Position numbers and translations under genes: made by a program | Shown here: positions 1-64,000 of the stretch, piece by piece | Layout: the number at the start of each line of letters is the position of its first letter | How positions within the stretch are numbered: position 1 is the stretch's first letter | The notes under the pieces: model-generated | The model's database searches: none | What the model was told of the DNA's origin: nothing | Seen by the model: the letters and a program-made list of their open reading frames with translations, nothing else | Virus record (IMG/VR): IMGVR_UViG_3300045747_000583 | Span: 20,789 to 84,788 of that record | Origin: a virus | Length of the DNA stretch: 64,000 bases | Direction: 5' to 3' (one strand)

Positions 1-464
1 CCCGTGTTTGCGACCTCCTCGACCCAGGTCACGCCGTCGTCGACCGTCGAGTCGATCTTGTAGCCGACGATCACGCTGTGCCCGTCCGAGACCGGGGCGA
101 CCCAAGTCACAGCCGCAGTGCCCGATCCGTCGTCGACGCCAGTGACGGCGGTCGGCGCTCCCGGGACCGTCTCAGCCCAGCTGTCGACCGTGAAGTGCTC
201 GGTGGCGACGTTGGCGCCCTGCGTCGCGGTCACTGTGTAGGTGCCGTTGTGGGCGTAGACGTGCGTCTTCTTCCCGGTGACGCCGGTCGCCTCGCTGGCG
301 CCGTCGCCGTAGACCATGGCAGTCACGGCCTTCGGCCGGACCTGGAAGACGACGGAGCCGTCGGCGCCGGAGAGGTCCGCAGACAGCGAGATCTCGATCT
401 CGCCGTCGGGCACGTCCTTGAACGGCGCGTAGGGGTCGTACTGGCGAGCGCGGGTGGAGACCAT
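1..464 (-). CDS. Fibronectin type III / PKD-like surface protein, C-terminus cut by window edge
   Basis: Open frame running off the left edge; about 154 N-terminal residues are visible. It starts at ATG 462-464, with GAAAGG just upstream as ribosome site. Residues about 10-85 form a PKD/Ig-like beta segment (HVYAHNGTYTVTAT). This is followed by a fibronectin type III domain beginning PGAPTAVTGVDDGSG with the usual GYKI strand. FN3 domains in actinophages usually decorate virions or tail tips and bind carbohydrate weakly, so a minor tail or decoration role is likely. It follows the small ORF at 528-641 and ends the visible structural operon. Confidence 0.75.
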   Translation of the reverse strand, partial: MVSTRARQYDPYAPFKDVPDGEIEISLSADLSGADGSVVFQVRPKAVTAMVYGDGASEATGVTGKKTHVYAHNGTYTVTATQGANVATEHFTVDSWAETVPGAPTAVTGVDDGSGTAAVTWVAPVSDGHSVIVGYKIDSTVDDGVTWVEEVANT

Positions 465-527
465 GACGGCTGCCTTTCGTGGTCGGTTGGTTCGGATTCT
501 ACGCCAAGGGGGAGCCTCGGCGGTAGT

Positions 528-641
528 TCACATCGCGAGGCCCCAGTTCTCGACGACCGCGGCGGGTGGTGTGCCACCTGAGAGGGCGACGTCGAAGGTG
601 GCGACCCCGTTATCACGCAAGGTGACGTCGAAGGTGGCCAT
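528..641 (-). CDS. 37-aa hypothetical protein, translationally coupled
   Basis: Short ORF starting ATG 639-641, which overlaps the stop of the upstream 634-aa gene by one base (TGATG). This is the coupling arrangement used throughout this genome. The protein begins [20 protein letters not shown] and contains a small internal repeat, ATFDV then TFDVAL. No family recognised. Position between two putative virion proteins suggests a structural or assembly role, but the existence of the gene rests on coupling and coding pattern only. Confidence 0.5.
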   Translation of the reverse strand: MATFDVTLRDNGVATFDVALSGGTPPAAVVENWGLAM

Positions 642-2545
642 CAGGCCGCCGTCCCCGCCTCGGAGCGGCCTAGGTGCGTGCCGTCCTCGCGGGCGCTGAC
701 GAACACCGGCTCGACGTTGTCGTACCAGGTCATCGAGTAGGAGCCGTCCCCGACGCGGGTGGTGGCCGCGACGATCTCACCTGTCGCGTCGCGGTGGACC
801 TCCAGCGTGACCGTTCCTCCCGCGGATCCGGTGACGGCCCCTGCCACCGCGTAGCTGATCGTGTGGTACGTCATGAGCAGGTTGAGGCAGTACAGCCCCT
901 GGCCGGTGATCGGACCGTTGTAGATGACCCAGCGCCGCGCGGTCTCGATGTCGAGTCGACCACTGTTGTCGCCCGGCCAGCGCTTGAAGAAGTCCTTGAT
1001 CTGGCCGTAGAAGCTGAACAGCCCGGCCTCCTGGTCGCCGTGCACGACGTCCTTGTAGGCGACCAGCCACTGCACGCCGCCCTCAGCCGCCGTCTTCTCG
1101 AGCAGGCAGGTCAGCGAGGACATGAACGCCGTGCCGTTCGCGTTGACCTCCAGCCGCACGCCGAGCGCGGTCATGTAGTACGTGGTCTCCGGGATCACCG
1201 GAGCGACTGCCGCGGTGACCTTGGAGGTCTGGGTGGCGACGCCGTCGAAGGTCGTGGGGCCCAGATTCCACAGCACGGTGTGGTTCGCCGCCCCGTAGCC
1301 CTGCGTCGGCTTGGACGCGGTGTAGTTCACGATCCAGAATCCCGACAGGGACCAACCCAGGTCCAGGACGTCAGAACGGTAGGCGTCGAAGATGAGCGAG
1401 TTCCTCCCCCGCGCCAGGGTGAGCGCGGCGTCGTTGCGGACCATCGCCCCGTTGCTGCCCGTGACAGTACCGGCGGCGTCCGTATAGGTGACGAAGGCGC
1501 CTGTTCCTACGCGGAACTGCAGCGTGGAGATGGCGGCGATCTGCGACCAGTGCGGGAAGAAGGAGATGGCCTTGGTGGTGATGCTGCCTGGTTCCTCGAT
1601 GAACAGCTCGCGCGTGGTGCGCTGGTAGTCCGCCGAGGTGGTCCCGCCGATCGGGGAGTCGAAGTCGTTGGGCAGCATCACCGAGACGTAGACGTCGGTG
1701 GATGCGGAGGCGTCGAACTCGTAGGTCACCACCAACCACGCCTGGCAGTGGTTCATCCTGGCGACGTTGCTCCAGACGAACCAGCCCATCGAGGCGCTGG
1801 TGTTGAGCACGGCGGAGCAGTCCCACATGTAGCGGAACCAGTAGTCCGTGGCGAGCACCGCCGCGAACGGGCCCGAGGTGGCGGCAGCCGTTGCATCAAG
1901 CTGCTGGGTGATCGTCAGAGACGTGGTGTTCGCGACGTTGGCGGCGTTACCCTGGATGACGACGTGAGTGGACCGGAAGACCTTGCTCGACTCGGGCAGC
2001 TCAGTCGAGAGGTTCGGGATCGTCGCTACGGCCGCCCCCGGCTTAGCTACGGCCAGGGCGCCGACCGGCCAGTTCAGCGGGATCCGCACCGTCTTGATCT
2101 GGGTGGTGCTGGTGTCATCGTACTCGTAGGTCACCGACAGTGAGACGCAGGCGTTGGACGCCCCCGGGACAGTGGAGACGCTGTCGAACAGGACCTGGGA
2201 GTCGAAGGTCATCGAGGTGCCCGACCAGTTGGCGGTGAAGTGCGCCGTGAGGTCGACGCTGTGGAACACGATCAGGTCCTCGCCGGAGTTCGTGATCACG
2301 TTGGAGTTCGTGTGCGCGGTGTAGGCCGCTGCGCCCAGGCGGCACTGCAGCTGGCGGGTGGTGAGGTTGCCCGCGGCAGCCCCGGAGATGCTCGCAGAGA
2401 CGGTGGCGACCACCGACCGGAACGTCTTGGTCCCCGTCTCGGGCAAGTAGACGGTGGTCTGTGTGCAGGTCGTGAGCGTGTTGTCGACGATCGCGCCGTT
2501 GATCGTTGGGTGCGCGAACTCGACGGTCTTGAGTCGGGTAGTCAT
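641..2545 (-). CDS. Putative minor tail or surface protein, 634 aa
   Basis: Starts ATG at 2545, overlapping the stop of the collagen-like gene (ATGA), so the two are probably co-translated. The protein is Thr/Ser/Ala/Val-rich with at least three similar beta-rich units. Each carries a [14 protein letters not shown]- or [15 protein letters not shown]-type strand, suggesting repeated jelly-roll or Ig-like modules about 180 residues long. The C-terminal 65 residues ([20 protein letters not shown]) look like a carboxypeptidase-regulatory/Ig-like domain. No enzyme motif is seen. Its place next to the collagen-like fibre and FN3 protein points to a virion surface or receptor-binding role; this is inference from context. 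Confidence 0.65.
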
Positions 2546-5500
2546 GAGGTCCTCGTCATGCGGAGAACGACGGTCAGGTCAGCGCCAGCGATGGTGGAGC
2601 CGACCTGATCAACGTCGATGGTGATGTAGTCCCCGGACACGAAGGTGCTGACGTCGGGCGCAGTCGTGGTGCCCAGGAACCCGGATGCGGCGATCGTGGG
2701 GCGGTTCCCCTGGGTGGTGAACAGCGTCGTGCCGTTCTTGTTGACGTCGACGATGAGGCTCGCCCCGGTAGGTGCGGTACCCACGGACACCCGGTAGTCG
2801 AGGAGCGTGTAGGAGCCGCTCAGGTAGAGGCGGGCCGTACCCGCTACCGCCGTCAGGGTTCCCGAGCGCGACATAGTGAACACTTCGGGCGCGTTGCCGC
2901 CGACTACCCCGACGACGCTGAACAGCCAGTCGGAGAACACCCCACCACCGGAGACCCGGTGGATGTAGACCGAGATGTCGTTGCCCGTGATCCCAGTGAT
3001 CTGGCCTTCCATGTAGAACGTCGGTGCCGACTCCCGGACGATGCGCACCTGAGCGCCGACGACGTAGGCCCCGACGTTGTCCACGGTGAAAGTCTTGGTG
3101 ACCAGCGCGGAGATGCCGAAGGTGGTGGTGGAGCGGGTGCCGCCGTAGCCGAGTCCGATCGGTCCGGTCGGCCCAGTCACGGTCGACGTGGCGCCCGTCG
3201 GCCCGGTAACGGTGGAAGCCGCTCCGGTCGGACCGGTTGGACCGGTCGGTCCGATGGGGCCAGTGACCGTCGAGTTCGCCCCAGTCGGTCCGGTGGGACC
3301 GGTGGGTCCAGCTGGCCCGGTCGGACCGGACACTCCGGTGTTCCCGCTCAGGGTGAACACCACCGCGGTCCCGACTCCGTTCGTGAGGACCGGGCCGTTC
3401 AGGTAGGCCACCGGGATCTTGCGGTATCCCGTCGCGGTGATGACTGCGCCGTTGATGCCGAAGACGGTGACCGCGCCCGTCGAGACGTTCGTAAGGTACA
3501 GGTAGCCGCGGATCGGGGCGTTGGAGTCGTCCCAGACCGAGTACCAGCCGGTCATGTCGCTACCGGCGGCGTCGACGTCGTCGATGAAGAGGTGGGTGAT
3601 GGAGGCGTAGGAGCTGTTGTTCGCTCGGATGACACCTGCGCCGGGGTCGGCGTCGGTGATCGTAGTGGACCAGGTGTAGCGGACCCCGCCCGGTCCGCCC
3701 GGCCCGGTGGGACCGGTCACTGTCGATGTAGCACCCGTAGGCCCGGTCGGGCCCGTGACCGTAGAGCTAGCTCCCGTGGGACCGGTCGGGCCGGTGACCG
3801 TAGAGGTCGCACCTGTGGGTCCGGTCGGACCCGTCACTCCTGGCCCGGTCGGACCCGTCACCGTCGAGCTCGCACCGGTCGGACCCGTCGGACCGGTCAC
3901 CGTCGAGCTGGCGCCGGTAGGACCGGTCGGACCTTGGGCGCCAGTCGGACCTGTGACGGTGCTCGCAGCACCGGCGGGGCCAGTAGGACCCGTGACCGTG
4001 CTGGTCGCACCAGTCGGACCTGTGGGGCCCGCCACGGTAGAGGCCGCACCTGTCGGGCCCGTTGGCCCGGTGACTCCCGGACCGGTCGGGCCCGTGACGG
4101 TGCTGGCCGCACCCGTCGGGCCAGTCGGACCTTGGGCGCCGGTCGGACCGGTGACTGTGGAGGCCGCGCCAGTAGGACCCGTCGGACCAGCTGGCCCCGT
4201 GACTGTGGAGGCCGCGCCAGTAGGACCGGTCGGGCCCTGGACTCCCTGGGGGCCGGTCACCGTGCTGGCGGCCCCTGTCGGCCCGGTGGGGCCCTGCGCA
4301 CCAGTCGGACCCGTGACCGTGGAGGCCGCGCCGCCCGCACCCGTAGGCCCTGTCGGTCCCGTCACAGCAGAGGCTGCGCCGGTCGGACCGGTGGGGCCGG
4401 TGACCGTGGAGTTGGCTCCCGCGGGCCCGGTCGGACCAGTCACCGTGGAGTTGGCCCCCGTGGGTCCGGTCGGACCGGTCACCGTCGAGGACGCCCCTGT
4501 CGGTCCGGTCGGGCCGGTCGAACCCTGCGCTCCGACGTTACCAGCCAGACCGAACGTCCAGGCGGCCAGCGTGCCGGAGCCGCCGGTGGCGTCCACGGTG
4601 ACTGTGATCACCGACCCGGCGACGTTGGCGATGACGCCTTCCATGTAGTTCGCTGGAGTGCCGGTGTTGACGACCCGGACGCGGTTGCCGATCACGTAGG
4701 CGCCGACCGCGTTGACGGTGAAGGCCTTCGACCCGGTGGCGACGAGCAGGCTCGTCGTCGAGGTGGTGGTACCGTACCCCAGCCCGGTCGGACCCGTGGG
4801 ACCGGTCACGGTTGAAGCTGCACCGGTCGGACCGGTCGGACCAGTCACCGTGCTCGCTGCACCGGTCGGGCCGGTCGGGCCCTGAGCACCAGTAGGCCCC
4901 GTGACGGTCGAGGCGGCTCCAGTAGGACCGGTCGGTCCCTGAGGGCCGGTGACGGTCGAGGCCGCACCTGTCGGTCCCGTGGGCCCTTGAGCACCCTGCG
5001 GGCCTGTGACGGTGGAGGCTGCACCCGTCGGCCCGGTTGGGCCTTGCGCCCCAGTAGGACCGGTGACCGCAGACGCCGCGCCGGTGGGGCCAGTCGGACC
5101 GGTGACCGTTGAGCTCGCGCCTGTAGGCCCGGTGGGGCCGGTGATCCCCGGACCGGTCGGTCCGGTCACCGTACTCGCGGCACCCGCGGGACCCGTAGGA
5201 CCCGTGACCGTCGAGGCAGCCCCGGCGGGACCGGTGGGGCCTGTGACGGTCGAGCTCGCCCCAGTGGGACCTGTGGGGCCGGTGACAGTCGAGGCGGCAC
5301 CCGTCGGACCGGTGACGCCCGGACCCGTGGGGCCGGTCACCGTGGAGGCTGCACCCGTCGGGCCAGTGGGGCCCTGCGGTCCCGTGACCGTAGAAGCCGC
5401 GCCGGTCGGACCGGTCGGCCCTTGCGCTCCAGTCGGACCCGTCACCGAGCTCGAGGCGCCGGTCGGACCGGTCGGACCGGTCGGACCCGTGACCGTCGAG

Positions 5501-6813
5501 GCTGCACCGGTGGGCCCCGTGGGTCCCGTCACGGTGCTGGCGGTGCCCGCGGGTCCGGTAGGGCCGGTCACCGCGCTGGCCGCCCCCGTAGGCCCCGTCG
5601 GACCTTGAGTGCCCGCGGGACCCGTCACGGTCGAGGCCGCTCCGGTGGGGCCGGTCGGACCCTGGGGCCCAGTCACAGTTGAGGCTGCACCCGTGGGGCC
5701 CGTAGGACCCTGCGCCCCTGTCGGGCCGCTCGCACCCTGCGGGCCGCGGATGGGTCCGACGTTGGACCAGGCGCTACCCGTCCAGACCAGGCCGTCGCCG
5801 GGGGATCCCCCGCCAGCGGTGTCCGACTGGATCCACATGTCCCCGATCGCGGGGGCGGGCTTGGCTTGGATATTCGCGTAGGTGTCGCTGCCCTTGATGG
5901 TCACGCCCGAGCCCGCCGCGCCAACCGGTCCGGTGGGCCCGGTCGGGCCAGTCACTGCGCTGGCAGCCCCGGTCGGGCCGGTGGGTCCCTGGGTCCCTGC
6001 GGGGCCTGTGACTGTGCTCGCTGCTCCTGTAGGTCCGGTAGCACCCTGTGCGCCGGTAGGGCCGGTCACGCTCGACGCGGCGCCCGTCGGGCCAGTCGGA
6101 CCCGTCGCCCCGGCAGGGCCGGTGACGGCACTCGCCGCACCCGTGGGACCCGTGGCACCAGCTGGGCCAGCGGGCCCGGTGACCAGGGAAGCCGCCCCCG
6201 TGGCGCCGGTGGGCCCGCTCGGGCCAGTCGCACCCGTTGCACCGGTGGGCCCCGTTACCGTGCTTGCTGCGCCGGTAGGCCCGCTCGCTCCAGTCGGACC
6301 CGTCGGGCCGATGCCTCCCGTCGCTCCGCTCGGGCCTGTACCTCCCACCAGGCCTTGAGGACCAGTAGGGCCGGTAGGACCAGCAGGTCCAGTGTTACCC
6401 GCAGCGCCAGTAGCGCCAGTCGGTCCGGTGACACCTTGTCCTCCCGTGGCTCCAGTCGGACCGGTCGGGCCCGTGACTGTCGAGCTCGCGCCTGTAGGGC
6501 CGGTCGGACCGGTCGGACCGCCGCCTCCTGGACCCGTAGGGCCGGTGACCTCGCTGGCGGCCCCGGTCGGACCAGAGGGACCGGTCGGGCCCTGGGCGCC
6601 TGTAGGGCCGGTGCCGCCCAGGAACCCGGCAGCGCCAGTCGGTCCGGTCGGCCCAGTCGGGCCGCCAGGCCCAGCAGGACCGGTAGGGCCGGGGAATCCG
6701 CGCGGGCCGACGCCCTCGATCACTTCGACGACGTCGGGAGGAAAGACCGCGCCCTCGACGATCTCGATGGTGGTGGTCGGCACCTCTACGATCACGATGT
6801 CGTCGGCGGCCAT
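2542..6813 (-). CDS. Collagen-like fibre protein, 1423 aa
   Basis: Most of the protein is Gly-X-Y repeat built from [18 protein letters not shown]-like units, predicted to form a trimeric collagen-like triple helix. After a 38-residue Val/Ile-rich leader, the repeat is broken by globular inserts at about 305-361 ([20 protein letters not shown], a motif common in phage fibres), 675-761, 1041-1158 and 1220-1308. Residues 1311-1423 form a C-terminal beta domain. Inserts 675-761 and 1220-1308 are paralogous (both begin GLGYG and contain a VGAYV...VRVV strand). Likely a tail or head fibre for host attachment. The GC-rich repeat creates long false ORFs on the other strand. Confidence 0.9.
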
Positions 6814-6818
6814 AGCCC

Positions 6819-7814
6819 CTACCAGACGATCTCGGGACTGACCAAGACCGGCCCCGTCACGAACTGCCCGTCCGAAGGACCGACCGGAGGCGTCAGGTCG
6901 ATCGCGTAGATGTAGCGGTGCGCGGTCAGCAGGCGTGTCTGCGCCTCGTCCAGCGTGAGCTGGACTGTGGCGGTGAGCTCGTCGATCGGGAGAGCGAGGT
7001 CGAGAACCGGTGCGTAGGCGGGCCCGAGCTTGACCTGGAACCGAGAGGTGTATCCGGCCAGGGGAGCCGGAGTCACACCGTCCGAGAGGAGCTTCCGGAA
7101 GCCGCGGGTGTACGGCGTCCCGGCGGTGATGTAGAGCGCGTACTGCTCCTCGGTGCTGAGCACTTCGATCCGACGCGGGGGCGGAAACTCCGGGCTGAAC
7201 ACGCGAGCTCGGGCCTTCGCCCGTCCGAGATTCACCGTGTTGAGGACAAGGTCGACCTCGTAGATCCCGGTACGCCCGTCGTCGAGGAAGTCCTGCGGGT
7301 CGATCACCGTCCAGCTGATGCCCTGACGGCTGACGTTCGTGACTCGCTCAGGGAGGCGGCACGGCTGGTCCTGCGACGCGAGCTGGATCTCGTTCGCTAG
7401 CACCTCGATCGCACGCGCGACCATCGCGGGCGGCTCGGAGCCGTAGGTGTACGTGACGGTGACCTCGGGGTACTCGCCGCACATCGAGCTGGCGAGCTGG
7501 CGCCGGTCGAGCGTCAGCACGAACCCGTTCGAGAGCTCGTAGGAGAGATCCCTCCCGCTCGGACCGACGACCCGCGCGACGTCGGTGACGGGTCGACCAG
7601 AGAGATGCAACCGCGGCTTCCCACCACCCGCGTCCCTGGAGGTCAGCGGCAACGCCGACCCGTGCGCGGACACCGGGGAGCCTACCCAGCTCCCCGGCGC
7701 CTTGTACTTCTCCACGACCGTCCGCGCGGGCCACGTCCAGCGGCCACCAGACAGCGCTCTGATGACTTCGCCTGCGTAGGTGAGAGCCTGCTGGTCAGTG
7801 AGCTCCGTCACCAT
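6819..7814 (-). CDS. Head-to-tail adaptor-like protein with C-terminal extension, 331 aa
   Basis: Residues 1-200 resemble actinophage head-tail connector/adaptor proteins: an N-terminal helix region, a [19 protein letters not shown] segment, then [17 protein letters not shown] and a short acidic FLDDGRTGI loop. Adaptors form a ring under the portal and receive the tail. The last 120 residues ([18 protein letters not shown] and [16 protein letters not shown]) form an extra beta-rich domain that in other phages can be a separate small protein, so this may be a fusion. It lies directly downstream of capsid and tail-tube-like genes. The adaptor call is by family resemblance from memory. Confidence 0.6.
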
Positions 7815-7829
7815 CTAGGCCACCCGCGC

Positions 7830-8699
7830 TCAGATGATCGGCAGGTAGCCGAAGGCTTCCGGAGCCGTAGCGTCGCGGGCGTACTGGTAGGCCGACGTGG
7901 TCGGGAAGGCCCAGTCCCCGCCAGGACCGGTACCGAACTCCGCGTTGCCGAGGCCGTAGCCCTCGAACGTGTTGGCCATCGCGCCGTTCTCCAGCACACG
8001 GTCGCCCGCGAGCTTGAGCTGGGCGTACGGGAAGACCCAGCGCCAGAACGGGTTGACCACGGCCGGGCGCCCGGCGACGATCGCCTTGCTCCAGACCTCG
8101 ATCCCGACCCCGTTCGGCGTCGCGACCGAGCCGGAATCCGGAGCGCTCCAACCCAGCGTACCGACGCCCGCCTTCGTCGCGGTGCCTGTCGCCGCGCCGG
8201 ATACGACGTTGGCGTTGGTCTTCGGGAACGTGATCGTGCTGCCCGCGACGGTGATGACATGCGTCCCGTCGAAGACGGGGTCGGCCGGGGTGATCGCGAC
8301 GACGACGGTGTCGCCGGACGTGAGACCGACGACGCTGGTCAGCGTGAGCGTCGCGACGTTGCTGGTCAGCGCCTTGTTCGTGACGGCGCCGACCACTTCG
8401 GCGTCCGCGAGCAGCGTCCCACCGACGAGGATCTCGGTGAGCTCCGGGTTGGGGTCGCAGATCGCGAGGTTGAGCGTGACACGCTTGAGCACGTCGGGCA
8501 TCTGGTAGTAGACGCAGACGGAGCCGTCCGCGGCCTTCTGCTCGATCTCGTCACCGGCCGTGTACTCGGGGGTGAACCCGAGGGACATGAAGGCGTTGGT
8601 GACGTAGGCGGACTTCGTGCCTGCCAGGGGCGCTCCGGTGTCGTCGAGCTTCACCACGCGGAGTGCGACGCCCTGGACGCTGGCGGCGTAGTCGTTCAT
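7830..8699 (-). CDS. Putative major tail protein with inserted Ig-like domain, 289 aa
   Basis: Start chosen at ATG 8697-8699 (MNDYAASVQGVALRVV), preceded by GAGGGGAAGAG as a strong ribosome site; an upstream in-frame start would overlap the neighbouring gene. The pattern of an N-terminal strand, TLNLAICDPNPELTEILVGG, a later GIEVWSKAIVAGRP and WRWVFPYAQLKL resembles tail-tube subunits of actinophages. A 75-residue Ig-like insert (about 97-170, VATLTLTSVVGLTSGD) interrupts the fold, as often seen in tail tube proteins. It could instead be another abundant virion protein. Confidence 0.5.
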   Translation of the reverse strand: MNDYAASVQGVALRVVKLDDTGAPLAGTKSAYVTNAFMSLGFTPEYTAGDEIEQKAADGSVCVYYQMPDVLKRVTLNLAICDPNPELTEILVGGTLLADAEVVGAVTNKALTSNVATLTLTSVVGLTSGDTVVVAITPADPVFDGTHVITVAGSTITFPKTNANVVSGAATGTATKAGVGTLGWSAPDSGSVATPNGVGIEVWSKAIVAGRPAVVNPFWRWVFPYAQLKLAGDRVLENGAMANTFEGYGLGNAEFGTGPGGDWAFPTTSAYQYARDATAPEAFGYLPII

Positions 8700-8716
8700 C
8701 TGTGTCTCTTCCCCTC

Positions 8717-9412
8717 TTACGCGGTGATGGCCCGAACGGCGGCGCACGGATCGAACTCGATCGCGCCCAGCCGGTTGGCCTCGATGTTGGTGCGGTTGAC
8801 GTCGCGGTCGTAAGCCTGCAGCGCCTGCACGCTGCTCAACCGCACGAGCACCGGTCCGGTGACCGCGACACCGTTCGCCGGGTAACCCGGACTGACCGCC
8901 ACCTGGATTCCGATCTTGAGGTTGCCTTCGTTGTTCAGCGCGTCGCCGACCGTGAGAGCCGCGCTGTACCCGAGGTGGAGGATCGGCTCCACGCCGGGCA
9001 CCGATATGGCGAACGCACGCAGCACCTTCGCGACCGTCTCGGCCACGTTGGCGCCTGCTGCGACCGTCTCGACGTCCGGCGACAGGAGGAACATCTCAGC
9101 GGACTCGAAGCCCTCCCAGAACGCCTTGCCAGCCGCAAGCTCCGTGGCCTCTTCGACCGCACTCCGGATGTACTCGAGCTCCGTACCTTCCGCGCAGCGG
9201 TTCGTGCGGCTCATCTTCGCGATGATGCCGAACGACCCAACGAGGTAAGCGCTGGGGTCGATGTCATCCTCGCCGGAGATGAGCGTAGGCACCGGGGTGC
9301 ACGGGTCGGCAAGCCACACCGACACCGCGCACCCCAGTGACTCGCTGGTGTAGCCCGCGGTCCAGTCGCCGTCGCCGGTGTCGACCTTGGCGACGCTCAG
9401 CAGACCGTTCAT
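8717..9412 (-). CDS. Structural protein next to the capsid gene; possible capsid pentamer protein, 231 aa
   Basis: Starts ATG 9410-9412 after GAGGGGAGTAG. Contains a helical middle (YIRSAVEEATELAAGKAFWEG) and a C-terminal beta-rich part (GVAVTGPVLVRLSSVQALQA). This is reminiscent of an HK97-type spine helix and A-domain, but shorter than a normal capsid protein. Some actinophages encode separate hexamer and pentamer capsid proteins in adjacent genes; the position directly after the capsid gene fits that. It could alternatively be a connector or decoration protein. Spacing to the neighbours is short (under 40 bp), so it should be expressed with them. Confidence 0.45.
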   Translation of the reverse strand: MNGLLSVAKVDTGDGDWTAGYTSESLGCAVSVWLADPCTPVPTLISGEDDIDPSAYLVGSFGIIAKMSRTNRCAEGTELEYIRSAVEEATELAAGKAFWEGFESAEMFLLSPDVETVAAGANVAETVAKVLRAFAISVPGVEPILHLGYSAALTVGDALNNEGNLKIGIQVAVSPGYPANGVAVTGPVLVRLSSVQALQAYDRDVNRTNIEANRLGAIEFDPCAAVRAITA

Positions 9413-9447
9413 CGGACTACTCCCCTCTCGTCTCAGCCCGAGCTAGC

Positions 9448-11058
9448 TCAGGCGACCGTGTCGACGGTGCCCGCGACGCCACCGGCGATGTGGGTCGTCG
9501 TGGTGACCTTGATCGACTCGATGCCGACCTTCGCCACGCCCTCGAACGTCTCCACGAACATCCGGTAGTCGTTGGTGCTGACCAGCGCGGAGTCACGGAC
9601 GATGCCGAGGTCGAGGGTGCCGCCGTCGAGGAAGAGGAACGTGCCCTCGGCGAAGAGGTACCACACGATCGTGGTCGGGAAGTCGACGAGCGCGCCCGCG
9701 GCCTGGGCCGGGAAGGCGTCGTCCATGTGCCAGCTGATCGACACGTTGCGCGCCGAGAGGTAGCCCGAGATCTCGCTGTCGGCCGCAGCCAGGTGGTCGC
9801 CCGGGAGGCCGTACGCGAGGTCCTCGCGCATGGCGTCGAGGACCCAGGCCGGAGCGATGACCCGCAGCGGGTCGGTGCGCTCCATGCGGTGGCGGGAGCG
9901 GTACGCAGCCGCAGCCCGACCGATCGAGAGCAGGAAGTCCCGGGCCACGCCCAGCGTGAAGGCTGAGGTGACCGCGGTGCTCGCCGCGCCGATCTTCGAC
10001 AGGAGGGTGAGCTCGCCGAGACGAGCGTGCTCGATGAGAGCCAGCTCGTTGTTCCGGGTGACGAGCTCGGGGAAGGCGCGGGCCATGAGGTTGCCGAACT
10101 CGAGCTGGAGCGTCACGGCGTCGACCGTGGCGGTCTGCTCAGGGGCGCACTCGATCGCGAGGAACGCCTTGACGGCAGCGGCCGGAGCGGCGTCGACCGC
10201 AGCGGTCCAGAGGCCGACAGCAGCGGCGTTGTCGCCGAGCTTGGGCGGCTCGGTGAAGCGGATGCCACCGCGGCTGGCCTGGAAGCCCGCGAGGGCGTCC
10301 CGGACCGGACGAGCCGCAGAGCCGAGACCGAAGATGTCGTACTTGGTCTCGAGCGGTGCGCACCAGCCACCAGCCGCCGTGATCGCCTCAGGCGAGGTGA
10401 CCTTGCGGATCTTCTCCCAGTTCCCCTCGGGGTCGTTGGGGTTGAGCTGGCGGTCCTCGCCAGCCGTAGCGACGATGGTGGCGACGAGGTGCTGGTCCCC
10501 ATCGCCTCCCGTCGCGCGCCGGATCGAGTCGAGCCGACGGACGAAGGCCTGGGAGACCTCCTCCATCGAGCCAAACTCGCTCCCTGCGCTGTAGCCAGGG
10601 ATGTCAGCGCCTGCGGTGACCTTCACCGCCGACGCGGTGACGACCGGCTTGCGGTCCTCGGGGATGTCCACCGCGGCGTCCTCCGTTCCTTCCTCGCTGT
10701 TGTCCCCGGCGACGTCGCCGTCAGGGTTGTCCTCGGGCGCGGACTCAGGGTCCGGCTCCGACTCCGCGTCGACGACAGGCTCGGCCTCGGCAGAAGCCGC
10801 GACGGGCTCCGCCGACTCATCTGCCGGAGTCTCGGTCGCCTCTTCGGCGGGGTTCTCACTCGACTCGCCCGCGAGACCGCGCTTCTCCATCTCGGCCCGG
10901 ACCTGGTCCAGAGCGTCAGCGGTTGCGCTCATCGTGTCGAGATCGTCGGCCTGGTCGGCCTCGTCAAACGTCGCGATGATGTCCTGCTCGAGCTGAGTCA
11001 CGTCCTCGTCACTCAGGCTCTCGAGCTGGGCGAGACGATCCTCGTAAGGCTGCGCCAT
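9448..11058 (-). CDS. Major capsid protein with acidic N-terminal scaffold-like region, 536 aa
   Basis: Start at ATG 11056-11058 (MAQPYEDRLAQLESL) because AGGAGGT sits 9 nt upstream; the longer in-frame form lacks such a site. Residues about 1-165 are Asp/Glu/Ala-rich and predicted helical or disordered, like a delta (scaffold) domain cut off by the head protease. The rest has an HK97-like layout: a spine-helix region near NNELALIEHARLGELTLL, DPLRVIAPAWVLDAMREDLA, and a C-terminal beta end. It has its own promoter and a 15-bp palindrome upstream (11149-11174), consistent with the need for high expression. Known actinophage relatives are called capsid hexamer proteins. Confidence 0.75.
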   Translation of the reverse strand: MAQPYEDRLAQLESLSDEDVTQLEQDIIATFDEADQADDLDTMSATADALDQVRAEMEKRGLAGESSENPAEEATETPADESAEPVAASAEAEPVVDAESEPDPESAPEDNPDGDVAGDNSEEGTEDAAVDIPEDRKPVVTASAVKVTAGADIPGYSAGSEFGSMEEVSQAFVRRLDSIRRATGGDGDQHLVATIVATAGEDRQLNPNDPEGNWEKIRKVTSPEAITAAGGWCAPLETKYDIFGLGSAARPVRDALAGFQASRGGIRFTEPPKLGDNAAAVGLWTAAVDAAPAAAVKAFLAIECAPEQTATVDAVTLQLEFGNLMARAFPELVTRNNELALIEHARLGELTLLSKIGAASTAVTSAFTLGVARDFLLSIGRAAAAYRSRHRMERTDPLRVIAPAWVLDAMREDLAYGLPGDHLAAADSEISGYLSARNVSISWHMDDAFPAQAAGALVDFPTTIVWYLFAEGTFLFLDGGTLDLGIVRDSALVSTNDYRMFVETFEGVAKVGIESIKVTTTTHIAGGVAGTVDTVA

Positions 11059-11148
11059 TGTGGCGACCTCCTGTTCGACCGTCTCTTCCGATCGTGGCCT
11101 ACCCACGACGGGTGCCAGGGAGGTACGCAGAGGTCGCTCCCAAGCCGA

Positions 11149-11157
11149 AGCTTACCA
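11149..11157 (-). promoter_or_regulatory. Extended -10 promoter for the capsid gene
   Basis: Minus-strand TGGTAAGCT fits the TGnTAnnnT consensus seen at many other start points in this genome. It is the only match in the 131 bp between the protease and capsid genes, giving a leader of about 85 nt. Confidence 0.55.
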
Positions 11158-11159
11158 TG

Positions 11160-11174
11160 GCTAGAACTTCTAGC
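11160..11174. promoter_or_regulatory. 15-bp palindrome overlapping capsid promoter (operator candidate)
   Basis: GCTAGAA-C-TTCTAGC is a perfect 7-bp inverted repeat with a one-base centre. It lies 5 bp upstream of the extended -10 (between -14 and -30 relative to the predicted start), where a dimeric regulator would affect initiation. Confidence 0.45.
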
Positions 11175-11189
11175 ACCAGGTAGCCGAGT

Positions 11190-12089
11190 TCAGCACTTCT
11201 TGACGCGCTTGCGCAGCGCGTCCTTCGGGTCGGCAGCGGCGGTGACCGGCTTCTTCTTCTTCTTCTCCCAAGGCTTGCCCTCGTCGTCGGCGGACTCCTC
11301 GTCCGGGTCGGCGTCGGCGTCGGCCTCAGCGGCTTCGTCCTTCTTCTTCTTGGCGTTCGCGAGGAACTCCGGTGGGAGTGCCGCGACGAGCGCCTCGAGC
11401 TCGGTGACGCGCTCACGCAACGTGGACCGCTCCTCGGCCCGGCGCTGAGCCATGTCCAGCGCCCCAGCGGCCACGAGGGCGAGGGTCGCGCCGGATGCGA
11501 CGCGGGCCCGGGCGACGGGGAATCCGGGCACGTTGACCTGCACGCAGGCCACCAGCTCGAGTGCGCCGTTGATCGGGCGCCAGTCTCCGGACGGAGCCGA
11601 GGCTCGCAGCGCGCGGATCTGGTCGTCGGAGACGCCCGGCCGGAGCGCGCCCGCAACGTAGATCCCGTGGCGGTCCTCCCCGGCGGTGACGTCAGCGACA
11701 GCCGAAGCCGTGTCGTCGTAGTGCTTGACGGCGGCGCCTGCGTCGGCCGAGAGCGGAGCGTGGCCGCCCGCCAGCGTCAGCTGGCCGACCGGCACGTCCT
11801 GGCCGTCCGCGGTCGTGACCACGCCCGTCTTGAAGAAGGCGTACCCGCTGCGAGACCGCGGTGGTACGACATGCCCAGGCATCCCGATGTGCTTCGTGCC
11901 CCAGGCGGCGATGTGGCCGTAGACCCGGCCGTCCGCGGTCACCGTCAGCGGAGTCGGTCCGTCGAGCTCGGGGTTGACGAACCACTCACCCGGAGGCGCC
12001 ACGGGGATCCCAGCGGCGGTCAGGGCGAGGCGTGACCGCCGGACAGGGGGACCGGCGGGGTCGTGCTCGGTGTAGATCCTCGTGGACAC
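11190..12089 (-). CDS. Capsid maturation protease, 299 aa
   Basis: Starts GTG 12087-12089 after AAAGGAGACC. Residues 1-195 match the layout of actinophage prohead proteases placed just before the capsid gene: GRVYGHIAAWGTKHIG, then HGIYVAGALRPGVSDDQI, then SGDWRPI and LVACVQVNVPGFPVARA. The HIAAWG-area His and the Ser of SGDWR are candidate catalytic residues; this is not proven from sequence. The last 100 residues are a coiled-coil helix followed by alternating acidic and Lys-rich tracts, typical of a scaffold or self-cleaved tail. Predicted role is processing of the acidic N-terminus of the capsid protein during head expansion. Confidence 0.7.
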   Translation of the reverse strand: MSTRIYTEHDPAGPPVRRSRLALTAAGIPVAPPGEWFVNPELDGPTPLTVTADGRVYGHIAAWGTKHIGMPGHVVPPRSRSGYAFFKTGVVTTADGQDVPVGQLTLAGGHAPLSADAGAAVKHYDDTASAVADVTAGEDRHGIYVAGALRPGVSDDQIRALRASAPSGDWRPINGALELVACVQVNVPGFPVARARVASGATLALVAAGALDMAQRRAEERSTLRERVTELEALVAALPPEFLANAKKKKDEAAEADADADPDEESADDEGKPWEKKKKKPVTAAADPKDALRKRVKKC

Positions 12090-12119
12090 CTTGGTCTCCT
12101 TTGTCAGGCACTTGACTTC

Positions 12120-12125
12120 AGCGTA
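12120..12125 (-). promoter_or_regulatory. -10 box (TACGCT) for the protease gene
   Basis: Minus-strand CCGGTACGCT ends about 30 nt upstream of the GTG start, in the 82 bp gap between genes. It resembles the leaderless-class boxes CCGGTAGACT and CCGGTACAAT elsewhere, though here a 5' leader with AAAGGAG remains. Confidence 0.4.
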
Positions 12126-12171
12126 CCGGAAGATCCGGCGCGCGGGGAACCGGAGAGGCGGCCACGCAACT

Positions 12172-14448
12172 TCACCCTCCGAGCGGGTAGGTCGTCTGAT
12201 CCGGTCCGACGCAGACGACCAGCGAGCCGAAGTCCACGAGGACGGGGTCGTCCAGCACAGGATCGAGGCCGGAGCCGTCCTTCGGGGCGTAGGCCAGAGT
12301 CATGTGCGGGGTGAAGCCGTGGTCGGAGCGCGGCTCAGCGCCGTAATCCGAGAGCTCCGAGACGAGATCTTGGCGGGCCTCGGAGAGCCCCGGCGCGTCG
12401 AGCGCGAGCCAGATCGGGTCGCCCTCCTCGTCCGAACCGAGGAACCGGCCGTAACCGCCGAGCTCACCTCCGATCGGGGCGGTCCGACCCGCCACGTTCG
12501 CGACCGCGGCGTGCAACGAGCTGATCTCCTCGTCGGAGAGCTCATCAACGTCGCCGTGGTAGCTGAGTGTGATGTGCAGGTCCTCCGGCGGCTCGCCGCC
12601 CTCGAGGGCCAGCCTCGACGCGACCTCCGGGGGCGGGTACAGCGCCACCATCACGCCGGAGGGGTGCCGGTCACCCGCAGCATGCAGGGCCTTCTTGGCC
12701 TTCCCGCCGTGCGCGTTCTTCCCCGGCCACGTGCCCGTCGCGATCTTGTGCAGGTTCGCGCACGCGCCTGCGAGCTGCCCGGGCTTGAGGTACTTCGCGA
12801 GCTGCTTCCGGCAGCGGTTGAAGTCACCGCCGGTACCCCAACGGATCTTCGCCGCGCCCTTCCCGTGCGCCCAGTAGCTCGAGAGCTTGTTAGGCATCGA
12901 GGAGGTGGCGGGCGGGTTGGCGCCAGCAGCCAGCAGGGCGAGGCGCTGCTGCCGCGTCATCGTCGGGACTCCGGCGGACGCCTTCACCGTGGACCTCAGC
13001 TTCAGCTTCGTCCTTTCCCGGGCGTGACGCCGCGACAGCGCGAGCTGCGAGACCTTCCGCGACTGCGCGCGCAACCCGAGGTTCTCCTCCATCGACCGGA
13101 TCTTGAACGCCTCGGCGTTCTCTGCGCTGTCCGCGTCGTACTTCTTCCGTCGACCGAGCTCGGCCTGCATGCGCAGGCCCAGCAGCATGTTGACCTGGGT
13201 CGGGTCGCGCCCCTCGTTGAGCAGCTTGACCAGCTGGTCGCCGATGCCGGTGTCGAACTTGGCCCGACGCTGCTTCTCCGCGAAGTCTCCCTTCGCCTGG
13301 TCGAGCCTGGCTCGGTCGATGCTGTCTGCGGTGTCAGCCTGGCGCTTCGCCAGCGCCTGCTGCGCGGCCTCGGTCACGGGGTCGGAGCCGGGCGCCCCCG
13401 CGCCCCCGCCTGCGCCACCGCTGCGCTTGCTCTTGACCTTCGCTGCGGCCTTCTTCTTCTTCTCGACCGCGGTGACCCCGGCGGGCCGCTTCCCGCCTCT
13501 CAGGATATAGTTCCCCATCGCGTCGGCTCGGGTGTTCCCGGACGGGGCGACGCCACCGTCAGTGCTGGCCCTCTTCCCGCCGTCCTTCTTTGCGAACTTG
13601 CCAGCCTCACGCGGGTGCAGATCTTCGGTCCACGCACCAGCCGCGGTCATCGCCGCGTCTTCGGTCTTCGGCGGGTTCGCCTGGTCGTAGTCGTCGATCT
13701 GCGCGACCACGGCGGCGAGGTGCTCCGGTTCGATCGCGACGATCGCGGGAGGGTCGACCGAGGTCAGCTTCGGCAGCAGGTCCTCAGCGGGCTTCCAGGC
13801 TGCGGCTGAGCGGCGGTAGACGCTGGGCCCGGCCATCACGAAGAACAGGTCGAGTACAGCGCTGGTGTCGAGGTCGTCGACTACTGCGTAGACCTTGGCG
13901 CCGGGCGGGAGCGGCGGAGGCTGCTCCTCGTCGTCGTTGACCTCGTCCGCAGCGGCAGTCAGCGTGAGCGGGATCCCGGGCTCCTGCAGGTAGCCCCGGG
14001 GCCGGGTCGCGCGCAGCACCAGCGATCCACCGCTCCCGATCGCGTCGAGCGCCTGCGCGAGCAGGTCCCGGTCGCTGGTGAGATCGACGAAGTCGTACCC
14101 GACCGGCTCGAGCTCAGCCGGGACGACCTCCCAGGCCGAGCCCTGCCAGCGGGTCATGGTCGCGTCGGCTGGGTCCTGGCGGACGATGTGCACGACGGTC
14201 GGCGTCTCGGAGTCGGGGCGGAACAGGCCGCGGTAGCTGCAGCCAGGCATGTCATCAACCCCAGCGGCGGTCAGCGCCTCCTCACGTACGACTCCGGAGC
14301 GCGCGTCGATCCGGTCGCAGATCGCCTCGGCCCAGCCCGAGGCTTCGGCGCCGGACGCGGCGATCACCCGCAGCGCCTCCTCAGTCACCGTGGGCCGTCC
14401 GACCCCGGGGATGAGCCGGGTCGGCACCGGGTACGTCCTAGATCCCAC
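12172..14448 (-). CDS. Head-associated protein with C-terminal 2H phosphoesterase domain, 758 aa
   Basis: Start set at GTG 14446-14448 because TGGAGGG lies 8 nt upstream. Residues 1-200 are a globular domain of unknown function. Around 277 is a DLHPREAGKFAKKDG motif, related to the HPRGRDGRF tag in the two giant neighbours, followed by a long Lys/Ala-rich helical stretch. Around 525-580 is the WAHGKGAAKIRWGTGGDFNR and Cys-rich segment typical of actinophage head proteins. The last 170 residues carry both signatures of the 2H superfamily, LHITLSYHG and PHMTLAYAP (two HxT motifs). 2H enzymes cleave 2',3'-cyclic phosphates, cyclic dinucleotides or related RNA ends. As a head-gene product it is probably packaged and injected. 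Confidence 0.75.
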   Translation of the reverse strand: MGSRTYPVPTRLIPGVGRPTVTEEALRVIAASGAEASGWAEAICDRIDARSGVVREEALTAAGVDDMPGCSYRGLFRPDSETPTVVHIVRQDPADATMTRWQGSAWEVVPAELEPVGYDFVDLTSDRDLLAQALDAIGSGGSLVLRATRPRGYLQEPGIPLTLTAAADEVNDDEEQPPPLPPGAKVYAVVDDLDTSAVLDLFFVMAGPSVYRRSAAAWKPAEDLLPKLTSVDPPAIVAIEPEHLAAVVAQIDDYDQANPPKTEDAAMTAAGAWTEDLHPREAGKFAKKDGGKRASTDGGVAPSGNTRADAMGNYILRGGKRPAGVTAVEKKKKAAAKVKSKRSGGAGGGAGAPGSDPVTEAAQQALAKRQADTADSIDRARLDQAKGDFAEKQRRAKFDTGIGDQLVKLLNEGRDPTQVNMLLGLRMQAELGRRKKYDADSAENAEAFKIRSMEENLGLRAQSRKVSQLALSRRHARERTKLKLRSTVKASAGVPTMTRQQRLALLAAGANPPATSSMPNKLSSYWAHGKGAAKIRWGTGGDFNRCRKQLAKYLKPGQLAGACANLHKIATGTWPGKNAHGGKAKKALHAAGDRHPSGVMVALYPPPEVASRLALEGGEPPEDLHITLSYHGDVDELSDEEISSLHAAVANVAGRTAPIGGELGGYGRFLGSDEEGDPIWLALDAPGLSEARQDLVSELSDYGAEPRSDHGFTPHMTLAYAPKDGSGLDPVLDDPVLVDFGSLVVCVGPDQTTYPLGG

Positions 14449-14521
14449 TGCCGTCCCTCCAGAAGGCCCCACAACGGGGCACGAGCGGCCTTTCGGCTGT
14501 CTCACGGAACGTCGGCGCCCG

Positions 14522-14541
14522 GAAGGCCGCGAACGGCCTCC
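14522..14541. terminator. Hairpin between the 2281-aa and 758-aa genes
   Basis: AGGCCG-CGAA-CGGCCT is a 6-bp stem with a UUCG loop on the minus-strand RNA. It lies in the 126 bp gap between two structural genes. No clear U-tract follows, so it may weaken rather than end transcription. Confidence 0.4.
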
Positions 14542-14574
14542 CGGGGCGACGGGCGGGCTTCACGAGGCTCCCGC

Positions 14575-17500
14575 TCACCGCTGGCGCCTGCGCAGGAGAC
14601 CAGCGGCGTCACTGCGCGGCAGGGCGACCTGCCCTGGAGTCAGGCCCGGCTTCTCAGCGAGGCTCCGACGCCGGTCGAGCTCGCCTCGGAGCGCTTCGAT
14701 CAGCGCGTAGTCCCGCTTGTTCGCCTTGGTCGACTGCGCCTCCGCTTCGAGCTGGTTGATCTCTCCCCAGATCTGCTCCTCCGGCATGTCGGAGGCGGGC
14801 TGGCCGTAGCGGCTCTGGATCGTCTCGGCGTGCCGCGCCTCGAGCTGGACGTTGGCTTCCCGCTGGTTCCGCTCGCGCACCAGGTTCATCAGGCGGTCGC
14901 GCTGGTAGCCGGTCTTCCCGGTCCCGAGCCGACGGATCCGTCCGATCTCGCTCTCGAGCAGCGTCGGGGAGAGCTCGGTCAGGTCCGGGTCGGTGAAGGC
15001 CTCGTTGTCGAACATCCCCCACTTGATCGCCTTCTGCATCTCGCCCGGGTCGCCCTGGAAGTCAGCGAAGTGTCGACCGGTGCGACTGTTGGCCCACTCG
15101 AACAGCGTGTCGTCGTCCCAGCCCTGGCGCGCGGCCTGCTCGAGCACGAACGCATCGGACGCCTCCTGCTGCGCGCGGGCCATCTTGCGCCGACCGTCGA
15201 GGTAGCCCCAGCCGCCCCAATCCCCGCTCTGCTCGAGCGCCTCGAACCTCGCGCTGTCCGCGGCGGGGTCGGACGCCCTCCCCGGAGCCGGACCGGAGGG
15301 AGCCGACGCACCCTTGTACGTCTGGTTGGCGCCGGGCTTCCAGTCGGCATCGGAGAGCTGGCCCTTGACGTCTTCGATCTGCTTCTTCATGTCGGCGTCG
15401 TCGCGCATCATCTTCTTGAACTTTGGGTCGCGCCGGACCTGCGAGTCCAGCTCCTTGAGCCGGGCTTCGTCGACATCCGCACCGTCGACCCATCCGGACG
15501 CCAGGTCGGACCACTCATCGACCACGCCGACCTCGGGCTGATCCCAGCTGTTGTCAGCGGGGCCGGAGGGAGCCGACGCACTCGGGCGCTTGACCCCGAG
15601 GTCGTTGTAGGCCCACTCACGGAGAGCCTCGGCGGTTGGCTCGACCTTCCCGCCGAACCCGTAGAACGTCTCGTCCGGGCCGATACCGGCGACCTTCCGC
15701 ATCGCAGCGTCGTAGCCGTCCGGCCAGGACCGACCGCCCTCGACTGCCTTACCCAGAACCCGAGCTGCCGTCTGGACCGCGGCATCGTCGGGGTTCTCCA
15801 GCGCAGCCTGAGTCTCGGCGTGGTAGTTCTCGTTCTCGAGGGCCCGGAACTCAGGGTCGTCCACCACCAGACTGCGGGTCTTCTTCGCGGTCTTCGCGGC
15901 GACGGGCTTCTTGGCCGCGTTCGTCTGGCGGCGCTCCCTCGCAGCGTCCTTCCGGTACTTCACCTCGGCCTGGACGTCCTCCATCGTGCCCCAGGTACCC
16001 TTGCTGTTGGTGAACGGGCCGGGACCGTGCTTGCCGGAGGCGAACTCTTGGAGCACGGACGCGGAGTGCGCCGCGAACGGGTTGGCAGCCGTGGTGCGGA
16101 CCGGCGGGACGAGCTCGCGGCCCCCGGTGTCCGGCGTCTTAACGCCGGTGCCGTCCTTGACCGAGACGAGCTGGTCGAGTGCGGAGGCCTGCGCCGGACC
16201 GACGAGCACCCCGGAGGCATCGGACTGCTCGTTCGGCCCGGCCTTCGGAGACGAGGTGCCGCCGTAGCCGCGCTCGTTCGCGAGCCGCCACTTTCCGTCG
16301 CTGCCCTTCCGGAACTGGAAGTCGCCGACATCCAGCGAGGTGCCGAGGTTGTTGCGGCTCACCTTGACCCGGCCCGTGCTGGTGCTGCGCACGGCGTCGA
16401 GCGCGCGCTCCAGCGAGGATACCGCGGGCTTGGCCGGGACGTCCGGCGTCGGAGGCGCCGGTGGGGTGACGGGCTTGCCGATCGGCTGCACGATCTCGGT
16501 GGCGGGCTCGATGTTCATCGTCCCGAGCAGGTTCCGCGCGTCCTGCTTTGAGATCGAGATCTCTGAGCCCGACGGCGGCTTGATCGTGACGTAGACAGAG
16601 TCGGGGTCGGCCAGGTCGGCCTGGATCCCGTCGAGCCTCGTCCGGATCAGGTCCTCGACCGAGCCGCTCGCCCCCTGCTCGCGCATCGAGTCGGCGAGGT
16701 CGGCCTTCGCCTGCACCCAGGTGCGGCCCTCCACGAAGCCCTTGCCCTGGTTCGCGACCTTGAAGTCAGCGTTGCGCTTCTTCGCAGCGTCGAACTCGCT
16801 GATGTCAGGGCCCGGCGTGGGTACCGGAGCGCCGAGCTCGCGCAGCTTCTCAGCCGCGGCTGCCTTCTGCGTCTGCAGCCGCTTGAACTGCGCAACGTTC
16901 GCCGAGTTCTTCAGCTGCTGGTCGAGCTTCAGCCACTCGGCGGTCGCGTCGGCCACGGCCTTCGCGTCCGGCACCTCGGCGGAGACGTCGGGCTCGGGCG
17001 TCTTGCCAGCCCGCGTCAGCAGGATCTCGCGCATAGCTTCGGCCTGGTTCTTCGGGATCAGCGCGCCGCCGGTGGACTTGAGCGGACGCTTGTCCGGGCC
17101 GAGGGCGAGCACGCCGGAGCGCTCGGCGACCCAGCGGCCGGTGCGCACGTTGACGCGCGGGTCCATCTCGTCGAAGCCGACCTTGCCCGTCTGGGTGTAT
17201 CCGACGATCTCACCGCTCGAATCGCGGATCTCAGTCGCCTTCCCAGACGTGCGGTACTTGCTGCTGAAGCTCGAGAGGTCGATCTGGTCGACCGAGGTCT
17301 TGGTCAGCCCGGCCTTCTTTAGGGCGGTGGCGACGTTCCCGGCGTTCATCGTACGCGGGTCAAAGACCTCGTCAGCGATCGCGGCGAAGTCAACCGCTGC
17401 GGCGGGCTCCGGCTCAGGAACGACGTCCGGCTCGGGTGTGACGTCGGGCTCGGGCGTCACGACCGGAGGCGTCGGAGTCTTGTCCTTGTCCCCGGACCAC

Positions 17501-20500
17501 TGGTTCCGAACGGTGACCTTCGCGTCGCCGATGTCGTAGACCTTGCTGTCGTTCTCGTCCAAGACCGAGGCCCCGTAAGCGGTGCGCACCACGATGCCTG
17601 TGTGCTCCGCCCCGTCGGCGCCGCGCATCGTGATGCGCTGCCCCACCAGGGCGTCGTTGTTCGCGTCCCTGGTCTTGATGGGGTCCCCGCCGGACGAGGC
17701 GAAGTGCGCATCGAGCATCTCGCGGTAGCGGGCGCGCTGCTTCCCGCCGAGCTTGAGCTCGGTCATCAGCACGGCGAGCCGGGCGTGCGCGATCTTCGGG
17801 TCGGAGGTCTGCTCGATCTCGGCGACCCTGTCGGCGACGCCAGCCTTGGTCCCGAGCCCCTTGTTCTCTGCGGACGCGCCGAGGTGCTTCGCGATCGTCG
17901 CGGTGTGCTCCGAGCCGCCGCCCGCAGGCGCCGCACCCTCGTCCGGCTTCGGGAGAGCGTCGCGGCGGGCCTTCTCCGCCATCAGCGCCTTGGTGCGGGC
18001 GCGGCGAGCGTCGGACTCCTTCGCCGTGAGCGCCGCGGGCTTGCCCTTGCGCTGGTCGAGATCGATCGCTGAGGCGAGCTGCTGGTCGGTGAACTGGCCC
18101 AGAGGCTTCGAGAAGCCCGGGACGCGCTTGTTCGGGTCGTAGGTGTCCGGCTCGGGGGTGGGGGTGGAGTCGTCCCCCTTCGTCATCGACCCATCGGTGT
18201 CGACCCGGAACCCGCGGCGGTTCGCCTCCGTGATCAGGCCGTGCAGCCGGACCGGCGCGAGGCCGTCCGAGCCGTCGGCGAAGAACTTCGCGTCGGGTCC
18301 GAGTTCGGAGACCAGGTTGTTGACGTGCTGCTGGAGCTCCTCGTCGGTGAGTTCGCGGATCGAGGCGTCGGTGCCGCGGAGCTGGCGGGTCAAGAAGTTG
18401 CTGTCGCCCGCGAACGCCTCAGCCGTGGCCTTGTCCGGGAATACGCCGCGCCCGCCGTTCTTCGACCCGTCGTCGTTGACCGTCCAGACCTCGTAGTGTC
18501 CGAAGTTCGGGTCGCGGGGGTCGAGGATCGGGAAGGAGCGGAGCTCGGTGTCACCGAACGCCTCAGCGCGGGACTTCGTGCGGGCGTCGTCGGGGCCTGA
18601 CGCCTTGTAGCTCGGGGCGTCGCCGAACTCGTCGGCCTCGCCCTTCGCCCGCCGGACGGCCTCCTTGAGACGCGCGGTGAGCTTCCCACTGTCGACCGCC
18701 CCGGGGTCGGTCCGGATCGTCTCGGCGGCGTACTGCGAGAGCGCCCCAAAGAACTCCGCGTCGAGGTCGGAGTCCTGAACGACGTCGACGCTGTCCGCGA
18801 CGTTCTCGGCCCACTCGATCGCGGCGGCTCCGCCGTCCTCGCGGTTCCCCGTGTGGTCCGAGGCGAGGCCCCAGACGGTGGAGGAGAAGCTCGGGCCGAG
18901 CCGCTTTAGCCGCTCGTCGACGACGTCGGCGCGGGCACCCAGCGCAGCCTCGCGGTTCTGCTGCAGGCCGCCTACGCGGTCGTCTACGTCGAGGTACTCG
19001 CGGAGCGCGTCGGTCACGGCGCGGAGGTCCTCGTTCCGGCTCTCGCCGAGCCGGTCGACGATCAGCTGCAGCGCGTTGGAGTTCTGGTCTTCGAGCGCCC
19101 GCTTCCCGACGATGCTGTTGAGCTGTTCCTTCACCGCCCAACCGAGGCCGTCGATCGCCTGGTAGTCGTCGAGGTAGTCGTCCGGGTCCTCGTAGCCGAG
19201 GCCGCCAGCGATGTCCAGCATGTTCTGGTAGGCGCGAACGAGTCGAGGCTCGAACTCGCCGTCGTTCTCGGTCGGGTCGGTACCCGACTCGAGCATGCTC
19301 CGGAACTCGTCGATCCGGGCGTCGAGGTTCCCGCCCTCGGTCCAGCTCGGGGTGTCGAAGTCCTCGAGGTTCGGACGCTGCGTCAGCGTCGTACCCTCGG
19401 GGCCGGACTCGAGCAGGTCGGAGTCGGCGAAGGGGTCGCCCCCGAGGCCCATCGACGCCGCCCGGCGCTCCTTCTCGGCCTCGAGTGCGTCGAGGATCTG
19501 CCGGTCCGACCGGCCGAACGAGCCGGGAGCCTGCTTCTCGATCTGGTGGTAGGTCTGGATCTCGTTGCTGAGCCTGCTGTCGCGCAGTGTGGTGAGGTCC
19601 GTGGTGTTGAACCTGGACTGCAGCTCCTTCTGCAGCGTAGCGGAGTCCGCGGCGGACTTCTCTGCCGCCATCTGCGACTCGGTGGTCATCCCCATCTCGT
19701 TGGCGATCCTGGTCAGCTCGTCGGGGACGGGGCGACCCTTCGACGGAGGCGGCTCGAACCCGGCCTGCTCCGCGATCCCCGCGAGCTTCTCCATCCCGGA
19801 CGGACCGTTCGGGTCGGGCGTGCCCGGGAGCGCGAGCGCGTCGGGAGGAACGACGGTGGCGTCGCCGGGGCCGGAGGGATCCCCGAAGAGCCCCTCAGCG
19901 ATCGAACGGGCGGCGACCACCGACTGGCCGTGCTCGGCCTCGGGGTCGCCGTCGTAGCCCTCAGCGTCCGCAGGGTCGAGGTAACCCCACGACTCCTCCT
20001 CGCGATCGAGCACCTCAGCCAGCTTTGCGCCGAGCTGGTCGCTCAGTCCGGGCTGTTCCTTCGCGGCGGCCTCGAAGTCCGAAGCGACCGTGAGCGGGAC
20101 GTTGACGGCGTCGACCAGGTCCTGACCCGCGTACCCCGCCAGGATGTCATCCGGGTCGCCGCGGAGGAACAGGTCGCCCTGAGTCGCATCGTCCCCGACG
20201 CCAGGGTCGGCGGGGGCGCCGTCCGCCTCGGGGCGGTGCGGGAGGTCGCCGTCGTTCATGTCGGCGTAGCCGTCCTGGAGGTACCCCGACATGTCGTCGG
20301 CGGCGTCGGCCATGGCCGCGGAGTCGCCGGAGCGGATCGCCGTCGCGAGCGCGTCCATCCGAGTCTTCAGGTCGCTGTCGACCCAGGGGTCCTCGGCATC
20401 CTCGACGTTCGCCTCCTGGTAACCCTGCGCCTCGCTGAAGACCGCCTTCGCGTAGTCCTCGTTCGTCTTCGGGTCGGGGTCCCCGGAGCGCCAGTCGGAG

Positions 20501-21420
20501 TCGATGCCCTCGTAGTCCGCGGCGTCGTAGCCAGCCAGGTCGCCACCGTCGAAGGCGTCCGGGACGGACGGCTCGACGACGTCGGGGCCGACGGCGTGGT
20601 CGTCCTCGTACGGGCCGCCGCCCATCTCGAGGTTGTCGGCTGCCTGCTTGATCAGGTCCTCGTTGTCGCTGTCGAGCTGGAGCTCGGCGAACAGGTCGCG
20701 CAGCCCGCTCCTCTCGGTGCCGCTGGCCTGGCTCATGTCCCAGTTGCTCAGCACCTCAAGCGCGTCGTCCGGCGTCAGCTGGTCAGCGGTGTAGTCAGCG
20801 ATGAACCGCTTGTAGTCGGCGCCCTCGTCGGCCTGGTCCACCTGGTCCGTGAAGGCCTTGTCGCGCTCGGGATCGTCCGGGCCGCCGCCCCAGCTCGGGT
20901 CGGCCTCGCTCTGGGCCTCGTCGGGGTGCTCCTCGTCGGAGCGGAGCTTCGCGAGGTGGGAGTCGGCGGACCCGCCGTCGAGCCGGGCCTTCGCGTCCGG
21001 GGCGTTGTCGAGGTTCTTCGGCTCGACCTCGATCAGGCTGCCGTCGTCGAGCTGGACCTGCACGACGATGTGCTTGCCCACGTTGTCCCGCGAGACTCCG
21101 ACGGCCGTACCCTGCTTGCTCGGCTTGGCGAACCCGGCGCCGTCGTAGACGTTGACCCGGCCGCCGTTCTCGATGAACTGGCCGTCGCGACCGCGCGGGT
21201 GCAGCGCCTCGCTCCAGGCGGTCTTGATGCCCCTGACGACCTTGTCCCCGGCCCCGGCCGTGAGGCCCCAGCCCTCCGGGATCTGAGCCTCGGCGCCGAA
21301 CGCCCGCGCCCTCCGGGTGACGTACCACCGGCTCTTCGGGTTCCGGTCCGCGTAGCGGATCGCCCCGTCCAGGTCAGCTGCCGAGGCCACAACGGGCACA
21401 GTGGACATCCGTATCTCCAT
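14575..21420 (-). CDS. Giant acidic, probably virion-borne protein, 2281 aa
   Basis: Two possible starts: ATG 21420 (MEIRMSTVPV) or ATG 21408 preceded by GGAG. At about residue 72 it carries ALHPRGRDGQFIENGG, the same tag as the other giant protein, followed by a small SH3-like beta module (VGKHIVVQVQLDDGSLIEVE). The bulk is Asp/Glu/Pro/Arg-rich with coiled coils, linker repeats (TPEPDVTPEPD) and several small folded islands. Examples are YEVWTVNDDGSKNG, MNAGNVATALKKAGLT, and repeated SASAPSGPA spacers. I recognise no catalytic site. Size, location between portal and protease and mosaic build match the polyvalent-protein pattern of injected phage proteins; function unknown. Confidence 0.8.
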   Translation of the reverse strand: MEIRMSTVPVVASAADLDGAIRYADRNPKSRWYVTRRARAFGAEAQIPEGWGLTAGAGDKVVRGIKTAWSEALHPRGRDGQFIENGGRVNVYDGAGFAKPSKQGTAVGVSRDNVGKHIVVQVQLDDGSLIEVEPKNLDNAPDAKARLDGGSADSHLAKLRSDEEHPDEAQSEADPSWGGGPDDPERDKAFTDQVDQADEGADYKRFIADYTADQLTPDDALEVLSNWDMSQASGTERSGLRDLFAELQLDSDNEDLIKQAADNLEMGGGPYEDDHAVGPDVVEPSVPDAFDGGDLAGYDAADYEGIDSDWRSGDPDPKTNEDYAKAVFSEAQGYQEANVEDAEDPWVDSDLKTRMDALATAIRSGDSAAMADAADDMSGYLQDGYADMNDGDLPHRPEADGAPADPGVGDDATQGDLFLRGDPDDILAGYAGQDLVDAVNVPLTVASDFEAAAKEQPGLSDQLGAKLAEVLDREEESWGYLDPADAEGYDGDPEAEHGQSVVAARSIAEGLFGDPSGPGDATVVPPDALALPGTPDPNGPSGMEKLAGIAEQAGFEPPPSKGRPVPDELTRIANEMGMTTESQMAAEKSAADSATLQKELQSRFNTTDLTTLRDSRLSNEIQTYHQIEKQAPGSFGRSDRQILDALEAEKERRAASMGLGGDPFADSDLLESGPEGTTLTQRPNLEDFDTPSWTEGGNLDARIDEFRSMLESGTDPTENDGEFEPRLVRAYQNMLDIAGGLGYEDPDDYLDDYQAIDGLGWAVKEQLNSIVGKRALEDQNSNALQLIVDRLGESRNEDLRAVTDALREYLDVDDRVGGLQQNREAALGARADVVDERLKRLGPSFSSTVWGLASDHTGNREDGGAAAIEWAENVADSVDVVQDSDLDAEFFGALSQYAAETIRTDPGAVDSGKLTARLKEAVRRAKGEADEFGDAPSYKASGPDDARTKSRAEAFGDTELRSFPILDPRDPNFGHYEVWTVNDDGSKNGGRGVFPDKATAEAFAGDSNFLTRQLRGTDASIRELTDEELQQHVNNLVSELGPDAKFFADGSDGLAPVRLHGLITEANRRGFRVDTDGSMTKGDDSTPTPEPDTYDPNKRVPGFSKPLGQFTDQQLASAIDLDQRKGKPAALTAKESDARRARTKALMAEKARRDALPKPDEGAAPAGGGSEHTATIAKHLGASAENKGLGTKAGVADRVAEIEQTSDPKIAHARLAVLMTELKLGGKQRARYREMLDAHFASSGGDPIKTRDANNDALVGQRITMRGADGAEHTGIVVRTAYGASVLDENDSKVYDIGDAKVTVRNQWSGDKDKTPTPPVVTPEPDVTPEPDVVPEPEPAAAVDFAAIADEVFDPRTMNAGNVATALKKAGLTKTSVDQIDLSSFSSKYRTSGKATEIRDSSGEIVGYTQTGKVGFDEMDPRVNVRTGRWVAERSGVLALGPDKRPLKSTGGALIPKNQAEAMREILLTRAGKTPEPDVSAEVPDAKAVADATAEWLKLDQQLKNSANVAQFKRLQTQKAAAAEKLRELGAPVPTPGPDISEFDAAKKRNADFKVANQGKGFVEGRTWVQAKADLADSMREQGASGSVEDLIRTRLDGIQADLADPDSVYVTIKPPSGSEISISKQDARNLLGTMNIEPATEIVQPIGKPVTPPAPPTPDVPAKPAVSSLERALDAVRSTSTGRVKVSRNNLGTSLDVGDFQFRKGSDGKWRLANERGYGGTSSPKAGPNEQSDASGVLVGPAQASALDQLVSVKDGTGVKTPDTGGRELVPPVRTTAANPFAAHSASVLQEFASGKHGPGPFTNSKGTWGTMEDVQAEVKYRKDAARERRQTNAAKKPVAAKTAKKTRSLVVDDPEFRALENENYHAETQAALENPDDAAVQTAARVLGKAVEGGRSWPDGYDAAMRKVAGIGPDETFYGFGGKVEPTAEALREWAYNDLGVKRPSASAPSGPADNSWDQPEVGVVDEWSDLASGWVDGADVDEARLKELDSQVRRDPKFKKMMRDDADMKKQIEDVKGQLSDADWKPGANQTYKGASAPSGPAPGRASDPAADSARFEALEQSGDWGGWGYLDGRRKMARAQQEASDAFVLEQAARQGWDDDTLFEWANSRTGRHFADFQGDPGEMQKAIKWGMFDNEAFTDPDLTELSPTLLESEIGRIRRLGTGKTGYQRDRLMNLVRERNQREANVQLEARHAETIQSRYGQPASDMPEEQIWGEINQLEAEAQSTKANKRDYALIEALRGELDRRRSLAEKPGLTPGQVALPRSDAAGLLRRRQR

Positions 21421-21450
21421 CTCCGACGCCCTTGGCGGGGTTCGAGCTCG

Positions 21451-21459
21451 AGTTTATCA
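21451..21459 (-). promoter_or_regulatory. Extended -10 promoter for the 2281-aa gene
   Basis: Minus-strand TGATAAACT matches TGnTAnnnT and lies in the only gap (59 bp) before the giant gene, giving a leader of about 25 nt. Confidence 0.5.
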
Positions 21460-21479
21460 GACTTGAGGACAGCGAGGTA

Positions 21480-22115
21480 TCAGGACGCGTTCGCACCCCA
21501 CCTCGCCTGGGCGCGCTCAAGGGCCCATGACCCGGGGCGCAGGTCGAGGGCCGCGGAGCGCTCCTTCAGGTCCTCGGGGACCTTCGCGGGCCATCTGGTC
21601 GCGAGCTCCTGCAGAGACTCGTCGTCACCCGTTCGTGCGGCCTTGAGCAGCATGCTCGTGAGCCGGGCGTCGTGCCCCATCCGGAACCGGCCGCCCTTCG
21701 TCGGCTCGCCGCAGCACTCGCAGCGTCCGGCCTTCCTCGAGGCGGTCGGCGTGCGGAAGGCGTCGGTGCCGACCGCCGAGTCGGCCTTCCGCTTCGCGTT
21801 CTGGGCCACGAGCTCGGACGCGGACTTCCCGGTCCACGCCTGCGGTGGGGTCTGCCCGTGATTGTAGCCCGCCAGGATCGCGGCGGCGCAGTTCGCCCGG
21901 TCGTGGCACTCGCCGTTCGAGTCGACCTCGTCCGGGCGTCGCGCCCGGCCGCACTGGTTGCAGCGCGCTCCGCGACTGTAGTCGCAGCCGCAGCCGCAGC
22001 GACCGGGCGCCTCGCACTCGGCGTGCGCGTCGACGGGCCGGACCGCGGCGCTGATCCTGCCCTCCGCGAGCAGCCTAGCTGTCACGCAGGAGGAGCACAC
22101 GACCGCGGCGGTCAT
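21480..22115 (-). CDS. Zinc-finger protein with GHDARL motif, 211 aa
   Basis: Starts ATG 22115, overlapping the upstream gene's stop. Rich in Cys: a CSSC pair at the N-terminus, CGCGCDYSRGARCNQCGRAR in the middle, and GRCECCGEPTKGGRFRMGHD at about 128-147. The last motif (CxCCGxP...FxMGHDxRL) is shared with the adjacent 255-aa protein, showing that the two are paralogous in that module. Likely several zinc ribbons binding nucleic acid or protein partners. It lies among head genes between the two giant proteins, so a virion or assembly role is possible, but no specific function is known to me. Confidence 0.7.
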   Translation of the reverse strand: MTAAVVCSSCVTARLLAEGRISAAVRPVDAHAECEAPGRCGCGCDYSRGARCNQCGRARRPDEVDSNGECHDRANCAAAILAGYNHGQTPPQAWTGKSASELVAQNAKRKADSAVGTDAFRTPTASRKAGRCECCGEPTKGGRFRMGHDARLTSMLLKAARTGDDESLQELATRWPAKVPEDLKERSAALDLRPGSWALERAQARWGANAS

Positions 22116-22879
22116 GAGACCTTCGCCAGCTTGCCATCAGCGGTCTTGCGGACGACGTGGACGACGCCCTTCGCGTCGCTGTACTCGAACTCGATCTCAG
22201 CGCCCTTCTTGTAGATCGCGACGACGCGACCGTCGTAGGACCAGCGCCCGATCTTGAGCAGCTCGCGGTCGCCGACCATCGGGCCGGTAGCTGCGGCGAG
22301 CACGGCCTTGTCGGCGTGCTTCCCGCGGTTCGCGATCCGGTCGACGCCCGCAGCGACCGACGCCGACCAGTCGAGCTTGTCGGTGCTGTAGAAGGCGGCG
22401 AAGTCGATCGGATCGTGCTGACGGTGCGAGTCGTTGGCCGGGTCGACTTCGACGACCTTCGCTCCGGCCGCGGCGGCGCGGATCAGCTTCCCGCGCAGGC
22501 GGATGTCGTGGCCCATGCCGAAGGTGGCGTTCTTCCCCTTCGGCGTAATGGCGCAGCCACACGGGCAGTCGCCGGGAGTGATCGCGAGGATCAGGGCGGA
22601 CGGGTACTGCTCACGCAGCGACCCGACGCGGTAGTCGACCGAGCTGTCGTCGATCGGCGCGTACTTGCCGGGGGTCCATCGGTTCATCTTGATTCTCCTC
22701 GTCGGGCGGCCCGTGGTTGAGCCGCAGTCTGTGTCCTGGTCGTCCTGGTCGTGCTGCGCTTCGCACCCGGGGAGGCACCCCGGCCGTGTGCACGGAAGCG
22801 TCCGGCCCTCGCTGATCCACTCGACGGGGATCAGGACCTCGGTGGCCTCGCACCAGCATGTCGCGGTGACTTGTCGCAT
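22112..22879 (-). CDS. Zinc-motif protein with GHDIRL module and possible internal start, 255 aa
   Basis: Starts ATG 22877-22879 after GAGAGGAG. The N-terminal 50 residues hold CWC and CTRPGCLPGC motifs and an acidic HDQDDQDTD tract. A second start at codon 65 (ATG 22685-22687) has a stronger site, GAGGAGAATCAAG, so a 191-aa form may also be made. Residues 104-130 (CPCGCAITPKGKNATFGMGH) repeat the module found in the preceding 211-aa protein. The C-terminus is an SH3-like beta domain (KIGRWSYDGRVVAIYKKGAE). Function unknown. It has a TTGCCT-class promoter at 22926-22955. Confidence 0.7.
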   Translation of the reverse strand: MRQVTATCWCEATEVLIPVEWISEGRTLPCTRPGCLPGCEAQHDQDDQDTDCGSTTGRPTRRIKMNRWTPGKYAPIDDSSVDYRVGSLREQYPSALILAITPGDCPCGCAITPKGKNATFGMGHDIRLRGKLIRAAAAGAKVVEVDPANDSHRQHDPIDFAAFYSTDKLDWSASVAAGVDRIANRGKHADKAVLAAATGPMVGDRELLKIGRWSYDGRVVAIYKKGAEIEFEYSDAKGVVHVVRKTADGKLAKVS

Positions 22880-22925
22880 GTCAGCCGACTCCTCTCAGAA
22901 GACGGGGTGGCCCGTCCTGGAGTCA

Positions 22926-22955
22926 AGTAAACCACACCGGGTGTCTCAAAGGCAA
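22926..22955 (-). promoter_or_regulatory. TTGCCT-N18-TTTACT promoter with AGGCAA dyad half-site
   Basis: On the minus strand a -35 TTGCCT (22950-22955) and -10 TTTACT (22926-22931) are 18 bp apart, with GTGTGG before the -10. The -35 is half of an imperfect dyad GTGTCT-CAA-AGGCAA (22941-22955). The same arrangement occurs at 38139-38167 and 45962-45991. Confidence 0.5.
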
Positions 22956-23012
22956 GACGGAGACAAAAGTCGCGCCCCGACCGCGAGACCAGTGGCGCGA
23001 GCGTCAGGTGGC

Positions 23013-23291
23013 TCAGTGGATGGCGACGCCGGGGCCCTCCGGCGGGGCGGGCTCGCTCTCCGCGACGAAGCCCGGGATCGACGCGACGACAGCGGCCAGC
23101 GTCTCGGGGTCGTCGACCGAGACGGCTCGCTGCTCGCCAGACGGTGCGGCTCCGACGTAGACTAGCTCGCCATACGCCAGCGCCACCTCGATCTCGACCC
23201 ACAGCGGGCCGGTCGCGACGTACCGGCCGGGCCTCGCGAACAGGAACTCGCGCTGCCCACCGACCGTGCCGACCAGGACAACATCCGTCAT
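23013..23291 (-). CDS. Hypothetical protein, 92 aa
   Basis: Starts ATG 23289-23291, one base after the stop of the 2301-aa gene, so it is probably coupled to it. A compact beta-rich protein (MTDVVLVGTVGGQREFLFAR, then WVEIEVALAYGELVYVG) with a Pro/Glu-rich tail. No family recognised. Possibly a small accessory of the head operon. Confidence 0.6.
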   Translation of the reverse strand: MTDVVLVGTVGGQREFLFARPGRYVATGPLWVEIEVALAYGELVYVGAAPSGEQRAVSVDDPETLAAVVASIPGFVAESEPAPPEGPGVAIH

Positions 23292-23292
23292 C

Positions 23293-26200
23293 TCACACCG
23301 CCTTCAGCTTTGCACCCGGAGTGCCAGGCTTGAGACCGCGTCGGACGGCCGAGTGCTCCTGGGCGAGCAGCACAATCCCGAGGTACCAGGCGCGCATCCA
23401 CTTGGCCCGGTCGCGAGTCGCCTGCTCCGAGACCGGAGACACATCGGACCGGTCGCCGAGCACGGCCTCGGACGTCATCGTCAGCAGCTCGTAGCTCGCG
23501 GTGTGCGATCCGATCTTGTCGTCGGCCCAGCTGCCCGGCGCGTACACCTTCCCGACGTACGGACTGTAGAACTCGTCGCGGAAGGCGATCTCGTACTTGC
23601 TGTAGCCGTCGCCCGGCAGGATCGTCGCCAGCTTGGTCTTCCGGTACTTGAACAGCTCCTTCGCAGTGCCCTTCTTGACCTTCCGTTCGCCCGGCTTCCC
23701 GCGGTAGCACGAGTCGGTCATCGCAGCCCACTCGAGCCGCTTCACCCACGCAGCATTGTTCTCGACTGCGTGGTGTTCCTCGTGGATCACCGTCGAGACG
23801 GCTTCGTGGTCGCTCGGGAGGCTCAGCTCCGCGGTGCCGCGCGAGCCGCGGCGAGCGGCCCGCACCGTCACCTTGTGGCCGTCGCCCCAGGCCGTCTCGA
23901 CCATGGCGGTCGGCATCTGGCGCAGGCCTTCCTTGATCCCGCGGGCCTGCACCCGGTCCGTGCTTTCGAGCGTGACCGGAGCCTCGTGCCAGGCGTAGCT
24001 CGGAAGGCGGTCGGCTGACGTTCCGTCGCTGTACTCGAAGTGCCAGGATCCATCGGACTCCTGGCGCACGACCGTGACCGTGACCGCGCGCTTGAACTTC
24101 GTCGGCCGGTTCCGGTCGCCGCCCGAGGAGACGAGGGTGCCGACCTTGAGCTGGCTCGGGGAGACCCACGACCGATCGGTGTCCCAGACGTACGGCGCGT
24201 CGATCTCTTCGGGCGCCCCGAACGGCACACCCAGGCGCTGCAGCAGCTCGACGTAGATCGCCTTCCGGCGCTCGAAGTACAGTCGACGCTCGTTCCCGAG
24301 CGGGTTCCCGGTGCGTGACTTGAGCGTCTGCTCGAGCCGCTCCGCCCAGGCAGCGAGCTCGGGCCCCACGGCTGCGTCGTAGTCGCGCTCCCAGTCAGAG
24401 TCGATGTAGTTCTCGTGGTAGACGTGGTCGGTCCGGTCGAGCCAGGCCATGATGTAGTCGCGCCGGTTGGTCACGCCGCGGCTCTTCAGCACGTCGGCTG
24501 CGGCCTCGTCGAACGCCTGCCACTTCGCGTCGTCGAAGTCCGCCAGCAGCTGCCGGTACTTCTTGACCTCGGTCGCGTCGGGGAAGATCTTCGCGGCGTC
24601 GAGCCCTTCGGCGGCGAGCTGCGCATCGACCTCGTCCTCGAGCGCCTGGCCCATCGCGACGACGGCCTCGAGCTGCGCGACCGTCGTCTCGCCCGGGCCA
24701 CCGTCCGGCATGTAGTCGACCTGCTGGATCGAGTTCTGACCACGCTCGAGGCGCTTCTTGAGCATCAGACGGTTGCCCTCGAGCGCGTCCCGCGCTCGGT
24801 ACCGGAAGTCAGCCGCCTCCTCCGCCTGCCTGCTCATCGAGACGGAGAGGTAGTAGTCGTCGGTGTTGGTGTGACTCCAGTAGTACGGCGACGCGTAGTT
24901 CCTGACTCGCGAGAGGAAGGCCGGATCGAACTCGTTGGCCGGGTCGAGAACCGAAGCCGGAGGCTCGACCAGCGTGATGTCCTCCGGGTCCTTCATCCCG
25001 GCGTGCTGGATCGCCTCGTACCACACGGCCAGCGCGTTGCGGCGACGCTCGTAGAACTCCGCGAGGTTCTTCTTCTTGACGTAGCCCGCGTCGGTCTCAG
25101 GGGTCCACGACCCGTCCGCGAGGGCTCGGGCGTTCGCGGCCTTCTCGGTCGAGTCGGCGGCGTTCTTGCGCAGCCTCCGCGCCCGCTTCACCGGATCCCA
25201 GTTCTCCAGCGTCTCATCGCGCAGGTTCGACTTCCCAGGGACGCCGAACGTCTCGTAGGAACCGACGCGCATGACGTACTGGAACCCGTCAGTCGTGCGC
25301 TTCCCAAGCACCCGCACTGTGCTCTTCGGGGGCGGCACGTCCTCGCTGCTGGGGTGGTCCCAGTCGTTGACGAACCCACCTGGCTCGGCGGCCCGACGCT
25401 CATACTCCGCCCGGACAGCATCGACCCAGTCCTCCCAGGCCTTCGCCTCGGCCAGGTGGGCCGTGGCCTCGCGCTCGTAGCGCCCGACCATCGCGTCCTG
25501 CTCCGGGTCCCGGTCGCCCGTCGTCAGTCCGATCTCGCTCGGGTCGTCCGGGAGCTTCTCGCGTGCCCGCGCCACGCGTGCGTGCGCACGCTCGACCGCT
25601 TCCGGGCTGAGCACGGGGAGGAACCCAGTGACCGGATCGGCGGTCAGCCCCATCTGCTCTGGAGAGATCGCGTCGGCCGGGCCGGACCGCCCTCCGGCCT
25701 CACCTTCGGAGAATATCGGGCGGTAGTCCTCGAACCGGAGCGAGCCGTCGGGGTTCTGGTGGTTCGAGACGTCGTCATCCCAGTTCTGGTTCGTGGTATA
25801 GAGCGTCTTCCCCGAGCTGAGCTTGACTTCGGGGTGTGCCCGGCTCTCGTAGGTGAAGTGGTGCTCACCGACGGCCTCGAAGTCCGCGAACTTTGGCGGA
25901 GCGTCGACATGCCCGACCCACCGGGCGAAGTGCAGGTCACCGTCGACGTCGACGGTCACCATCGCGGTGCGCGACTTCTCCGACGTACGCTTGAAGTCCC
26001 AGGGTCCCTCAGCCCCGACCTCCATCGGCGCTGCGGTCACGAGGATGTGGTTCGCGTCGACGACCTCCGCGGCCTCGATCCAGTAGATGTGGTTCGCGTC
26101 GTCGTTCGGGAGCAGCTGGCGCCCTCCGTCACTGACGTGCAGCGTCCCGCCGTCCTGCGTGATCGCGCTGGAGTGGACCATCCCGTTGTTCCCGCTGAAT

Positions 26201-29200
26201 GTGTCGCCGTAGAGCCAGACGGAGCGGTCCCCGGGGAGGTCGATCGAGAGCGAGACATCGGCGGCGCCCCACTCCGCGGTCGGGACCTTCGACCACATCG
26301 CCGCGAACCCAGCCGCACTAGTCGGAGCGGCCACCCGCGCCTTGGCCGGGACGGAGACGTGCGGTGTCTCCTGCGCCGAGATGCTAGTCTGCGGGAGCGG
26401 CGGCGCGATGGCGTCGGGGGAGTCGGCGTCAGCGTCGTCACCGTCGAGCATCGAGATCCCGACGCCAGACAGCGCAAGCGCTGCGGCTCCGCTCGCGACC
26501 AGCTTCCGGATCAGCGAGGTGCGCATCCAGTTGTGACTGTGCACCTGCCGGGTATCCAGCGACCTGGTCTTCGCCAGGATCTCCTCGGCGGTCGGGACGA
26601 CCTCCAGGACCTCGTGCACCTCGTCCGCGTCGTACGGCAGGACGTGGTCCCCGACCCTGATCTCGGACGCGGGCGAGCTCGCGTAGTGCCGCGGCGCCCA
26701 GCTCGAGCCTTCCCACCGGTCCGACTCGTCCACGGACGGCGCGGGGCCGGACGGCGCGGGGCCGGACGGCGCGTCGCGGCGCTCCCGGCCGCCCCCTCGC
26801 ACGTGGTAACCCTCGTCGATCGACTCGGCGCTGACGGAGCCCGCCGAGCCACCCGCCGACGGACGCCACCGGCCGTCTTCGAGCTTCGTGTAGAACTGAC
26901 GGCCGGGTCGCTCAACGATCGTACCAGGCGAGAGCGCGTCGAGCTCTCCGAGGCTCAGCCCCTCCTTCGGGTCGAAAGGTGTAGCAGTGTACGAGCCGTC
27001 GTCGTTGATCCACCCGGCGAACGGGTCGTCGACGCGGTTCTTCTTGGTCTTCTTCCGGTGGCTCGCGACCATCCCGGCGCGCACCTCGTCCGGGTCGACC
27101 CCACGCTTCTCAGCGATCGCAGCGACGACGATCTCCATCGCCTCCCAGCTCGCGCGCTTCTGCGAGTCGGGCTTGTAGCTCCAACCGATGTAGTCCGCGG
27201 CGCCGCTCCACCAGTTCAGCGCGGCGCGCTCGGTGCGGAACGTCTCGCGGATCCCGCCGTCGTTGATCACCAGCGGCTCGCCCGTGGCCGTCGGCGCGTT
27301 GGCCTTCGCCTGCGCCTCACGCTCGAGCTTCGCTTGCGCCCGGAGTTCGCGGTCCTCCGCGGCCTTCCGCTCGTCGGGGGAGAAGATCCTGGTCTTCCGG
27401 TTCAGCGCGCTGACCGGTGCGGTCGGGTAGCACGTCGTGCAGGCCCTCTCACCAGCGTCACCGACGATCCGGTCCTCCTTCTCGTCGGCATACTCCGGCA
27501 GCCAGATGAACTCAGTGCCGCCCGACCAGGTCCCGTCGGGGCGGTACTGCCCGGGGCGGCAGGTCGAGCACTCCCGGCTCTTGTGTACGTGCCCCCCGCC
27601 GGAGGACGTCACGAGGAAGGCGCGCGTCCACCTGCCGCGGCGGTGGAACTCGCCCCTGTAGACCTCTTCGGCGGCTACCGCGACGCGACGCCTCTCCTGC
27701 AGCGCGTCGTACCGGGTACGCAGGTCGACGGTCCCGTACTCCTGAGTGGTGTAGTTGTACTCCTGCTTCGGCTCGTAGGCCGCGAGCACGTCAGCGAACG
27801 GCATCGCGTACAGGCGGTCATCCTCGCGCCACTTCGGCTTCTCACCGGCCTTCTCGGTCCCGCCCGGCGTCGCGCGCCGGATCTGGTCCTGCAGTCGCGC
27901 AACCTCAGTCGCGACCTCGTACTGCTCGACCCAGGTCTGCTCGGTGTTGACGTCGATCTGCTTCGGTGAGAGGTCCTGGATCGCCGCGACGTCCGGATGC
28001 AGCCAGTCCTCGGTGAGTGCGGGTCGGACCGGCGGAGGGGTGTCTACGGGGTCGGAGACCTCCAGCGGAGGCGGAGGGACGGGCGCAGGCTCCGGGTCCA
28101 CCGCAACCGGACCCGGAGGCGTCTTCTGGTCTACGTACGCAGCGCCGCGGTGATCGGTGGCGCTGAGCGCGTCGCGGATGGCATCGGCGCGACTGCGGAA
28201 CCCGAACCGCTCACGCTGCGTACCGGGGAGCACGCCGGGCTCCGGGGCCCACGACCAGAGCGTCGCGTCCTTCCGGCTGCTCACGATCCGGCCGGAGCCT
28301 GGGCTCTTCTTGTCGATGTACCCCTCGTACGACTTGACACGGCCGAGCTTGGTTCCGTCCGGGGCGTACACACCGTAGGCCTTGCCGTCCCCCGAGCCGC
28401 TCTCGAGGACGACGGCGAACGTCTCCGGTGCGACGGGCCCCGGGTTCGGTGCGATGGGCCTCGGGAGGCCTTCGTCGGCCTTCTCGGGGGCGACGTCGCC
28501 GCGGAGCAGAGCGGCCTTCCGCTGCAGCGCCCGCAGCTGCTCCTCACGGTCGAGCTGGTAACCAGCAGCGACAGCCCGCCGCACAGCATCGGTCAGGCTG
28601 TTCGTGTCGATCGTGTCCTGAGCGCCGATAAGGGCGACGCGAAGGTCCTCGTCGTCTCCGGCGGACACGGCGTAACGCAACCCGCCCCTGCGGGAGTAGT
28701 AAGTGTGGACGACGGCGCGGGTCTGCCGGTCGCCGACGTACACGTCGAACGTGCTGGCGTACTGGGCGACCGCCCCGGTATCGGGTCGGACCCACACGGC
28801 CTCGCCATTTGAACCGTCCACGCCCTCGATCGGGACAGACCAACGCCCATCGGAATCCTGCCGCGCCTGGGACGGCGGGGTCAGCCCGACGCCGATGGGC
28901 TTCTCGACCACCGGAGGCGGAAGCTCCGCGGGGTCGGCCGCCTCGACGGGCTCCGATCCGCCCCTCGCCTCCTTCAGCGCGGCGTCCCGGGCGTCCGACA
29001 TGTCGGTCATGCCGGTGACGGCCATGTAGCGCTGGACAGCCGCGTTGCGGGTGTCCCGCTTCTTCATCTTCTCCCGGTCGCCCTTGGGGGACGCCTGCCA
29101 GGTCGCCTCGGCCTCCGCGACCGCCGCGGCGGCCGAAGCGCGGTCGGCGCCGGGCTCCGGTACGTTCGGGGCGGGGTCGGGCTTCGGCGTCGGTGGGATG

Positions 29201-30198
29201 ACCGCCTTCTTCCTCGGGGTCGGGTTCGTGCCGCGCTTCGTCAGGGCCATGGTGACGGCACCGCGGCGAGCGGCGAGCTTTGCGGAGCTGGAGCGGTACT
29301 GCGCCATCAGCTCGTCGTGCGGGAGATCGGACCGGTTGGTGACGTCCATCTCGTCGTAGTACTCGGCATCGGCCCGGCTCATCCGGAGGACGGCCCACAG
29401 CGCGATCACCTCGCCGGTGTTGATCGACTCGCCGCGAGCGATCTTCCGAGCTCCGGAGCCGATCCTGTCGGCGAGCTCCTCGAGGGTCGGAGCGCGGTCC
29501 TTGCCCTTCTTCTCATCGTAAACCGCGGAGAGGTTGTTGAGCCCTTGAGCGCGCAGGCCGTTGAACGCGTCCTCGAGGGTGCGACCGGTCTCCGGGTCGA
29601 CCACGACCTGCTCGGTCGTCCACCCGACCCGGCCCGACTTGATCGTGTCCTCGATCTCGTACGGAGTCATCGGCCGACCGTCGTCGCCCAGCGGCGGCCA
29701 CTCCGAGCTGGTCGGCCCCGAGCTCGAGGGGATCTCGGCCTTGACCGAGGCGGTCTGGACCTGGTCGTAGTCGAAAGTCGCGTCGGTACCTCCGGCGGCC
29801 TCGGACCGAAGCACGACCTTCCCGTCGCTGAACCCGACGACGCGGCCGGACGCTACCTCCCGTGCCCCGTCGAAGACCTGCGCGAACGCGCCGACCTCGA
29901 TGAACCTCCCGTCCCGCCCGCGCGGGTGGGCGTCGGCGTCCCAGACGCGCCCGAGGGCGCCCGCGACGTCGGGTGCGATGCTTGCGTGCTCAGCCATGCG
30001 GCCGATTGTACTCGCAGTCAAGCCCATTTCACGACCGCGTCGCACGATGTGCGTGGCCGAGCCGAAGAGGTCCGGCGTACGTCCGGCTGCGAGCAGCGCC
30101 GCGATCACGTCGTCGACGTCCTCGATCGGGAGCCGACCGTCCGGCGTGGCGACGCCAGCGCGGGCCGCCTCGGCAACCCGGGACGGGGTCCAGATCAC
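23293..30198 (-). CDS. Giant mosaic protein with beta-propeller-like and C-terminal zinc metallopeptidase domains, 2301 aa
   Basis: True start is GTG 30196-30198 (VIWTPSRVAEAARAGV), overlapping the portal stop as GTGA with GAGGAGG upstream; the longer frame is spurious. Around residue 90 is an HPRGRDGRFI tag shared with the 2281-aa protein. A zinc-type HVHKSRECSTC/CTTC segment lies midway. Residues 1228-1250 are a hydrophobic helix. About 1300-1480 resemble DUF4185-like propeller domains (WGAADVSLSIDLPGDRSVWL, then YGDTF). The C-terminus has VIHEEHHAVE (HExxH at 2139-2143), a zincin metallopeptidase motif, with Glu of TMTSEAVLG a possible third ligand. The layout suggests a packaged, injected or processed effector; polyvalent-type protein. 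Confidence 0.8.
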   Translation of the reverse strand: MIWTPSRVAEAARAGVATPDGRLPIEDVDDVIAALLAAGRTPDLFGSATHIVRRGREMGLTASTIGRMAEHASIAPDVAGALGRVWDADAHPRGRDGRFIEVGAFAQVFDGAREVASGRVVGFSDGKVVLRSEAAGGTDATFDYDQVQTASVKAEIPSSSGPTSSEWPPLGDDGRPMTPYEIEDTIKSGRVGWTTEQVVVDPETGRTLEDAFNGLRAQGLNNLSAVYDEKKGKDRAPTLEELADRIGSGARKIARGESINTGEVIALWAVLRMSRADAEYYDEMDVTNRSDLPHDELMAQYRSSSAKLAARRGAVTMALTKRGTNPTPRKKAVIPPTPKPDPAPNVPEPGADRASAAAAVAEAEATWQASPKGDREKMKKRDTRNAAVQRYMAVTGMTDMSDARDAALKEARGGSEPVEAADPAELPPPVVEKPIGVGLTPPSQARQDSDGRWSVPIEGVDGSNGEAVWVRPDTGAVAQYASTFDVYVGDRQTRAVVHTYYSRRGGLRYAVSAGDDEDLRVALIGAQDTIDTNSLTDAVRRAVAAGYQLDREEQLRALQRKAALLRGDVAPEKADEGLPRPIAPNPGPVAPETFAVVLESGSGDGKAYGVYAPDGTKLGRVKSYEGYIDKKSPGSGRIVSSRKDATLWSWAPEPGVLPGTQRERFGFRSRADAIRDALSATDHRGAAYVDQKTPPGPVAVDPEPAPVPPPPLEVSDPVDTPPPVRPALTEDWLHPDVAAIQDLSPKQIDVNTEQTWVEQYEVATEVARLQDQIRRATPGGTEKAGEKPKWREDDRLYAMPFADVLAAYEPKQEYNYTTQEYGTVDLRTRYDALQERRRVAVAAEEVYRGEFHRRGRWTRAFLVTSSGGGHVHKSRECSTCRPGQYRPDGTWSGGTEFIWLPEYADEKEDRIVGDAGERACTTCYPTAPVSALNRKTRIFSPDERKAAEDRELRAQAKLEREAQAKANAPTATGEPLVINDGGIRETFRTERAALNWWSGAADYIGWSYKPDSQKRASWEAMEIVVAAIAEKRGVDPDEVRAGMVASHRKKTKKNRVDDPFAGWINDDGSYTATPFDPKEGLSLGELDALSPGTIVERPGRQFYTKLEDGRWRPSAGGSAGSVSAESIDEGYHVRGGGRERRDAPSGPAPSGPAPSVDESDRWEGSSWAPRHYASSPASEIRVGDHVLPYDADEVHEVLEVVPTAEEILAKTRSLDTRQVHSHNWMRTSLIRKLVASGAAALALSGVGISMLDGDDADADSPDAIAPPLPQTSISAQETPHVSVPAKARVAAPTSAAGFAAMWSKVPTAEWGAADVSLSIDLPGDRSVWLYGDTFSGNNGMVHSSAITQDGGTLHVSDGGRQLLPNDDANHIYWIEAAEVVDANHILVTAAPMEVGAEGPWDFKRTSEKSRTAMVTVDVDGDLHFARWVGHVDAPPKFADFEAVGEHHFTYESRAHPEVKLSSGKTLYTTNQNWDDDVSNHQNPDGSLRFEDYRPIFSEGEAGGRSGPADAISPEQMGLTADPVTGFLPVLSPEAVERAHARVARAREKLPDDPSEIGLTTGDRDPEQDAMVGRYEREATAHLAEAKAWEDWVDAVRAEYERRAAEPGGFVNDWDHPSSEDVPPPKSTVRVLGKRTTDGFQYVMRVGSYETFGVPGKSNLRDETLENWDPVKRARRLRKNAADSTEKAANARALADGSWTPETDAGYVKKKNLAEFYERRRNALAVWYEAIQHAGMKDPEDITLVEPPASVLDPANEFDPAFLSRVRNYASPYYWSHTNTDDYYLSVSMSRQAEEAADFRYRARDALEGNRLMLKKRLERGQNSIQQVDYMPDGGPGETTVAQLEAVVAMGQALEDEVDAQLAAEGLDAAKIFPDATEVKKYRQLLADFDDAKWQAFDEAAADVLKSRGVTNRRDYIMAWLDRTDHVYHENYIDSDWERDYDAAVGPELAAWAERLEQTLKSRTGNPLGNERRLYFERRKAIYVELLQRLGVPFGAPEEIDAPYVWDTDRSWVSPSQLKVGTLVSSGGDRNRPTKFKRAVTVTVVRQESDGSWHFEYSDGTSADRLPSYAWHEAPVTLESTDRVQARGIKEGLRQMPTAMVETAWGDGHKVTVRAARRGSRGTAELSLPSDHEAVSTVIHEEHHAVENNAAWVKRLEWAAMTDSCYRGKPGERKVKKGTAKELFKYRKTKLATILPGDGYSKYEIAFRDEFYSPYVGKVYAPGSWADDKIGSHTASYELLTMTSEAVLGDRSDVSPVSEQATRDRAKWMRAWYLGIVLLAQEHSAVRRGLKPGTPGAKLKAV

Positions 30199-31778
30199 GC
30201 CGGGACCTCCTCCTGCATCGGCACGGCCGAGAGGCCCGGGGGCGCTGCCTCGATCGCGACCGGAGCCGGAGCGGATGTGGCGGCGAGCTGCTCCTGCAGC
30301 CCGGGCGGGAACGGACTGGCCGACTGGTTCGAGGTCTGCGCCTTCTTGAGCACCTCGGGCATGAGGAACATCAGCAGCGCCTGCGAGATCTCCTCCGGGA
30401 TGATCGCCTTCTCGACTGCCATCCGCCAGGTGATCTCCTCCTCGGTCGGCGCGTCGTTGTCGCCGAACCCGTGCGCCGCGCGCCAGGCCTCGCCGGAGAG
30501 GATGTACTTCTCGTACCCGCTGTCGGCGTCGTTGCTGCGGTTCGGCCGGACGACGACCTCGGACGGGTCGTACCACACGACGATCCGGTTGACATCCTCG
30601 GTCTCGTAGCCCGCGGCGCGCAGCAGCGGCCGGAGGTAGATGTCCGTGATCGCGTCGCAGAACATCAGCGCCAGCGGCTCGATGTGCGCCTTGTACAGGC
30701 CCTCGTCGATCTGGATCGCGTTGCTGTATTTGACGTTGGCCAGACCGGTCACGATGTCCTTCGGCACGTCGATCCCCTGCAGGATCCGCTCGAGCACGCG
30801 CTCAGCCCGGTTGACCAGCGCCTCGTCGCTGTCGCGGCTCAGCTGGATGTACGCGATCTTCTCACCCTGCTCGGCCGGACCGCGAACCAGCAGCGGGACA
30901 ACGCTCGCGGCGCTGCCCTCGTCGCTGATCGGCTGGGTCATCGCGGCGACGAGCTCGACCTCGAACGGATCCTCGCCCTCGGTCTCCTCCTCCCCGGGTG
31001 TGCGGGCCGAGATCGAGAGCGAGTCGGGCACGAACAGCAGACCGGCGTTGAGCCGGGAGCGGGTCGTCGCCCGGATCATCCGGCTCAGCAGCAGCAGCTC
31101 CTCGCAGTCCCCGCGGAGCGCCTTCATCGAGCTGTCCGGGTCGGCGCTGAACCGCGGGTGCGCCCGCCAGATCCGGCCGATCGGGGTGTCCTTCGGGATG
31201 ACCTTCTCCCGGGCGGTGCTGGTCGAGACCGAGGCCTTGAGCACGATCCGCCCGGCGCTGTTGACCCGCAGCTCGTCGACGGACTTCACACTCCACCGGT
31301 TCTCGATGCACACGAGGTAGCACTCGCCCGGGACGCTCATGTTCAGGCCGTAGGAGCGCAGCATCGCCGGGATCCCGTCGCCCTGACTCAGCTGCTCCAT
31401 GAAGCGCTGGGCGTCCTTCGCCAGCCTGGGGTCGATCGGAGTCAGGCCCTGCAGCGGGCCGTCGTCGGCGTACTGCCCCTCGCCTTTGACGCCCGCGGCA
31501 TCCGTGACGTTCGTCGGCGGGGCGTCAGAGTTGAGCACGGCGGAGGCGACGAGACGCACCCGGCTCAGCACGTTCGCGACCAGACCAAACCCGAACTTGA
31601 CCTCGCCGATCGCGTCGTAGTACGCCCAGGCCTCGGCCTGCCACTCGGCGTTCGGGCCGCTCAGACGCTCGCGCATCTGCTCGGCCTCGCCCTTCTTCGA
31701 GAGCGAGACCTTCGCAGCCGACGCAGTCAGCGTGCGGGTCTGGTTGTACGGAGCGGCCCTAGGCCTTCCGAACACCAC
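30195..31778 (-). CDS. Portal protein, 527 aa
   Basis: Starts GTG 31776-31778 with GAGGCGG upstream, inside the end of the DUF1360 gene. The sequence has portal features: an N-terminal helix with YYDAIGEVKFGFGLVANVLS, a wing with SVPGECYLVCIENRWSVKS, the long stem/crown helix region LVNRAERVLERILQGIDVPK, IVTGLANVKYSNAIQIDEGL, and a Pro-rich tail. The portal forms the dodecameric ring for DNA entry and exit. It is separated from the terminase by MuF and small membrane genes and followed directly by the giant protein gene, whose start overlaps its stop. Confidence 0.88.
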   Translation of the reverse strand: MVFGRPRAAPYNQTRTLTASAAKVSLSKKGEAEQMRERLSGPNAEWQAEAWAYYDAIGEVKFGFGLVANVLSRVRLVASAVLNSDAPPTNVTDAAGVKGEGQYADDGPLQGLTPIDPRLAKDAQRFMEQLSQGDGIPAMLRSYGLNMSVPGECYLVCIENRWSVKSVDELRVNSAGRIVLKASVSTSTAREKVIPKDTPIGRIWRAHPRFSADPDSSMKALRGDCEELLLLSRMIRATTRSRLNAGLLFVPDSLSISARTPGEEETEGEDPFEVELVAAMTQPISDEGSAASVVPLLVRGPAEQGEKIAYIQLSRDSDEALVNRAERVLERILQGIDVPKDIVTGLANVKYSNAIQIDEGLYKAHIEPLALMFCDAITDIYLRPLLRAAGYETEDVNRIVVWYDPSEVVVRPNRSNDADSGYEKYILSGEAWRAAHGFGDNDAPTEEEITWRMAVEKAIIPEEISQALLMFLMPEVLKKAQTSNQSASPFPPGLQEQLAATSAPAPVAIEAAPPGLSAVPMQEEVPA

Positions 31779-32067
31779 GCGTGACCACCGCCTCTGAGAC
31801 GACCGACTGGACGTACGAAGTTGAGTTTACCACGGCGGTCGTTGCCGCGGCCAGAGCCAGAGCGTACCGCAACTTCGGGGGCACCAACCCCGTCGCCACG
31901 GCCAGCCCTGCCCACAGGCTGACGCAGTGCGGACACTCGAACCAGTATGCCAGCGGACTGTCCGGCCACCGCTCGTTGACTGCTTCGCGCGCCGGACGAG
32001 TGATCTCGTCCTGCGTGACCAGCCGAGCGATGCGCCAGACAGCCGCAGCGTCGATCAGGACGCCCAT
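31759..32067 (-). CDS. DUF1360-like small membrane protein, 102 aa
   Basis: Starts ATG 32065-32067. It has an N-terminal helix (AAVWRIARLVTQDEITRPAR), then YWFECPHCVSLWAGLAVATG with a CxxC inside a membrane-proximal segment. A second hydrophobic helix (LRYALALAAATTAVV) follows. This is the DUF1360 layout found in many phages and Bacillus proteins; function unknown. The last 20 bp overlap the portal start, and an extended -10 for the portal lies inside it (31825-31833). Confidence 0.75.
   Translation of the reverse strand: MGVLIDAAAVWRIARLVTQDEITRPAREAVNERWPDSPLAYWFECPHCVSLWAGLAVATGLVPPKLRYALALAAATTAVVNSTSYVQSVVSEAVVTRGVRKA
31825..31833 (-). promoter_or_regulatory. Possible internal extended -10 promoter for the portal gene
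   Basis: Minus-strand CCGTGGTAAACT fits the TGGTAnnnT consensus and would start a transcript about 40 nt before the portal GTG. It lies within coding sequence of the DUF1360 gene, so chance cannot be excluded. Confidence 0.3.
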
Positions 32068-32070
32068 CGG

Positions 32071-32421
32071 TCAGGCGGCCAGCGAGAGACTACCCTGCCC
32101 GGCGGGAACCGGGACCACCTGGGTGCGGTTGAACATGGCCAACGCGATAGCCGAGACGGCGATGATGGCCCCGGTCTGCTCAGAAGTGAGATGAGCTCCG
32201 AATCCGATCGCCAGTGCGATCACGGTGTCGAGCAGGCCCAGGATCAACGATGCCAGGGTCTGGAGGGTGACGTAGGCGACGTAGACCGCAAGAGCCGCGG
32301 CAACGACACCGTTGATCAGACCGATCTGCTCTGGGCTCATCACGGCCCAGAACGCGGTGACTGCGACGAGCGCTGCCTTGATGAACCCGGCGACCAGGGC
32401 CGGTTCCCTACCGAAGATCAC
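32071..32421 (-). CDS. Membrane protein with three or four hydrophobic helices, 116 aa
   Basis: Start placed at GTG 32419-32421 (VIFGREPALVAGFIKAAL) because GAAGGAG lies just upstream; an upstream in-frame ATG has no ribosome site. Hydrophobic helices occur at about 8-28, 33-55 and 57-75, with another near 85-102. The halves look like a weak internal repeat (MSPEQIGLINGVVAAALAVY and LTSEQTGAIIAVSAIALAMF). Common in actinophages between portal and terminase; sometimes called holin-like, but the lysis genes here are elsewhere, so function is uncertain. Confidence 0.65.
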   Translation of the reverse strand: MIFGREPALVAGFIKAALVAVTAFWAVMSPEQIGLINGVVAAALAVYVAYVTLQTLASLILGLLDTVIALAIGFGAHLTSEQTGAIIAVSAIALAMFNRTQVVPVPAGQGSLSLAA

Positions 32422-32497
32422 GATGGGCTCTCCTTCAGTTGGCGGGGCGACGCGGATCGCCGCTCCCATCTTACCGCTGATCGCGGTTGCTTTGGGC

Positions 32498-33049
32498 TCA
32501 TCGCAGTGAGATGAGCACGGTCACGATGCCCAGGATGATGATAACCAGCCCACCGAAGGCCGCCCACATCGCGTAGAGTCGGGCCTGCTGCGCGGCCTGG
32601 CCGCTGTCCTTGCCGGTGTTCTGGTCCATCCGCGAGGCCAAGACGACGTAGCGCTCGTTGTTGACCAGCCGCTCGGCGTCGAAGCGCTCGAGCAGAGACT
32701 GGAAGCGGACCTCGGCCTCGGACCGAGACATGAGGGTGGCGGCCTGGTCCGCGAGCTGGCCGCGGAACTCGTTGACCGACTCGAAGCGCTTCTCACTCGA
32801 CGCCTCCGACTTAGCCACGGCCTCCTTTGCCGACTCCAGGGCGGCCTGCACCGCCTTGTCGGCGGCGATGAACGCGGTCTGCATGGCAGTGGTCTGCGCG
32901 ACGTAGGCAGCGTCGGTGGCCTTGGTCTGCGTCTCGTAGCGCTCGTTGAGCTGGTCGCGCAGGTCGTCGTGCTGTCGCTGCATGAACTGCAGCGCGGTGT
33001 CCACAGTCCACCCACTGGGCTGCTGCTCCGTCTCCCCGCTCATCGTCAT
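32498..33049 (-). CDS. Coiled-coil protein with C-terminal membrane anchor, 183 aa
   Basis: Starts ATG 33049 overlapping the stop of the previous small gene (ATGA). Residues about 15-140 are a long amphipathic helix or coiled coil with many Ala, Gln and Glu (HDDLRDQLNERYETQTKA). Residues 160-181 are a single transmembrane helix (MWAAFGGLVIIILGIVTVL), leaving a very short cytoplasmic or external end. Such tail-anchored coiled coils are frequent in siphoviruses next to head or lysis genes. A spanin-like or injection-related role can be imagined but is not shown. Confidence 0.7.
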   Translation of the reverse strand: MTMSGETEQQPSGWTVDTALQFMQRQHDDLRDQLNERYETQTKATDAAYVAQTTAMQTAFIAADKAVQAALESAKEAVAKSEASSEKRFESVNEFRGQLADQAATLMSRSEAEVRFQSLLERFDAERLVNNERYVVLASRMDQNTGKDSGQAAQQARLYAMWAAFGGLVIIILGIVTVLISLR

Positions 33050-33204
33050 TCACCCTCCCGCCGGTGCTTGTGATCTTCGACCGAGTGCGAACCGCACTCA
33101 TCGTCGTGCTCGTTGCGTCCGGTCGGCCAGTGGTAGGCGGCAAACATCAGGATCGCAGTCTGGACCGCCGCAATCAGGGGCGCGAGGACGTAGGACCAGT
33201 CCAT
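33046..33204 (-). CDS. Single-helix membrane protein with His-rich tail, 52 aa
   Basis: Starts ATG 33202-33204, overlapping the upstream stop (TGATG), and its own stop overlaps the next start (ATGA). One transmembrane helix (YVLAPLIAAVQTAILMFAAY) is followed by a charged tail rich in His, Asp and Glu (NEHDDECGSHSVEDHKH), which may bind metal. No family recognised. Confidence 0.6.
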   Translation of the reverse strand: MDWSYVLAPLIAAVQTAILMFAAYHWPTGRNEHDDECGSHSVEDHKHRREGE

Positions 33205-33596
33205 CAGGCCCCCGCCGAGGCCCTCTGGTCCGCTTTCTCCAGCAGGTAAGACCCGCTGGCGACCACCACCCAGCAGACCGAGAGCCACAGGCCCTCCAGC
33301 GTGATGTTCCCAGGGTTGACCAGCACGATCAGCCAGAACCTCGTCGCCCACACGAAGGAGGCCAGCAGCAGGCCCACCTCGGCCAAGCGCTGCGAGCTGC
33401 GGACCCAGCCAGCGACCAGGACGCCCGCAGTCAGTAGCGCCGATCCAGCCAGCAGGTCGGCCCATGACGAGCTGTTGAGCACCCCGACGTTGGTGACCGC
33501 CGCCCAGGCGATGATGAGCATCGTGATCGTCAGCGCTAGGGCCACGGGCTTGACTGGGCGCCCCCAGACCTTCCAGCGCAGGTTCATCGGCGGCAT
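33204..33596 (-). CDS. Four-helix membrane protein, 130 aa
   Basis: Start set at ATG 33594-33596 (MPPMNLRWKVWGRPVK), coupled to the MuF gene stop by TGATG; the longer frame is out of context. Four hydrophobic helices: about 15-33, 45-62, 72-92 and 102-120. Length and layout are holin-like or DUF-type phage membrane protein; three consecutive membrane-protein genes here may form a complex. Function unknown. Confidence 0.65.
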   Translation of the reverse strand: MPPMNLRWKVWGRPVKPVALALTITMLIIAWAAVTNVGVLNSSSWADLLAGSALLTAGVLVAGWVRSSQRLAEVGLLLASFVWATRFWLIVLVNPGNITLEGLWLSVCWVVVASGSYLLEKADQRASAGA

Positions 33597-34387
33597 CAGA
33601 CTGGCACCGTCCGCTCGGACCGGATCACCGGGCCGACCTCCGGACTGGTCAGCTCGATGACGCTCTCGCCCCGCTGGAACGTGCGCACCGTGGTCGGGAC
33701 CAAGTAAGCCAGCCGACAACGGCAGTTCGCCGTCTCCCCGATCGGTGCGGCCGGGTCGCCGGGGTACAGGATCTCGCTGCCGTCGACGGTCACGAACGGC
33801 TCCCCGAGCGGCCGAGTCTCACCCTCGAGCGCACCGTGCGTGAGCCGGACTCGATCGTCCTTCCGGGTCCGCCAGGTCCCGCCCTCAGCACCGAGGCCCT
33901 CAGCGAGCTGAGAGCGCACCATCTCCCGGGCCCGGGTGGTCCCGGTCTGCGCCAGTCGGGCCGACCCGACCCGGACTCGGCGGTAGATGTCGGCGGTGAG
34001 CTCGTGCTGCGGCTTCGGCTTCACGACGGCGGCGCCCGGGGCGAGCCGCTCCCCGGCGGCCTGATAGGTCCCGGCGAGGCCGTCAGCGATCTGCGTCACC
34101 ATCTCATCGTGCACAGCCGGTACGATCTCGTCGACTACCCGGGCGGCCGGAGCCCCGGTGACTCCTGAGCGAGTCAGGAACCGGAACGCGGTGCGCACCA
34201 GGTAGGCCTTCAGCGCGAGGCCGATCGCGTCCTGTACGAGCCCCGGCCAGGGGGCCGCGGTGAGTGACATCGGTGACGGCGTCGCTGGGTCGGTCGAAGC
34301 GAGCGCCCCCGCCAGCGCTGTGGCGATCAGCCTCTCCGTCTCGGTGGCGTCCTGCTCGTCGACGTCGTCGACGGTCCGGGCGGCCAT
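33596..34387 (-). CDS. MuF-like head morphogenesis protein, 263 aa
   Basis: Start at ATG 34385-34387 (MAARTVDDVDEQDATE), coupled by TGATG to the gene before it. The C-terminal 70 residues show the phage Mu gpF/SPP1 gp7 minor head signature: WRTRKDDRVRLTHGALEGE, then a variable loop, then TANCRCRLAYL (NCRC). The N-terminal part is helical. MuF proteins bind the portal and enter the head in a few copies. Unusually, here MuF lies upstream of the portal gene, separated from it by membrane-protein genes, while the giant proteins lie downstream. Confidence 0.85.
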   Translation of the reverse strand: MAARTVDDVDEQDATETERLIATALAGALASTDPATPSPMSLTAAPWPGLVQDAIGLALKAYLVRTAFRFLTRSGVTGAPAARVVDEIVPAVHDEMVTQIADGLAGTYQAAGERLAPGAAVVKPKPQHELTADIYRRVRVGSARLAQTGTTRAREMVRSQLAEGLGAEGGTWRTRKDDRVRLTHGALEGETRPLGEPFVTVDGSEILYPGDPAAPIGETANCRCRLAYLVPTTVRTFQRGESVIELTSPEVGPVIRSERTVPV

Positions 34388-34701
34388 CAGATCCCGACCT
34401 GGACGTGCCCGCGGCCCTCGTACGGGTCGAACCGACGCAGCCTCGAGCCGCAACCGCACCGGCCGGACCGGGTCACGACCACGATCCCCTCGACGACCTG
34501 CACGGCGAACCCGGAGGTGTGCGCCCCCTCGTAGCTGACGATCACCGAGTGGTAGACGCGCTCCGGACCGGCGACCGAATCTTTCCAGATCGAGAGCTCG
34601 CCGTCGCCGAGGATGACCCGGGCGGGCTCGAAGATGAGGTCGCCGACCGGGTACCGGGCCTTGGCCGGGAACATGTCGAAGACGACCTGGACAGCGCTCA
34701 C
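34387..34701 (-). CDS. Hypothetical protein between terminase and MuF, 104 aa
   Basis: Starts GTG 34699-34701, with TAGAAT only 7 nt upstream, so its mRNA is predicted leaderless. Beta-rich small protein (ARVILGDGELSIWKDSVAGP) ending in a Cys-containing SGRCGCGSRLRRFDPYEG segment. Genes like this commonly sit between TerL and the head genes of actinophages; no function known. Confidence 0.65.
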   Translation of the reverse strand: MSAVQVVFDMFPAKARYPVGDLIFEPARVILGDGELSIWKDSVAGPERVYHSVIVSYEGAHTSGFAVQVVEGIVVVTRSGRCGCGSRLRRFDPYEGRGHVQVGI

Positions 34702-34708
34702 GTCGACG

Positions 34709-34717
34709 ATTCTACCA
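34709..34717 (-). promoter_or_regulatory. Leaderless promoter TGGTAGAAT upstream of the head operon
   Basis: Hexamer TAGAAT ends 7 nt before the GTG start at 34701, in the 38 bp gap after TerL. A transcript starting 7 nt from the -10 begins at the start codon itself. May serve the MuF-portal-giant gene operon. Confidence 0.6.
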
Positions 34718-34739
34718 AAGCCGACGTCCGCGCACCAGA

Positions 34740-36194
34740 TTAGCCTGCACGGCGGCCGTTGATCGAGTTGCGCGAGGTCACCGCGGCTGCGCCGGTCGGA
34801 ATCCGGCCGCGAGAGCCGGGGCCGGAGACGCTGGTCGAGCCGACCCCGCTCCGGACCGCGGCCGGTACGATCAGCGCGGTCATCCCGTGCACCATCGCAT
34901 CGAGCCGGTCCGGACTCTTCGCGGTCTCACCCGGGACCCAGGTCGTCATCTGGTCCTCGAGGCTGAGGAACCGGCCGACGTGGTGGATCCGGTGCTGGTC
35001 GTAGGCCAGCGTGACCGGCTCGGCGCGCAGCGCCTTGCCCTGCTTGGCGTGCACCAGCTTGACCGCGACCCCGGGGTCTAGGCTGTGGATGACCTCGCGC
35101 ACCAGCGCCCCGCCCTGGTTCGCCTCCGCCACGATCGGGCAGCTGTACGTTCGCGCAGCCTCGACCGCCGCGGCGGCCCAGACGCTCGGCGGTCCGAGCA
35201 CGGACCGGTCCGCGAGCACGAACGCCTGGCGCTCGATCGGCCGGATCTCGGAGGTCGCACCGCACACGACGATCCCGCACTCATCGCCAGGCTCGTCCGC
35301 GACCGAAGGGTCGACGCCGACGACGCGCAGCGGCGGGAGTTGGAACCCGTGCGACTCGACCCGGTCGGCGTCAATCTCCTCGAGCTTCCAGAGCGCACCC
35401 TGGACGTCGGCGAGCATCTGCGCGTACAGCTCCTGCGCACCGAGCCGGGTGCCCTCGTACCGGCGCAGGATGACGTCGAGGTAGACCTGCGCGAGGTGCG
35501 GGTTGTCGAACGTCGAAGCGGTGTGCAGCTCGACCTCGTTGGTCTCTTCCTCAGCCAGCGCGTATAGTTCACGCATAACCGGCGTGCGCTTCGGTGTGGT
35601 CGTGACGAACAGCTGCGGGTGGCTCCCGAGCCGGGTCGCGATCTGCGCGTTGTCCCAGGCGGTCAACCCGGAGTCGTCCGGCTTGTGGTCCCAGGCCGCA
35701 AGCTCGTCCGCCCAGGTGTAGTGGAACTGCGGACCTCGGAGCTGACTCGGCTCCTCAGCGCTGAAGCACAGCGCCTCGGAGCCGTTGGCGAACTCGACCT
35801 TTCGTAGGCTCGGGATGTAGCGCGGTCGCTGGCTCGGCGGGTAGACTGCGAGCAGCCCGGACTCGCCTTGGACCATGACGTCACGCACGTCGGCGACCGT
35901 GCGCCCGACCAACGCCAGCCGCACGGGTGAGTCGTGCGGCCCGGTCTTGTCCCGGATCCACTCGGCGCCGGAGCGCGTCTTACCTGATCCGCGGCCAGCG
36001 CTGAACAGGATGATCCGAGCCAGCGACCGGACCGCGGCGAGCTGGCTGGGCCGCCCCATGTAGTCCCAGTCGTGCAGTAGCGCGTCGAGCTCGAGCTCTA
36101 CCAGGATCAGCGAGCGCTCCTCCTCCGAGAGGATAGCGACGCGAGACTCGAGGCTGAGGTCGAGCGGTGGCGCCTCAGGCAGCAGGGTCGTCAT
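34740..36194 (-). CDS. terL: Terminase large subunit, 484 aa
   Basis: Start chosen at ATG 36192-36194 (MTTLLPEAPPLDLSLESR); it overlaps the TerS end by 20 bp. N-terminal ATPase: Walker A FSAGRGSGKT at 64-73, Walker B with TWADELAAWD near 165-174, and a TTTPKRTP coupling motif. C-terminal RNaseH-like nuclease: VVGVDPSVADEPGDE (first Asp) and a late DRLDAMVHGM acid pair. It cuts and pumps DNA into the prohead through the portal. The normal length is 450-550 residues. The tail is Ser/Gly/Arg-rich. Confidence 0.93.
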   Translation of the reverse strand: MTTLLPEAPPLDLSLESRVAILSEEERSLILVELELDALLHDWDYMGRPSQLAAVRSLARIILFSAGRGSGKTRSGAEWIRDKTGPHDSPVRLALVGRTVADVRDVMVQGESGLLAVYPPSQRPRYIPSLRKVEFANGSEALCFSAEEPSQLRGPQFHYTWADELAAWDHKPDDSGLTAWDNAQIATRLGSHPQLFVTTTPKRTPVMRELYALAEEETNEVELHTASTFDNPHLAQVYLDVILRRYEGTRLGAQELYAQMLADVQGALWKLEEIDADRVESHGFQLPPLRVVGVDPSVADEPGDECGIVVCGATSEIRPIERQAFVLADRSVLGPPSVWAAAAVEAARTYSCPIVAEANQGGALVREVIHSLDPGVAVKLVHAKQGKALRAEPVTLAYDQHRIHHVGRFLSLEDQMTTWVPGETAKSPDRLDAMVHGMTALIVPAAVRSGVGSTSVSGPGSRGRIPTGAAAVTSRNSINGRRAG

Positions 36195-36975
36195 CGCCCA
36201 CCAGCTCAGCCTCGAAGATCTCTTCGACCGAGAGGCCACGAGCGGACGCCTCGAGCTGGACCATGGCCGCGCTGTTGAGTCGGTCGAGCCGCTCCGCGAT
36301 CACCTGGGCCGGGGAAGGCCGCCCGTCGTCCTCAACGTCAGCCGCGCCGAGTCGGAGCGTGGAGGTCGGGCCGACCCCGACGCGGTCGAGTACGGCGACC
36401 GCGGCGTCGAGCCGGACCTTCTCCGAGCGGCCGTGGTCGAGCAGGTCCTCGATCACGCCGACGGCCCGCTCCGAGAGCCCGAGCAGGTGGTCCGCGACCA
36501 TGCGGCTGACCATCTCGCGGTCGGCGGTCGACATGGTCTGCGCACCGTGCCGGTGGCAGAGCTCGGACCCGGCCGGAGGCTGACGGAAGCAGCCCGGCTC
36601 GGTGCAGAGCTTCGGCGCCTCGGGGTAGAACGGGCTGGCCAGCCCGCCGACGCCGATCCGGTCCACGGCGGTGAGACCGAACTGGGTAGCGTAGTCGTCC
36701 GCGAGCAGCTTCGCGCCGACCAGGTGCGGGCTGTCCTCCCGGCGTAGCACGCGGACGACCCGCTCATGCCGGTAGAACTCGTTGAAGCTCCAACGGGTCG
36801 CGATGTGCTTCGCGGCCTCGGCCCGCTGCGCGTCGAGGTTCGTCGGCTGCAGCGCCATCCACTCGTAGAACGGTGGGATCTTCGGCTTCCGGGGCCGCTT
36901 CGCCGGTACCGGGGCAGAGCCAGCAGCGACCACGACCTTTGAGGGCGTGGGCCTCTTCGCCGGGACAGGTGCCAT
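36175..36975 (-). CDS. terS: Putative terminase small subunit, 266 aa
   Basis: Start at ATG 36973-36975 (MAPVPAKRPTPSKVV), 6 nt after the -10 box TACAAT, so probably leaderless. The N-terminus repeats APVPAKRP twice. A helical region follows, then a zinc-like CTEPGCFRQPPAGSELCHRH at about 122-141. Next come helices (MVSRMVADHLLGLSERAVGV) and an acidic tail ending EAELVGDDDPAA that overlaps TerL. Gene order directly before TerL supports TerS; the sequence itself does not show a classic HTH, so the call rests mostly on position. Confidence 0.65.
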   Translation of the reverse strand: MAPVPAKRPTPSKVVVAAGSAPVPAKRPRKPKIPPFYEWMALQPTNLDAQRAEAAKHIATRWSFNEFYRHERVVRVLRREDSPHLVGAKLLADDYATQFGLTAVDRIGVGGLASPFYPEAPKLCTEPGCFRQPPAGSELCHRHGAQTMSTADREMVSRMVADHLLGLSERAVGVIEDLLDHGRSEKVRLDAAVAVLDRVGVGPTSTLRLGAADVEDDGRPSPAQVIAERLDRLNSAAMVQLEASARGLSVEEIFEAELVGDDDPAA

Positions 36976-36981
36976 GCGGCC

Positions 36982-36990
36982 ATTGTACCG
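36982..36990 (-). promoter_or_regulatory. Leaderless promoter CCGGTACAAT for terS-terL
   Basis: TACAAT (36982-36987) ends 6 nt before the TerS ATG. Just upstream lies AAGTCAAGTGCC, a 12-mer also present in the protease promoter region near 12105. The same TACAAT-GGCCGCATGGC context recurs inside the 2301-aa gene near 30000, where it is probably coincidental. Confidence 0.6.
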
Positions 36991-37103
36991 GCACTTGACT
37001 TTGCGCGCCAGGTGGGGGTTTGCCCGGAAGGGCCCCTTCCCGCCCCGAAAAGCCGCACTCCCGGCCCTCACGGGTCGGGAGCGGGCGTTCGGGCCGCGAG
37101 CGG

Positions 37104-37403
37104 TCAGCGAGGGGCGTTCCGCCACTCGAAGAACGACGCGACCACGGCCTCCGGCGTGGTCCGCCACTCCCGGCAGCAGACCCAGCAGACGCGGTCGGCC
37201 TGGGGCGCGAGCCGCGGGTGCACGCCGACCCAGTCGGCGTGGGTGAACTGGCGGCAGGCCGTGTGGCCCGGGTCGAGCGACGCGAGGTGCAGCTCGATCG
37301 GCTGCGACGGGATCCGGCGGACGAGCAGGATGCCGGTCTTCTCAGCCAGATCGGCTGCAGCGCGCTCACGGGTGAAGATCGTTGCGGTGCTTGGTGCGGG
37401 CAT
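37104..37403 (-). CDS. Small Cys/His protein, 99 aa
   Basis: Start at ATG 37401-37403 after CAAGGAGGGG. Contains LVRRIPSQPIELHLASLD, PGHTACRQFTHADWVGVHPR and a VCWVCCREW motif, together a likely zinc site (Cys/His). It ends with EAVVASFFEWRNAPR. First of three consecutive small zinc proteins upstream of the terminase. The 128 bp gap between it and TerS holds only the TerS promoter and GC-rich imperfect hairpins. Function unknown. Confidence 0.65.
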   Translation of the reverse strand: MPAPSTATIFTRERAAADLAEKTGILLVRRIPSQPIELHLASLDPGHTACRQFTHADWVGVHPRLAPQADRVCWVCCREWRTTPEAVVASFFEWRNAPR

Positions 37404-37459
37404 GGCCCCTCCTTGGGGGTTCGTCCCGGGCCACCTGTGCGGCCCGGGGGGTCTGTGGG

Positions 37460-37765
37460 TCAGAGCTCCCGGCGGGAGCGCTCGGTGTCGTCGGTGCGGC
37501 CGTTGTCGGCAGCGGCCCAGTCGACGAAGCCGCAGGAGCGGCACTTCCCGTCCCGCATCACGTCGGTCCGGAAGCAGCGCTCGCACTGGCCGGGCTCGAG
37601 CTCGGGCGTCGGGCGGTCCGGCTGGGTGGGGCGCTGGGTCGCGGCCTGCAGGTCGTCGCAGAGCTTGTCGCAGCGGGCGCAGATCGGGACGCCGCCCAGG
37701 ATCGGGTGCGGTCGCGTGAGCGTCGCCTCATTGTGGCAATTGAGGTACCACTGGCACTCGGCCAT
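37460..37765 (-). CDS. Double zinc-ribbon protein, 101 aa
   Basis: Starts ATG 37763-37765, coupled to the upstream stop by TGATG. Two ribbons: an N-terminal CQWYLNCHN...CARCDKLC and a C-terminal CERCFRTDVMRDGKCRSCGF. The linker is Pro/Gln-rich (QRPTQPDRPTPELEPG). Such proteins bind zinc and often nucleic acid; role unknown. Confidence 0.7.
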   Translation of the reverse strand: MAECQWYLNCHNEATLTRPHPILGGVPICARCDKLCDDLQAATQRPTQPDRPTPELEPGQCERCFRTDVMRDGKCRSCGFVDWAAADNGRTDDTERSRREL

Positions 37766-38094
37766 CAGAGCTCGCCGATGACGGTCTGGCAGCGCGGGCA
37801 GTAGACCCAGCCGGTCGATTCGGTGAGCCGACCCGCGACGTGGACGATCTCGCCGGGGTAGACACAGAACGCGCCGAGGTGGGCGCAGGACGCAGCGCGG
37901 GCAGTGCGCCCGAGGCGAGCCTTGAGCTCGGCGGCGCTCGGGCTGTGCGTCTCGGTGTAGTGCTTCGCGTAGCGTGCTGGGACGGTCGCGTTCTTCCGCT
38001 CCTCGATCCGCTCGCCGCACGCCGGGCAGGTCACGGCGTCCCCGTCGTCGACCCAGGTCGCGAACGGGACGCCGGTGGTGATCTTGGCGGTCAT
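37765..38094 (-). CDS. Zinc-ribbon protein, 109 aa
   Basis: Starts ATG 38092-38094 after CTGAGAGGAGCACCACC, a leader identical to that of the 96-aa gene at 45921. Ribbons: CPACGERIEERKNATVPARY with a following His pair (KHYTETH), and CAHLGAFCVYPGE...YCPRC. The C2H2-like first part (CPAC-x-H-x-H) resembles a zinc finger. The gene has a TTGCCT-class promoter at 38139-38167. Confidence 0.7.
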   Translation of the reverse strand: MTAKITTGVPFATWVDDGDAVTCPACGERIEERKNATVPARYAKHYTETHSPSAAELKARLGRTARAASCAHLGAFCVYPGEIVHVAGRLTESTGWVYCPRCQTVIGEL

Positions 38095-38138
38095 GGTGGT
38101 GCTCCTCTCAGCCGGTGGGCGTGCCCCACCGTGCCCCA

Positions 38139-38167
38139 ATTCAATCACGCCGTTGCCTTCGAGGCAA
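38139..38167 (-). promoter_or_regulatory. TTGCCT-N17-TTGAAT promoter with perfect TTGCCT/AGGCAA dyad
   Basis: -35 TTGCCT 38162-38167, -10 TTGAAT 38139-38144, spacer 17. The -35 is one arm of the dyad TTGCCT-TCG-AGGCAA (38153-38167). Flanks on both sides, including GCCTTGAGC upstream and the leader near the ATG, are nearly the same as in the promoter at 45962-45991. Confidence 0.6.
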
Positions 38168-38177
38168 GCCGGGGTGC

Positions 38178-38843
38178 TCAAGGCGCGAGCAGCGGGTGCT
38201 CCGCCGAGGCGATCAGCTCGAACCCTTCCGGCCCGGCGCCGATCGCCGGGAGCTCCGGGCGGTGCAGCCGGATCGGCTCGATCGAGGGCTCGACGGTGGC
38301 GAACCGCGGATCCTGCGGGAGCTGGATCAGCCAGCCGCGCTGAAGGTCGGCCAGCGTCTCGCGCAGCAGCCGGATGCCCATCGGGAAGAGCGCCTCGGCC
38401 CACAGGTCGCTGGGGGTCCAGCGCGGGTCGACGTGGCAGAAGTCCTGCTTCGCGATCGGGCCGGTGTCGACCCCGGCGTCGGCGTAGAACCAGGTGAACC
38501 CGGTGACCGGGTCGCCCATCCGGACGGTCCACTCGACGCTCGAGCGCCCACGGTGCCGCGGGAGCAGGGAGGGGTGCCCGACCAGCGCACCGAGCCGGGT
38601 CGCCGCTCGGCTGTCCTTCCCGATGTAGGCGTGACAGTGTGCCGCGACGATCAGGTCGGCCTGCACCATCTTTACCCAGGCCGGGTGGAGCTCCGGCGCC
38701 CAGCTGAGGCCGTGGCGACCCGCAGCGTCATGCAGCTTGTCGTCGAGCGGCGCGACCACGCCGACGACTGCGTGCCCGTCCTTGAGCACCTGCTCGAGCG
38801 CGGCGACGCCGAACGACTTCGTGCCTGCAACGATGACCCTCAT
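38178..38843 (-). CDS. Formyltransferase-fold protein, probably in a DNA-modification cassette, 221 aa
   Basis: Start at ATG 38841-38843 (MRVIVAGTKSFGVAAL). It has the Fmt/GART-type fold: Rossmann-like start, GHPSLLPRHRG at 89-99 and GFTWFYADAGVDTGPI at 115-130. His90 and Asp126 of the usual Asn-His-Asp triad are present, but the Asn two residues before His is Val88. This suggests a changed acyl donor or mechanism. At 221 residues it lacks the C-terminal tRNA-binding domain of Met-tRNA formyltransferase. It is the last gene of a four-gene run with a GNAT, an ABC ATPase and a ParB-like protein, so a small-molecule or DNA-base substrate is more likely than tRNA. Confidence 0.8.
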   Translation of the reverse strand: MRVIVAGTKSFGVAALEQVLKDGHAVVGVVAPLDDKLHDAAGRHGLSWAPELHPAWVKMVQADLIVAAHCHAYIGKDSRAATRLGALVGHPSLLPRHRGRSSVEWTVRMGDPVTGFTWFYADAGVDTGPIAKQDFCHVDPRWTPSDLWAEALFPMGIRLLRETLADLQRGWLIQLPQDPRFATVEPSIEPIRLHRPELPAIGAGPEGFELIASAEHPLLAP

Positions 38844-38848
38844 GACCC

Positions 38849-39376
38849 CTACCTCTTGTACCTGAACCCGGCGACGCTTCTCCAATGGCCTCCAAACTCC
38901 ATCTTCAAGTCCTTGCTCACCCGGCTCCCGGCCCCGCCGATCAGCTTCTGGCTGACCTGGTGCCAGTCCGGGTTCCGACGCAGCGCAGCGCAGAGCGCGG
39001 GGTGCGCGGTGTGCATCAGCGTCGGGACGGGCGAGCCGATGAAGCCGTCGCCGAGGAACTCGCGCTCAGCCAGGTGGTTCAGGAACCGCAGGCCCACGCC
39101 AGCACCCTGCCACTCCGGGTGCGTCACCATCCGGCAGGCTCGGGCGATCCGACGCTGGCCCGCCCAGAACCCGCTCATCCCGAGGAAGACGACCGGGTCG
39201 CCGCTGACCGCCTCGAACCCGGTGTAGGCGGTGCTGAACGGCATCGGCTTCGCGTCGTGGAGGTAGTGGTGGTAGCGCGCCCACTCGAACCATGGACCCC
39301 AGCCCGTCTCGACCACCTCGAGCACGATCGGCTCGCGCTGGAAGATCTCGGGCGCCGCGAGCACCAGCTGCGTCAT
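38849..39376 (-). CDS. Mom-like GNAT acyltransferase, 175 aa
   Basis: Starts ATG 39374-39376, overlapping the ABC ATPase stop (ATGA). GNAT fold: WARYHHYLHDAKP at 32-44, a central beta strand (DPVVFLGMSGFW), and the acyl-CoA pyrophosphate loop HPEWQGAGVGLRFL at 86-99. The C-terminus (MHTAHPALCAALRR, then RSVAGFRYKR) matches the acetyltransferase domain found fused to ABC ATPases in COG2401. The HHYL motif and overall plan resemble the Mu Mom family, which modifies adenine N6 in DNA. Being coupled to the ABC protein supports a joint machine. Substrate here is inferred, not shown. Confidence 0.75.
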   Translation of the reverse strand: MTQLVLAAPEIFQREPIVLEVVETGWGPWFEWARYHHYLHDAKPMPFSTAYTGFEAVSGDPVVFLGMSGFWAGQRRIARACRMVTHPEWQGAGVGLRFLNHLAEREFLGDGFIGSPVPTLMHTAHPALCAALRRNPDWHQVSQKLIGGAGSRVSKDLKMEFGGHWRSVAGFRYKR

Positions 39377-40065
39377 GCGACCACCTGGCCGACCGTGGGT
39401 GAGTCGAAGCCGTCGCGGCGCGTGACCGTCGGCTCGACGGCCGACCAGTCGTCGCCTACGGTCGGGACGCCCTCGAGGCTCGTGCGCAGCACCCAGTCGG
39501 GCTGGAGCCAGGGCAGGATGTCGTCGTGCGGGGTCAGCATGACGATCCGGCGTTCCTCCCCGCGACGCCACGCCTTCGCGAATGCGCCCGCCCCCACACG
39601 TGCGACGTTCCGGTCCAGCACGCTGGTGAACTCGTCGAACCAGACCCGGTCCGGACGGTCGGCGAGCAGCCGGGCGAGCTCGGCGCGGTACTTCTCGCCG
39701 TTCGAGAGGACGTGGTAGGGCCGGAGCCACGAAGGTACCGTTCCGAGGCCGACGGAGGCCAGCACGGACGTCACGGCGTCGAAGTCGCCGTCGGGGGCGA
39801 TCGCGTCGATGAGGGCCGAAGAAGGCCACGGTTCGGAGCCCCACTCGGTCCAGCCCTCGGCGCTCAGCGCCCGGCCGACGCTGGTCTTCCCCGAGCCGGA
39901 CGGCCCGACGACGACGCCGATCCGCCAGCCGTCCTCCTCGACCGGGATCTCGACGTCGAAGCAGAACTCCGCACCCATGCTCTCTTGGACGTTGAAAAGC
40001 CCCAGCGCGCGGTCGACGCGGTAAGAGCGCGGGAGCTCCAGGCGGTTCCGTACCTCGATCCTCAT
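39373..40065 (-). CDS. ABC-type ATPase of the Mom-like cassette, 230 aa
   Basis: Starts ATG 40063-40065, coupled to the ParB-like stop by TGATG. ABC motifs: Walker A GPSGSGKT at 54-61, signature LSNGEKYR at 120-127, Walker B RVWFDEFTSVLDR at 140-152 and an H-loop His in MLTPHDDILPW. There are no membrane segments and no transporter genes nearby. It fits soluble ABC ATPases that are fused or linked to GNAT domains (COG2401-like) in phages and archaea. Expected to work with the adjacent acyltransferase, perhaps loading or moving it on DNA. Confidence 0.82.
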   Translation of the reverse strand: MRIEVRNRLELPRSYRVDRALGLFNVQESMGAEFCFDVEIPVEEDGWRIGVVVGPSGSGKTSVGRALSAEGWTEWGSEPWPSSALIDAIAPDGDFDAVTSVLASVGLGTVPSWLRPYHVLSNGEKYRAELARLLADRPDRVWFDEFTSVLDRNVARVGAGAFAKAWRRGEERRIVMLTPHDDILPWLQPDWVLRTSLEGVPTVGDDWSAVEPTVTRRDGFDSPTVGQVVA

Positions 40066-40637
40066 CAGATCGCCACGACGCGGACGGTCAGCCCTTCGGC
40101 CACGAATCGGTCGTAGAGCTCGCGCTGGTGGTCCTCGTCGCGGCACTCGATCACCAGGCCGAACTGGCGCTCGAAGTCCTCGTCGTCAGGCTCGGGCACG
40201 ATCTTCTCGTCCTCGTCGACGAACACCGCGAGCTCCTCGAGGTCGACGTCGAAGCCCGTGCCGGTCAGGTCGCCGAGCTCCTCGAGCACGCGGTCGAGGA
40301 TGTCGCGGTTGTAGCCCGCCCGGTCGGAGGTGGCGTTGTCCGCGAGCAGAATCCGGATCGCCTCGACGTCGTCGGCGACCACGACCATGCACGGGACCTC
40401 CGCGATCCCCTTGCGCCGGGCAGACTCGACCCGGCCGTGCCCGGCGAGGATCTGCCAGGCCTGGGCGGGGAGGCCGTCGTCGGCCGGGAGCTCGCGGACG
40501 GTGACGGTGCCGTAGAAGTCGTTGGTCTCCATCGAGCTGTCGATCGCGGCCTCGTCATGAGTGCGCGGGTTGTCCGGGTGCGGGACCAGCTGCACGATCG
40601 GGAGGGTCAGGAACTGCTGCTCACGGATGACTGCCAT
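40065..40637 (-). CDS. ParB/Srx-like nuclease-fold protein, 190 aa
   Basis: Starts ATG 40635-40637 just 6 nt after a TAGACT box, so predicted leaderless. ParB N-terminal domain: LPIVQLVPHPDNPRTHDEA at 12-30, AGHGRVESARRKG at 65-77, and VRILLADN-type motif (IRILLADNATSDRAGYN). The C-terminal 40 residues (FGLVIECRDEDHQRELYDRF) form a small separate domain. ParB-like folds can bind DNA, hydrolyse CTP or act as nucleases. The gene heads the cassette with ABC ATPase, GNAT and formyltransferase-like proteins, suggesting a DNA-recognition role for base modification. Confidence 0.82.
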   Translation of the reverse strand: MAVIREQQFLTLPIVQLVPHPDNPRTHDEAAIDSSMETNDFYGTVTVRELPADDGLPAQAWQILAGHGRVESARRKGIAEVPCMVVVADDVEAIRILLADNATSDRAGYNRDILDRVLEELGDLTGTGFDVDLEELAVFVDEDEKIVPEPDDEDFERQFGLVIECRDEDHQRELYDRFVAEGLTVRVVAI

Positions 40638-40643
40638 GACGCC

Positions 40644-40652
40644 AGTCTATCA
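40644..40652 (-). promoter_or_regulatory. Leaderless promoter TGATAGACT for the ParB-ABC-GNAT-formyltransferase operon
   Basis: Hexamer TAGACT (40644-40649) ends 6 nt from the ATG of the ParB-like gene, in the 38 bp gap downstream of the 82-aa gene. The TG dinucleotide is present one base before the hexamer. Confidence 0.65.
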
Positions 40653-40675
40653 TGCCTAGCGGGCACTCTGTAACC

Positions 40676-40924
40676 CTACGACGACCGCGGTTGCACCAGG
40701 TCGACGTACCCGTCGCGGATGAGCATCGTGATGTTCGCGCACGAGGCGCAGGTGATCCGGTCGTGCACCGTCACAGGAGCCGGGACCAAGTCGGTCCGGA
40801 TCCCGCATAGGGTGCGGCCAGCCCCCATGATCGAGACATGGAGCTGGCCGCGGTACCCATCCTGGAGGTAGATCGTCCCGACCGTAGGTCGGGCCATCTG
40901 CCCTGTCTTCGGTATCCTGCCCAT
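40676..40924 (-). CDS. Hypothetical protein with CxxC, 82 aa
   Basis: Starts ATG 40922-40924, overlapping the dUTPase stop (TAATG). Sequence includes GQLHVSIMGAGRTLCGIRTD and ITCASCANITMLIRDG; four Cys/His could hold a metal. Beta-rich, no family recognised. It is the last gene of the purZ-mazZ-dut operon. Confidence 0.6.
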   Translation of the reverse strand: MGRIPKTGQMARPTVGTIYLQDGYRGQLHVSIMGAGRTLCGIRTDLVPAPVTVHDRITCASCANITMLIRDGYVDLVQPRSS

Positions 40925-41781
40925 TACCCGCCCGTGCTCCCGAACCCACGTTCACCGCGACCGTCCCCGGGGACGGCGGCGAACTCCTCCGGCGTAGCCC
41001 AGCTTGCGAAGTACTGGTTCGCGACGAGGTCGTGGAGGATCAGCTGCGCAACGCGCTCGCCAGCCTCCAGTATCACCTGCGTCGGAGACAGGTTCCGGAC
41101 TCCGGCGAACAGCGGCCCGCGGTACCCCTGGTCGATGACCCCGTCGGCGACGAGCAGGCCCTTCCGCCGCAGCGTCGAGCTCCGACCGGTGATCCGCGCC
41201 CAGACCCCGGGCGGGAGGGCCGCGCGGACGCCGCACGGGACGTCAACGAATGAGTCGTGCCGGACCACGGTGCGCTCCGCGACGTAGAGGTCGAAGGCAG
41301 CGTCGCCCTCGTAGGCCCGGGTCGGGAGCACCGCGTCCGGATAGTCCGGCTCGGCCATGAACCGGAGCGGCTCACCAGCCAGCGCGGCAGTCTGCTCCCC
41401 GACCCAGGCCGCGAGACCGGGGGCGGAGGCGGTGCTGAACGGGAACCGGCGGCAGTCGGTCGCCGACCAGAGGTTCCCGTCCGCGACCACGGCGACGGGC
41501 TTCAGCATCGAGCGGGCGGCCTCGATCTCGCGCCCGACCCCGAGCGTCGGGATCCCCGGCGGGAGCAGCGCGACGACCACGTCGGCGGACCGCAGCGCCT
41601 CACGGTTGACGCGCTCGAGCCGAGGGTCCGGGGAGACCTGCGGGTGGACCAGGAACGCGCGCTCCGGACGGTAGACCAGGTGCTCCTGGAACCGAAGCTC
41701 GGAATCGATCTCGTCGAGGACGTGGTGCCAGCCGTCATCCTCTCCGGACCGGTCGACGGGTCGCGCCCTGTAGACGAACAT
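40924..41781 (-). CDS. dut: dUTPase fused to a nucleoside 2-deoxyribosyltransferase-like domain, 285 aa
   Basis: Start at ATG 41779-41781, coupled by TGATG. Residues 1-125 have the fold signature of the deoxyribosyltransferase/DNPH1 family: VYRARPVD near the start, SADVVVALLPPG at 65-76, and GVGREIEAARSMLKPVAVV at 81-99. The conserved Glu is in GREIEAA. Residues 155-285 are a complete trimeric dUTPase: motif 1 EGDAAFDLYV, motif 2 TGRSSTL at 198-204, motif 3 DGVIDQGYRG, motif 4 GERVAQL, motif 5 GRGERGFGSTGG. The dUTPase keeps uracil out of DNA and supplies dUMP. The N-domain may cleave or exchange deoxynucleotide bases, notable beside the Z pathway genes. Confidence 0.88.
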   Translation of the reverse strand: MFVYRARPVDRSGEDDGWHHVLDEIDSELRFQEHLVYRPERAFLVHPQVSPDPRLERVNREALRSADVVVALLPPGIPTLGVGREIEAARSMLKPVAVVADGNLWSATDCRRFPFSTASAPGLAAWVGEQTAALAGEPLRFMAEPDYPDAVLPTRAYEGDAAFDLYVAERTVVRHDSFVDVPCGVRAALPPGVWARITGRSSTLRRKGLLVADGVIDQGYRGPLFAGVRNLSPTQVILEAGERVAQLILHDLVANQYFASWATPEEFAAVPGDGRGERGFGSTGG

Positions 41782-42086
41782 CAGGCCACCAGACCTTCGA
41801 CCCGGGAGCAGAGCTGGTCCGAGAGAGCCTCGAGCTCGAACGGAGTGGTGCCGGGGTGGATCCTCGTCCGCTCGTGCTCCTCGTGGAACGCAGAGCGACC
41901 GCCAGGCCGCACCCAGGTGTCCACCACGAACTCACCCCCAGCGTACGCAGTCCGGACCCAGATCTCGCCGCTCGGATTGACCAGCTCGCCCGCGCTGTTC
42001 GCGTGGACGAACCCACAGGCGAGCAGCCTGTTGCGGAAGCCCTTGACCATCGCGGCGAGCCGCTCCGTCTGCTCCGTCGATCCCAT
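41781..42086 (-). CDS. Hypothetical protein, 101 aa
   Basis: Starts ATG 42084-42086 after TAGGAGTAAC and couples to the dUTPase start by TGATG. The sequence (TERLAAMVKGFRNRLLACGF, then EIWVRTAYAGGEFVVDTWVR) suggests one helix plus a beta sheet. No family recognised. Part of the nucleotide-metabolism operon. The 86 bp gap upstream shows no clear promoter. Confidence 0.6.
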   Translation of the reverse strand: MGSTEQTERLAAMVKGFRNRLLACGFVHANSAGELVNPSGEIWVRTAYAGGEFVVDTWVRPGGRSAFHEEHERTRIHPGTTPFELEALSDQLCSRVEGLVA

Positions 42087-42172
42087 GTTACTCCTAGCTC
42101 CGGCCCCGCAGCGTCCTGACGCGCAGGGCGTGTTGTACGACCCATCCTAGCTGCCTGGCCGGGGATTCCGCC

Positions 42173-42499
42173 TCAGAGCACGCTGTGGTACTCCTCGTGG
42201 TAAGCCCGGGCGGCCCGCGAGAGCTGGATCCGATAGATCCCCTCGACGTACCTGGTGGCCGTCGCGGCGTCGCCCGCCTCCCACGCCCTCCGAGCCTCTT
42301 CGTACTTGGCCGGATCGCCGGTCTTGGCGAACAGCAGCGCCGCCCACACCGTCATCCCCGGGTGCATCGGCGTACGCTCACGCAGCCGCCGCATCGTCCA
42401 GTGGTAGAGCCAGTTCGGCAGCTGGTTCGCCGCCTGCGACTTCGCGATGAGGATCGCCTCAGCGTAGTCACGCTCGGTGACCTCACTCTCGTCAGCCAT
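42173..42499 (-). CDS. Hypothetical helical protein, 108 aa
   Basis: Starts ATG 42497-42499, overlapping the end of the preceding gene by 8 bp. Predicted all-helical (EAILIAKSQAANQLPNWLYH, then DAATATRYVEGIYRIQLSRA), acidic at the N-terminus. No recognised domain. It lies in the purZ operon between small genes. Confidence 0.6.
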   Translation of the reverse strand: MADESEVTERDYAEAILIAKSQAANQLPNWLYHWTMRRLRERTPMHPGMTVWAALLFAKTGDPAKYEEARRAWEAGDAATATRYVEGIYRIQLSRAARAYHEEYHSVL

Positions 42500-42773
42500 T
42501 GGTCCCCTCCTCCTCTCGCCGAGCGATCGATGCGTTGGCGAAGAACACGACCTCGTCGAGGTGCGTGAGTGCGAGCGCCTGCTCCCGGCTGGCGGGGGTC
42601 AGCTCCACGATCAGCCGGGCCAGGTGCAGCGCCCCGGAGCGGAGCGCGACGTAGCGCTCGGGCTGATCGCCCGTCGGTGCGTGGTAGCTGAACCGCGTGA
42701 GCAGCTCCTCGTCGGTCAGGAGCGCGTCAGTCCGGATGGTGACCTCCACCGGGATCTTCGGCATCTGGGCCAT
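42492..42773 (-). CDS. Hypothetical protein, 93 aa
   Basis: Start at ATG 42771-42773 (MAQMPKIPVEVTIRTDALLT), coupled to the previous stop by TGATG. Mixed alpha/beta with a C-terminal helical stretch rich in Ala, Leu and Glu. Not recognised; co-expressed with mazZ and purZ. Confidence 0.6.
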   Translation of the reverse strand: MAQMPKIPVEVTIRTDALLTDEELLTRFSYHAPTGDQPERYVALRSGALHLARLIVELTPASREQALALTHLDEVVFFANASIARREEEGTNG

Positions 42774-43021
42774 CAGACTACCTCCTCGTACGTGGCCTCG
42801 AAGATCTCGGGCTTGCACGGGTAGAACTCGCCCGCGACGCCGCAGATGATCCAGTCACCGAGGTCGGCGCGCATCGGCCCCTCGAGCGTCTGGATTAGCA
42901 GGAACGCGACGCGGTTGCCCTCCTTGACCATCGATGCCCCACACCACTCAACGAGTGGCGCGTACGGCTGCTCGACCCGGCGGGCCTCGATCACGACCGG
43001 CAGCTTCCGGAACCGGCCCAT
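42773..43021 (-). CDS. Small conserved phage protein, 82 aa
   Basis: Start at ATG 43019-43021, overlapping the mazZ stop (TGATG); two GTG codons upstream are less likely given GGGAGG spacing. The sequence (MGRFRKLPVVIEARRVEQPY, then GDWIICGVAGEFYPCKPEIF) belongs to a small family common in phages of Gram-positive and Gram-negative hosts, with the GDWI...GEFYPCKPDIF signature. Function unknown. Confidence 0.75.
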   Translation of the reverse strand: MGRFRKLPVVIEARRVEQPYAPLVEWCGASMVKEGNRVAFLLIQTLEGPMRADLGDWIICGVAGEFYPCKPEIFEATYEEVV

Positions 43022-43404
43022 CACGGCCACCTCCCCGTCTCTCGTGCGAACATCGCCATCGAGGCGTACACCAGCGTGTCGCTCCAGGTGTCGAAGCTCG
43101 GCGTCTTGCCCTTGAGCATCGCATCGGCGACGCGCTGCACCTTCCCGTAGACGTAGAGGAAGCAGCCGATCTCGACGGCCTCCCGCTCCTCGATCTCGCG
43201 GCCCTGGCCGCGGGCGAAGATCCGGCCCATCTCGACCAGCGAGTTAGTCCCGTACTCCTCAGCCTTCGCCGCGATCGTCGGCGCGTTCGCGTCGACCCAG
43301 GCGTGGAACCAGTCCGGGTACGCGACCGGCGGGGCGACGACCCCGGTGATCGCGGACGGGTGCCGGGTCATCGACTCCGACCGCATGCCCTCCTCGTCCG
43401 TCAC
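43021..43404 (-). CDS. mazZ: MazG-like dNTP pyrophosphohydrolase (MazZ candidate), 127 aa
   Basis: Starts GTG 43402-43404, overlapping the purZ stop as GTGA, so the two are translated together. All-helical NTP-pyrophosphatase layout: AAKAEEYGTNSLVEMGRIF at 45-63, then EAVEIGCFLYVYGKVQRVAD at 75-94 and PSFDTWSDTLVYASMAM at 102-118. The conserved Glu, Lys-x-x-Arg and Asp-x-x-x-Asp positions match small actinophage MazG-like enzymes. In Z-genome phages MazZ hydrolyses dGTP to dGMP, the PurZ substrate, and dATP to dAMP, removing the competitor. Direct coupling to purZ makes MazZ much more likely than a housekeeping MazG. Confidence 0.8.
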   Translation of the reverse strand: MTDEEGMRSESMTRHPSAITGVVAPPVAYPDWFHAWVDANAPTIAAKAEEYGTNSLVEMGRIFARGQGREIEEREAVEIGCFLYVYGKVQRVADAMLKGKTPSFDTWSDTLVYASMAMFARETGRWP

Positions 43405-44483
43405 AGCCAGGCCGATGGGTTGTAGACGCTCATCGTGTTCGGGCCCGTACCGACCAGCGCGACCGGCGCGGCAGCCTCGATCGCGATCGTGTCGAGGAAG
43501 TCGCGGTGCGTCTCCTTGAACTCGTCCGGCCGGGCATCACGCAGCTCCGGGTACTTCTGGTCGAGCATCGAGAGCGCGAGCACGACGTCGCGGCTCGGGC
43601 CGCCGTTCGCGCGCACCGCCTGGCTGACCCAGTCGGCGTCCCAGTCCCCGACGCGACGCACCTTCTTCGTCACCGTGGTCAGCTCCTCGGGCAGCCCGAG
43701 CGCCTCCCAGGTCGTCTCGGACGCGAGGTATCCGCTGTTGCCCGCGACGCGGATCGGATAGACCCGCACGACGACCACGACGCGGACCCGGCTCACGCCC
43801 TCGGCCCACGGGCTGACCCCGGCCATCGAGAGGAAGTCGATCGCCCGGCAGTCCGCCGTGGTGCACTTCGGGTAGTGCCCGGCGTGCAGCCCGAGCTGGT
43901 AGCCCTGGACGCCCTCGATCACGACGTGCCAGCCCTCGCTCAGGCGCCGGGAGAGCAGCGCCGCGGTGTTGACCACCCGGCCGGGCACCCCGCCGTTGAC
44001 GGCGAAGTCGCCGATCAGCCGGGCGCCGCGCAGCATCCGGTCCGCCCGAGCGGCGCCGACGCCCTTCGCCGTCGAACCGATCGCCTTGTGCAGGTCGAGC
44101 GCAGCCTCGGTGTCCTTGTGCTTCTGCTCGATCACCGTCGACTCCGGGTCGACCCAGAGCCGATCCGCGATCCGGTGCCCGGCGGCCTCGAGCTCGGAGA
44201 CCTCGGACCGGAGCACGTCGAGGTCGATCTCGGACCCGGCGGCGATCACCAGCGCGGCGTTCGGGTTGACGAAGCTGACGGGCACGTGCCGGAGTGGCCA
44301 GGCGCGGCCGGAGTCGTCGTAGACCGTGTGCCCAGCCTGGCTCCCCCCGACCCGCACCCCGACATGCGGGGTCTTCGAGCTCGCGTCCTCGTAGGCGAGG
44401 AAGCCGGTCGCGGCCCCCTTCGCCTCCGAGCCCGCCTGGCCGCCTACCACCACGGTGATCAGGCCCTGTCGTGAGATGGTCAT
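43401..44483 (-). CDS. purZ: PurZ: succinoaminodeoxyadenylate (dSMP) synthase, 360 aa
   Basis: Starts ATG 44481-44483 after AGGAGGACTG. A relative of adenylosuccinate synthetase: GGQAGSEAKG at 14-23 and GSQAGHTV at 47-54 (active-site His52). Cellular PurA has Asp in the GDEGKG motif; here it is Ser19 (GSEAKG), the known change that lets PurZ act on dGMP plus Asp instead of IMP. At 360 residues it is shorter than PurA (about 430), as phage PurZ enzymes are. The product is converted to dZMP (2-aminoadenine deoxynucleotide) by adenylosuccinate lyase, also encoded here at 54225-55421. Confidence 0.9.
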   Translation of the reverse strand: MTISRQGLITVVVGGQAGSEAKGAATGFLAYEDASSKTPHVGVRVGGSQAGHTVYDDSGRAWPLRHVPVSFVNPNAALVIAAGSEIDLDVLRSEVSELEAAGHRIADRLWVDPESTVIEQKHKDTEAALDLHKAIGSTAKGVGAARADRMLRGARLIGDFAVNGGVPGRVVNTAALLSRRLSEGWHVVIEGVQGYQLGLHAGHYPKCTTADCRAIDFLSMAGVSPWAEGVSRVRVVVVVRVYPIRVAGNSGYLASETTWEALGLPEELTTVTKKVRRVGDWDADWVSQAVRANGGPSRDVVLALSMLDQKYPELRDARPDEFKETHRDFLDTIAIEAAAPVALVGTGPNTMSVYNPSAWL

Positions 44484-44517
44484 CAGTCCTCCTGCTAGGG
44501 GCGGTCGGGAACAGCCC

Positions 44518-44546
44518 GGCCCGGCCCCAATCGTAGCAGCCGGGCC
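44518..44546. terminator. GC-rich hairpin in the purZ leader
   Basis: GGCCCGGC and GCCGGGCC form a perfect 8-bp stem around a 13-nt loop. It lies just downstream of the predicted purZ start site, so it could end readthrough from the transglycosylase gene or act as an attenuator in the purZ leader. Confidence 0.4.
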
Positions 44547-44560
44547 GGGACTCTAGCTCG

Positions 44561-44569
44561 AGGCTACCA
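44561..44569 (-). promoter_or_regulatory. Extended -10 promoter for purZ-mazZ operon
   Basis: Minus-strand TGGTAGCCT matches the TGnTAnnnT consensus. It overlaps the stop codon of the transglycosylase gene and would give an approximately 70 nt leader containing the hairpin at 44518-44546. Confidence 0.5.
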
Positions 44570-45163
44570 GCACTGCTTCGGCGGGTAGCTCCAGTTCGAG
44601 CGCCCCTTGCCACCAGCGAAGAGCTTGTAGAACGCGGCGTCCTGGATCGCGCTCGAGTAGTCCTTCGCCGAGCCGGGCAGGCCGGTCACGGCCCGCCAGG
44701 TCGAGTCGATGAACTGGTACGCGCCAGACGCACTCGAGTAGCGATTCTGCGCCCGGTAGTTCCCGTGGCTCTCCCGGGCAACGATGCAGCGCCGGACCGC
44801 CTCGACCCAGGCCGAGCCGCGCGCCGCTGGCGGCAGCGCCTTCGGCTTCTGGACGACCTTCTTCTTCTGCTGGACGACCGCCTCCTTGACCGCGGGCCTC
44901 GGAGCGGCCTTCTTCGCCGCGGGCGCGACCACGGCCACCCGCGTGGTCGTTCGCGAGGCGGGCGGTGCGAGCCGCAGGCGGGCGACCGGGTCCGGCACGA
45001 GGTCCGGGGACGCCCCGTCGTACACCACGTTGGGGGTCTCGGCGGCCTGAGCGACCTGGGTCGGGCCGTCGGGCCCGAGGGCCGCCCCGAGAACGACGAA
45101 AGCCCCGGCGACTGCGATCGCGGCCAGGGCCTTCGGGGAGCGAACAGAGCTGTGTACCTTCAC
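44564..45163 (-). CDS. Secreted Rpf/SLT-like transglycosylase, 199 aa
   Basis: Start at GTG 45161-45163 after GAGGAAGAGG; the longer open frame lacks an initiation site and would spoil the signal peptide. Residues 1-40: basic N-terminus, hydrophobic core AAIAVAGAFVVLGAALG and a likely cleavage near AQAAE. A Lys/Ala/Pro linker follows. Residues 115-199 are a lysozyme-fold domain: CIVARESHGNY (catalytic Glu131), then SSASGAYQFIDSTW, resembling resuscitation-promoting factors and transglycosylase-like phage enzymes. Predicted to act on peptidoglycan outside the membrane, perhaps in wall remodelling during infection, since a separate endolysin exists. Confidence 0.82.
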   Translation of the reverse strand: MKVHSSVRSPKALAAIAVAGAFVVLGAALGPDGPTQVAQAAETPNVVYDGASPDLVPDPVARLRLAPPASRTTTRVAVVAPAAKKAAPRPAVKEAVVQQKKKVVQKPKALPPAARGSAWVEAVRRCIVARESHGNYRAQNRYSSASGAYQFIDSTWRAVTGLPGSAKDYSSAIQDAAFYKLFAGGKGRSNWSYPPKQCW

Positions 45164-45343
45164 TTCGACCTCTTCCTCGTGGCCGACGCTGACCCTGAGG
45201 CACGGTCCCGCGAGGTACCGCGCCCGGTTCGAATGCTCGCGTTCACGATGAGCAGAGATGGGCCAGCGTCGACGTGCGAGGGTGGCCGGTCGGTTGACCG
45301 ACCACCGCCGAACCCGCGGTAGCAAGCCCGCGGGGACTCACCC

Positions 45344-45352
45344 AGCCTACCA
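45344..45352 (-). promoter_or_regulatory. Extended -10 promoter upstream of the transglycosylase gene
   Basis: Minus-strand CTGTGGTAGGCT, identical in core to the box before the DNA polymerase gene (50159-50167). It implies a 5' leader of about 175 nt (45164-45337), unusually long here. I see no gene or clear RNA structure in that leader, although the reading frame stays open. Confidence 0.5.
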
Positions 45353-45365
45353 CAGGCCGGGCGAC

Positions 45366-45641
45366 TCAGGCACCAGGGACGACCCCGGCCCCCGCGCACG
45401 GCCACGAGTTCCGGACGCTCGAGCCCACGCGGTGCGACCCGACCGAGCCGTCCACCCGGAGGTTGACCTCCGCGCCGCATACCGGACACGCGATCGTCGG
45501 CGACCCGCTCCGGCCCGAGGACAGGTTCCGGACCGTGCTGAGCTCGGTGTTCGGCTTCCCGATGAGCGCGGTGCCGCCCCCGGCTGCGCGTCCGCCGCGC
45601 CCCTTGCCCCGGTTCCCGTACCGCCCCGGCTTACTCGACAT
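45366..45641 (-). CDS. Basic protein with zinc motif, 91 aa
   Basis: Starts ATG 45639-45641 inside the end of the 96-aa gene. The N-terminus is Gly/Arg/Lys-rich (KPGRYGNRGKGRGGRAAGGG), likely nucleic-acid binding. The C-terminus has CPVCGAEVNLRVDGSVGSHR and a late Cys, a ribbon-like zinc site. Function unknown. Confidence 0.65.
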   Translation of the reverse strand: MSSKPGRYGNRGKGRGGRAAGGGTALIGKPNTELSTVRNLSSGRSGSPTIACPVCGAEVNLRVDGSVGSHRVGSSVRNSWPCAGAGVVPGA

Positions 45642-45921
45642 CGGGAGCCTGCTCCCGGGCGACGGGCGGTGTGGACTCGGCGTGGACCATCGCCCACCAC
45701 TCGATGATCCACTGGCAGACCGGGCAGTCCGGGTCGAGCGGCCCCTCCATGCAGCTGCAGCCGATCGGCCCGCCGCAGTGGTAGCAGTGCTCGTCGAACC
45801 AGGCGCTCTCGCCCTTCCCGAGGTGGCGGTACCCGACCCCGGTCGACGTCCCGTCGCCGTTGTTGGTCGGGAGCTCGGTCGGTCGGGTGGCTAGCAGCTC
45901 GTCTCGCGTTCTGGCGGCCAT
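45631..45921 (-). CDS. Cys-rich zinc protein, 96 aa
   Basis: Start at ATG 45919-45921 (MAARTRDELLATRPTELPTN) after CTGAGAGGAGCACCACC. Cys/His cluster HCYHCGGPIGCSCMEGPLDP, then CPVCQWIIEWW, consistent with two zinc sites. The promoter and leader duplicate those of the 109-aa zinc protein at 38094, pointing to shared control. Confidence 0.65.
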   Translation of the reverse strand: MAARTRDELLATRPTELPTNNGDGTSTGVGYRHLGKGESAWFDEHCYHCGGPIGCSCMEGPLDPDCPVCQWIIEWWAMVHAESTPPVAREQAPDVE

Positions 45922-45961
45922 GGTGGTGCTCCTCTCAGGTCGGGCGTAAGTGCCCGGCCCG

Positions 45962-45991
45962 ATTTTACCACACGGCTTGCCTAAGAGGCCA
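45962..45991 (-). promoter_or_regulatory. TGGCCT-N18-TAAAAT promoter with TTGCCT/AGGCCA dyad
   Basis: -10 TAAAAT 45962-45967 preceded by GTGTGG; -35 TGGCCT 45986-45991; spacer 18. Dyad TTGCCT-AAG-AGGCCA (45977-45991). The flanking GCCTTGAGC and the leader match the promoter at 38139-38167. Confidence 0.6.
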
Positions 45992-46000
45992 GCCGGGAGC

Positions 46001-46480
46001 TCAAGGCTTCGGGGCGGCCAGCCGGATCGCGGCGGCGTCGAGCCGCAGGGCCGAGATGCCCACCGCCTCCGCGTCCTTCGCGTGCCCGCCATGCCCGTGC
46101 GCCCGCCACTGGTACCCGAGCGCGGAGGCGCGCTGGATCGAGGCCGAGCGGTTGGACGGCTCGATCGGGATCAGCGGCACCCCGGCCCAGCGGCACAGCG
46201 TCCGGATCACCCCGATCAGCTCGACCTCGGGGAACGTCGAGCCCTGCTGCTGCAGCGCGCCCTGACCGCCCCGCAGCCGGAAGGTCTCGTACGCGACTCC
46301 GAGACCACCGTTCGTCCCTACCGCGAGCAGATCACGCAGTGTGTCGGCGAAGTCGTTCGGCGTCAGCTCGACCGCGCTAGCGCAGGCCCAGAACCCCGGG
46401 TCGTCGGACCAGGTCGAGACGCCGACGTGCACACCGCCCGGGTCGACGGCGATCAGCCGGTGCAGCACGGGGTCAGGCAC
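46001..46480 (-). CDS. RuvC-like Holliday junction resolvase, 159 aa
   Basis: Starts GTG 46478-46480. RNaseH-like fold as in RuvC: LIAVDPGGVHVGVS at 9-22 (Asp13), a second acidic site in AYETFRLRGG, a basic YQWRAHGHG region, and the C-terminal HAKDAEAVGI with Lys-Asp acidic pair. Phage enzymes of this type cut branched DNA during replication and packaging. It is located downstream of the DNA polymerase group. Length is typical of RuvC (about 160-170 aa). Confidence 0.78.
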   Translation of the reverse strand: MPDPVLHRLIAVDPGGVHVGVSTWSDDPGFWACASAVELTPNDFADTLRDLLAVGTNGGLGVAYETFRLRGGQGALQQQGSTFPEVELIGVIRTLCRWAGVPLIPIEPSNRSASIQRASALGYQWRAHGHGGHAKDAEAVGISALRLDAAAIRLAAPKP

Positions 46481-46598
46481 GGTTGGCCAGCAAGGTGACC
46501 AGCAGCGTGGTCAGCAACAGCAGCGCGAGCGCGGCCGTCCAGGCGCCGAGCACCAGCATCGCCCGGAGCTGACCGCAGCGGACGGGCTCCTCAGTCAC
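46473..46598 (-). CDS. 41-aa single-span membrane protein
   Basis: Starts GTG 46596-46598 and overlaps both neighbours by 8 bp. After a short charged N-terminus (MTEEPVRCGQLRAM) almost the whole protein is hydrophobic (LVLGAWTAALALLLLTTLLV). Could be a small regulatory or superinfection-type membrane peptide. The tight overlaps and codon pattern support translation; function unknown. Confidence 0.55.
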   Translation of the reverse strand: MTEEPVRCGQLRAMLVLGAWTAALALLLLTTLLVTLLANRA

Positions 46599-46812
46599 AG
46601 CCGCACGCCCCGTTCCTGGCCTTCACCATGAAGCAGCGCGGGCAGGTCTCCGTCGGCTCGGGCGGGCGGACCGCCGTCGCGCAGCCCTCGTGCACCGTGA
46701 CCAGCTCGCCGTCGCCACCCACGTCGGACCACGTCACAGCGTCGCCGGGGTCGATCGGGTCATCGCAGGCCCGGCAGCGCCCGGCGTAGTGCGCGGGCCA
46801 GGACGGGGTCAT
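46591..46812 (-). CDS. Zinc-finger protein, 73 aa
   Basis: Starts ATG 46810-46812, overlapping the 36-aa gene stop. First finger CRACDDPIDPGDAVTW with a later VHEGC (treble-clef type, common in phage and actinobacterial small proteins); second ribbon CPRCFMVKARNGACGC. Likely binds nucleic acid or protein. Confidence 0.65.
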   Translation of the reverse strand: MTPSWPAHYAGRCRACDDPIDPGDAVTWSDVGGDGELVTVHEGCATAVRPPEPTETCPRCFMVKARNGACGCD

Positions 46813-46919
46813 GACGCCAGCCCCAGCGCCTCGAGCAGCAGGGCGCAGTCATCCGCGTCGACCGCGCATGCGGCGACGACGCGCCGGGCCAGGTCAGCAA
46901 GCTCAGGCTCCACGGTCAT
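46809..46919 (-). CDS. 36-aa acidic peptide
   Basis: Starts ATG 46917-46919 within the end of the MerR-like gene; stop overlaps the next start as ATGA. Predicted single helix, acidic (MTVEPELADLARRVVAACAV, then DADDC). Existence is supported by overlaps at both ends only. Confidence 0.45.
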   Translation of the reverse strand: MTVEPELADLARRVVAACAVDADDCALLLEALGLAS

Positions 46920-47286
46920 CCCGCTCCTCATCAGCTCGGTCGTTGTCATCATCAGCTCGTCCATCGGGGTCCTCCAGGGTGGGCAGCACGGGCAACGTGA
47001 TCACCACGCCGTACTCGAGCCGGATCGGCACCGGGGGCAGACCCCAGAGGCCGACGTTCCGCACGTGCGTCCGGGCGATCGCGCCCGCCACATCGGGTCT
47101 GAGCCCGGCGGTGACGAGGATCCCCATGTAGCGCAGCACGTCGATCTGCAGCCCGGAGAGCTCGCGGGCGTAGCCCGAACCGGGCGTGAACTCCGGCCGG
47201 TTCCCGTCGACGAACCCAGCCCGGAGCCAGTAGTCGATCTTGCGGTAGCTGAGCCCGGTCTGCTTCGAGAGCACTCTGGTGATCAC
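46903..47286 (-). CDS. MerR-like DNA-binding protein, 127 aa
   Basis: Starts GTG 47284-47286. The N-terminal 50 residues form a winged HTH of MerR/excisionase type: VLSKQTGLSYRKIDYWLRAG, then a wing with GSGYARELS. This is followed by a helix (LQIDVLRYMGILVTAGL). The C-terminus is an acidic tail (DDDNDRADEERDDRG). A likely transcription regulator of the phage, and a candidate to bind the dyads at 38153, 45977, 22941 or 11160; no direct evidence links it to them. Confidence 0.75.
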   Translation of the reverse strand: MITRVLSKQTGLSYRKIDYWLRAGFVDGNRPEFTPGSGYARELSGLQIDVLRYMGILVTAGLRPDVAGAIARTHVRNVGLWGLPPVPIRLEYGVVITLPVLPTLEDPDGRADDDNDRADEERDDRGA

Positions 47287-47307
47287 CGGCCCGCCCCGGC
47301 CAGCGCC

Positions 47308-47475
47308 CTACGCATCGCGGCTCGCCCTGCTGTCGCGGACGGCGAACCGGACGAGCCAGTACAGGAGCCCAGCCGGGATCAGCAGGACCGCCCCGTACAC
47401 GAGCAGGAACAGCAGCGTGCCGAGTGCGTCGTCGAGCATCACAGCGCTTCCCTCCAGTCGATCGTTCCCGGGCAT
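47308..47475 (-). CDS. 55-aa membrane protein with leaderless start
   Basis: ATG 47473-47475 lies 7 nt after a TACGCT box. One long hydrophobic helix (ALGTLLFLLVYGAVLLIPAG) with a basic end (RDSRASRDA). An internal ATG at codon 13 is preceded by GGAGGGAAG, so a shorter form may also be made. Function unknown. Confidence 0.55.
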   Translation of the reverse strand: MPGNDRLEGSAVMLDDALGTLLFLLVYGAVLLIPAGLLYWLVRFAVRDSRASRDA

Positions 47476-47482
47476 CGGGCCC

Positions 47483-47491
47483 AGCGTACCA
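47483..47491 (-). promoter_or_regulatory. Leaderless promoter TGGTACGCT
   Basis: Hexamer TACGCT (47483-47488) with TGG before it; 7 nt to the ATG at 47475. Same core as the orphan promoter at 50363-50371. Confidence 0.55.
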
Positions 47492-47505
47492 CGCTGGGTC
47501 GGGCT

Positions 47506-47706
47506 TCAGGGATCGACGCGCACGACCCGGCATACGACGGGCAGCATCGCGGCGTGGAATCTGGCCGCGGACTCGGCTGAGCGCCTGAACCAGAAGAGCA
47601 TGTCGGGGTCGGCGTTGCACAAGTCGGCGAGGTCCTGGCTGAGCGTGAGCAGCCCGCCCGTCGGAGCGTCAACCGGGGAGGCTACGACCCTCCAGCGCTT
47701 CCTCAC
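47506..47706 (-). CDS. Hypothetical protein, 66 aa
   Basis: Starts GTG 47704-47706 overlapping the upstream stop (GTGA). Sequence MRKRWRVVASPVDAPTGGLL, then DMLFWFRRSAESAARFHAAM. Helical C-terminal half, basic N-terminus; no family recognised. Confidence 0.55.
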   Translation of the reverse strand: MRKRWRVVASPVDAPTGGLLTLSQDLADLCNADPDMLFWFRRSAESAARFHAAMLPVVCRVVRVDP

Positions 47707-48164
47707 GTCCCCGCCTCCGTCGTCGGCTCAGCCGGGGCGCGACGGATGTCCGCTGCCATCTGCGTCCGCACGCGGGCCTCGATGAGCGGGAGGACGGCGG
47801 CTACGGCGAGTGCGGCGAACTTCTCCCGCTCGTGGAGGTGCAGCGGACCCTCACTGACCTCGGAGTCGGCCATCGCCTCGCTCGCAGCCCGCACGATCGC
47901 CTCGTCGGAGATGTTCTCGCTGACGAGACGACGGCCGTGCCGTTCGATCGCGGCCAGGTGGTTCAGGAAGTCGGGGTGCGACGAGAAGGTGATGCCGCAC
48001 TCCACACACTTGACTGGGCGGTACTCCACTACGGCTCGGTCGGTGGTCGGTGCGGGAGCGACGTAGGAGGGGCAGGCGCAACCTTCCTTGAAGCATTGAG
48101 GCCCTGCGGAGAAGTGCTGATACTTGTCGTGCGCGCAGTTGGCGCAGGCTCGGTCGGTGGTCAC
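47703..48164 (-). CDS. Zinc-finger protein, 153 aa
   Basis: Starts GTG 48162-48164, overlapping the polymerase stop (GTGA). N-terminal CANCAHDKYQHF with CFKEGCACPSY, then a C2H2-like finger CVECGITFSSHPDFLNHLAA with a later RHG. The C-terminal half is helical (DEAIVRAASEAMADSEVSEG). Coupled to the polymerase gene, so may be a replication accessory; unproven. Confidence 0.65.
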   Translation of the reverse strand: MTTDRACANCAHDKYQHFSAGPQCFKEGCACPSYVAPAPTTDRAVVEYRPVKCVECGITFSSHPDFLNHLAAIERHGRRLVSENISDEAIVRAASEAMADSEVSEGPLHLHEREKFAALAVAAVLPLIEARVRTQMAADIRRAPAEPTTEAGT

Positions 48165-50152
48165 TTCTCGAACCCGCTCTCATCGCAGCTGCCGGGGATC
48201 CCGAAGTGCTCGAGCCAGGACTCGGCGGTCATCGCCTTGATCTGCGCGACGATCTCGTCGGCCTCGTCCTCGCGGAGGTCCAGGAGGACGGAGTCGTGGA
48301 CGGTCAGCACCAGGGCCTCCTGCGGGGCGGTGAGCCGCTCGACCATCGGGAGCCAGACGTTCCCGACCCAGCGCGCGAGGCTGCCCTGGACCCGGCGGTT
48401 CCAGGCCGTGTTCGGGTAGTCGGTCGGGCCGCCCATCCAGCTGAACGTCCCATCGTAGAGCGGCACCCGCTTGTTGACCTGCGCGTAGTCGCTCCAGCTC
48501 TCGTACTCAACGCCGAACTCCGGGTAGGACGCGCGCCAGGCCACCACAGCGTCGCGGCAGCGCGAGAGCTCCCACTTGACCCCGGCGAGCTGCATCAGCG
48601 TCGCCTGGAACCGCGGCGCGCCGATCATGAAGATCGAGCCGAAGGTCAGCCGCTTCGCGATATCCCGGTACTCGCTCCAGCCCTCGTCGCCGGGGTGCAG
48701 CCCGAAGACCTGCGTGGTGGTCCGGCCGTGGAAGTCGGCCCCCTCGGCGAGGTCGGTGACCATGGGCTTGCAGTCCGCGAGCTGCGCAGCGATCCGGAGC
48801 TCAGCCTGCGCGAGGTCGAGGTTGACCCGCCGACGGCCCTCCGGCACGCCGAAGAGGCTGCGCGGCTCCGGCAGCACGTCCCCGAGCAGCGTGATCCCCG
48901 TGTGCTTCGGCAGCGCCTGCGCCTGGAACCGCTCGACGCTCATCCGCCCCGACTTGACCCAGGCCTGGCGGAAGGACGTGCGCAGCCGACGGTCCGGTCC
49001 GGCGAGCTCCGCGTAGTTCCGGTAGAACATCCGGTTCGCCATCGTGAGGTCGACGAACTCCGCGTACTCGGCCGCGCCCGGCACGCCCTGGGCCGCCATC
49101 CGGCGCGAGACGTCAACGGTCAGCGTGCCCTGCTTCTCGACCTTCGTCTCGCCGGGCTTCTTGAGGTTCGGCGCGAGTACGCGGCGCTCCTCGCCCGGCT
49201 CCCACGGCGCGAGCCCGAGCTCGTCGAAGAAGTACGCCGTCGCGACCGTCGCAGTGGCCGGGGAGAACGGGAGCGCCGTCGCGAGGTCCGCGATCCGGGC
49301 CTCGACCCGGTCCGCGATCGCAGCGGAGCGCTCGACCTCGTACGGCCCGAGGCCGCGGCGCTCGATCCGGTACAGGATCCGGGCCAGCCGGACCGCCGCG
49401 GCGTACTCCTCGTACGGCAGCTCGCCAGAGTCGATCCGCTCCATCTGGAGCTCATGGAGCCGGAGCGCGAGCACCGCGTCAGCGAAGACGTACGGCCCGA
49501 GGATCTCCCACGGCACGAGGTCGTAGCGGGGCCCGTGCTCGGCCCGGAGCCCGTAGCGCTTCTTCACGTCGATCAGCGCCTGCCTCTGGTCGGCGGCCTC
49601 CTCGACCGCCTCAGCTCCCCAGTACCTCGCCGCGGTCGGCTTCAGCGACGTGGTCCCGGCGGTCGGGTCGAGCACGCTCGTGCCCAGCATCGTGTCGTAG
49701 AGCTTCCCGGCCGGGATGTACGGCTCGATGTCGACACCGCACCAGCCCCAGGGCGCCCCGCCGCGGAGCATGTGCATGTCGAACTTGACGTTCTGGTTGA
49801 CGTACCCGACGCGGCTCACGGCGCGTACGATCCAGTCCAGCAGGTAGTCCCACTCCTCACGGGGGAGGTTCGGCTGCGGGTCCTCCCAGCTGTCGTTGCC
49901 CCCGCGGGCGGCGCCGGACTTGAGTCGCTGGACCGAGAAGCCCTTCCGGGCGGAGTCCCCGACGTCGAACGGGAAACCGTGCGCCTGGATGAAGCCGGGG
50001 TCGTCGGAGCGGCGGTAGGCCAGGCCGCCCGCGACGGTGTAGGCGCCGTCGTCGACGAACAGCCCGGTCGTCTCCAGGTCGGCGCACAGCGGCCCGACGA
50101 GCAGCTCCGGGTCGGGCAGGACCATGCTGGGAAGCTCGAGTTCGAAGGTCAT
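48161..50152 (-). CDS. dpoZ: Family A DNA polymerase with 3'-5' exonuclease (DpoZ candidate), 663 aa
   Basis: Starts ATG 50150-50152, 6 nt after TAGGCT, so predicted leaderless. Exonuclease motifs: LCADLETTG (Asp25, Glu27), NQNVKFDMHML and YVFADAVLAL. Polymerase motif A NLDLAQAELR (about 446), motif B RDIAKRLTFGSIF (about 497) and motif C VLTVHDSVLL (about 619). In motif B the usual Tyr of the O-helix is Phe, and motif C has HDS instead of HDE. In Z-genome phages a linked PolA-type polymerase, DpoZ, copies with dZTP. Together with purZ and mazZ this is the likely role. It has no 5'-3' exonuclease domain. Confidence 0.88.
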   Translation of the reverse strand: MTFELELPSMVLPDPELLVGPLCADLETTGLFVDDGAYTVAGGLAYRRSDDPGFIQAHGFPFDVGDSARKGFSVQRLKSGAARGGNDSWEDPQPNLPREEWDYLLDWIVRAVSRVGYVNQNVKFDMHMLRGGAPWGWCGVDIEPYIPAGKLYDTMLGTSVLDPTAGTTSLKPTAARYWGAEAVEEAADQRQALIDVKKRYGLRAEHGPRYDLVPWEILGPYVFADAVLALRLHELQMERIDSGELPYEEYAAAVRLARILYRIERRGLGPYEVERSAAIADRVEARIADLATALPFSPATATVATAYFFDELGLAPWEPGEERRVLAPNLKKPGETKVEKQGTLTVDVSRRMAAQGVPGAAEYAEFVDLTMANRMFYRNYAELAGPDRRLRTSFRQAWVKSGRMSVERFQAQALPKHTGITLLGDVLPEPRSLFGVPEGRRRVNLDLAQAELRIAAQLADCKPMVTDLAEGADFHGRTTTQVFGLHPGDEGWSEYRDIAKRLTFGSIFMIGAPRFQATLMQLAGVKWELSRCRDAVVAWRASYPEFGVEYESWSDYAQVNKRVPLYDGTFSWMGGPTDYPNTAWNRRVQGSLARWVGNVWLPMVERLTAPQEALVLTVHDSVLLDLREDEADEIVAQIKAMTAESWLEHFGIPGSCDESGFEK

Positions 50153-50158
50153 GGGACC

Positions 50159-50167
50159 AGCCTACCA
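50159..50167 (-). promoter_or_regulatory. Leaderless promoter TGGTAGGCT for the DNA polymerase
   Basis: CCTGTGGTAGGCT with hexamer TAGGCT (50159-50164) placed 6 nt before the ATG. Same core as at 45344-45352. Confidence 0.65.
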
Positions 50168-50203
50168 CAGGGGTCCGACAATCGGGCTCCCCCGCACAAG
50201 AGC

Positions 50204-50239
50204 GGAGGCGGCCGAAGGCTTGGGGCCCCGGCCGCCTCC
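50204..50239. terminator. 11-bp stem hairpin upstream of the polymerase promoter
   Basis: GGAGGCGGCCG and CGGCCGCCTCC form a perfect 11-bp stem around a 14-nt loop, followed on the minus strand by GCTCTTGTG. Likely the 3' end of the transcript from the promoter at 50363-50371, isolating the polymerase promoter. Confidence 0.6.
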
Positions 50240-50356
50240 TGACCCGCCTAGGGCCGCACTGATCGGCGGGGTCGTACCGAATCCGGGTGCGCACCCGGGC
50301 GGCCCTCGTTCACGACCCCGGCGGGGCGGAAGGCACCAACCCACACCCCGCCGGGG
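50204..50356 (-). ncRNA. Candidate small non-coding RNA, about 155 nt
   Basis: Begins at a strong promoter (50363-50371), opens with an 11-bp perfect stem (CCCCGGCGGGG/CCCCGCCGGGG, 50316-50356, 19-nt loop), contains the self-complementary CCGGGTGCGCACCCGG (50284-50299), and ends at the hairpin 50204-50239. No start codon lies at the predicted 5' end, and the open frame that crosses it has no family features. Could instead be a terminator array with leftover promoter. Confidence 0.4.
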
Positions 50357-50362
50357 AGCCCC

Positions 50363-50371
50363 AGCGTACCA
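50363..50371 (-). promoter_or_regulatory. Orphan extended -10 promoter TGGTACGCT
   Basis: Minus-strand GCGTGGTACGCT; the predicted start is at about 50356, exactly where the long hairpin begins, and no coding gene follows before the polymerase. Core identical to the working-position promoter at 47483-47491. Confidence 0.5.
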
Positions 50372-50404
50372 CGCGGAGGCACGACTCTGGCTCGGAGGAA
50401 AGAG

Positions 50405-50457
50405 GCCTCGGCCCCCGAGGTCACCGTGGCTGAAGACGGAACCTCGAGGGCCGAGCC
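50405..50457. terminator. Long imperfect hairpin terminator
   Basis: A stem of about 17 bp with two mismatches (GGCTCGGCCCTCGAGGT pairing with ACCTCGGGGGCCGAGGC on the minus strand), followed by CTCTTTCC. Likely ends transcripts arriving from the right. Confidence 0.55.
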
Positions 50458-50467
50458 TGCCCGTTCC

Positions 50468-50661
50468 CTAGTTCTGCTCTCCAGACACACACGCGGTGGG
50501 CCAACCGTCCTGGAGCGGCTCCGCGGTAACGACCGGCATGCCGCGGTTTCTCAAGTGGGGCCCCGCCGCTACTGTTGTCCCCGTAGGCAGTGCGCTCCGA
50601 ACCCGACCCGGTCTGAGATCTGAACCGATCGTACCAGCCGACCTGGCTACTCTGTCTCGCG
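50468..50661. other. Non-coding gap with a second orphan promoter
   Basis: A 194 bp stretch with no supported gene. An extended -10, TGGTACGAT (50628-50636), would start a transcript at about 50621. A 23-codon frame (50468-50539, ATG at 50537-50539) ends before the terminator at 50405-50457; it could be a leader peptide but has no ribosome site, so I do not call it a gene. Confidence 0.4.
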
Positions 50662-50919
50662 CTACTCGTCCCGCCCGTACGACCCGTCGCGGGCCTTCCG
50701 CAGCAGCCGGATCAGCCGGTTGATCGCGGACCGGTCGAGGTTCTCGGTGTAGAGCCCGTCGCGGTACGCCTCGAGCTCGTTGGCCGGGGCGGTCACCCCG
50801 AGCTGGACCGTCCCGACGTTGTCCCAGCCGATGTCGATCCGGCTGACGACTACGCCTTCGACCTCGCGGCCGTCCGCATCTGCGACGGTCCGGCTCACGC
50901 TTACGCTCTCCCTGGGCAT
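50662..50919 (-). CDS. Hypothetical protein, 85 aa
   Basis: Start at ATG 50917-50919 with AGGAGG 5 nt upstream; the adjacent GTG is too close to it. A beta-rich first half (VVVSRIDIGWDNVGTVQLGV) and a helical, basic end (RSAINRLIRLLRKARDGSYG). No family recognised. Last gene before the non-coding control region; a strong hairpin separates it from the esterase gene. Confidence 0.6.
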   Translation of the reverse strand: MPRESVSVSRTVADADGREVEGVVVSRIDIGWDNVGTVQLGVTAPANELEAYRDGLYTENLDRSAINRLIRLLRKARDGSYGRDE

Positions 50920-50973
50920 CACGCCCTCCTTCCTGTGCCCGGCTCACCCGGGCGTGCTGCGGCGGAAAGCCGC

Positions 50974-51003
50974 GGACCCGAGCCTACCGTGCGGCTCGGG
51001 TCC
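50974..51003. terminator. 10-bp perfect hairpin after the esterase gene
   Basis: GGACCCGAGC-CTACCGTGCG-GCTCGGGTCC, 10-bp stem and 10-nt loop, just past the esterase stop. Two smaller hairpins lie directly downstream (GCCCGG/CCGGGC and GCGGC/GCCGC). No U-tract, as is usual in high-GC genomes. Confidence 0.6.
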
Positions 51004-51018
51004 GAGGGAAGAGGGCGG

Positions 51019-51660
51019 TCAGCCGGGGTACCCGCCCGGGTAGTTGACCTGACGGCGGATCAGGCCGTTGCGCATGTCCGCGCCCTTCGGGCAGGTCAGG
51101 TGCGTCCCGTCGATGAGGTACCCGGGCGTGGCCGCGATCGAGCTCCACGCGACGTACTCGACGCCCGCGAGCCCGGCGACGTAGTCGTTGAGGTACGCAG
51201 ACTCAGCCGGGTACCCGGAGCGGTAGACGTCGACCCAGACCAGCCGGGTCGTCGGCGGCAGTACGATCCGGGCGCGCTGGACCTGGCGCCGCACCTGGTA
51301 CGGGTAGTTCAGGTCGTTGGTCCCGGCAGCGAGCACGACCACTGCGGGCGAGCGGAGGTCAGCGTCCGCGACAAGCAGGTCGACCGCAGTCGTCACGGTC
51401 CGGCCCCAGCGACCGTCGACGGCGAGCCCGAGGTCGAGCAGGCCAGCCCAGCTCTGGACGGTGATCGAGTCGCCGTAGAGGTAGGTCCGCGCGGTGTGGA
51501 ACGTCGCGGCGGAGCTCCGGACGTACCGAGCGGCGCCGATCGCGTCCTCGGGGAGTAGGCAGGGGGCCGACGCGGACGCGGCGGTCGGGGTCACAGCGAG
51601 CACCGAGGCGGCCAGCGCGAGTGCGGCGGCAGCTCCGGTCAGGGTGCGGGTCAGGGTCAT
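51019..51660 (-). CDS. Secreted SGNH/GDSL-type esterase, 213 aa
   Basis: Start at ATG 51658-51660 after GAGAGGAAGC. Signal peptide: MTLTRTLTGAAAALALAASV with likely cleavage after TAASASA. SGNH blocks: YLYGDSITV (nucleophile Ser65), LAAGTNDLNYP (Asn in block III) and DGTHLTCPKG (Asp-x-x-His). It would act outside the membrane, possibly removing acyl groups from cell-wall or envelope polymers. Its position in the same block as endolysin suggests a role in lysis or release, comparable in purpose to LysB but from a different fold family. Confidence 0.82.
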   Translation of the reverse strand: MTLTRTLTGAAAALALAASVLAVTPTAASASAPCLLPEDAIGAARYVRSSAATFHTARTYLYGDSITVQSWAGLLDLGLAVDGRWGRTVTTAVDLLVADADLRSPAVVVLAAGTNDLNYPYQVRRQVQRARIVLPPTTRLVWVDVYRSGYPAESAYLNDYVAGLAGVEYVAWSSIAATPGYLIDGTHLTCPKGADMRNGLIRRQVNYPGGYPG

Positions 51661-51692
51661 GGTGCTTCCTCTCATGGGTGTACCGTGCCTCC

Positions 51693-51698
51693 ATTGTA
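51693..51698 (-). promoter_or_regulatory. -10 box (TACAAT) for the esterase gene
   Basis: Minus-strand GGGAGTACAATGG about 33 nt upstream of the ATG, leaving a leader of about 26 nt that contains GAGAGGAAG. Confidence 0.5.
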
Positions 51699-51741
51699 CT
51701 CCCACGGAGGCCCCCGACGCCTGCCGAAGACGGATGTGGGG

Positions 51742-51894
51742 TCACACCGCCCTGCGGGGGCAGGGCAGGTCGCGGAACGTCTTCCCGACCGGTCGGTGGC
51801 CCGGAAGTGCGCCGTCGTTCCTGAGCCGGAGCTGACGGGTGCAGGTCGGGCAGCGCACCCAACCGGGCAGCAGCCGGTGCGGTCGCTGGCTCAC
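51742..51894 (-). CDS. 50-aa zinc-ribbon protein
   Basis: Starts GTG 51892-51894, overlapping the upstream stop (GTGA). Half ribbon CPTCTRQLRLRNDGALPGH with a further Cys near the end (DLPCPRR). The CPTC...GxxPxH pattern is common in tiny actinophage proteins. Function unknown. Confidence 0.55.
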   Translation of the reverse strand: MSQRPHRLLPGWVRCPTCTRQLRLRNDGALPGHRPVGKTFRDLPCPRRAV

Positions 51895-52016
51895 GCTCCG
51901 GCCGCCGGGGCGAAGGCCTCGCGCAGCCCGACCTCGAGGTGATCGAGGCAGAACGCTACGCCGTCGATCCCGGTCAGGTGCTTGGTCGAGCCGCAGTCGC
52001 GGCAGGTAGAGCTCAT
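51891..52016 (-). CDS. 41-aa zinc-ribbon protein
   Basis: Starts ATG 52014-52016 after GAGGAGAACG. CRDCGSTKHLTGIDGVAFCL with a His (DHLE) gives a compact CxxC...CxxH site. Coupled to the following gene by GTGA. Confidence 0.55.
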   Translation of the reverse strand: MSSTCRDCGSTKHLTGIDGVAFCLDHLEVGLREAFAPAAGA

Positions 52017-52079
52017 CGTTCTCCTCATGGCGGGGTCCGAGCCAGGGGTCGTGCGGGGGCGCGCGCTGCGGCTCGGGCT

Positions 52080-52214
52080 CTAGGGCAGCCACCTGCTCTG
52101 CTGCGCCGGGCAGCCCGCGCAGAACCGGACCTGGACCCAGCCCTCGTCCGGGTCCTCCGGGTCGGCGTCGGCCCAGGGACTCCAGTTGTGGCGGTGCAGC
52201 GTCAAGAGCTTCAC
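52080..52214 (-). CDS. 44-aa protein with CxxC
   Basis: Starts GTG 52212-52214, overlapping the methyltransferase stop (GTGA). MKLLTLHRHNWSPWADADPE, then VRFCAGCPAQQSRW; resembles short phage proteins with an HxWxxW...CxxC plan. Function unknown. Confidence 0.55.
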   Translation of the reverse strand: MKLLTLHRHNWSPWADADPEDPDEGWVQVRFCAGCPAQQSRWLP

Positions 52215-52789
52215 AGCGGCCTCCGATCGAAGAGGAACGTGGACGTCACGACACCCACCTTGTGCGCACTCGAGCCCGGGAACGCCTCGAGGAACCGCTC
52301 GACGCTCCAGTCGTCCTCGACGTGCGTCTCGTAGGGGTTCCCGTCGATCGGGCCCTGCGGGAAGTGCATGGTCGGGAGGCTGACCACGACGAGCTCGGCC
52401 CACTCGCGCATGCGCGCGAGCAGCACCCTCGCCTCGTCCTCAGCCATGTGCTCGAGCACGTCGCCGAGGATCGCGACCCGGGTCGGCTCCTCGTTCCACT
52501 CCGCCCACGGGTTCGGGACCTCGCTCAGGTCGAACTCGCGGACGTCCGCGCAGACGACCTGCCAGTACCGGACCCCGAGGTCGAACCGGGCGATGCTCGG
52601 CTCCCACACCTCGAGCGCGACCCAGGCCTGCCGAGCTCCGATGTCCTGCAGAGCGGAGTGGACCACGTCGAGCCAGGTCCCACCCCCAGCCCCGACGTCT
52701 AGGAAGAGGTACGGACGGCCGGTCGCGAGGGCGTCACGGCGGATCGCCGAAGCGGCCCACCACTTCCCCTCGGTCGAGGACCAGGGCAT
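52211..52789 (-). CDS. Class I SAM-dependent methyltransferase-like protein, 192 aa
   Basis: Start at ATG 52787-52789 (MPWSSTEGKWWAASAIRRD), coupled to the endolysin stop by TGATG. Motif I YLFLDVGAGGGTWLDVV at 27-43 binds SAM; an acidic residue after strand 2 (ALEVWEP); motif IV-like VAILGDVLEHMAEDEA. No DPPY/NPPY DNA-adenine or PC cytosine methylase motif, so small-molecule, glycan or protein methylation is more likely than DNA. Odd to find within a lysis block. Confidence 0.75.
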   Translation of the reverse strand: MPWSSTEGKWWAASAIRRDALATGRPYLFLDVGAGGGTWLDVVHSALQDIGARQAWVALEVWEPSIARFDLGVRYWQVVCADVREFDLSEVPNPWAEWNEEPTRVAILGDVLEHMAEDEARVLLARMREWAELVVVSLPTMHFPQGPIDGNPYETHVEDDWSVERFLEAFPGSSAHKVGVVTSTFLFDRRPL

Positions 52790-53535
52790 CAGGCGACCCG
52801 CAGGTCGACCGCAGCGAGCATGCCTGGCCCGGGCGTCGTGAGGTCGCCGCGGAGCCAGCCGAGGCTGTGCGTCACGGCGGCCTGGTAGCGGTAGACCGCC
52901 TCCGTCATCGCCTTCGTCTCGTTCCCGTAGTAGCCGGTCGCACCGTTCGGGTTGAGCGTCCCGAGCCGTCCGACCTTCGCGAGGAACGCCCGGAGCGCCC
53001 GCTGGTAGACCAGCACGTCGTTGTTCCGGAGCCCGTAGCGCAGCAGCGCGAGGTGCACGGCCGGTCGGGTCAGAGCGTCGCGCGCAGCAGCGATGTCCGC
53101 TGGGTACCGGTCGTACCAGCGCTGGAACGCGGCCTGGATCATCGACCAGGCCTCGAGGTTCGAGTCGTGGAGGTTCCCAGCCCAGCCGGTGAGCCCGAGC
53201 CCCCAGGTCCCCCAGTTCGATCCCCCGCCGGTCCACTTGAACGCGAGCGAGGCGTTGAATGCGGGCTCGAGGATCTTCGCCCAGTCCGCCTCACCGATCC
53301 CGGGACGGTGCACGCTCTCGTTGATCTGGAACAGCCCGTAGTCGTACGAGCCGTTCGGGTTCGGTCCGCCGACGATGTCGTAGTACCCGCCGGACTCGGC
53401 CATCGCCTTCGCCCAGGCGGTCCGGCGCCGGTAGAGACCGACCGGGCTGGTGGTGGTCGGGTAGTCCGGGTCGGGGAATCCCGCCTCGATGAGGGCCTGG
53501 TCGAGCGCGAGGGCGTCGAGCTTGTGTAGGGTCAT
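52789..53535 (-). CDS. Endolysin: lysozyme-like domain plus peptidoglycan-binding-like C-terminus, 248 aa
   Basis: Starts ATG 53533-53535, 7 nt after TAGACT, predicted leaderless. Residues 35-150 have a transglycosylase/lysozyme layout: AWAKAMAESGGYYDIVG (catalytic Glu47), SYDYGLFQINESVH and FKWTGGGSNWGTWG, as in actinophage endolysins. Residues about 155-235 (ALLRYGLRNNDVLVYQRALR, then GYYGNETKAMTEAVYRYQ) look like a peptidoglycan-binding PGB_1 domain. No signal peptide, so it needs a holin; the 110-aa membrane protein directly upstream is a candidate. Confidence 0.85.
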   Translation of the reverse strand: MTLHKLDALALDQALIEAGFPDPDYPTTTSPVGLYRRRTAWAKAMAESGGYYDIVGGPNPNGSYDYGLFQINESVHRPGIGEADWAKILEPAFNASLAFKWTGGGSNWGTWGLGLTGWAGNLHDSNLEAWSMIQAAFQRWYDRYPADIAAARDALTRPAVHLALLRYGLRNNDVLVYQRALRAFLAKVGRLGTLNPNGATGYYGNETKAMTEAVYRYQAAVTHSLGWLRGDLTTPGPGMLAAVDLRVA

Positions 53536-53864
53536 GCCGACGAGTCTACCGGACCGTCCCCTTGCTCAAGCTCTACCGTGGTCTCGGCCACCAGCCGCTG
53601 CACCACGTCCTCGGCGGGGTCCTCCTGATCGCGCTTGGCGATGTCGGCTTCCTGGGCGACCTCGACCCGGGCCGCCTGCCACGCGGACCAGTGACCCGAG
53701 ACCAGCGCCCACAGCGAGAGCGCGGAGACGTAGGCGACGATGTTGACCCAGCCGGTGGCGAAGCTGACCGGGATCATCGCCACCCAGAAGATCGTCAACC
53801 AGCCGTTCACCCGGCGCATGAAGACCGGGTCGCCCTGCACCGAGGCCCACAGCGACTTGATCAC
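53532..53864 (-). CDS. Putative holin, 110 aa
   Basis: Start at GTG 53862-53864 with GGGAGGGCG upstream, overlapping the previous stop; its stop overlaps the endolysin start. Two transmembrane helices (MRRVNGWLTIFWVAMIPVSF and VNIVAYVSALSLWALVSGHW) with a short loop and a charged C-terminal tail (QEADIAKRDQEDPAEDVVQR) fit class II holins. Gene order holin-endolysin supports the call; no experiment-independent signature exists. Confidence 0.65.
   Translation of the reverse strand: MIKSLWASVQGDPVFMRRVNGWLTIFWVAMIPVSFATGWVNIVAYVSALSLWALVSGHWSAWQAARVEVAQEADIAKRDQEDPAEDVVQRLVAETTVELEQGDGPVDSSA
53543..53550 (-). promoter_or_regulatory. Leaderless promoter CGGTAGACT for the endolysin gene
   Basis: Hexamer TAGACT (53543-53548) 7 nt before the endolysin ATG, inside the last codons of the holin gene. 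It would give endolysin expression independent of the upstream operon. Confidence 0.55.
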
Positions 53865-54049
53865 GCGATCGCCCTCCCGCTCTGGGCGGCGCAGTCGGAG
53901 CACTCAGCCCCGGTCTGGATCCGGTCGTAGATCCCATCGGACGGGAACGTCACGTGCCGCAGGTACCGCTCGCCCGGATCGATCCGCCGATCGCATCCCC
54001 CGCACCGGTGCGGCTTCCGGGCGGTGCGAGTCTGCACCTTCCAGCTCAC
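53861..54049 (-). CDS. 62-aa zinc-finger protein
   Basis: Starts GTG 54047-54049 overlapping the upstream stop (GTGA). KPHRCGGCDRRIDPGERYLR and a late TGAECSDC give a treble-clef or HNH-like zinc site (CxxC...CxxC) with many Arg. Resembles small phage zinc proteins with GERY motif. Function unknown. Confidence 0.6.
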   Translation of the reverse strand: MSWKVQTRTARKPHRCGGCDRRIDPGERYLRHVTFPSDGIYDRIQTGAECSDCAAQSGRAIA

Positions 54050-54228
54050 GCGGTCGCCCTCCAGGTCGCCGCGATCGCGCCGCGCAGCCACTCCGCTGCG
54101 CAGGACTCCGCCTCGTACGGGGACCAGTCGTCGGCCAGGAGCTTGGCTCGGAGTCCCTTCGCCGCCTCTAGGATCGGGTCCAGCTGCTCCATCGCGGTGA
54201 CCAGGGCCTCGGCCAGTTCGTCGCTCAC
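54046..54228 (-). CDS. 60-aa helical protein
   Basis: Starts GTG 54226-54228 overlapping the purB stop (GTGA). Predicted helices MSDELAEALVTAMEQLDPIL and AESCAAEWLRGAIAATW. No family recognised; translationally coupled to purB. Confidence 0.5.
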   Translation of the reverse strand: MSDELAEALVTAMEQLDPILEAAKGLRAKLLADDWSPYEAESCAAEWLRGAIAATWRATA

Positions 54229-55421
54229 GACGAGCCCTCCTCGTCGGCCACGGAGGCCTCTTTCGTCGCCTCGGGGGCACCGGTGGGTCCTGGCCCCCGA
54301 CCGGCCCCTCGCCCGACCTCGTAGGCGGCTTCGTGGCTCATCCCGTCGGCGACCCGACGCCACAGCTCGGCTGGGCTCTCCGGGATCCGGGCGAGGTTCG
54401 CCTCGCAGACCCGGGCGTCGACGGTCAGACCGCGAGCGACGTTCGTCGCCTCGACCAGGCAGTACGCCGTGAGTCCGACCAGCTGGGGGACCACGACCCG
54501 CTCGACGCTGCTCGCGGAGAGGTCGCGCTGGTCCCACCAGACGACGTTGGCGTCGAGCGCCCCCGCTAGTGCCCGCGTGACGCGCTCGAGCCCACAGATC
54601 CGCTCGGACCGAGTCGGGTTCTGCTTGAACGCCATGCTCGAGCTCCCGACGTAGCGCGAGACTCCGGTCGGCTCGAAGAGCTCACCGTCGCGGGCCCCGA
54701 GCCGGACCTGTAGCGCGAAGTGCGCCGCGGCGGTCGCGAGGTCGGCGACGCTCCGGCCCCACCGCGCGATCTGGTCCCGCCGGACAGCCTGCTCCGAGTG
54801 CGACTCGAGCACGACTCCGAGCATACCGGAGGCCCGTACGGCAGCCTGCCGACTGAACGTCTCGTACCGCCCCGTCGGACCGCCGAGGCTGGCCCGGAGC
54901 CCGGCGGTGGCGTCGAAGAGCTCCATCCTGGCGCCGAGCACCCGGGCGGCCCAGGCCTGGCCCTGGACCGAGAGGTACGAGGCCTCCGCGAGCTGGCCGT
55001 GCGTCCTAGAGGCCCGCGCCACCGAGGGCAGCGCTTCGAGCGTCTGACCGAGCGTCCCAGCCTCTGCCCCGAGCCAGGAGGCCGCGGAGTGCAGCGTCAT
55101 CACCAGGCTCGTGTCGACCAGATTCGAGGACGTGAGCCCGAAGTGGACCCAGTCCCGGGTATCGGACGCGACGACTTCGCGGACCACGGAGAGGAACGCA
55201 GCGACGTCGTGCCCGAGCTCAGCCTCCCTCTGGGCCATCACGACGAAGTCGGTCTCGTTGAACCGGTCCGGGACCGTGTCAGGCTCGACCGAGCTCGGGA
55301 CCAGCCCGTGGGCCCGGGCAGCCCGGAGCACCTCGCGGCTCACGGCCAGCCACCCCGCAGCGGTCGCCTCGGCGGAGAACAGGTCCTCGACCCACTGGAC
55401 AGAGTAGCGATCGGTCGTCAT
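54225..55421 (-). CDS. purB: Adenylosuccinate lyase (PurB), 398 aa
   Basis: Starts ATG 55419-55421, 7 nt after TAGACT (predicted leaderless). Fumarase/ASL superfamily with all key sites: ELGHDVAAF (His71), WVHFGLTSSNLVDT at 91-104, SRTHGQLAEAS (His141), and the signature loop GSSSMAFKQNPTRSER at 259-274 with the catalytic Ser. Slightly shorter than cellular PurB (430-455 aa), with an acidic tail. It removes fumarate from adenylosuccinate-type compounds. In known Z-genome pathways host PurB turns dSMP into dZMP, so a phage copy beside purZ suggests a self-contained pathway or a lyase tuned to the deoxy substrate. Confidence 0.9.
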   Translation of the reverse strand: MTTDRYSVQWVEDLFSAEATAAGWLAVSREVLRAARAHGLVPSSVEPDTVPDRFNETDFVVMAQREAELGHDVAAFLSVVREVVASDTRDWVHFGLTSSNLVDTSLVMTLHSAASWLGAEAGTLGQTLEALPSVARASRTHGQLAEASYLSVQGQAWAARVLGARMELFDATAGLRASLGGPTGRYETFSRQAAVRASGMLGVVLESHSEQAVRRDQIARWGRSVADLATAAAHFALQVRLGARDGELFEPTGVSRYVGSSSMAFKQNPTRSERICGLERVTRALAGALDANVVWWDQRDLSASSVERVVVPQLVGLTAYCLVEATNVARGLTVDARVCEANLARIPESPAELWRRVADGMSHEAAYEVGRGAGRGPGPTGAPEATKEASVADEEGSS

Positions 55422-55423
55422 GC

Positions 55424-55588
55424 TCAGGAGTCTACCACAGGGACGCGGAGCTCGAGCTCCTGGCGGCCAGTACCGGCGCAGCGCGGACAGCGAGCCAGCG
55501 TGCTGAGCAGAGCCCCGGTGAGCCGGTCGGTGACCGTCACGGGCACTCGACCGTCCGAGCAGCTCGGGCAGGGCGCGGACTCAGCCAC
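55424..55588 (-). CDS. 54-aa zinc-ribbon protein
   Basis: Starts GTG 55586-55588, overlapping the upstream gene by 8 bp. CPSCSDGRVPVTVTDRL and CPRCAGTGRQELEL form a DnaJ-like CxxCxxG...CxxCxGTG site. The end of the gene contains the purB promoter. Function unknown. Confidence 0.6.
   Translation of the reverse strand: MAESAPCPSCSDGRVPVTVTDRLTGALLSTLARCPRCAGTGRQELELRVPVVDS
55429..55437 (-). promoter_or_regulatory. Leaderless promoter TGGTAGACT for purB
   Basis: CCTGTGGTAGACT with hexamer 55429-55434, 7 nt from the purB ATG. Sits inside the 3' end of the zinc-ribbon gene. Confidence 0.65.
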
Positions 55589-55862
55589 GGCCGCTCGCCT
55601 CCCGACGCATCTCGTCCTGGACCCGACCGAGCTCGGCCAGAGCGGCGAGGCGAACGTCCGTGGTGCTCTGCTCGGCCCACGGGGTCGTGCGTCGGGTCAC
55701 GCCCCAGGCCGTCGCCGCAGCCAGCGCCAGCGTCGCGTGGACCTGAGCCTCGAGCAGCTCGGTGGTCGCCTCGAGGCTGTCGAGCTCCCCTGCGGCCTCG
55801 ATCGCCGCCAGGGCCGCCTGACCTTCCCGGACGTACCGGTCGTACTCACCCTGCTCGCTCAC
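55581..55862 (-). CDS. Hypothetical helical protein, 93 aa
   Basis: Start at GTG 55860-55862 (MSEQGEYDRYVREGQAALAA) after CGGAGGC; the longer frame runs into the repeat region and is rejected. Long amphipathic helices (EATTELLEAQVHATLALAAA) and a basic C-terminus (RVQDEMRREASGRG). First gene after the putative origin; no family recognised. Confidence 0.6.
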   Translation of the reverse strand: MSEQGEYDRYVREGQAALAAIEAAGELDSLEATTELLEAQVHATLALAAATAWGVTRRTTPWAEQSTTDVRLAALAELGRVQDEMRREASGRG

Positions 55863-55881
55863 GCCGTGCCTCCGAGGTCCA

Positions 55882-55935
55882 AATCTGCTATTTTGTCCGG
55901 GGCGGAACTCGTGGCCCCGTACTAGAATTGCTCCC
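55882..55935. other. Locally AT-rich segment beside the repeat cluster
   Basis: Contains AAATCTGCTATTTTGTCC and TACTAGAATTG, distinctly AT-richer than the surroundings. In an origin this would be the unwinding element; it may equally be the promoter region of the 93-aa gene. Confidence 0.35.
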
Positions 55936-55969
55936 ATCCTACCGCCGACCTGCGCGGTTCCGTCTCCTG

Positions 55970-56280
55970 GGCTGATTGGGCGATGTCCCCGCGGACCTCG
56001 CGCGTTACGGCGCAAGCGCGCGGCGCGAGACGTACGCGGCGCCCGCGTGCATAACCCCGTCTGATCGCCCATACCGCCCAATGACCCCTTTAAGACCCTC
56101 TTTTCCGCGGAAGAAGCATTGGCCGGACCCCTCCCAATGACCTCCCAATCGCCGCCCAATGACCCCCTCCCAGCCGCCCAATCGCCTCGTTTGCCTCAAA
56201 GGCCCGCACCTCCCAGTCACGCCCCCCATACTGATTGGGAAGCCCCATTGGGCGGCTATTGGGTGGGTCATTGGGCGACC
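55970..56280. repeat. Ten-copy ATTGGG iteron cluster, putative replication origin
   Basis: Intergenic region of 418 bp (55863-56280) between the 93-aa gene and the primase-helicase. ATTGGG (mostly [CG]ATTGGG[CA]GG) occurs on the plus strand at 55975, 56234, 56247, 56258 and 56270, and on the minus strand at 56077-56082, 56133-56138, 56144-56149, 56155-56160 and 56177-56182. The divergent clusters flank a TTGCCT-CAA-AGGC dyad at 56191-56203. Spacing of neighbouring copies is about 11 bp in several places (one helical turn). Iterons next to replication genes are typical of origins. Confidence 0.6.
56191..56205. promoter_or_regulatory. TTGCCT-CAA-AGGCCC dyad inside the iteron cluster
   Basis: Same sequence class as the dyads at the three TTGCCT-type promoters (22941, 38153, 45977). 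Its presence between the divergent repeats suggests one protein links promoter control and replication. Confidence 0.4.
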
Positions 56281-59226
56281 TCAGCCGCCCGCGACGACGG
56301 TCCGAGCGTGCTTCGTCAGCACCCGGTACTCCGCCATGCCGCCCTTGTACCGAGCGACGTAGCGGACCGGCTTCCCGTCCTCGTCGGCCACGCACAGAGC
56401 CGAGATCTGGTTCTCGATCGCGTTCTTCGCGACGTTCCTCACGTCGTCACTCACCCCTGCCCTCCGCCCCTCGTCCGAGGTCGCCCAGAGGTAGAGCTCG
56501 CGCCCTCGCACGGCCACCATCAGCGTCTCCGCCTCCTCCGGGTTGACCAGCCCCGAGGCTACGATCCGGATCACGGGCGGAGCCTTCGTCCGCACCACCT
56601 CGGTCCCTCCGACCGTCCGGGCGTCGAAGCCCTCTTGGCAGGCTCGCCCCAGCAGCGTCGAGGGCGAGACCTCGTCCTCCAGCACCTTCTGCCACTCGGC
56701 CTTCGTCACTGTGAACGCCTTCGTCGCACTCGCGCTGGCCAGCGCTCGAGGCAGCAGCTCCGTGGCTGCGTAGGTGTCCAGCCCGGCGTATGCCAGCTCC
56801 CGCGAGAGCGCCTCGCGCTCGGCCGCCTCCCTCGCGACCGTAGCCTCGATCAGGTCCGCCTCTTCGTCGTACCCCCACACCCTCAGCCAGTCAGCCAGCA
56901 CTACCGCTCCGACCCGCAGGAACCGGCCTACCCGGGCCTCACGCGCTCCCGTGGGCGCTCCGACCCGGTCGTCCCACGCGACCCCTCGGCTCGCCTTCCA
57001 CAGCCCGCGGACGACCCAGCCCGCGTAGTCGGTCAGGATCTCGTGGTCGTAGAGGTCGCCCGCCCCCAGCTTCAGCATGTCGTCCCACTGCGGACGAGAA
57101 GGGTCCTTCCGGCTCATCCGGTCCTGCGCCCGCTCCGTGAACTCCACCGAGACCATCCGGTCGCGCATCGCCTTCTCCTCGCCACGCGACTCCGCCTCCG
57201 CCGAGATCACGATCAGCGCCTCGCTCTTCTGCTCGATCGTCGCGCTGTCGGTGTCGGCCTTCGCCCTGACCCTCCCGCCCCCGGTTGCAGCTCCGCGGAT
57301 CGCGGAGAGGATCTCCTCCATCGCGGGTCCGGCCTCGTCGTCGAGCCAGTACGGCCCGGTCCCCGTTGCGACGTCCCGGCCGAATGCGGCCACCGTCGTG
57401 TTCGACTGGCCGTACCCCAGCGACCCGAACGCCCTCAGCGCCAGCCGCAGGTACGTCGTCTTCCCTGTGTTCGAGAGTCCGTGCACGCTCACCACTCGCA
57501 GCATCCCGGCTACGGCGTCCGTGACCGGCCGCACCGTGTTCGCGGCCAGCGCCGCGAGCAGCACGCACGACTCCTCGGGCCGCCTGAACCACACGAGCTC
57601 GGCGACCTGCCGAGCAGCCACGGACTCGCCTGACTCCTCGCCCTCCGGAGCGCCCAACCCGTACCGCCACAGCTCGCGGGTCCGATCGGCCCGGATCGCC
57701 TGCCCCGTACCGATCACGGCCCCTTCGTAGCCCGCGAAGTGCCACTCCCGGTCCTGCTGGTTCCAGCCGCAGACGGGCCGGACCATCGTCGGGGTCAGCC
57801 GCCCGCTGTGGTGCCGCAGCCAGGTCGAGATCGAAGGTACTCCGCCGTTCCGCCCGCCCAGCAGCTGCAGCGCCCCACCGGTCGGGACGGCGACCTTCCC
57901 GGCCCAGCTCTGCGCCGACGCGATCGCGGCGGCCTCGATCCGGAACGTCCGGAGCTCACCGGTCTCGACCTCGGCCCACTCGACGCTCCAGGCTGCGTGC
58001 GTCCCTTCGGGGTCGACCTCGACGCCGACGACCTCGGGTGCGACCGCGAGCACGGGCACGAGCGTGAACCCGGCCATCGCGTCGAGCGGCTCCCCGCCTC
58101 CCTCCTTCGCCTTCGCGCGCCCACGCGTGACGTGACAGAGCACGGCGTGCGTCGAGTCCGGCGGGACGGTCGTGACCAGCATGCCGGTCTGGACGGAGAA
58201 CTCGCCGTACGGGTCCTCGGCCTCGAGGTCCTCGTCCGTGACCTCCCCGACCACCATCCGCTCGCGCCACTTCAGCCCGTAGAAGTCGACGGCCTGCGCG
58301 AGGTCCCTCGCACGCTCCGGCGGGTACAGGATCTCGACGCTGCTCCCGCCTGCGATCAGCGAGGGTCCCACGGCCCCGACGATCCGCGCTACGCGCCTCC
58401 GCCCAGCGGGGTCGTTGTCCCCGACTACGACGACCCGGACCACCCGCCCGACGCAGAGCTCCGCCACGGCGTTCGCGATCCGCTCGACGTCCTCGTTCGC
58501 CCCGCCTCCGGCGGTGGTCGCGATCCGGCCCTCAGCTCCGGCGACGGGTTTCTTCGCAGCCTTGTCCGCCTCGAACTGGAGTTGGGCGAAGTACGCGTCC
58601 TTCTCGCCCTCGGTGAGCCAGAGCTCGGCCCCGCCCGCGGCTGCCCAGGCCCGGAGCTCCGGCCCGCGCCACAGCGGCTCGAGCTCGTACTCGCCCCTCC
58701 CGGGCTCCCAGGCGTCCTTCCCGACGTAGTGCTTCCAGATGAACTTCGCGCCCTCGGTGAGCCGGTACTCCCGGACGTGCGCAGCAACGATCGCGTCGGC
58801 GCGGCCCTCCTCCTCGACCCCGCACCAGTGGTACTCGGTGCTCATCGGGGAGAGCTGGTACATCTGGAGCTCGAGCGCGGCCACGACCTCGGTGGTCTCG
58901 CACGAGGCCTGGCACTTGACCAGCACCCGGCCGTCCGGGGTCACGCTCCAGCGCAGCGACTCGACCCGGTCGTCGTGGGCTGGGCAGGTCACCGTGTAGT
59001 TCCCGCTCAGGTCCGGGCGCCCCATCGCGATCCCGCGCAGCCCTAGCGCCCGGACCCAGACCGCCTCCGGCTCCTGGCCGATCCGCCGTACGTAGGCCTC
59101 GACCCGTTCGCCCGCAGGCAACGGGGCCGCTTCGTCGCCCTCGGACGCGCTCCCGGGCCGATCGGACCCGGACCCTCCGTCTGTGCTCGTCGTTAGGCCT
59201 TCGTTGCCCTCGTCCGGGTCCGACAC
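56281..59226 (-). CDS. Primase-helicase fusion: zinc, Toprim and DUF927-type ATPase domains, 981 aa
   Basis: Starts GTG 59224-59226 after GAGAGGAGCG. Residues about 75-115 hold a CHC2-type zinc motif (YTVTCPAHDDR, then VKCQASC). Residues about 195-290 form a Toprim fold (ELWLTEGEKDAYFA and VVVVGDNDPAGRRR). The C-terminal half is a helicase ATPase of the DUF927/D5-like kind, with Walker A VHGLSNTGKTTYLRL at about 585 and Walker B-like PYWLDDEAGPAMEE. It would prime and unwind DNA at the fork. It ends at the iteron cluster, supporting an origin there. Confidence 0.85.
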   Translation of the reverse strand: MSDPDEGNEGLTTSTDGGSGSDRPGSASEGDEAAPLPAGERVEAYVRRIGQEPEAVWVRALGLRGIAMGRPDLSGNYTVTCPAHDDRVESLRWSVTPDGRVLVKCQASCETTEVVAALELQMYQLSPMSTEYHWCGVEEEGRADAIVAAHVREYRLTEGAKFIWKHYVGKDAWEPGRGEYELEPLWRGPELRAWAAAGGAELWLTEGEKDAYFAQLQFEADKAAKKPVAGAEGRIATTAGGGANEDVERIANAVAELCVGRVVRVVVVGDNDPAGRRRVARIVGAVGPSLIAGGSSVEILYPPERARDLAQAVDFYGLKWRERMVVGEVTDEDLEAEDPYGEFSVQTGMLVTTVPPDSTHAVLCHVTRGRAKAKEGGGEPLDAMAGFTLVPVLAVAPEVVGVEVDPEGTHAAWSVEWAEVETGELRTFRIEAAAIASAQSWAGKVAVPTGGALQLLGGRNGGVPSISTWLRHHSGRLTPTMVRPVCGWNQQDREWHFAGYEGAVIGTGQAIRADRTRELWRYGLGAPEGEESGESVAARQVAELVWFRRPEESCVLLAALAANTVRPVTDAVAGMLRVVSVHGLSNTGKTTYLRLALRAFGSLGYGQSNTTVAAFGRDVATGTGPYWLDDEAGPAMEEILSAIRGAATGGGRVRAKADTDSATIEQKSEALIVISAEAESRGEEKAMRDRMVSVEFTERAQDRMSRKDPSRPQWDDMLKLGAGDLYDHEILTDYAGWVVRGLWKASRGVAWDDRVGAPTGAREARVGRFLRVGAVVLADWLRVWGYDEEADLIEATVAREAAEREALSRELAYAGLDTYAATELLPRALASASATKAFTVTKAEWQKVLEDEVSPSTLLGRACQEGFDARTVGGTEVVRTKAPPVIRIVASGLVNPEEAETLMVAVRGRELYLWATSDEGRRAGVSDDVRNVAKNAIENQISALCVADEDGKPVRYVARYKGGMAEYRVLTKHARTVVAGG

Positions 59227-59271
59227 GCCCCGCTCCTCTCATGCCTCCCGGTCAGCAGACCGGGGTCCCCA

Positions 59272-59280
59272 ACGATACCA
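59272..59280 (-). promoter_or_regulatory. Extended -10 promoter TGGTATCGT for the primase-helicase gene
   Basis: Lies about 46 nt upstream of the GTG start, just downstream of a terminator hairpin (59309-59342), in the only gap between this gene and the SSB-like gene. Confidence 0.5.
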
Positions 59281-59308
59281 CTCGCGTCGGCGGGAGGCCA
59301 GACACGTC

Positions 59309-59342
59309 GGCCCCGGACCGGAGTCTCCTCCGACCCGGGGCC
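59309..59342. terminator. Strong hairpin between SSB-like and primase genes
   Basis: Outer stem GGCCCCGG/CCGGGGCC (8 bp) plus inner CGGAG/CTCCG stem. Located 25 bp past the stop of the SSB-like gene. Confidence 0.6.
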
Positions 59343-59366
59343 GTGTGCCTTCCCCGACCCCGCGGA

Positions 59367-59849
59367 TCAGAACTCCGCGGGGTTCACCTTTGCCACTCCG
59401 GCGCCGACCTTCGACTCGGTCTTCCCGGCCGCGGCGGCGGGCGGCGCCGCAGCGTCCCCGTCCGGCAGCGTCGCGTCGACGTTGTTCCCGAGCTGGCCGG
59501 TCTTCGCGCCGGACTGGATCACGCGCTGGCTGACCACCAGCCGGACGGTCCCGCCCAGCAGCTCGTCGGTGTGCGTGTCGCTCCCGACGCCGAAGGCGTC
59601 GAAGAACTCCTTGACCTTCCACAGCGCGGTCTCGACGAAGACCAGGTTGGTCCAGAGGTACCGGCCGGTGTGCGGCCCCTCGATGACCTCCCACTCGGCG
59701 GTCCACATCGAGTTGCCCGTCGACGCGGTCTTCGGCGTCACGGACCGGAGCCGGGCGCGGTACTCGTCCGGGGGCAGTGGCTCCCGGCTACCGGCGGTCG
59801 ACTCCTGAGCGTCGACCTGCTTCGCGAGGTCGTCATTGAGCCTGGGCAT
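59367..59849 (-). CDS. DUF669/SSB-like protein, 160 aa
   Basis: Starts ATG 59847-59849 after GAGAAGAGACG. Central region (ARLRSVTPKTASTGNSMWTA, then YLWTNLVFVETALWKVKEFF) matches the DUF669 family, OB-like proteins often found beside Sak4/RecA-type ATPases in phages. The C-terminal 45 residues are Ala/Pro-rich and acidic. Likely binds single-stranded DNA during replication or annealing. Confidence 0.7.
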   Translation of the reverse strand: MPRLNDDLAKQVDAQESTAGSREPLPPDEYRARLRSVTPKTASTGNSMWTAEWEVIEGPHTGRYLWTNLVFVETALWKVKEFFDAFGVGSDTHTDELLGGTVRLVVSQRVIQSGAKTGQLGNNVDATLPDGDAAAPPAAAAGKTESKVGAGVAKVNPAEF

Positions 59850-59914
59850 ACTCGTCTCTTCTCTACTCTGCTCGCCGCGGCGGGCTGTCCGCCCGGTGGC
59901 CTAACCCGACTATC

Positions 59915-60820
59915 CTACCCCTCGGCCGACGCTTCCGTCTCGGCAGCCTCGGGCTCGACGACCCCTCCTCCCTCGACCTTCTCGGCCACCACGGCGGCGG
60001 CCTCGCCAGCGGCGGCCATCGCGGCGTCGCGGGCGGCCTGCTGGCGCGGGTCCTCGCTACGCTCGAGGTTCCCGTCGATGTACGCGACCATCCGGAGTGC
60101 GGAGGGGTCGACCATCCGGCCGGGCAGCAGCCCGAACCGGTCCTTCGCCTTCCGCTTGTTGATCGGCGTCGTGGTCCCGAGGTAGAACGTCTCGTCCCCG
60201 ATCGGCTCGACCGTGTTGTAGCAGACCACGTCGACGAGTCCCATCGTGTCGTTCGCGATCGAGGGCCCCATCGCCGGGCCGTACGCGACCGACCCGTCGT
60301 CGTCCTGGTCCCGACGCTCGAGGGCGGTCAGCACGACGTGCAACGGCAGGTCGGTGAACCGGCGCAGCACCGAGCGCATCATCGAGCTGCTCGTCCCGTA
60401 GTCCTCGAGGTTGATCTGGAACCGGTCGCGCTGCTTCCCGAGCCGGGCGGCCTTCTCCAGTGCGGCCTTCGTCACCGTCTCGAGCAGCCGACGCGAGAGC
60501 TCGGTCATTGAGTCGATCATGACCCCGGCGTAGGCGTTCGGGTCATCCAGCAGCTCGGTCCGGAGCTCGACGTACATCGCCTCGACCGCATCGTAGGTCA
60601 GCGCCTCGGGCCCGTCCGGCGGCCACAGCAGGATGTTCTTCGCGACCACGCCGTGCTGCTCGAGCGCCCGCTTCTTCGCGCCACCCTCAGCGTCGATCAC
60701 GATCAGCGGGCCGAGCTGCGAGAGCGACGCGCCCGCGGTGGTCTTCCCCGTTCCGGGCGGCCCGTAGTTCAGCACCCGGAGGTACGTCCTCTGCTCGGTG
60801 AGCGGCTTCCCGATCGTCAC
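59915..60820 (-). CDS. RecA-fold ATPase, Sak4-like, 301 aa
   Basis: Starts GTG 60818-60820. Walker A YGPPGTGKTTAG at 19-30, Walker B-like PLIVIDAEGG and AGVMIDSMTELSRR, and a VVLTALERRD strand. The core of about 240 residues with Ala/Glu-rich tail fits the phage AAA_24/Sak4 single-strand annealing ATPases. Neighbours (SSB-like protein, Cas4-type nuclease, primase) complete a replication-recombination module. Confidence 0.82.
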   Translation of the reverse strand: MTIGKPLTEQRTYLRVLNYGPPGTGKTTAGASLSQLGPLIVIDAEGGAKKRALEQHGVVAKNILLWPPDGPEALTYDAVEAMYVELRTELLDDPNAYAGVMIDSMTELSRRLLETVTKAALEKAARLGKQRDRFQINLEDYGTSSSMMRSVLRRFTDLPLHVVLTALERRDQDDDGSVAYGPAMGPSIANDTMGLVDVVCYNTVEPIGDETFYLGTTTPINKRKAKDRFGLLPGRMVDPSALRMVAYIDGNLERSEDPRQQAARDAAMAAAGEAAAVVAEKVEGGGVVEPEAAETEASAEG

Positions 60821-60839
60821 TTGGTTTCTCCTCTACTCG

Positions 60840-60880
60840 GTCCGCCTCCGGCGGACTACCCCGATCAATCCCGATCGGGG
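60840..60880. promoter_or_regulatory. Two tandem inverted repeats in the Sak4 leader
   Basis: GTCCGCC-TCC-GGCGGAC (60840-60856) and CCCCGATC-AATCCC-GATCGGGG (60859-60880), both perfect. They lie between the predicted start site (about 60884) and the GTG. Could be operators or transcription attenuators; the second also overlaps the stop of the 64-aa gene. Confidence 0.45.
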
Positions 60881-61059
60881 CGTGGTCCCGATCCTACCAG
60901 CCCGGACGGGTACTCGGGGACGAACGGGAGCAGCGGGTACCGCATCCTGTCGTCGCGCACCAGCACGAGGATCTCGAACTCCTTCGTGGCCGGGTGCCCC
61001 GTCCCGTCGGCGTGAGCGCACCAGCCGAGCAGCACCACCGTCCCGCGGACCAGTTCCAA
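60865..61059 (-). CDS. Hypothetical protein, 64 aa, TTG start
   Basis: No ATG or GTG suits; TTG 61057-61059 has AGGAGG about 10 nt upstream and sits just after the previous stop. MELVRGTVVLLGWCAHADGT, then KEFEILVLVRDDRMRYPLLP: beta-rich, well conserved in style with real genes. An in-frame GTG at codon 8 is the alternative start. Confidence 0.5.
   Translation of the reverse strand: MELVRGTVVLLGWCAHADGTGHPATKEFEILVLVRDDRMRYPLLPFVPEYPSGLVGSGPRPDRD
60891..60899 (-). promoter_or_regulatory. Extended -10 promoter TGGTAGGAT for the Sak4 operon
   Basis: Inside the 64-aa gene, about 70 nt upstream of the Sak4 GTG. Predicted start about 60884, directly before the tandem inverted repeats. Confidence 0.5.
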
Positions 61060-61064
61060 CGCTC

Positions 61065-61229
61065 TCAGTCCTCCTCGGACCAGCTCTCGAGCACGCCCAT
61101 CGCCCGCTCCCGGCGGTATACGTCGCGTAGCGTCCGGTCGCGCCGGAACCGCAGCTCGCGCTGCGCCCAGACGACAGCGAGCCCGACCAGCAGCCCGACT
61201 AGCGCGGGGACGACCAGCCCGCCGATCAC
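61065..61229 (-). CDS. 54-aa single-span membrane protein
   Basis: Starts GTG 61227-61229 overlapping the upstream stop (GTGA). Helix IGGLVVPALVGLLVGLAVVW followed by a basic stretch (RELRFRRDRTLRDVYRRERA) and an acidic end. Positive-inside rule places the tail in the cytoplasm. Function unknown. Confidence 0.55.
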   Translation of the reverse strand: MIGGLVVPALVGLLVGLAVVWAQRELRFRRDRTLRDVYRRERAMGVLESWSEED

Positions 61230-61537
61230 GCCACCCACCTCCGCAGCGCCTCACGGACCTGCGGGCTCAGCGCCGCAGCGTCGACCCCGGATCCGTTCGT
61301 GCCGCGCCCGAGCTCGATCTGGATCGAGCCGAGCTCCCCGCCGAACTCCATACTGACCGAGACGACCCGCACGCCGTCGAACTCGATCGGCTTCGACTCG
61401 GGCACGGCCAGCCCGGCTGCTACGAGCAGCAGCCCGAGCCCGGTCAGCGCGAACTGCCAGTGGTACGGGCTCCAGATCGCGACGAGCAGCGACGCGCCCG
61501 CACCGGCCCCGACGACCCAGGGCAGGTTGTGCCTCAC
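61226..61537 (-). CDS. Membrane protein, 103 aa
   Basis: Starts GTG 61535-61537, overlapping the previous stop (GTGA). Two hydrophobic helices (WVVGAGAGASLLVAIW and FALTGLGLLLVAAGLAV), then a beta-rich soluble part (VVSVSMEFGGELGSIQIELG). No family recognised. Confidence 0.55.
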   Translation of the reverse strand: MRHNLPWVVGAGAGASLLVAIWSPYHWQFALTGLGLLLVAAGLAVPESKPIEFDGVRVVSVSMEFGGELGSIQIELGRGTNGSGVDAAALSPQVREALRRWVA

Positions 61538-61779
61538 CCTTCCTCACGCTCCACGTCGTCCATGACCTCGTAGTCGCCGTCCTCGAGCTGCAGGATCCGG
61601 ATCGCGTACTCCTCCGCGAGCTTTCGCACCTCATCCTCGGTCTCGGCGACGACGGTCAGGCCCACCATCTCCGAGCTCTCGTGGTCGAAGACCATCGCGC
61701 CCCAGCGCGGCCCCTCCGCGGCGTCCCAGCCGCGGGTGTCGCCCGTCACTCGCGACAACAGTTCGGCGTCGGTCAGCAT
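61534..61779 (-). CDS. Hypothetical acidic protein, 81 aa
   Basis: Starts ATG 61777-61779, overlapping the 41-aa gene. MLTDAELLSRVTGDTRGWDA, then TEDEVRKLAEEYAIRILQLE; alpha/beta, acidic. No family recognised. Confidence 0.55.
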   Translation of the reverse strand: MLTDAELLSRVTGDTRGWDAAEGPRWGAMVFDHESSEMVGLTVVAETEDEVRKLAEEYAIRILQLEDGDYEVMDDVEREEG

Positions 61780-61898
61780 GGCTCACCCTCCTCGTCCAGC
61801 AGCGCCAGCAGCGCCACGACCCCGGAGTCGTCGAGCCTGTACTCGACCATCACCGGGTGCCCCTCGTCGTTAACGTAGTGGATCGAGATCCTGCGCAT
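61773..61898 (-). CDS. 41-aa protein
   Basis: Starts ATG 61896-61898, coupled to the nuclease stop by TGATG. MRRISIHYVNDEGHPVMVEY, then a helix DSGVVALLALLDEEGE. Small beta-hairpin plus helix. Supported by coupling at both ends. Confidence 0.5.
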   Translation of the reverse strand: MRRISIHYVNDEGHPVMVEYRLDDSGVVALLALLDEEGEPC

Positions 61899-62869
61899 CA
61901 CGACGCGGCCTCCTTCACCGCAGCGAGTCCGGCGTCGGCCGCCTCCTTCTCGGCAGCGCGGCGAGCCTCGTCCTCGCGGTGCGTGTCCGGCACCCAGCCG
62001 AACCCGGACACCGCGTCGGCCATCGAGCGCCCGGACCGGCGAGCGTGGAGGTGCGCCTCCTTCGCGTCACACTTCCACTTGCACTCGGACGGGTTCGGCG
62101 AGCTGTAGGGCTCCTCCGGGCGGCGTTGCGTCGTGAGCATCGCGCGGGCGACCTTCCCGGCGTCGACCCACAGCGCGCGGAGCTCCTCCTCTCCGCGGAA
62201 CACCAGCGTCCGGCCGGAGCGTTCCTCCAGCGTCATCTTCCGCACCAGCTTGTCGCTCCGGAGCCGACCGTAGACCGCACCGAAGACGTCGATCCCCTCA
62301 CGCTGCATCGCGGCGATGTAGATCCCGAGCTGGTCGTCGATGTCCAGCTCGCGGTCGTACGCCGCGCCGGAGGCGTCGCGCCCCTTCGCAGTCTTCCAGT
62401 CGATGATCCAGATCCGACCCTGCAGGTCGCTCACCAGCAGGTCGGCGCGGTACTGCATCCGGACGTGCTCGCCCGCGGAGCGGGTCAGGAACGCGTCACC
62501 CTTGACCTCGACGCCGAGGATCTCCCTCCACTCCGGATCGACCCTATAGCGCTCGACGTAGCCCTCGTACATCCAGGCCACGTTCGCGATCGTCTCCGCG
62601 TCGAGTCCGGCCTGGCCCTCGAACCCGTCGGCCCAGTCCTGGAGCACCGCGTCGACCGCGGCGCCCGCCTCGATGAGGTTCCGCGGGCGACCCTCCCCGT
62701 CGTTGCGCTGCAGCGAGCGGAAGTGCGCCTCCATCACGGCGTGCAGGCACGAGCCCTGCGAGAGCGCGTGGGCCTGCTCCGGCGGCCGGAGCCGCAGCGT
62801 GTAGTGGACGTAGTGCTTGAGCGGGCACTGGCGGTACGTGTCGAGCTCGCTGTAGCTCGTCTTGATCAT
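61898..62869 (-). CDS. Cas4/RecB-type PD-(D/E)XK nuclease, 323 aa
   Basis: Starts ATG 62867-62869, overlapping the previous stop. YSELDTYRQCPLKHYVHY at 5-22 is the typical N-terminal motif. The core YRADLLVSD...GRIWIIDWKTAKG at about 139-163 gives the Asp and the D-x-K active site, followed by QLGIYIAAM. A C-terminal CKWKC plus the N-terminal Cys could bind an Fe-S cluster as in Cas4/AddB, though one of the usual four Cys is not obvious. Predicted exonuclease for recombination, paired with the Sak4-like ATPase. Confidence 0.82.
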   Translation of the reverse strand: MIKTSYSELDTYRQCPLKHYVHYTLRLRPPEQAHALSQGSCLHAVMEAHFRSLQRNDGEGRPRNLIEAGAAVDAVLQDWADGFEGQAGLDAETIANVAWMYEGYVERYRVDPEWREILGVEVKGDAFLTRSAGEHVRMQYRADLLVSDLQGRIWIIDWKTAKGRDASGAAYDRELDIDDQLGIYIAAMQREGIDVFGAVYGRLRSDKLVRKMTLEERSGRTLVFRGEEELRALWVDAGKVARAMLTTQRRPEEPYSSPNPSECKWKCDAKEAHLHARRSGRSMADAVSGFGWVPDTHREDEARRAAEKEAADAGLAAVKEAAS

Positions 62870-63186
62870 GACTCATCCTCTCCTGGTTCCTGGCTGGCCG
62901 GGATGATCGTCGCGATCAGCTCGGCGATCGATCGTACCGCGGCTGCCCGGATCTCGAGCACCGTCCGTTCGCGCAGCTCCGGCTCGAGCGCCTCGAGTGC
63001 CAGCACGATCGGGTCACCGTCGACCGGGACCCCGGTCCACGTCTCGCTCCAGCCCCGGCCGTCCAGCGCCCGGAGCAGCGAGATCTTCGCCAGCGACGTC
63101 CCGTCGTACGGGCTGGGCGCGTCCAGCGTGGCGAGCACGGCGGCCCCGATCAGCGGCCGAGCGGTGATCGACACGAGGCCCGTCAC
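62866..63186 (-). CDS. Hypothetical protein, 106 aa
   Basis: Start at GTG 63184-63186 (MTGLVSITARPLIGAAVLAT), overlapping the previous stop (GTGA); upstream codons are out of context. Helical C-terminus (ELRERTVLEIRAAAVRSIAE) and acidic end. Coupled to the nuclease gene by ATGA; perhaps an accessory. Confidence 0.55.
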   Translation of the reverse strand: MTGLVSITARPLIGAAVLATLDAPSPYDGTSLAKISLLRALDGRGWSETWTGVPVDGDPIVLALEALEPELRERTVLEIRAAAVRSIAELIATIIPASQEPGEDES

Positions 63187-63443
63187 TGTCCGCCCCTGTC
63201 CGGTCCGCGGGTCTCTCCGTACCCGACGTCCTCCTTGTCCAGGAAGATCGTGGTGAAGCGCCGACCCCGCTCTGGGCTGGCCGGGTACAGCGCCCTGAAC
63301 CCCCAACCGTCCGGGACGGTCAGGATCAGCGTCTCGCCGTCGTCGACCAGCTTCAACTCAGCTCGGCCGCGCTCGAGCGAGAGCGCGATCACTGCCCTCG
63401 GCTCGGGCTCGGCCTCGACGATGGCCGTCCTGTCCTCGCTCAT
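63183..63443 (-). CDS. Hypothetical protein, 86 aa
   Basis: Starts ATG 63441-63443, overlapping the HicA-like gene stop. Beta-rich (AVIALSLERGRAELKLVDDG, then RFTTIFLDKEDVGYGE). No family recognised. Confidence 0.55.
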   Translation of the reverse strand: MSEDRTAIVEAEPEPRAVIALSLERGRAELKLVDDGETLILTVPDGWGFRALYPASPERGRRFTTIFLDKEDVGYGETRGPDRGGQ

Positions 63444-63994
63444 CTCTGTCCTCTCGTGTTGCGCCGGAGCGGTACGCCCAGCGTGCGTCTTAGCTGGCTC
63501 AGTGCGTTCAGTAGGGAGCGGTGGTCGCTGGCCGTGACGGGCAGCGTCACCAGCCGGTCGCCGTTCGAGTTCGAGACGGCTAGGTGCTTCCCGCCCTGCT
63601 CAACCTCGAACCCGTCGGCTCGTAGCATCGTGATGAGCTCCTCCCAGCTCGTCGGGTTCAGGTTCCCCGCCCCACCTCGCCCCCGGGCGACCCCGGTCGT
63701 GTTCTTCGCGACCTCGGCCTTCCTCGCGGCCGTCTCCGCCCGGGCCTCGTCCATCTGGTCCGGCGTGCGCACCCGGAACCCGACGACGATGTCCAGCGTG
63801 GACAGCACCGCGGTGACGTGGCCGTCGTGGACCTGCAGCCCGCCGAACGGGTGGTCGTGCGGGGTCGAGTGGTACGAGCCGCGTCTGCTCCGGTGTCGGA
63901 GCGCGAGCGCCGCTACCTCGTCGGCGATCCCGTCGCGGATCGCTCGGTCTAGTACGGACGGCGCCCACGGGACGCCTCCGTGCCAGGCGCTCAT
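63440..63994 (-). CDS. Protein with C-terminal HicA-like domain, 184 aa
   Basis: Starts ATG 63992-63994 at the window edge; an earlier start outside cannot be excluded. The N-terminal 95 residues are His/Arg-rich (YHSTPHDHPFGGLQVHDGHV). After a Gly-rich linker, residues about 112-175 form a HicA/YcfA-like double-stranded RNA-binding-type fold: SWEELITMLRADGFEVEQGG, KHLAVSN and LPVTASDHRSLLNALSQLRR. The HicA catalytic His (GSHxxY) appears as GGKHLAV. No HicB antitoxin is visible in the window, so a regulatory RNA-binding role is as likely as a toxin. Confidence 0.6.
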   Translation of the reverse strand: MSAWHGGVPWAPSVLDRAIRDGIADEVAALALRHRSRRGSYHSTPHDHPFGGLQVHDGHVTAVLSTLDIVVGFRVRTPDQMDEARAETAARKAEVAKNTTGVARGRGGAGNLNPTSWEELITMLRADGFEVEQGGKHLAVSNSNGDRLVTLPVTASDHRSLLNALSQLRRTLGVPLRRNTRGQR

Positions 63995-64000
63995 CGCCCT

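Follow-up and report, generated by a model that had tools for sequence, protein, structure and literature searches.

Short repeats directly behind the gene of a helicase-type initiator have been described for Staphylococcus islands. The SaPI Rep helicases recognize, via their C-terminal domain, iterons immediately downstream of the helicase gene, and the isolated C-terminus of Cch2 from SCCmec binds repeats downstream of its own gene, which form a putative origin (PMC7581432). In the P4 alpha protein, which unites a TOPRIM-type primase, a helicase and a C-terminal winged helix, the winged helix binds the origin repeats, and pRN1 depends on an element located 3' of the gene for its primase-helicase (PMC4234260). 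ORF904 of pRN1 and the replication protein of phage BIP-1 are likewise primase-helicases with a C-terminal winged helix, whose 3' origin element is essential (pRN1) or proposed (BIP-1) (PMC4234260). Unlike the phage analyzed here, these two systems have an archaeo-eukaryotic-type primase, a stem-loop and reportedly no iteron origin.

The phage locus resembles SaPI Rep and SCCmec Cch2 in the placement of short repeats directly behind a helicase-initiator gene, and P4 alpha in the domain composition of the proposed initiator. It differs from the staphylococcal systems in that primase and helicase share one chain, in its own family A DNA polymerase, in its iteron words and in the lack of any detectable sequence similarity, whereas the difference from P4 alpha lies in the helicase, which belongs to another branch. 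The Prim-Pol/helicase modules of actinophages (Hiyaavirus, Korravirus, Ghobesvirus, Goodmanvirus and others) have the same gene order, a related helicase and C-terminus and an array behind the initiator, but carry a Prim-Pol N-terminus and other repeat words.

The ATTGGG array and its genomic setting

The window, i.e. the whole stretch of 64,000 nucleotides under analysis, comprises bases 20789–84788 of an 84,788-bp IMG/VR virus record. Because the ends of this record are identical over 127 bp (1–127 and 84662–84788), the genome looks complete and is probably circular or terminally redundant. Nearly all predicted genes lie on the minus strand (Table 1). Comparison with phage records revealed no DNA similarity for the region from 48 to 63 kb and only chance-level similarity for the gap which harbors the array. 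Two further observations concern the flanks: a 184-aa protein (63440–63994, minus strand) ends in a HicA-like domain scoring slightly under the Pfam cut-off, and two adjacent minus-strand genes (38849–39376 and 39373–40065) correspond to consecutive halves of phrog_11143, as though a single protein had been split. The genes for PurZ, for a family A polymerase close to those of PurZ phages and for a PurB-like lyase make it probable that the phage DNA contains 2-aminoadenine in place of A.

Table 1 Features of the proposed origin region and its neighboring genes (window coordinates).
Feature	Position	Strand	Remarks
PurZ	43401–44483	-	314.9 bits vs curated cut-off of 300
Family A DNA polymerase	48161–50152	-	Nearest: PurZ-bearing phages (Ghobesvirus, Archimedes, Korravirus)
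PurB-like lyase	54225–55421	-	
Non-coding gap, proposed origin region	55863–56280	.	418 bp, primase-helicase gene to 93-aa ORF; from gene calls and word cluster
Iteron ATTGGG, lone left copy	55975–55980	+	
Inverted repeat	56075–56277	.	13-bp perfect arms 56075–56087 and 56265–56277
Iteron ATTGGG	56077–56082	-	
Candidate melting or loading core	56080–56119	.	Joint AT-richest 40 bp of the window
Perfect palindrome TTCCGCGGAA	56103–56112	.	Inside the AT-rich 40 bp
Iteron ATTGGG	56133–56138	-	
Iteron ATTGGG	56144–56149	-	11 bp from preceding copy
Iteron ATTGGG	56155–56160	-	11 bp from preceding copy
Iteron ATTGGG	56177–56182	-	22 bp from preceding copy
Degenerate iteron ACTGGG	56212–56217	-	Profile score 11.2
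Iteron ATTGGG	56234–56239	+	
Iteron ATTGGG	56247–56252	+	
Iteron ATTGGG	56258–56263	+	
Iteron ATTGGG	56270–56275	+	
Primase-helicase, proposed initiator	56281–59226	-	981 aa; Zn/TOPRIM-like N-terminus, AAA+ helicase of actinophage Prim-Pol type, C-terminal winged helix
C-terminal winged-helix domain, proposed iteron reader	56284–56574	-	About residues 885–980; model pLDDT 80, helices then beta wing; aligned family-wide
DUF669 protein, conserved replication-module gene adjoining primase	59367–59849	-	
Sak4/RecA-like recombinase	59915–60820	-	
Cas4-type exonuclease (PDDEXK)	61898–62869	-	

As outlined in Table 1, the gap contains ten exact copies of ATTGGG, five on each strand, in full agreement with the number, orientation and place behind the primase-helicase gene given by an earlier, sequence-only reading. 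The word is rare elsewhere: 13 copies were counted in the window and 14 in the entire 84,788-bp record, only four of which lie in the ~84 kb beyond the gap. Base shuffling of the gap (20,000 times) yielded a mean of 0.16 and a maximum of 3 copies, and when all 6–8-mers were scanned without bias for clusters of 320 bp, the array ranked first in the genome (E ~4e-15). Alignment of the copies extended the consensus to GGTCATTGGGCGG, and the derived profile added one good degenerate copy. The sequence-only reading had described two divergent groups with several copies one helical turn apart. Both orientations are indeed present, but the actual order along the gap is one lone plus-strand copy, five minus-strand copies and then four plus-strand copies instead of two blocks of five; the minus block shows steps of 11, 11 and 22 bp, the plus block steps of 13, 11 and 12 bp. 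With regard to its remark that nothing coding accounts for the conservation, the gap contains no predicted gene and only mechanical ORFs. As in iteron origins, several short repeats thus stand in non-coding DNA beside the gene of the proposed initiator, and as in the SaPI/SCCmec type they follow the helicase gene directly, the last iteron lying 5 bp from its end.

An AT-rich element by or among the repeats, which is a further feature of iteron origins, is found as well: on the 40-bp scale the candidate core, which lies within the array, shares the highest AT content of the window (53% AT vs 30%). The patch at 55882–55935 which had previously been singled out is only mildly AT-rich (44% AT, top 0.4% of the 54-bp windows) and is not supported as the key element. 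For 56060–56280 a strong single-strand fold is predicted (z = -5.2), stemming largely from the inverted repeats, and one could suppose that these form a hairpin which ends or stabilizes the primase transcript. We regard such an RNA role as very unlikely: neither a terminator-like site nor an Rfam match was found, and the helical-turn spacing together with words kept in both orientations in relatives better fits a protein on duplex DNA. At fourfold sites, furthermore, both GC skew and AT skew shift sharply between ~55700 and 56200, though the flanking genes share one strand. The coding-strand GC skew at these sites amounts to +0.18 right of the array and ~0 left of it; the sign at the array is the inverse of the leading-strand bias usually seen for departing forks, and the relatives display no common pattern, so that skew speaks neither for nor against an origin.

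The primase-helicase as the proposed initiator

In the proposed initiator, the N-terminus is similar, from about residue 76, to Zn/TOPRIM primases found in phages of Arthrobacter and Microbacterium. Residues 573–779 are similar to the helicase which Streptomyces phage Keanu and its kin encode, and the C-terminus can be aligned over the entire initiator family. Within this family the C-terminal domain is the most variable part, with a mean identity of 28% vs 48% for the helicase. An IMG/VR search with the primase alone retrieved no relative. Neither the whole protein nor its helicase part matched the P4 alpha family TIGR01613 in NCBIfam, and a sequence search against the PDB gave no match at E <= 1, so that sequence homology to SaPI Rep or Cch was not found.

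A first structure model, built from 5 sequences, was poor (pLDDT 39.5) and was rebuilt with 48 aligned sequences, resulting in a pLDDT of 80 and a pTM of 0.79 for residues 481–981. The modelled C-terminus consists of helices followed by a two-strand wing, which is the element order of a winged helix. The top PDB match of the modelled helicase and C-terminus was SCCmec Cch (5dgk, E 2e-6), followed by the weaker matches SaPI5 primase-helicase (7ola, E 2e-3) and PriRep1 (7pds, E 3e-3) as well as many MCM, D5 and AAV Rep helicases. Among solved initiator folds, Cch and the SaPI5 primase-helicase are thus nearest to the phage model, which places a C-terminal DNA-binding domain of that fold behind the helicase, as in the SaPI/SCCmec type. 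Since the TM score against 5dgk over the whole chain is only 0.43, the link to Cch is, as far as the model indicates, a fold-level kinship of a flexible multi-domain protein.

Arrays behind related initiators

The proposal of an origin would have been refuted if relatives with conserved replication genes lacked the region; at the matching gap, however, these relatives carry a repeat array made of other words. The comparison covered 15 annotated actinophage loci, among them several close kin. Most are arranged as exonuclease, RecA/Sak4, DUF669-like gene, primase-helicase, gap, polymerase, and 13 have the same replication module. Among these 13, the top word cluster of the 17–26 kb locus falls in 11 either into the gap following the initiator or into that between PurB and PolA, although it is tied in Sapo and only modest in two phages, Cicada and Archimedes. 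The two remaining phages, Pumancara and Joann, have weak GTAAC repeats, and Cicada likewise shows weak repeats only. The gaps of Keanu, Hiyaa and Galactica contain 9–11 copies of GGGTAAC in both orientations, those of JackieB and Intolerant the word ATACAC and those of Theresita and Olihed GACACAC, while in the PurB/PolA gap of Sapo and Frizzle two opposed groups of CTGTGAAC words flank a pyrimidine and AT tract. ATTGGG itself was common to none of the relatives found. In four groups of related phages, repeat columns were more conserved than spacer columns (88 vs 53%, 87 vs 59%, 95 vs 76% and 81 vs 72%); since a column counted as repeat if an exact word covered it in any member, the repeat values are biased slightly upwards. 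DrManhattan and GardenState, which encode TOPRIM plus D5_N and have the N-terminal primase type alone in common with the phage, showed no array in the short gaps tested.

A profile of the initiators retrieved 80 IMG/VR loci, from which non-redundant subsets of 47 and 46 loci were analyzed; L108, a coding repeat of L049, was subtracted for fair counts, which are given in brackets. The top cluster lies 0–900 bp past the initiator stop in 30 of 47 loci (29 of 47), compared to 3.1 expected by length, a lenient null as non-coding gaps are richer in repeats. The better controls are the upstream and elsewhere counts. Between -200 and +900 bp of the stop the top cluster was found in 33 of 46 loci (32 of 46), whereas it fell into the 900 bp ahead of the start in 1 of 46. 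Clusters with E < 1e-7 occur after the stop in 27 loci (26) and elsewhere in 6. The repeat words are lineage-specific, and adjacent same-strand copies in the relatives are mostly 8–12 bp apart. Covariation of the repeat words with the C-terminus gave no signal (Spearman 0.07), and across lineages repeat similarity tracks the C-terminal domain no better than the helicase. In L146 a Prim-Pol N-terminus is fused to a P4-family helicase (TIGR01613; 8001–10118), immediately followed by seven CGTCATAC repeats. A tie between the array and one primase or helicase type was considered and is not clean, as this locus has an array and DrManhattan and GardenState show none.

These surveys bear on the view that the array is an operator through which a phage regulator controls the downstream genes (93-aa ORF, PurB-like lyase) or the primase operon. 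The gap divides two same-strand gene blocks and probably holds a promoter, Theresita displays a promoter-like TTGACG...TAGGAT downstream of its repeats, and a MerR-like HTH protein, which the sequence-only reading had named as a possible binder, is encoded at 46903–47274. On the other hand, arrays trail the initiator gene in dozens of phages irrespective of the next gene, no sigma-70-type site was found in the gap of the window, and at least ten sites over 300 bp exceed the needs of a simple operator. We therefore consider an operator unlikely, and the MerR-like protein as binder is not supported. A dual function, in which the initiator-bound iterons of an origin also limit the expression of the initiator's own or the next operon, appears slightly less likely still. 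In iteron plasmids, binding of the initiator to iterons both starts replication and limits expression, and the iterons of the phage are close to gene borders; the array lies behind and not before the initiator gene, though, so that direct repression of its promoter is unlikely.

Scans of IMG/VR for ATTGGG arrays (30 and 16 loci) led to mixed contexts comprising integrases, terminases and others; a primase relative stood beside none of the first 30, and none of the other 16 held a dense array. In two of these contigs (L014, 4050–4290; L025, 10318–10345) ATTGGG repeats with an 11-bp period have a tyrosine integrase as neighbor; they flank a tRNA-like stretch in L014 and are probably integrase arm sites. 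That the array studied here consists of arm-type sites of a tyrosine integrase, and hence marks an attachment site, is nevertheless extremely improbable: no tyrosine integrase was found in the apparently complete genome by a search which was positive in all 14 control genomes, and the 64-kb window contains no tRNA. The Sak4 neighbor loci L044–L050 showed no iterons. Long in-frame tandem repeats of 9 and 18 bp, respectively, were noticed within replication-region ORFs of L045 (7706–8156) and L049 (15640–16255).

Proposed mechanism and significance

With respect to the rarity of ATTGGG elsewhere and the arrays in the matching gap of relatives, a replication origin, as already put forward by the sequence-only reading, is the best-supported interpretation. 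In line with the precedents of SaPI Rep, Cch2, P4 alpha and pRN1, we consider it likely that the gap is an iteron origin bound by the adjacent primase-helicase initiator; binding, binding domain, melting and origin activity are all part of what we infer. According to this proposal, the C-terminal winged helix would read the GGTCATTGGGCGG iterons of ~11–13 bp, several of which are one helical turn apart, and many initiator protomers would load on either side of the AT-rich, palindrome-bearing core. The AAA+ helicase part may then form rings, open the core and expose single strands, on which the primase part would synthesize primers; the next steps would fall to the family A polymerase, the DUF669 protein and the Sak4 protein. 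As Z:T pairs surpass A:T pairs in strength, an AT-rich core is harder to melt in a 2-aminoadenine genome. If the phage has such a genome, the AT-rich core may therefore matter less, and opening by a motor is more plausible than passive melting.

Beyond this phage, the evidence tips somewhat towards a widespread, undescribed class of phage origins with a private iteron word behind each initiator gene, which would co-diversify with the fast-evolving C-terminal winged helix across Prim-Pol/TOPRIM swaps and would include probable 2-aminoadenine genomes. No report of these actinophage arrays was found among the open papers in PubMed Central, which is weak evidence for novelty.

To our knowledge, the origins of most phages are unknown. 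The rule "gap behind the primase-helicase" would locate origins in many actinophages and environmental phages together, and tens of natural initiator-word pairs would provide a direct test set for winged-helix specificity. Furthermore, the PurZ phage would allow origin opening to be studied where 2-aminoadenine probably substitutes A.
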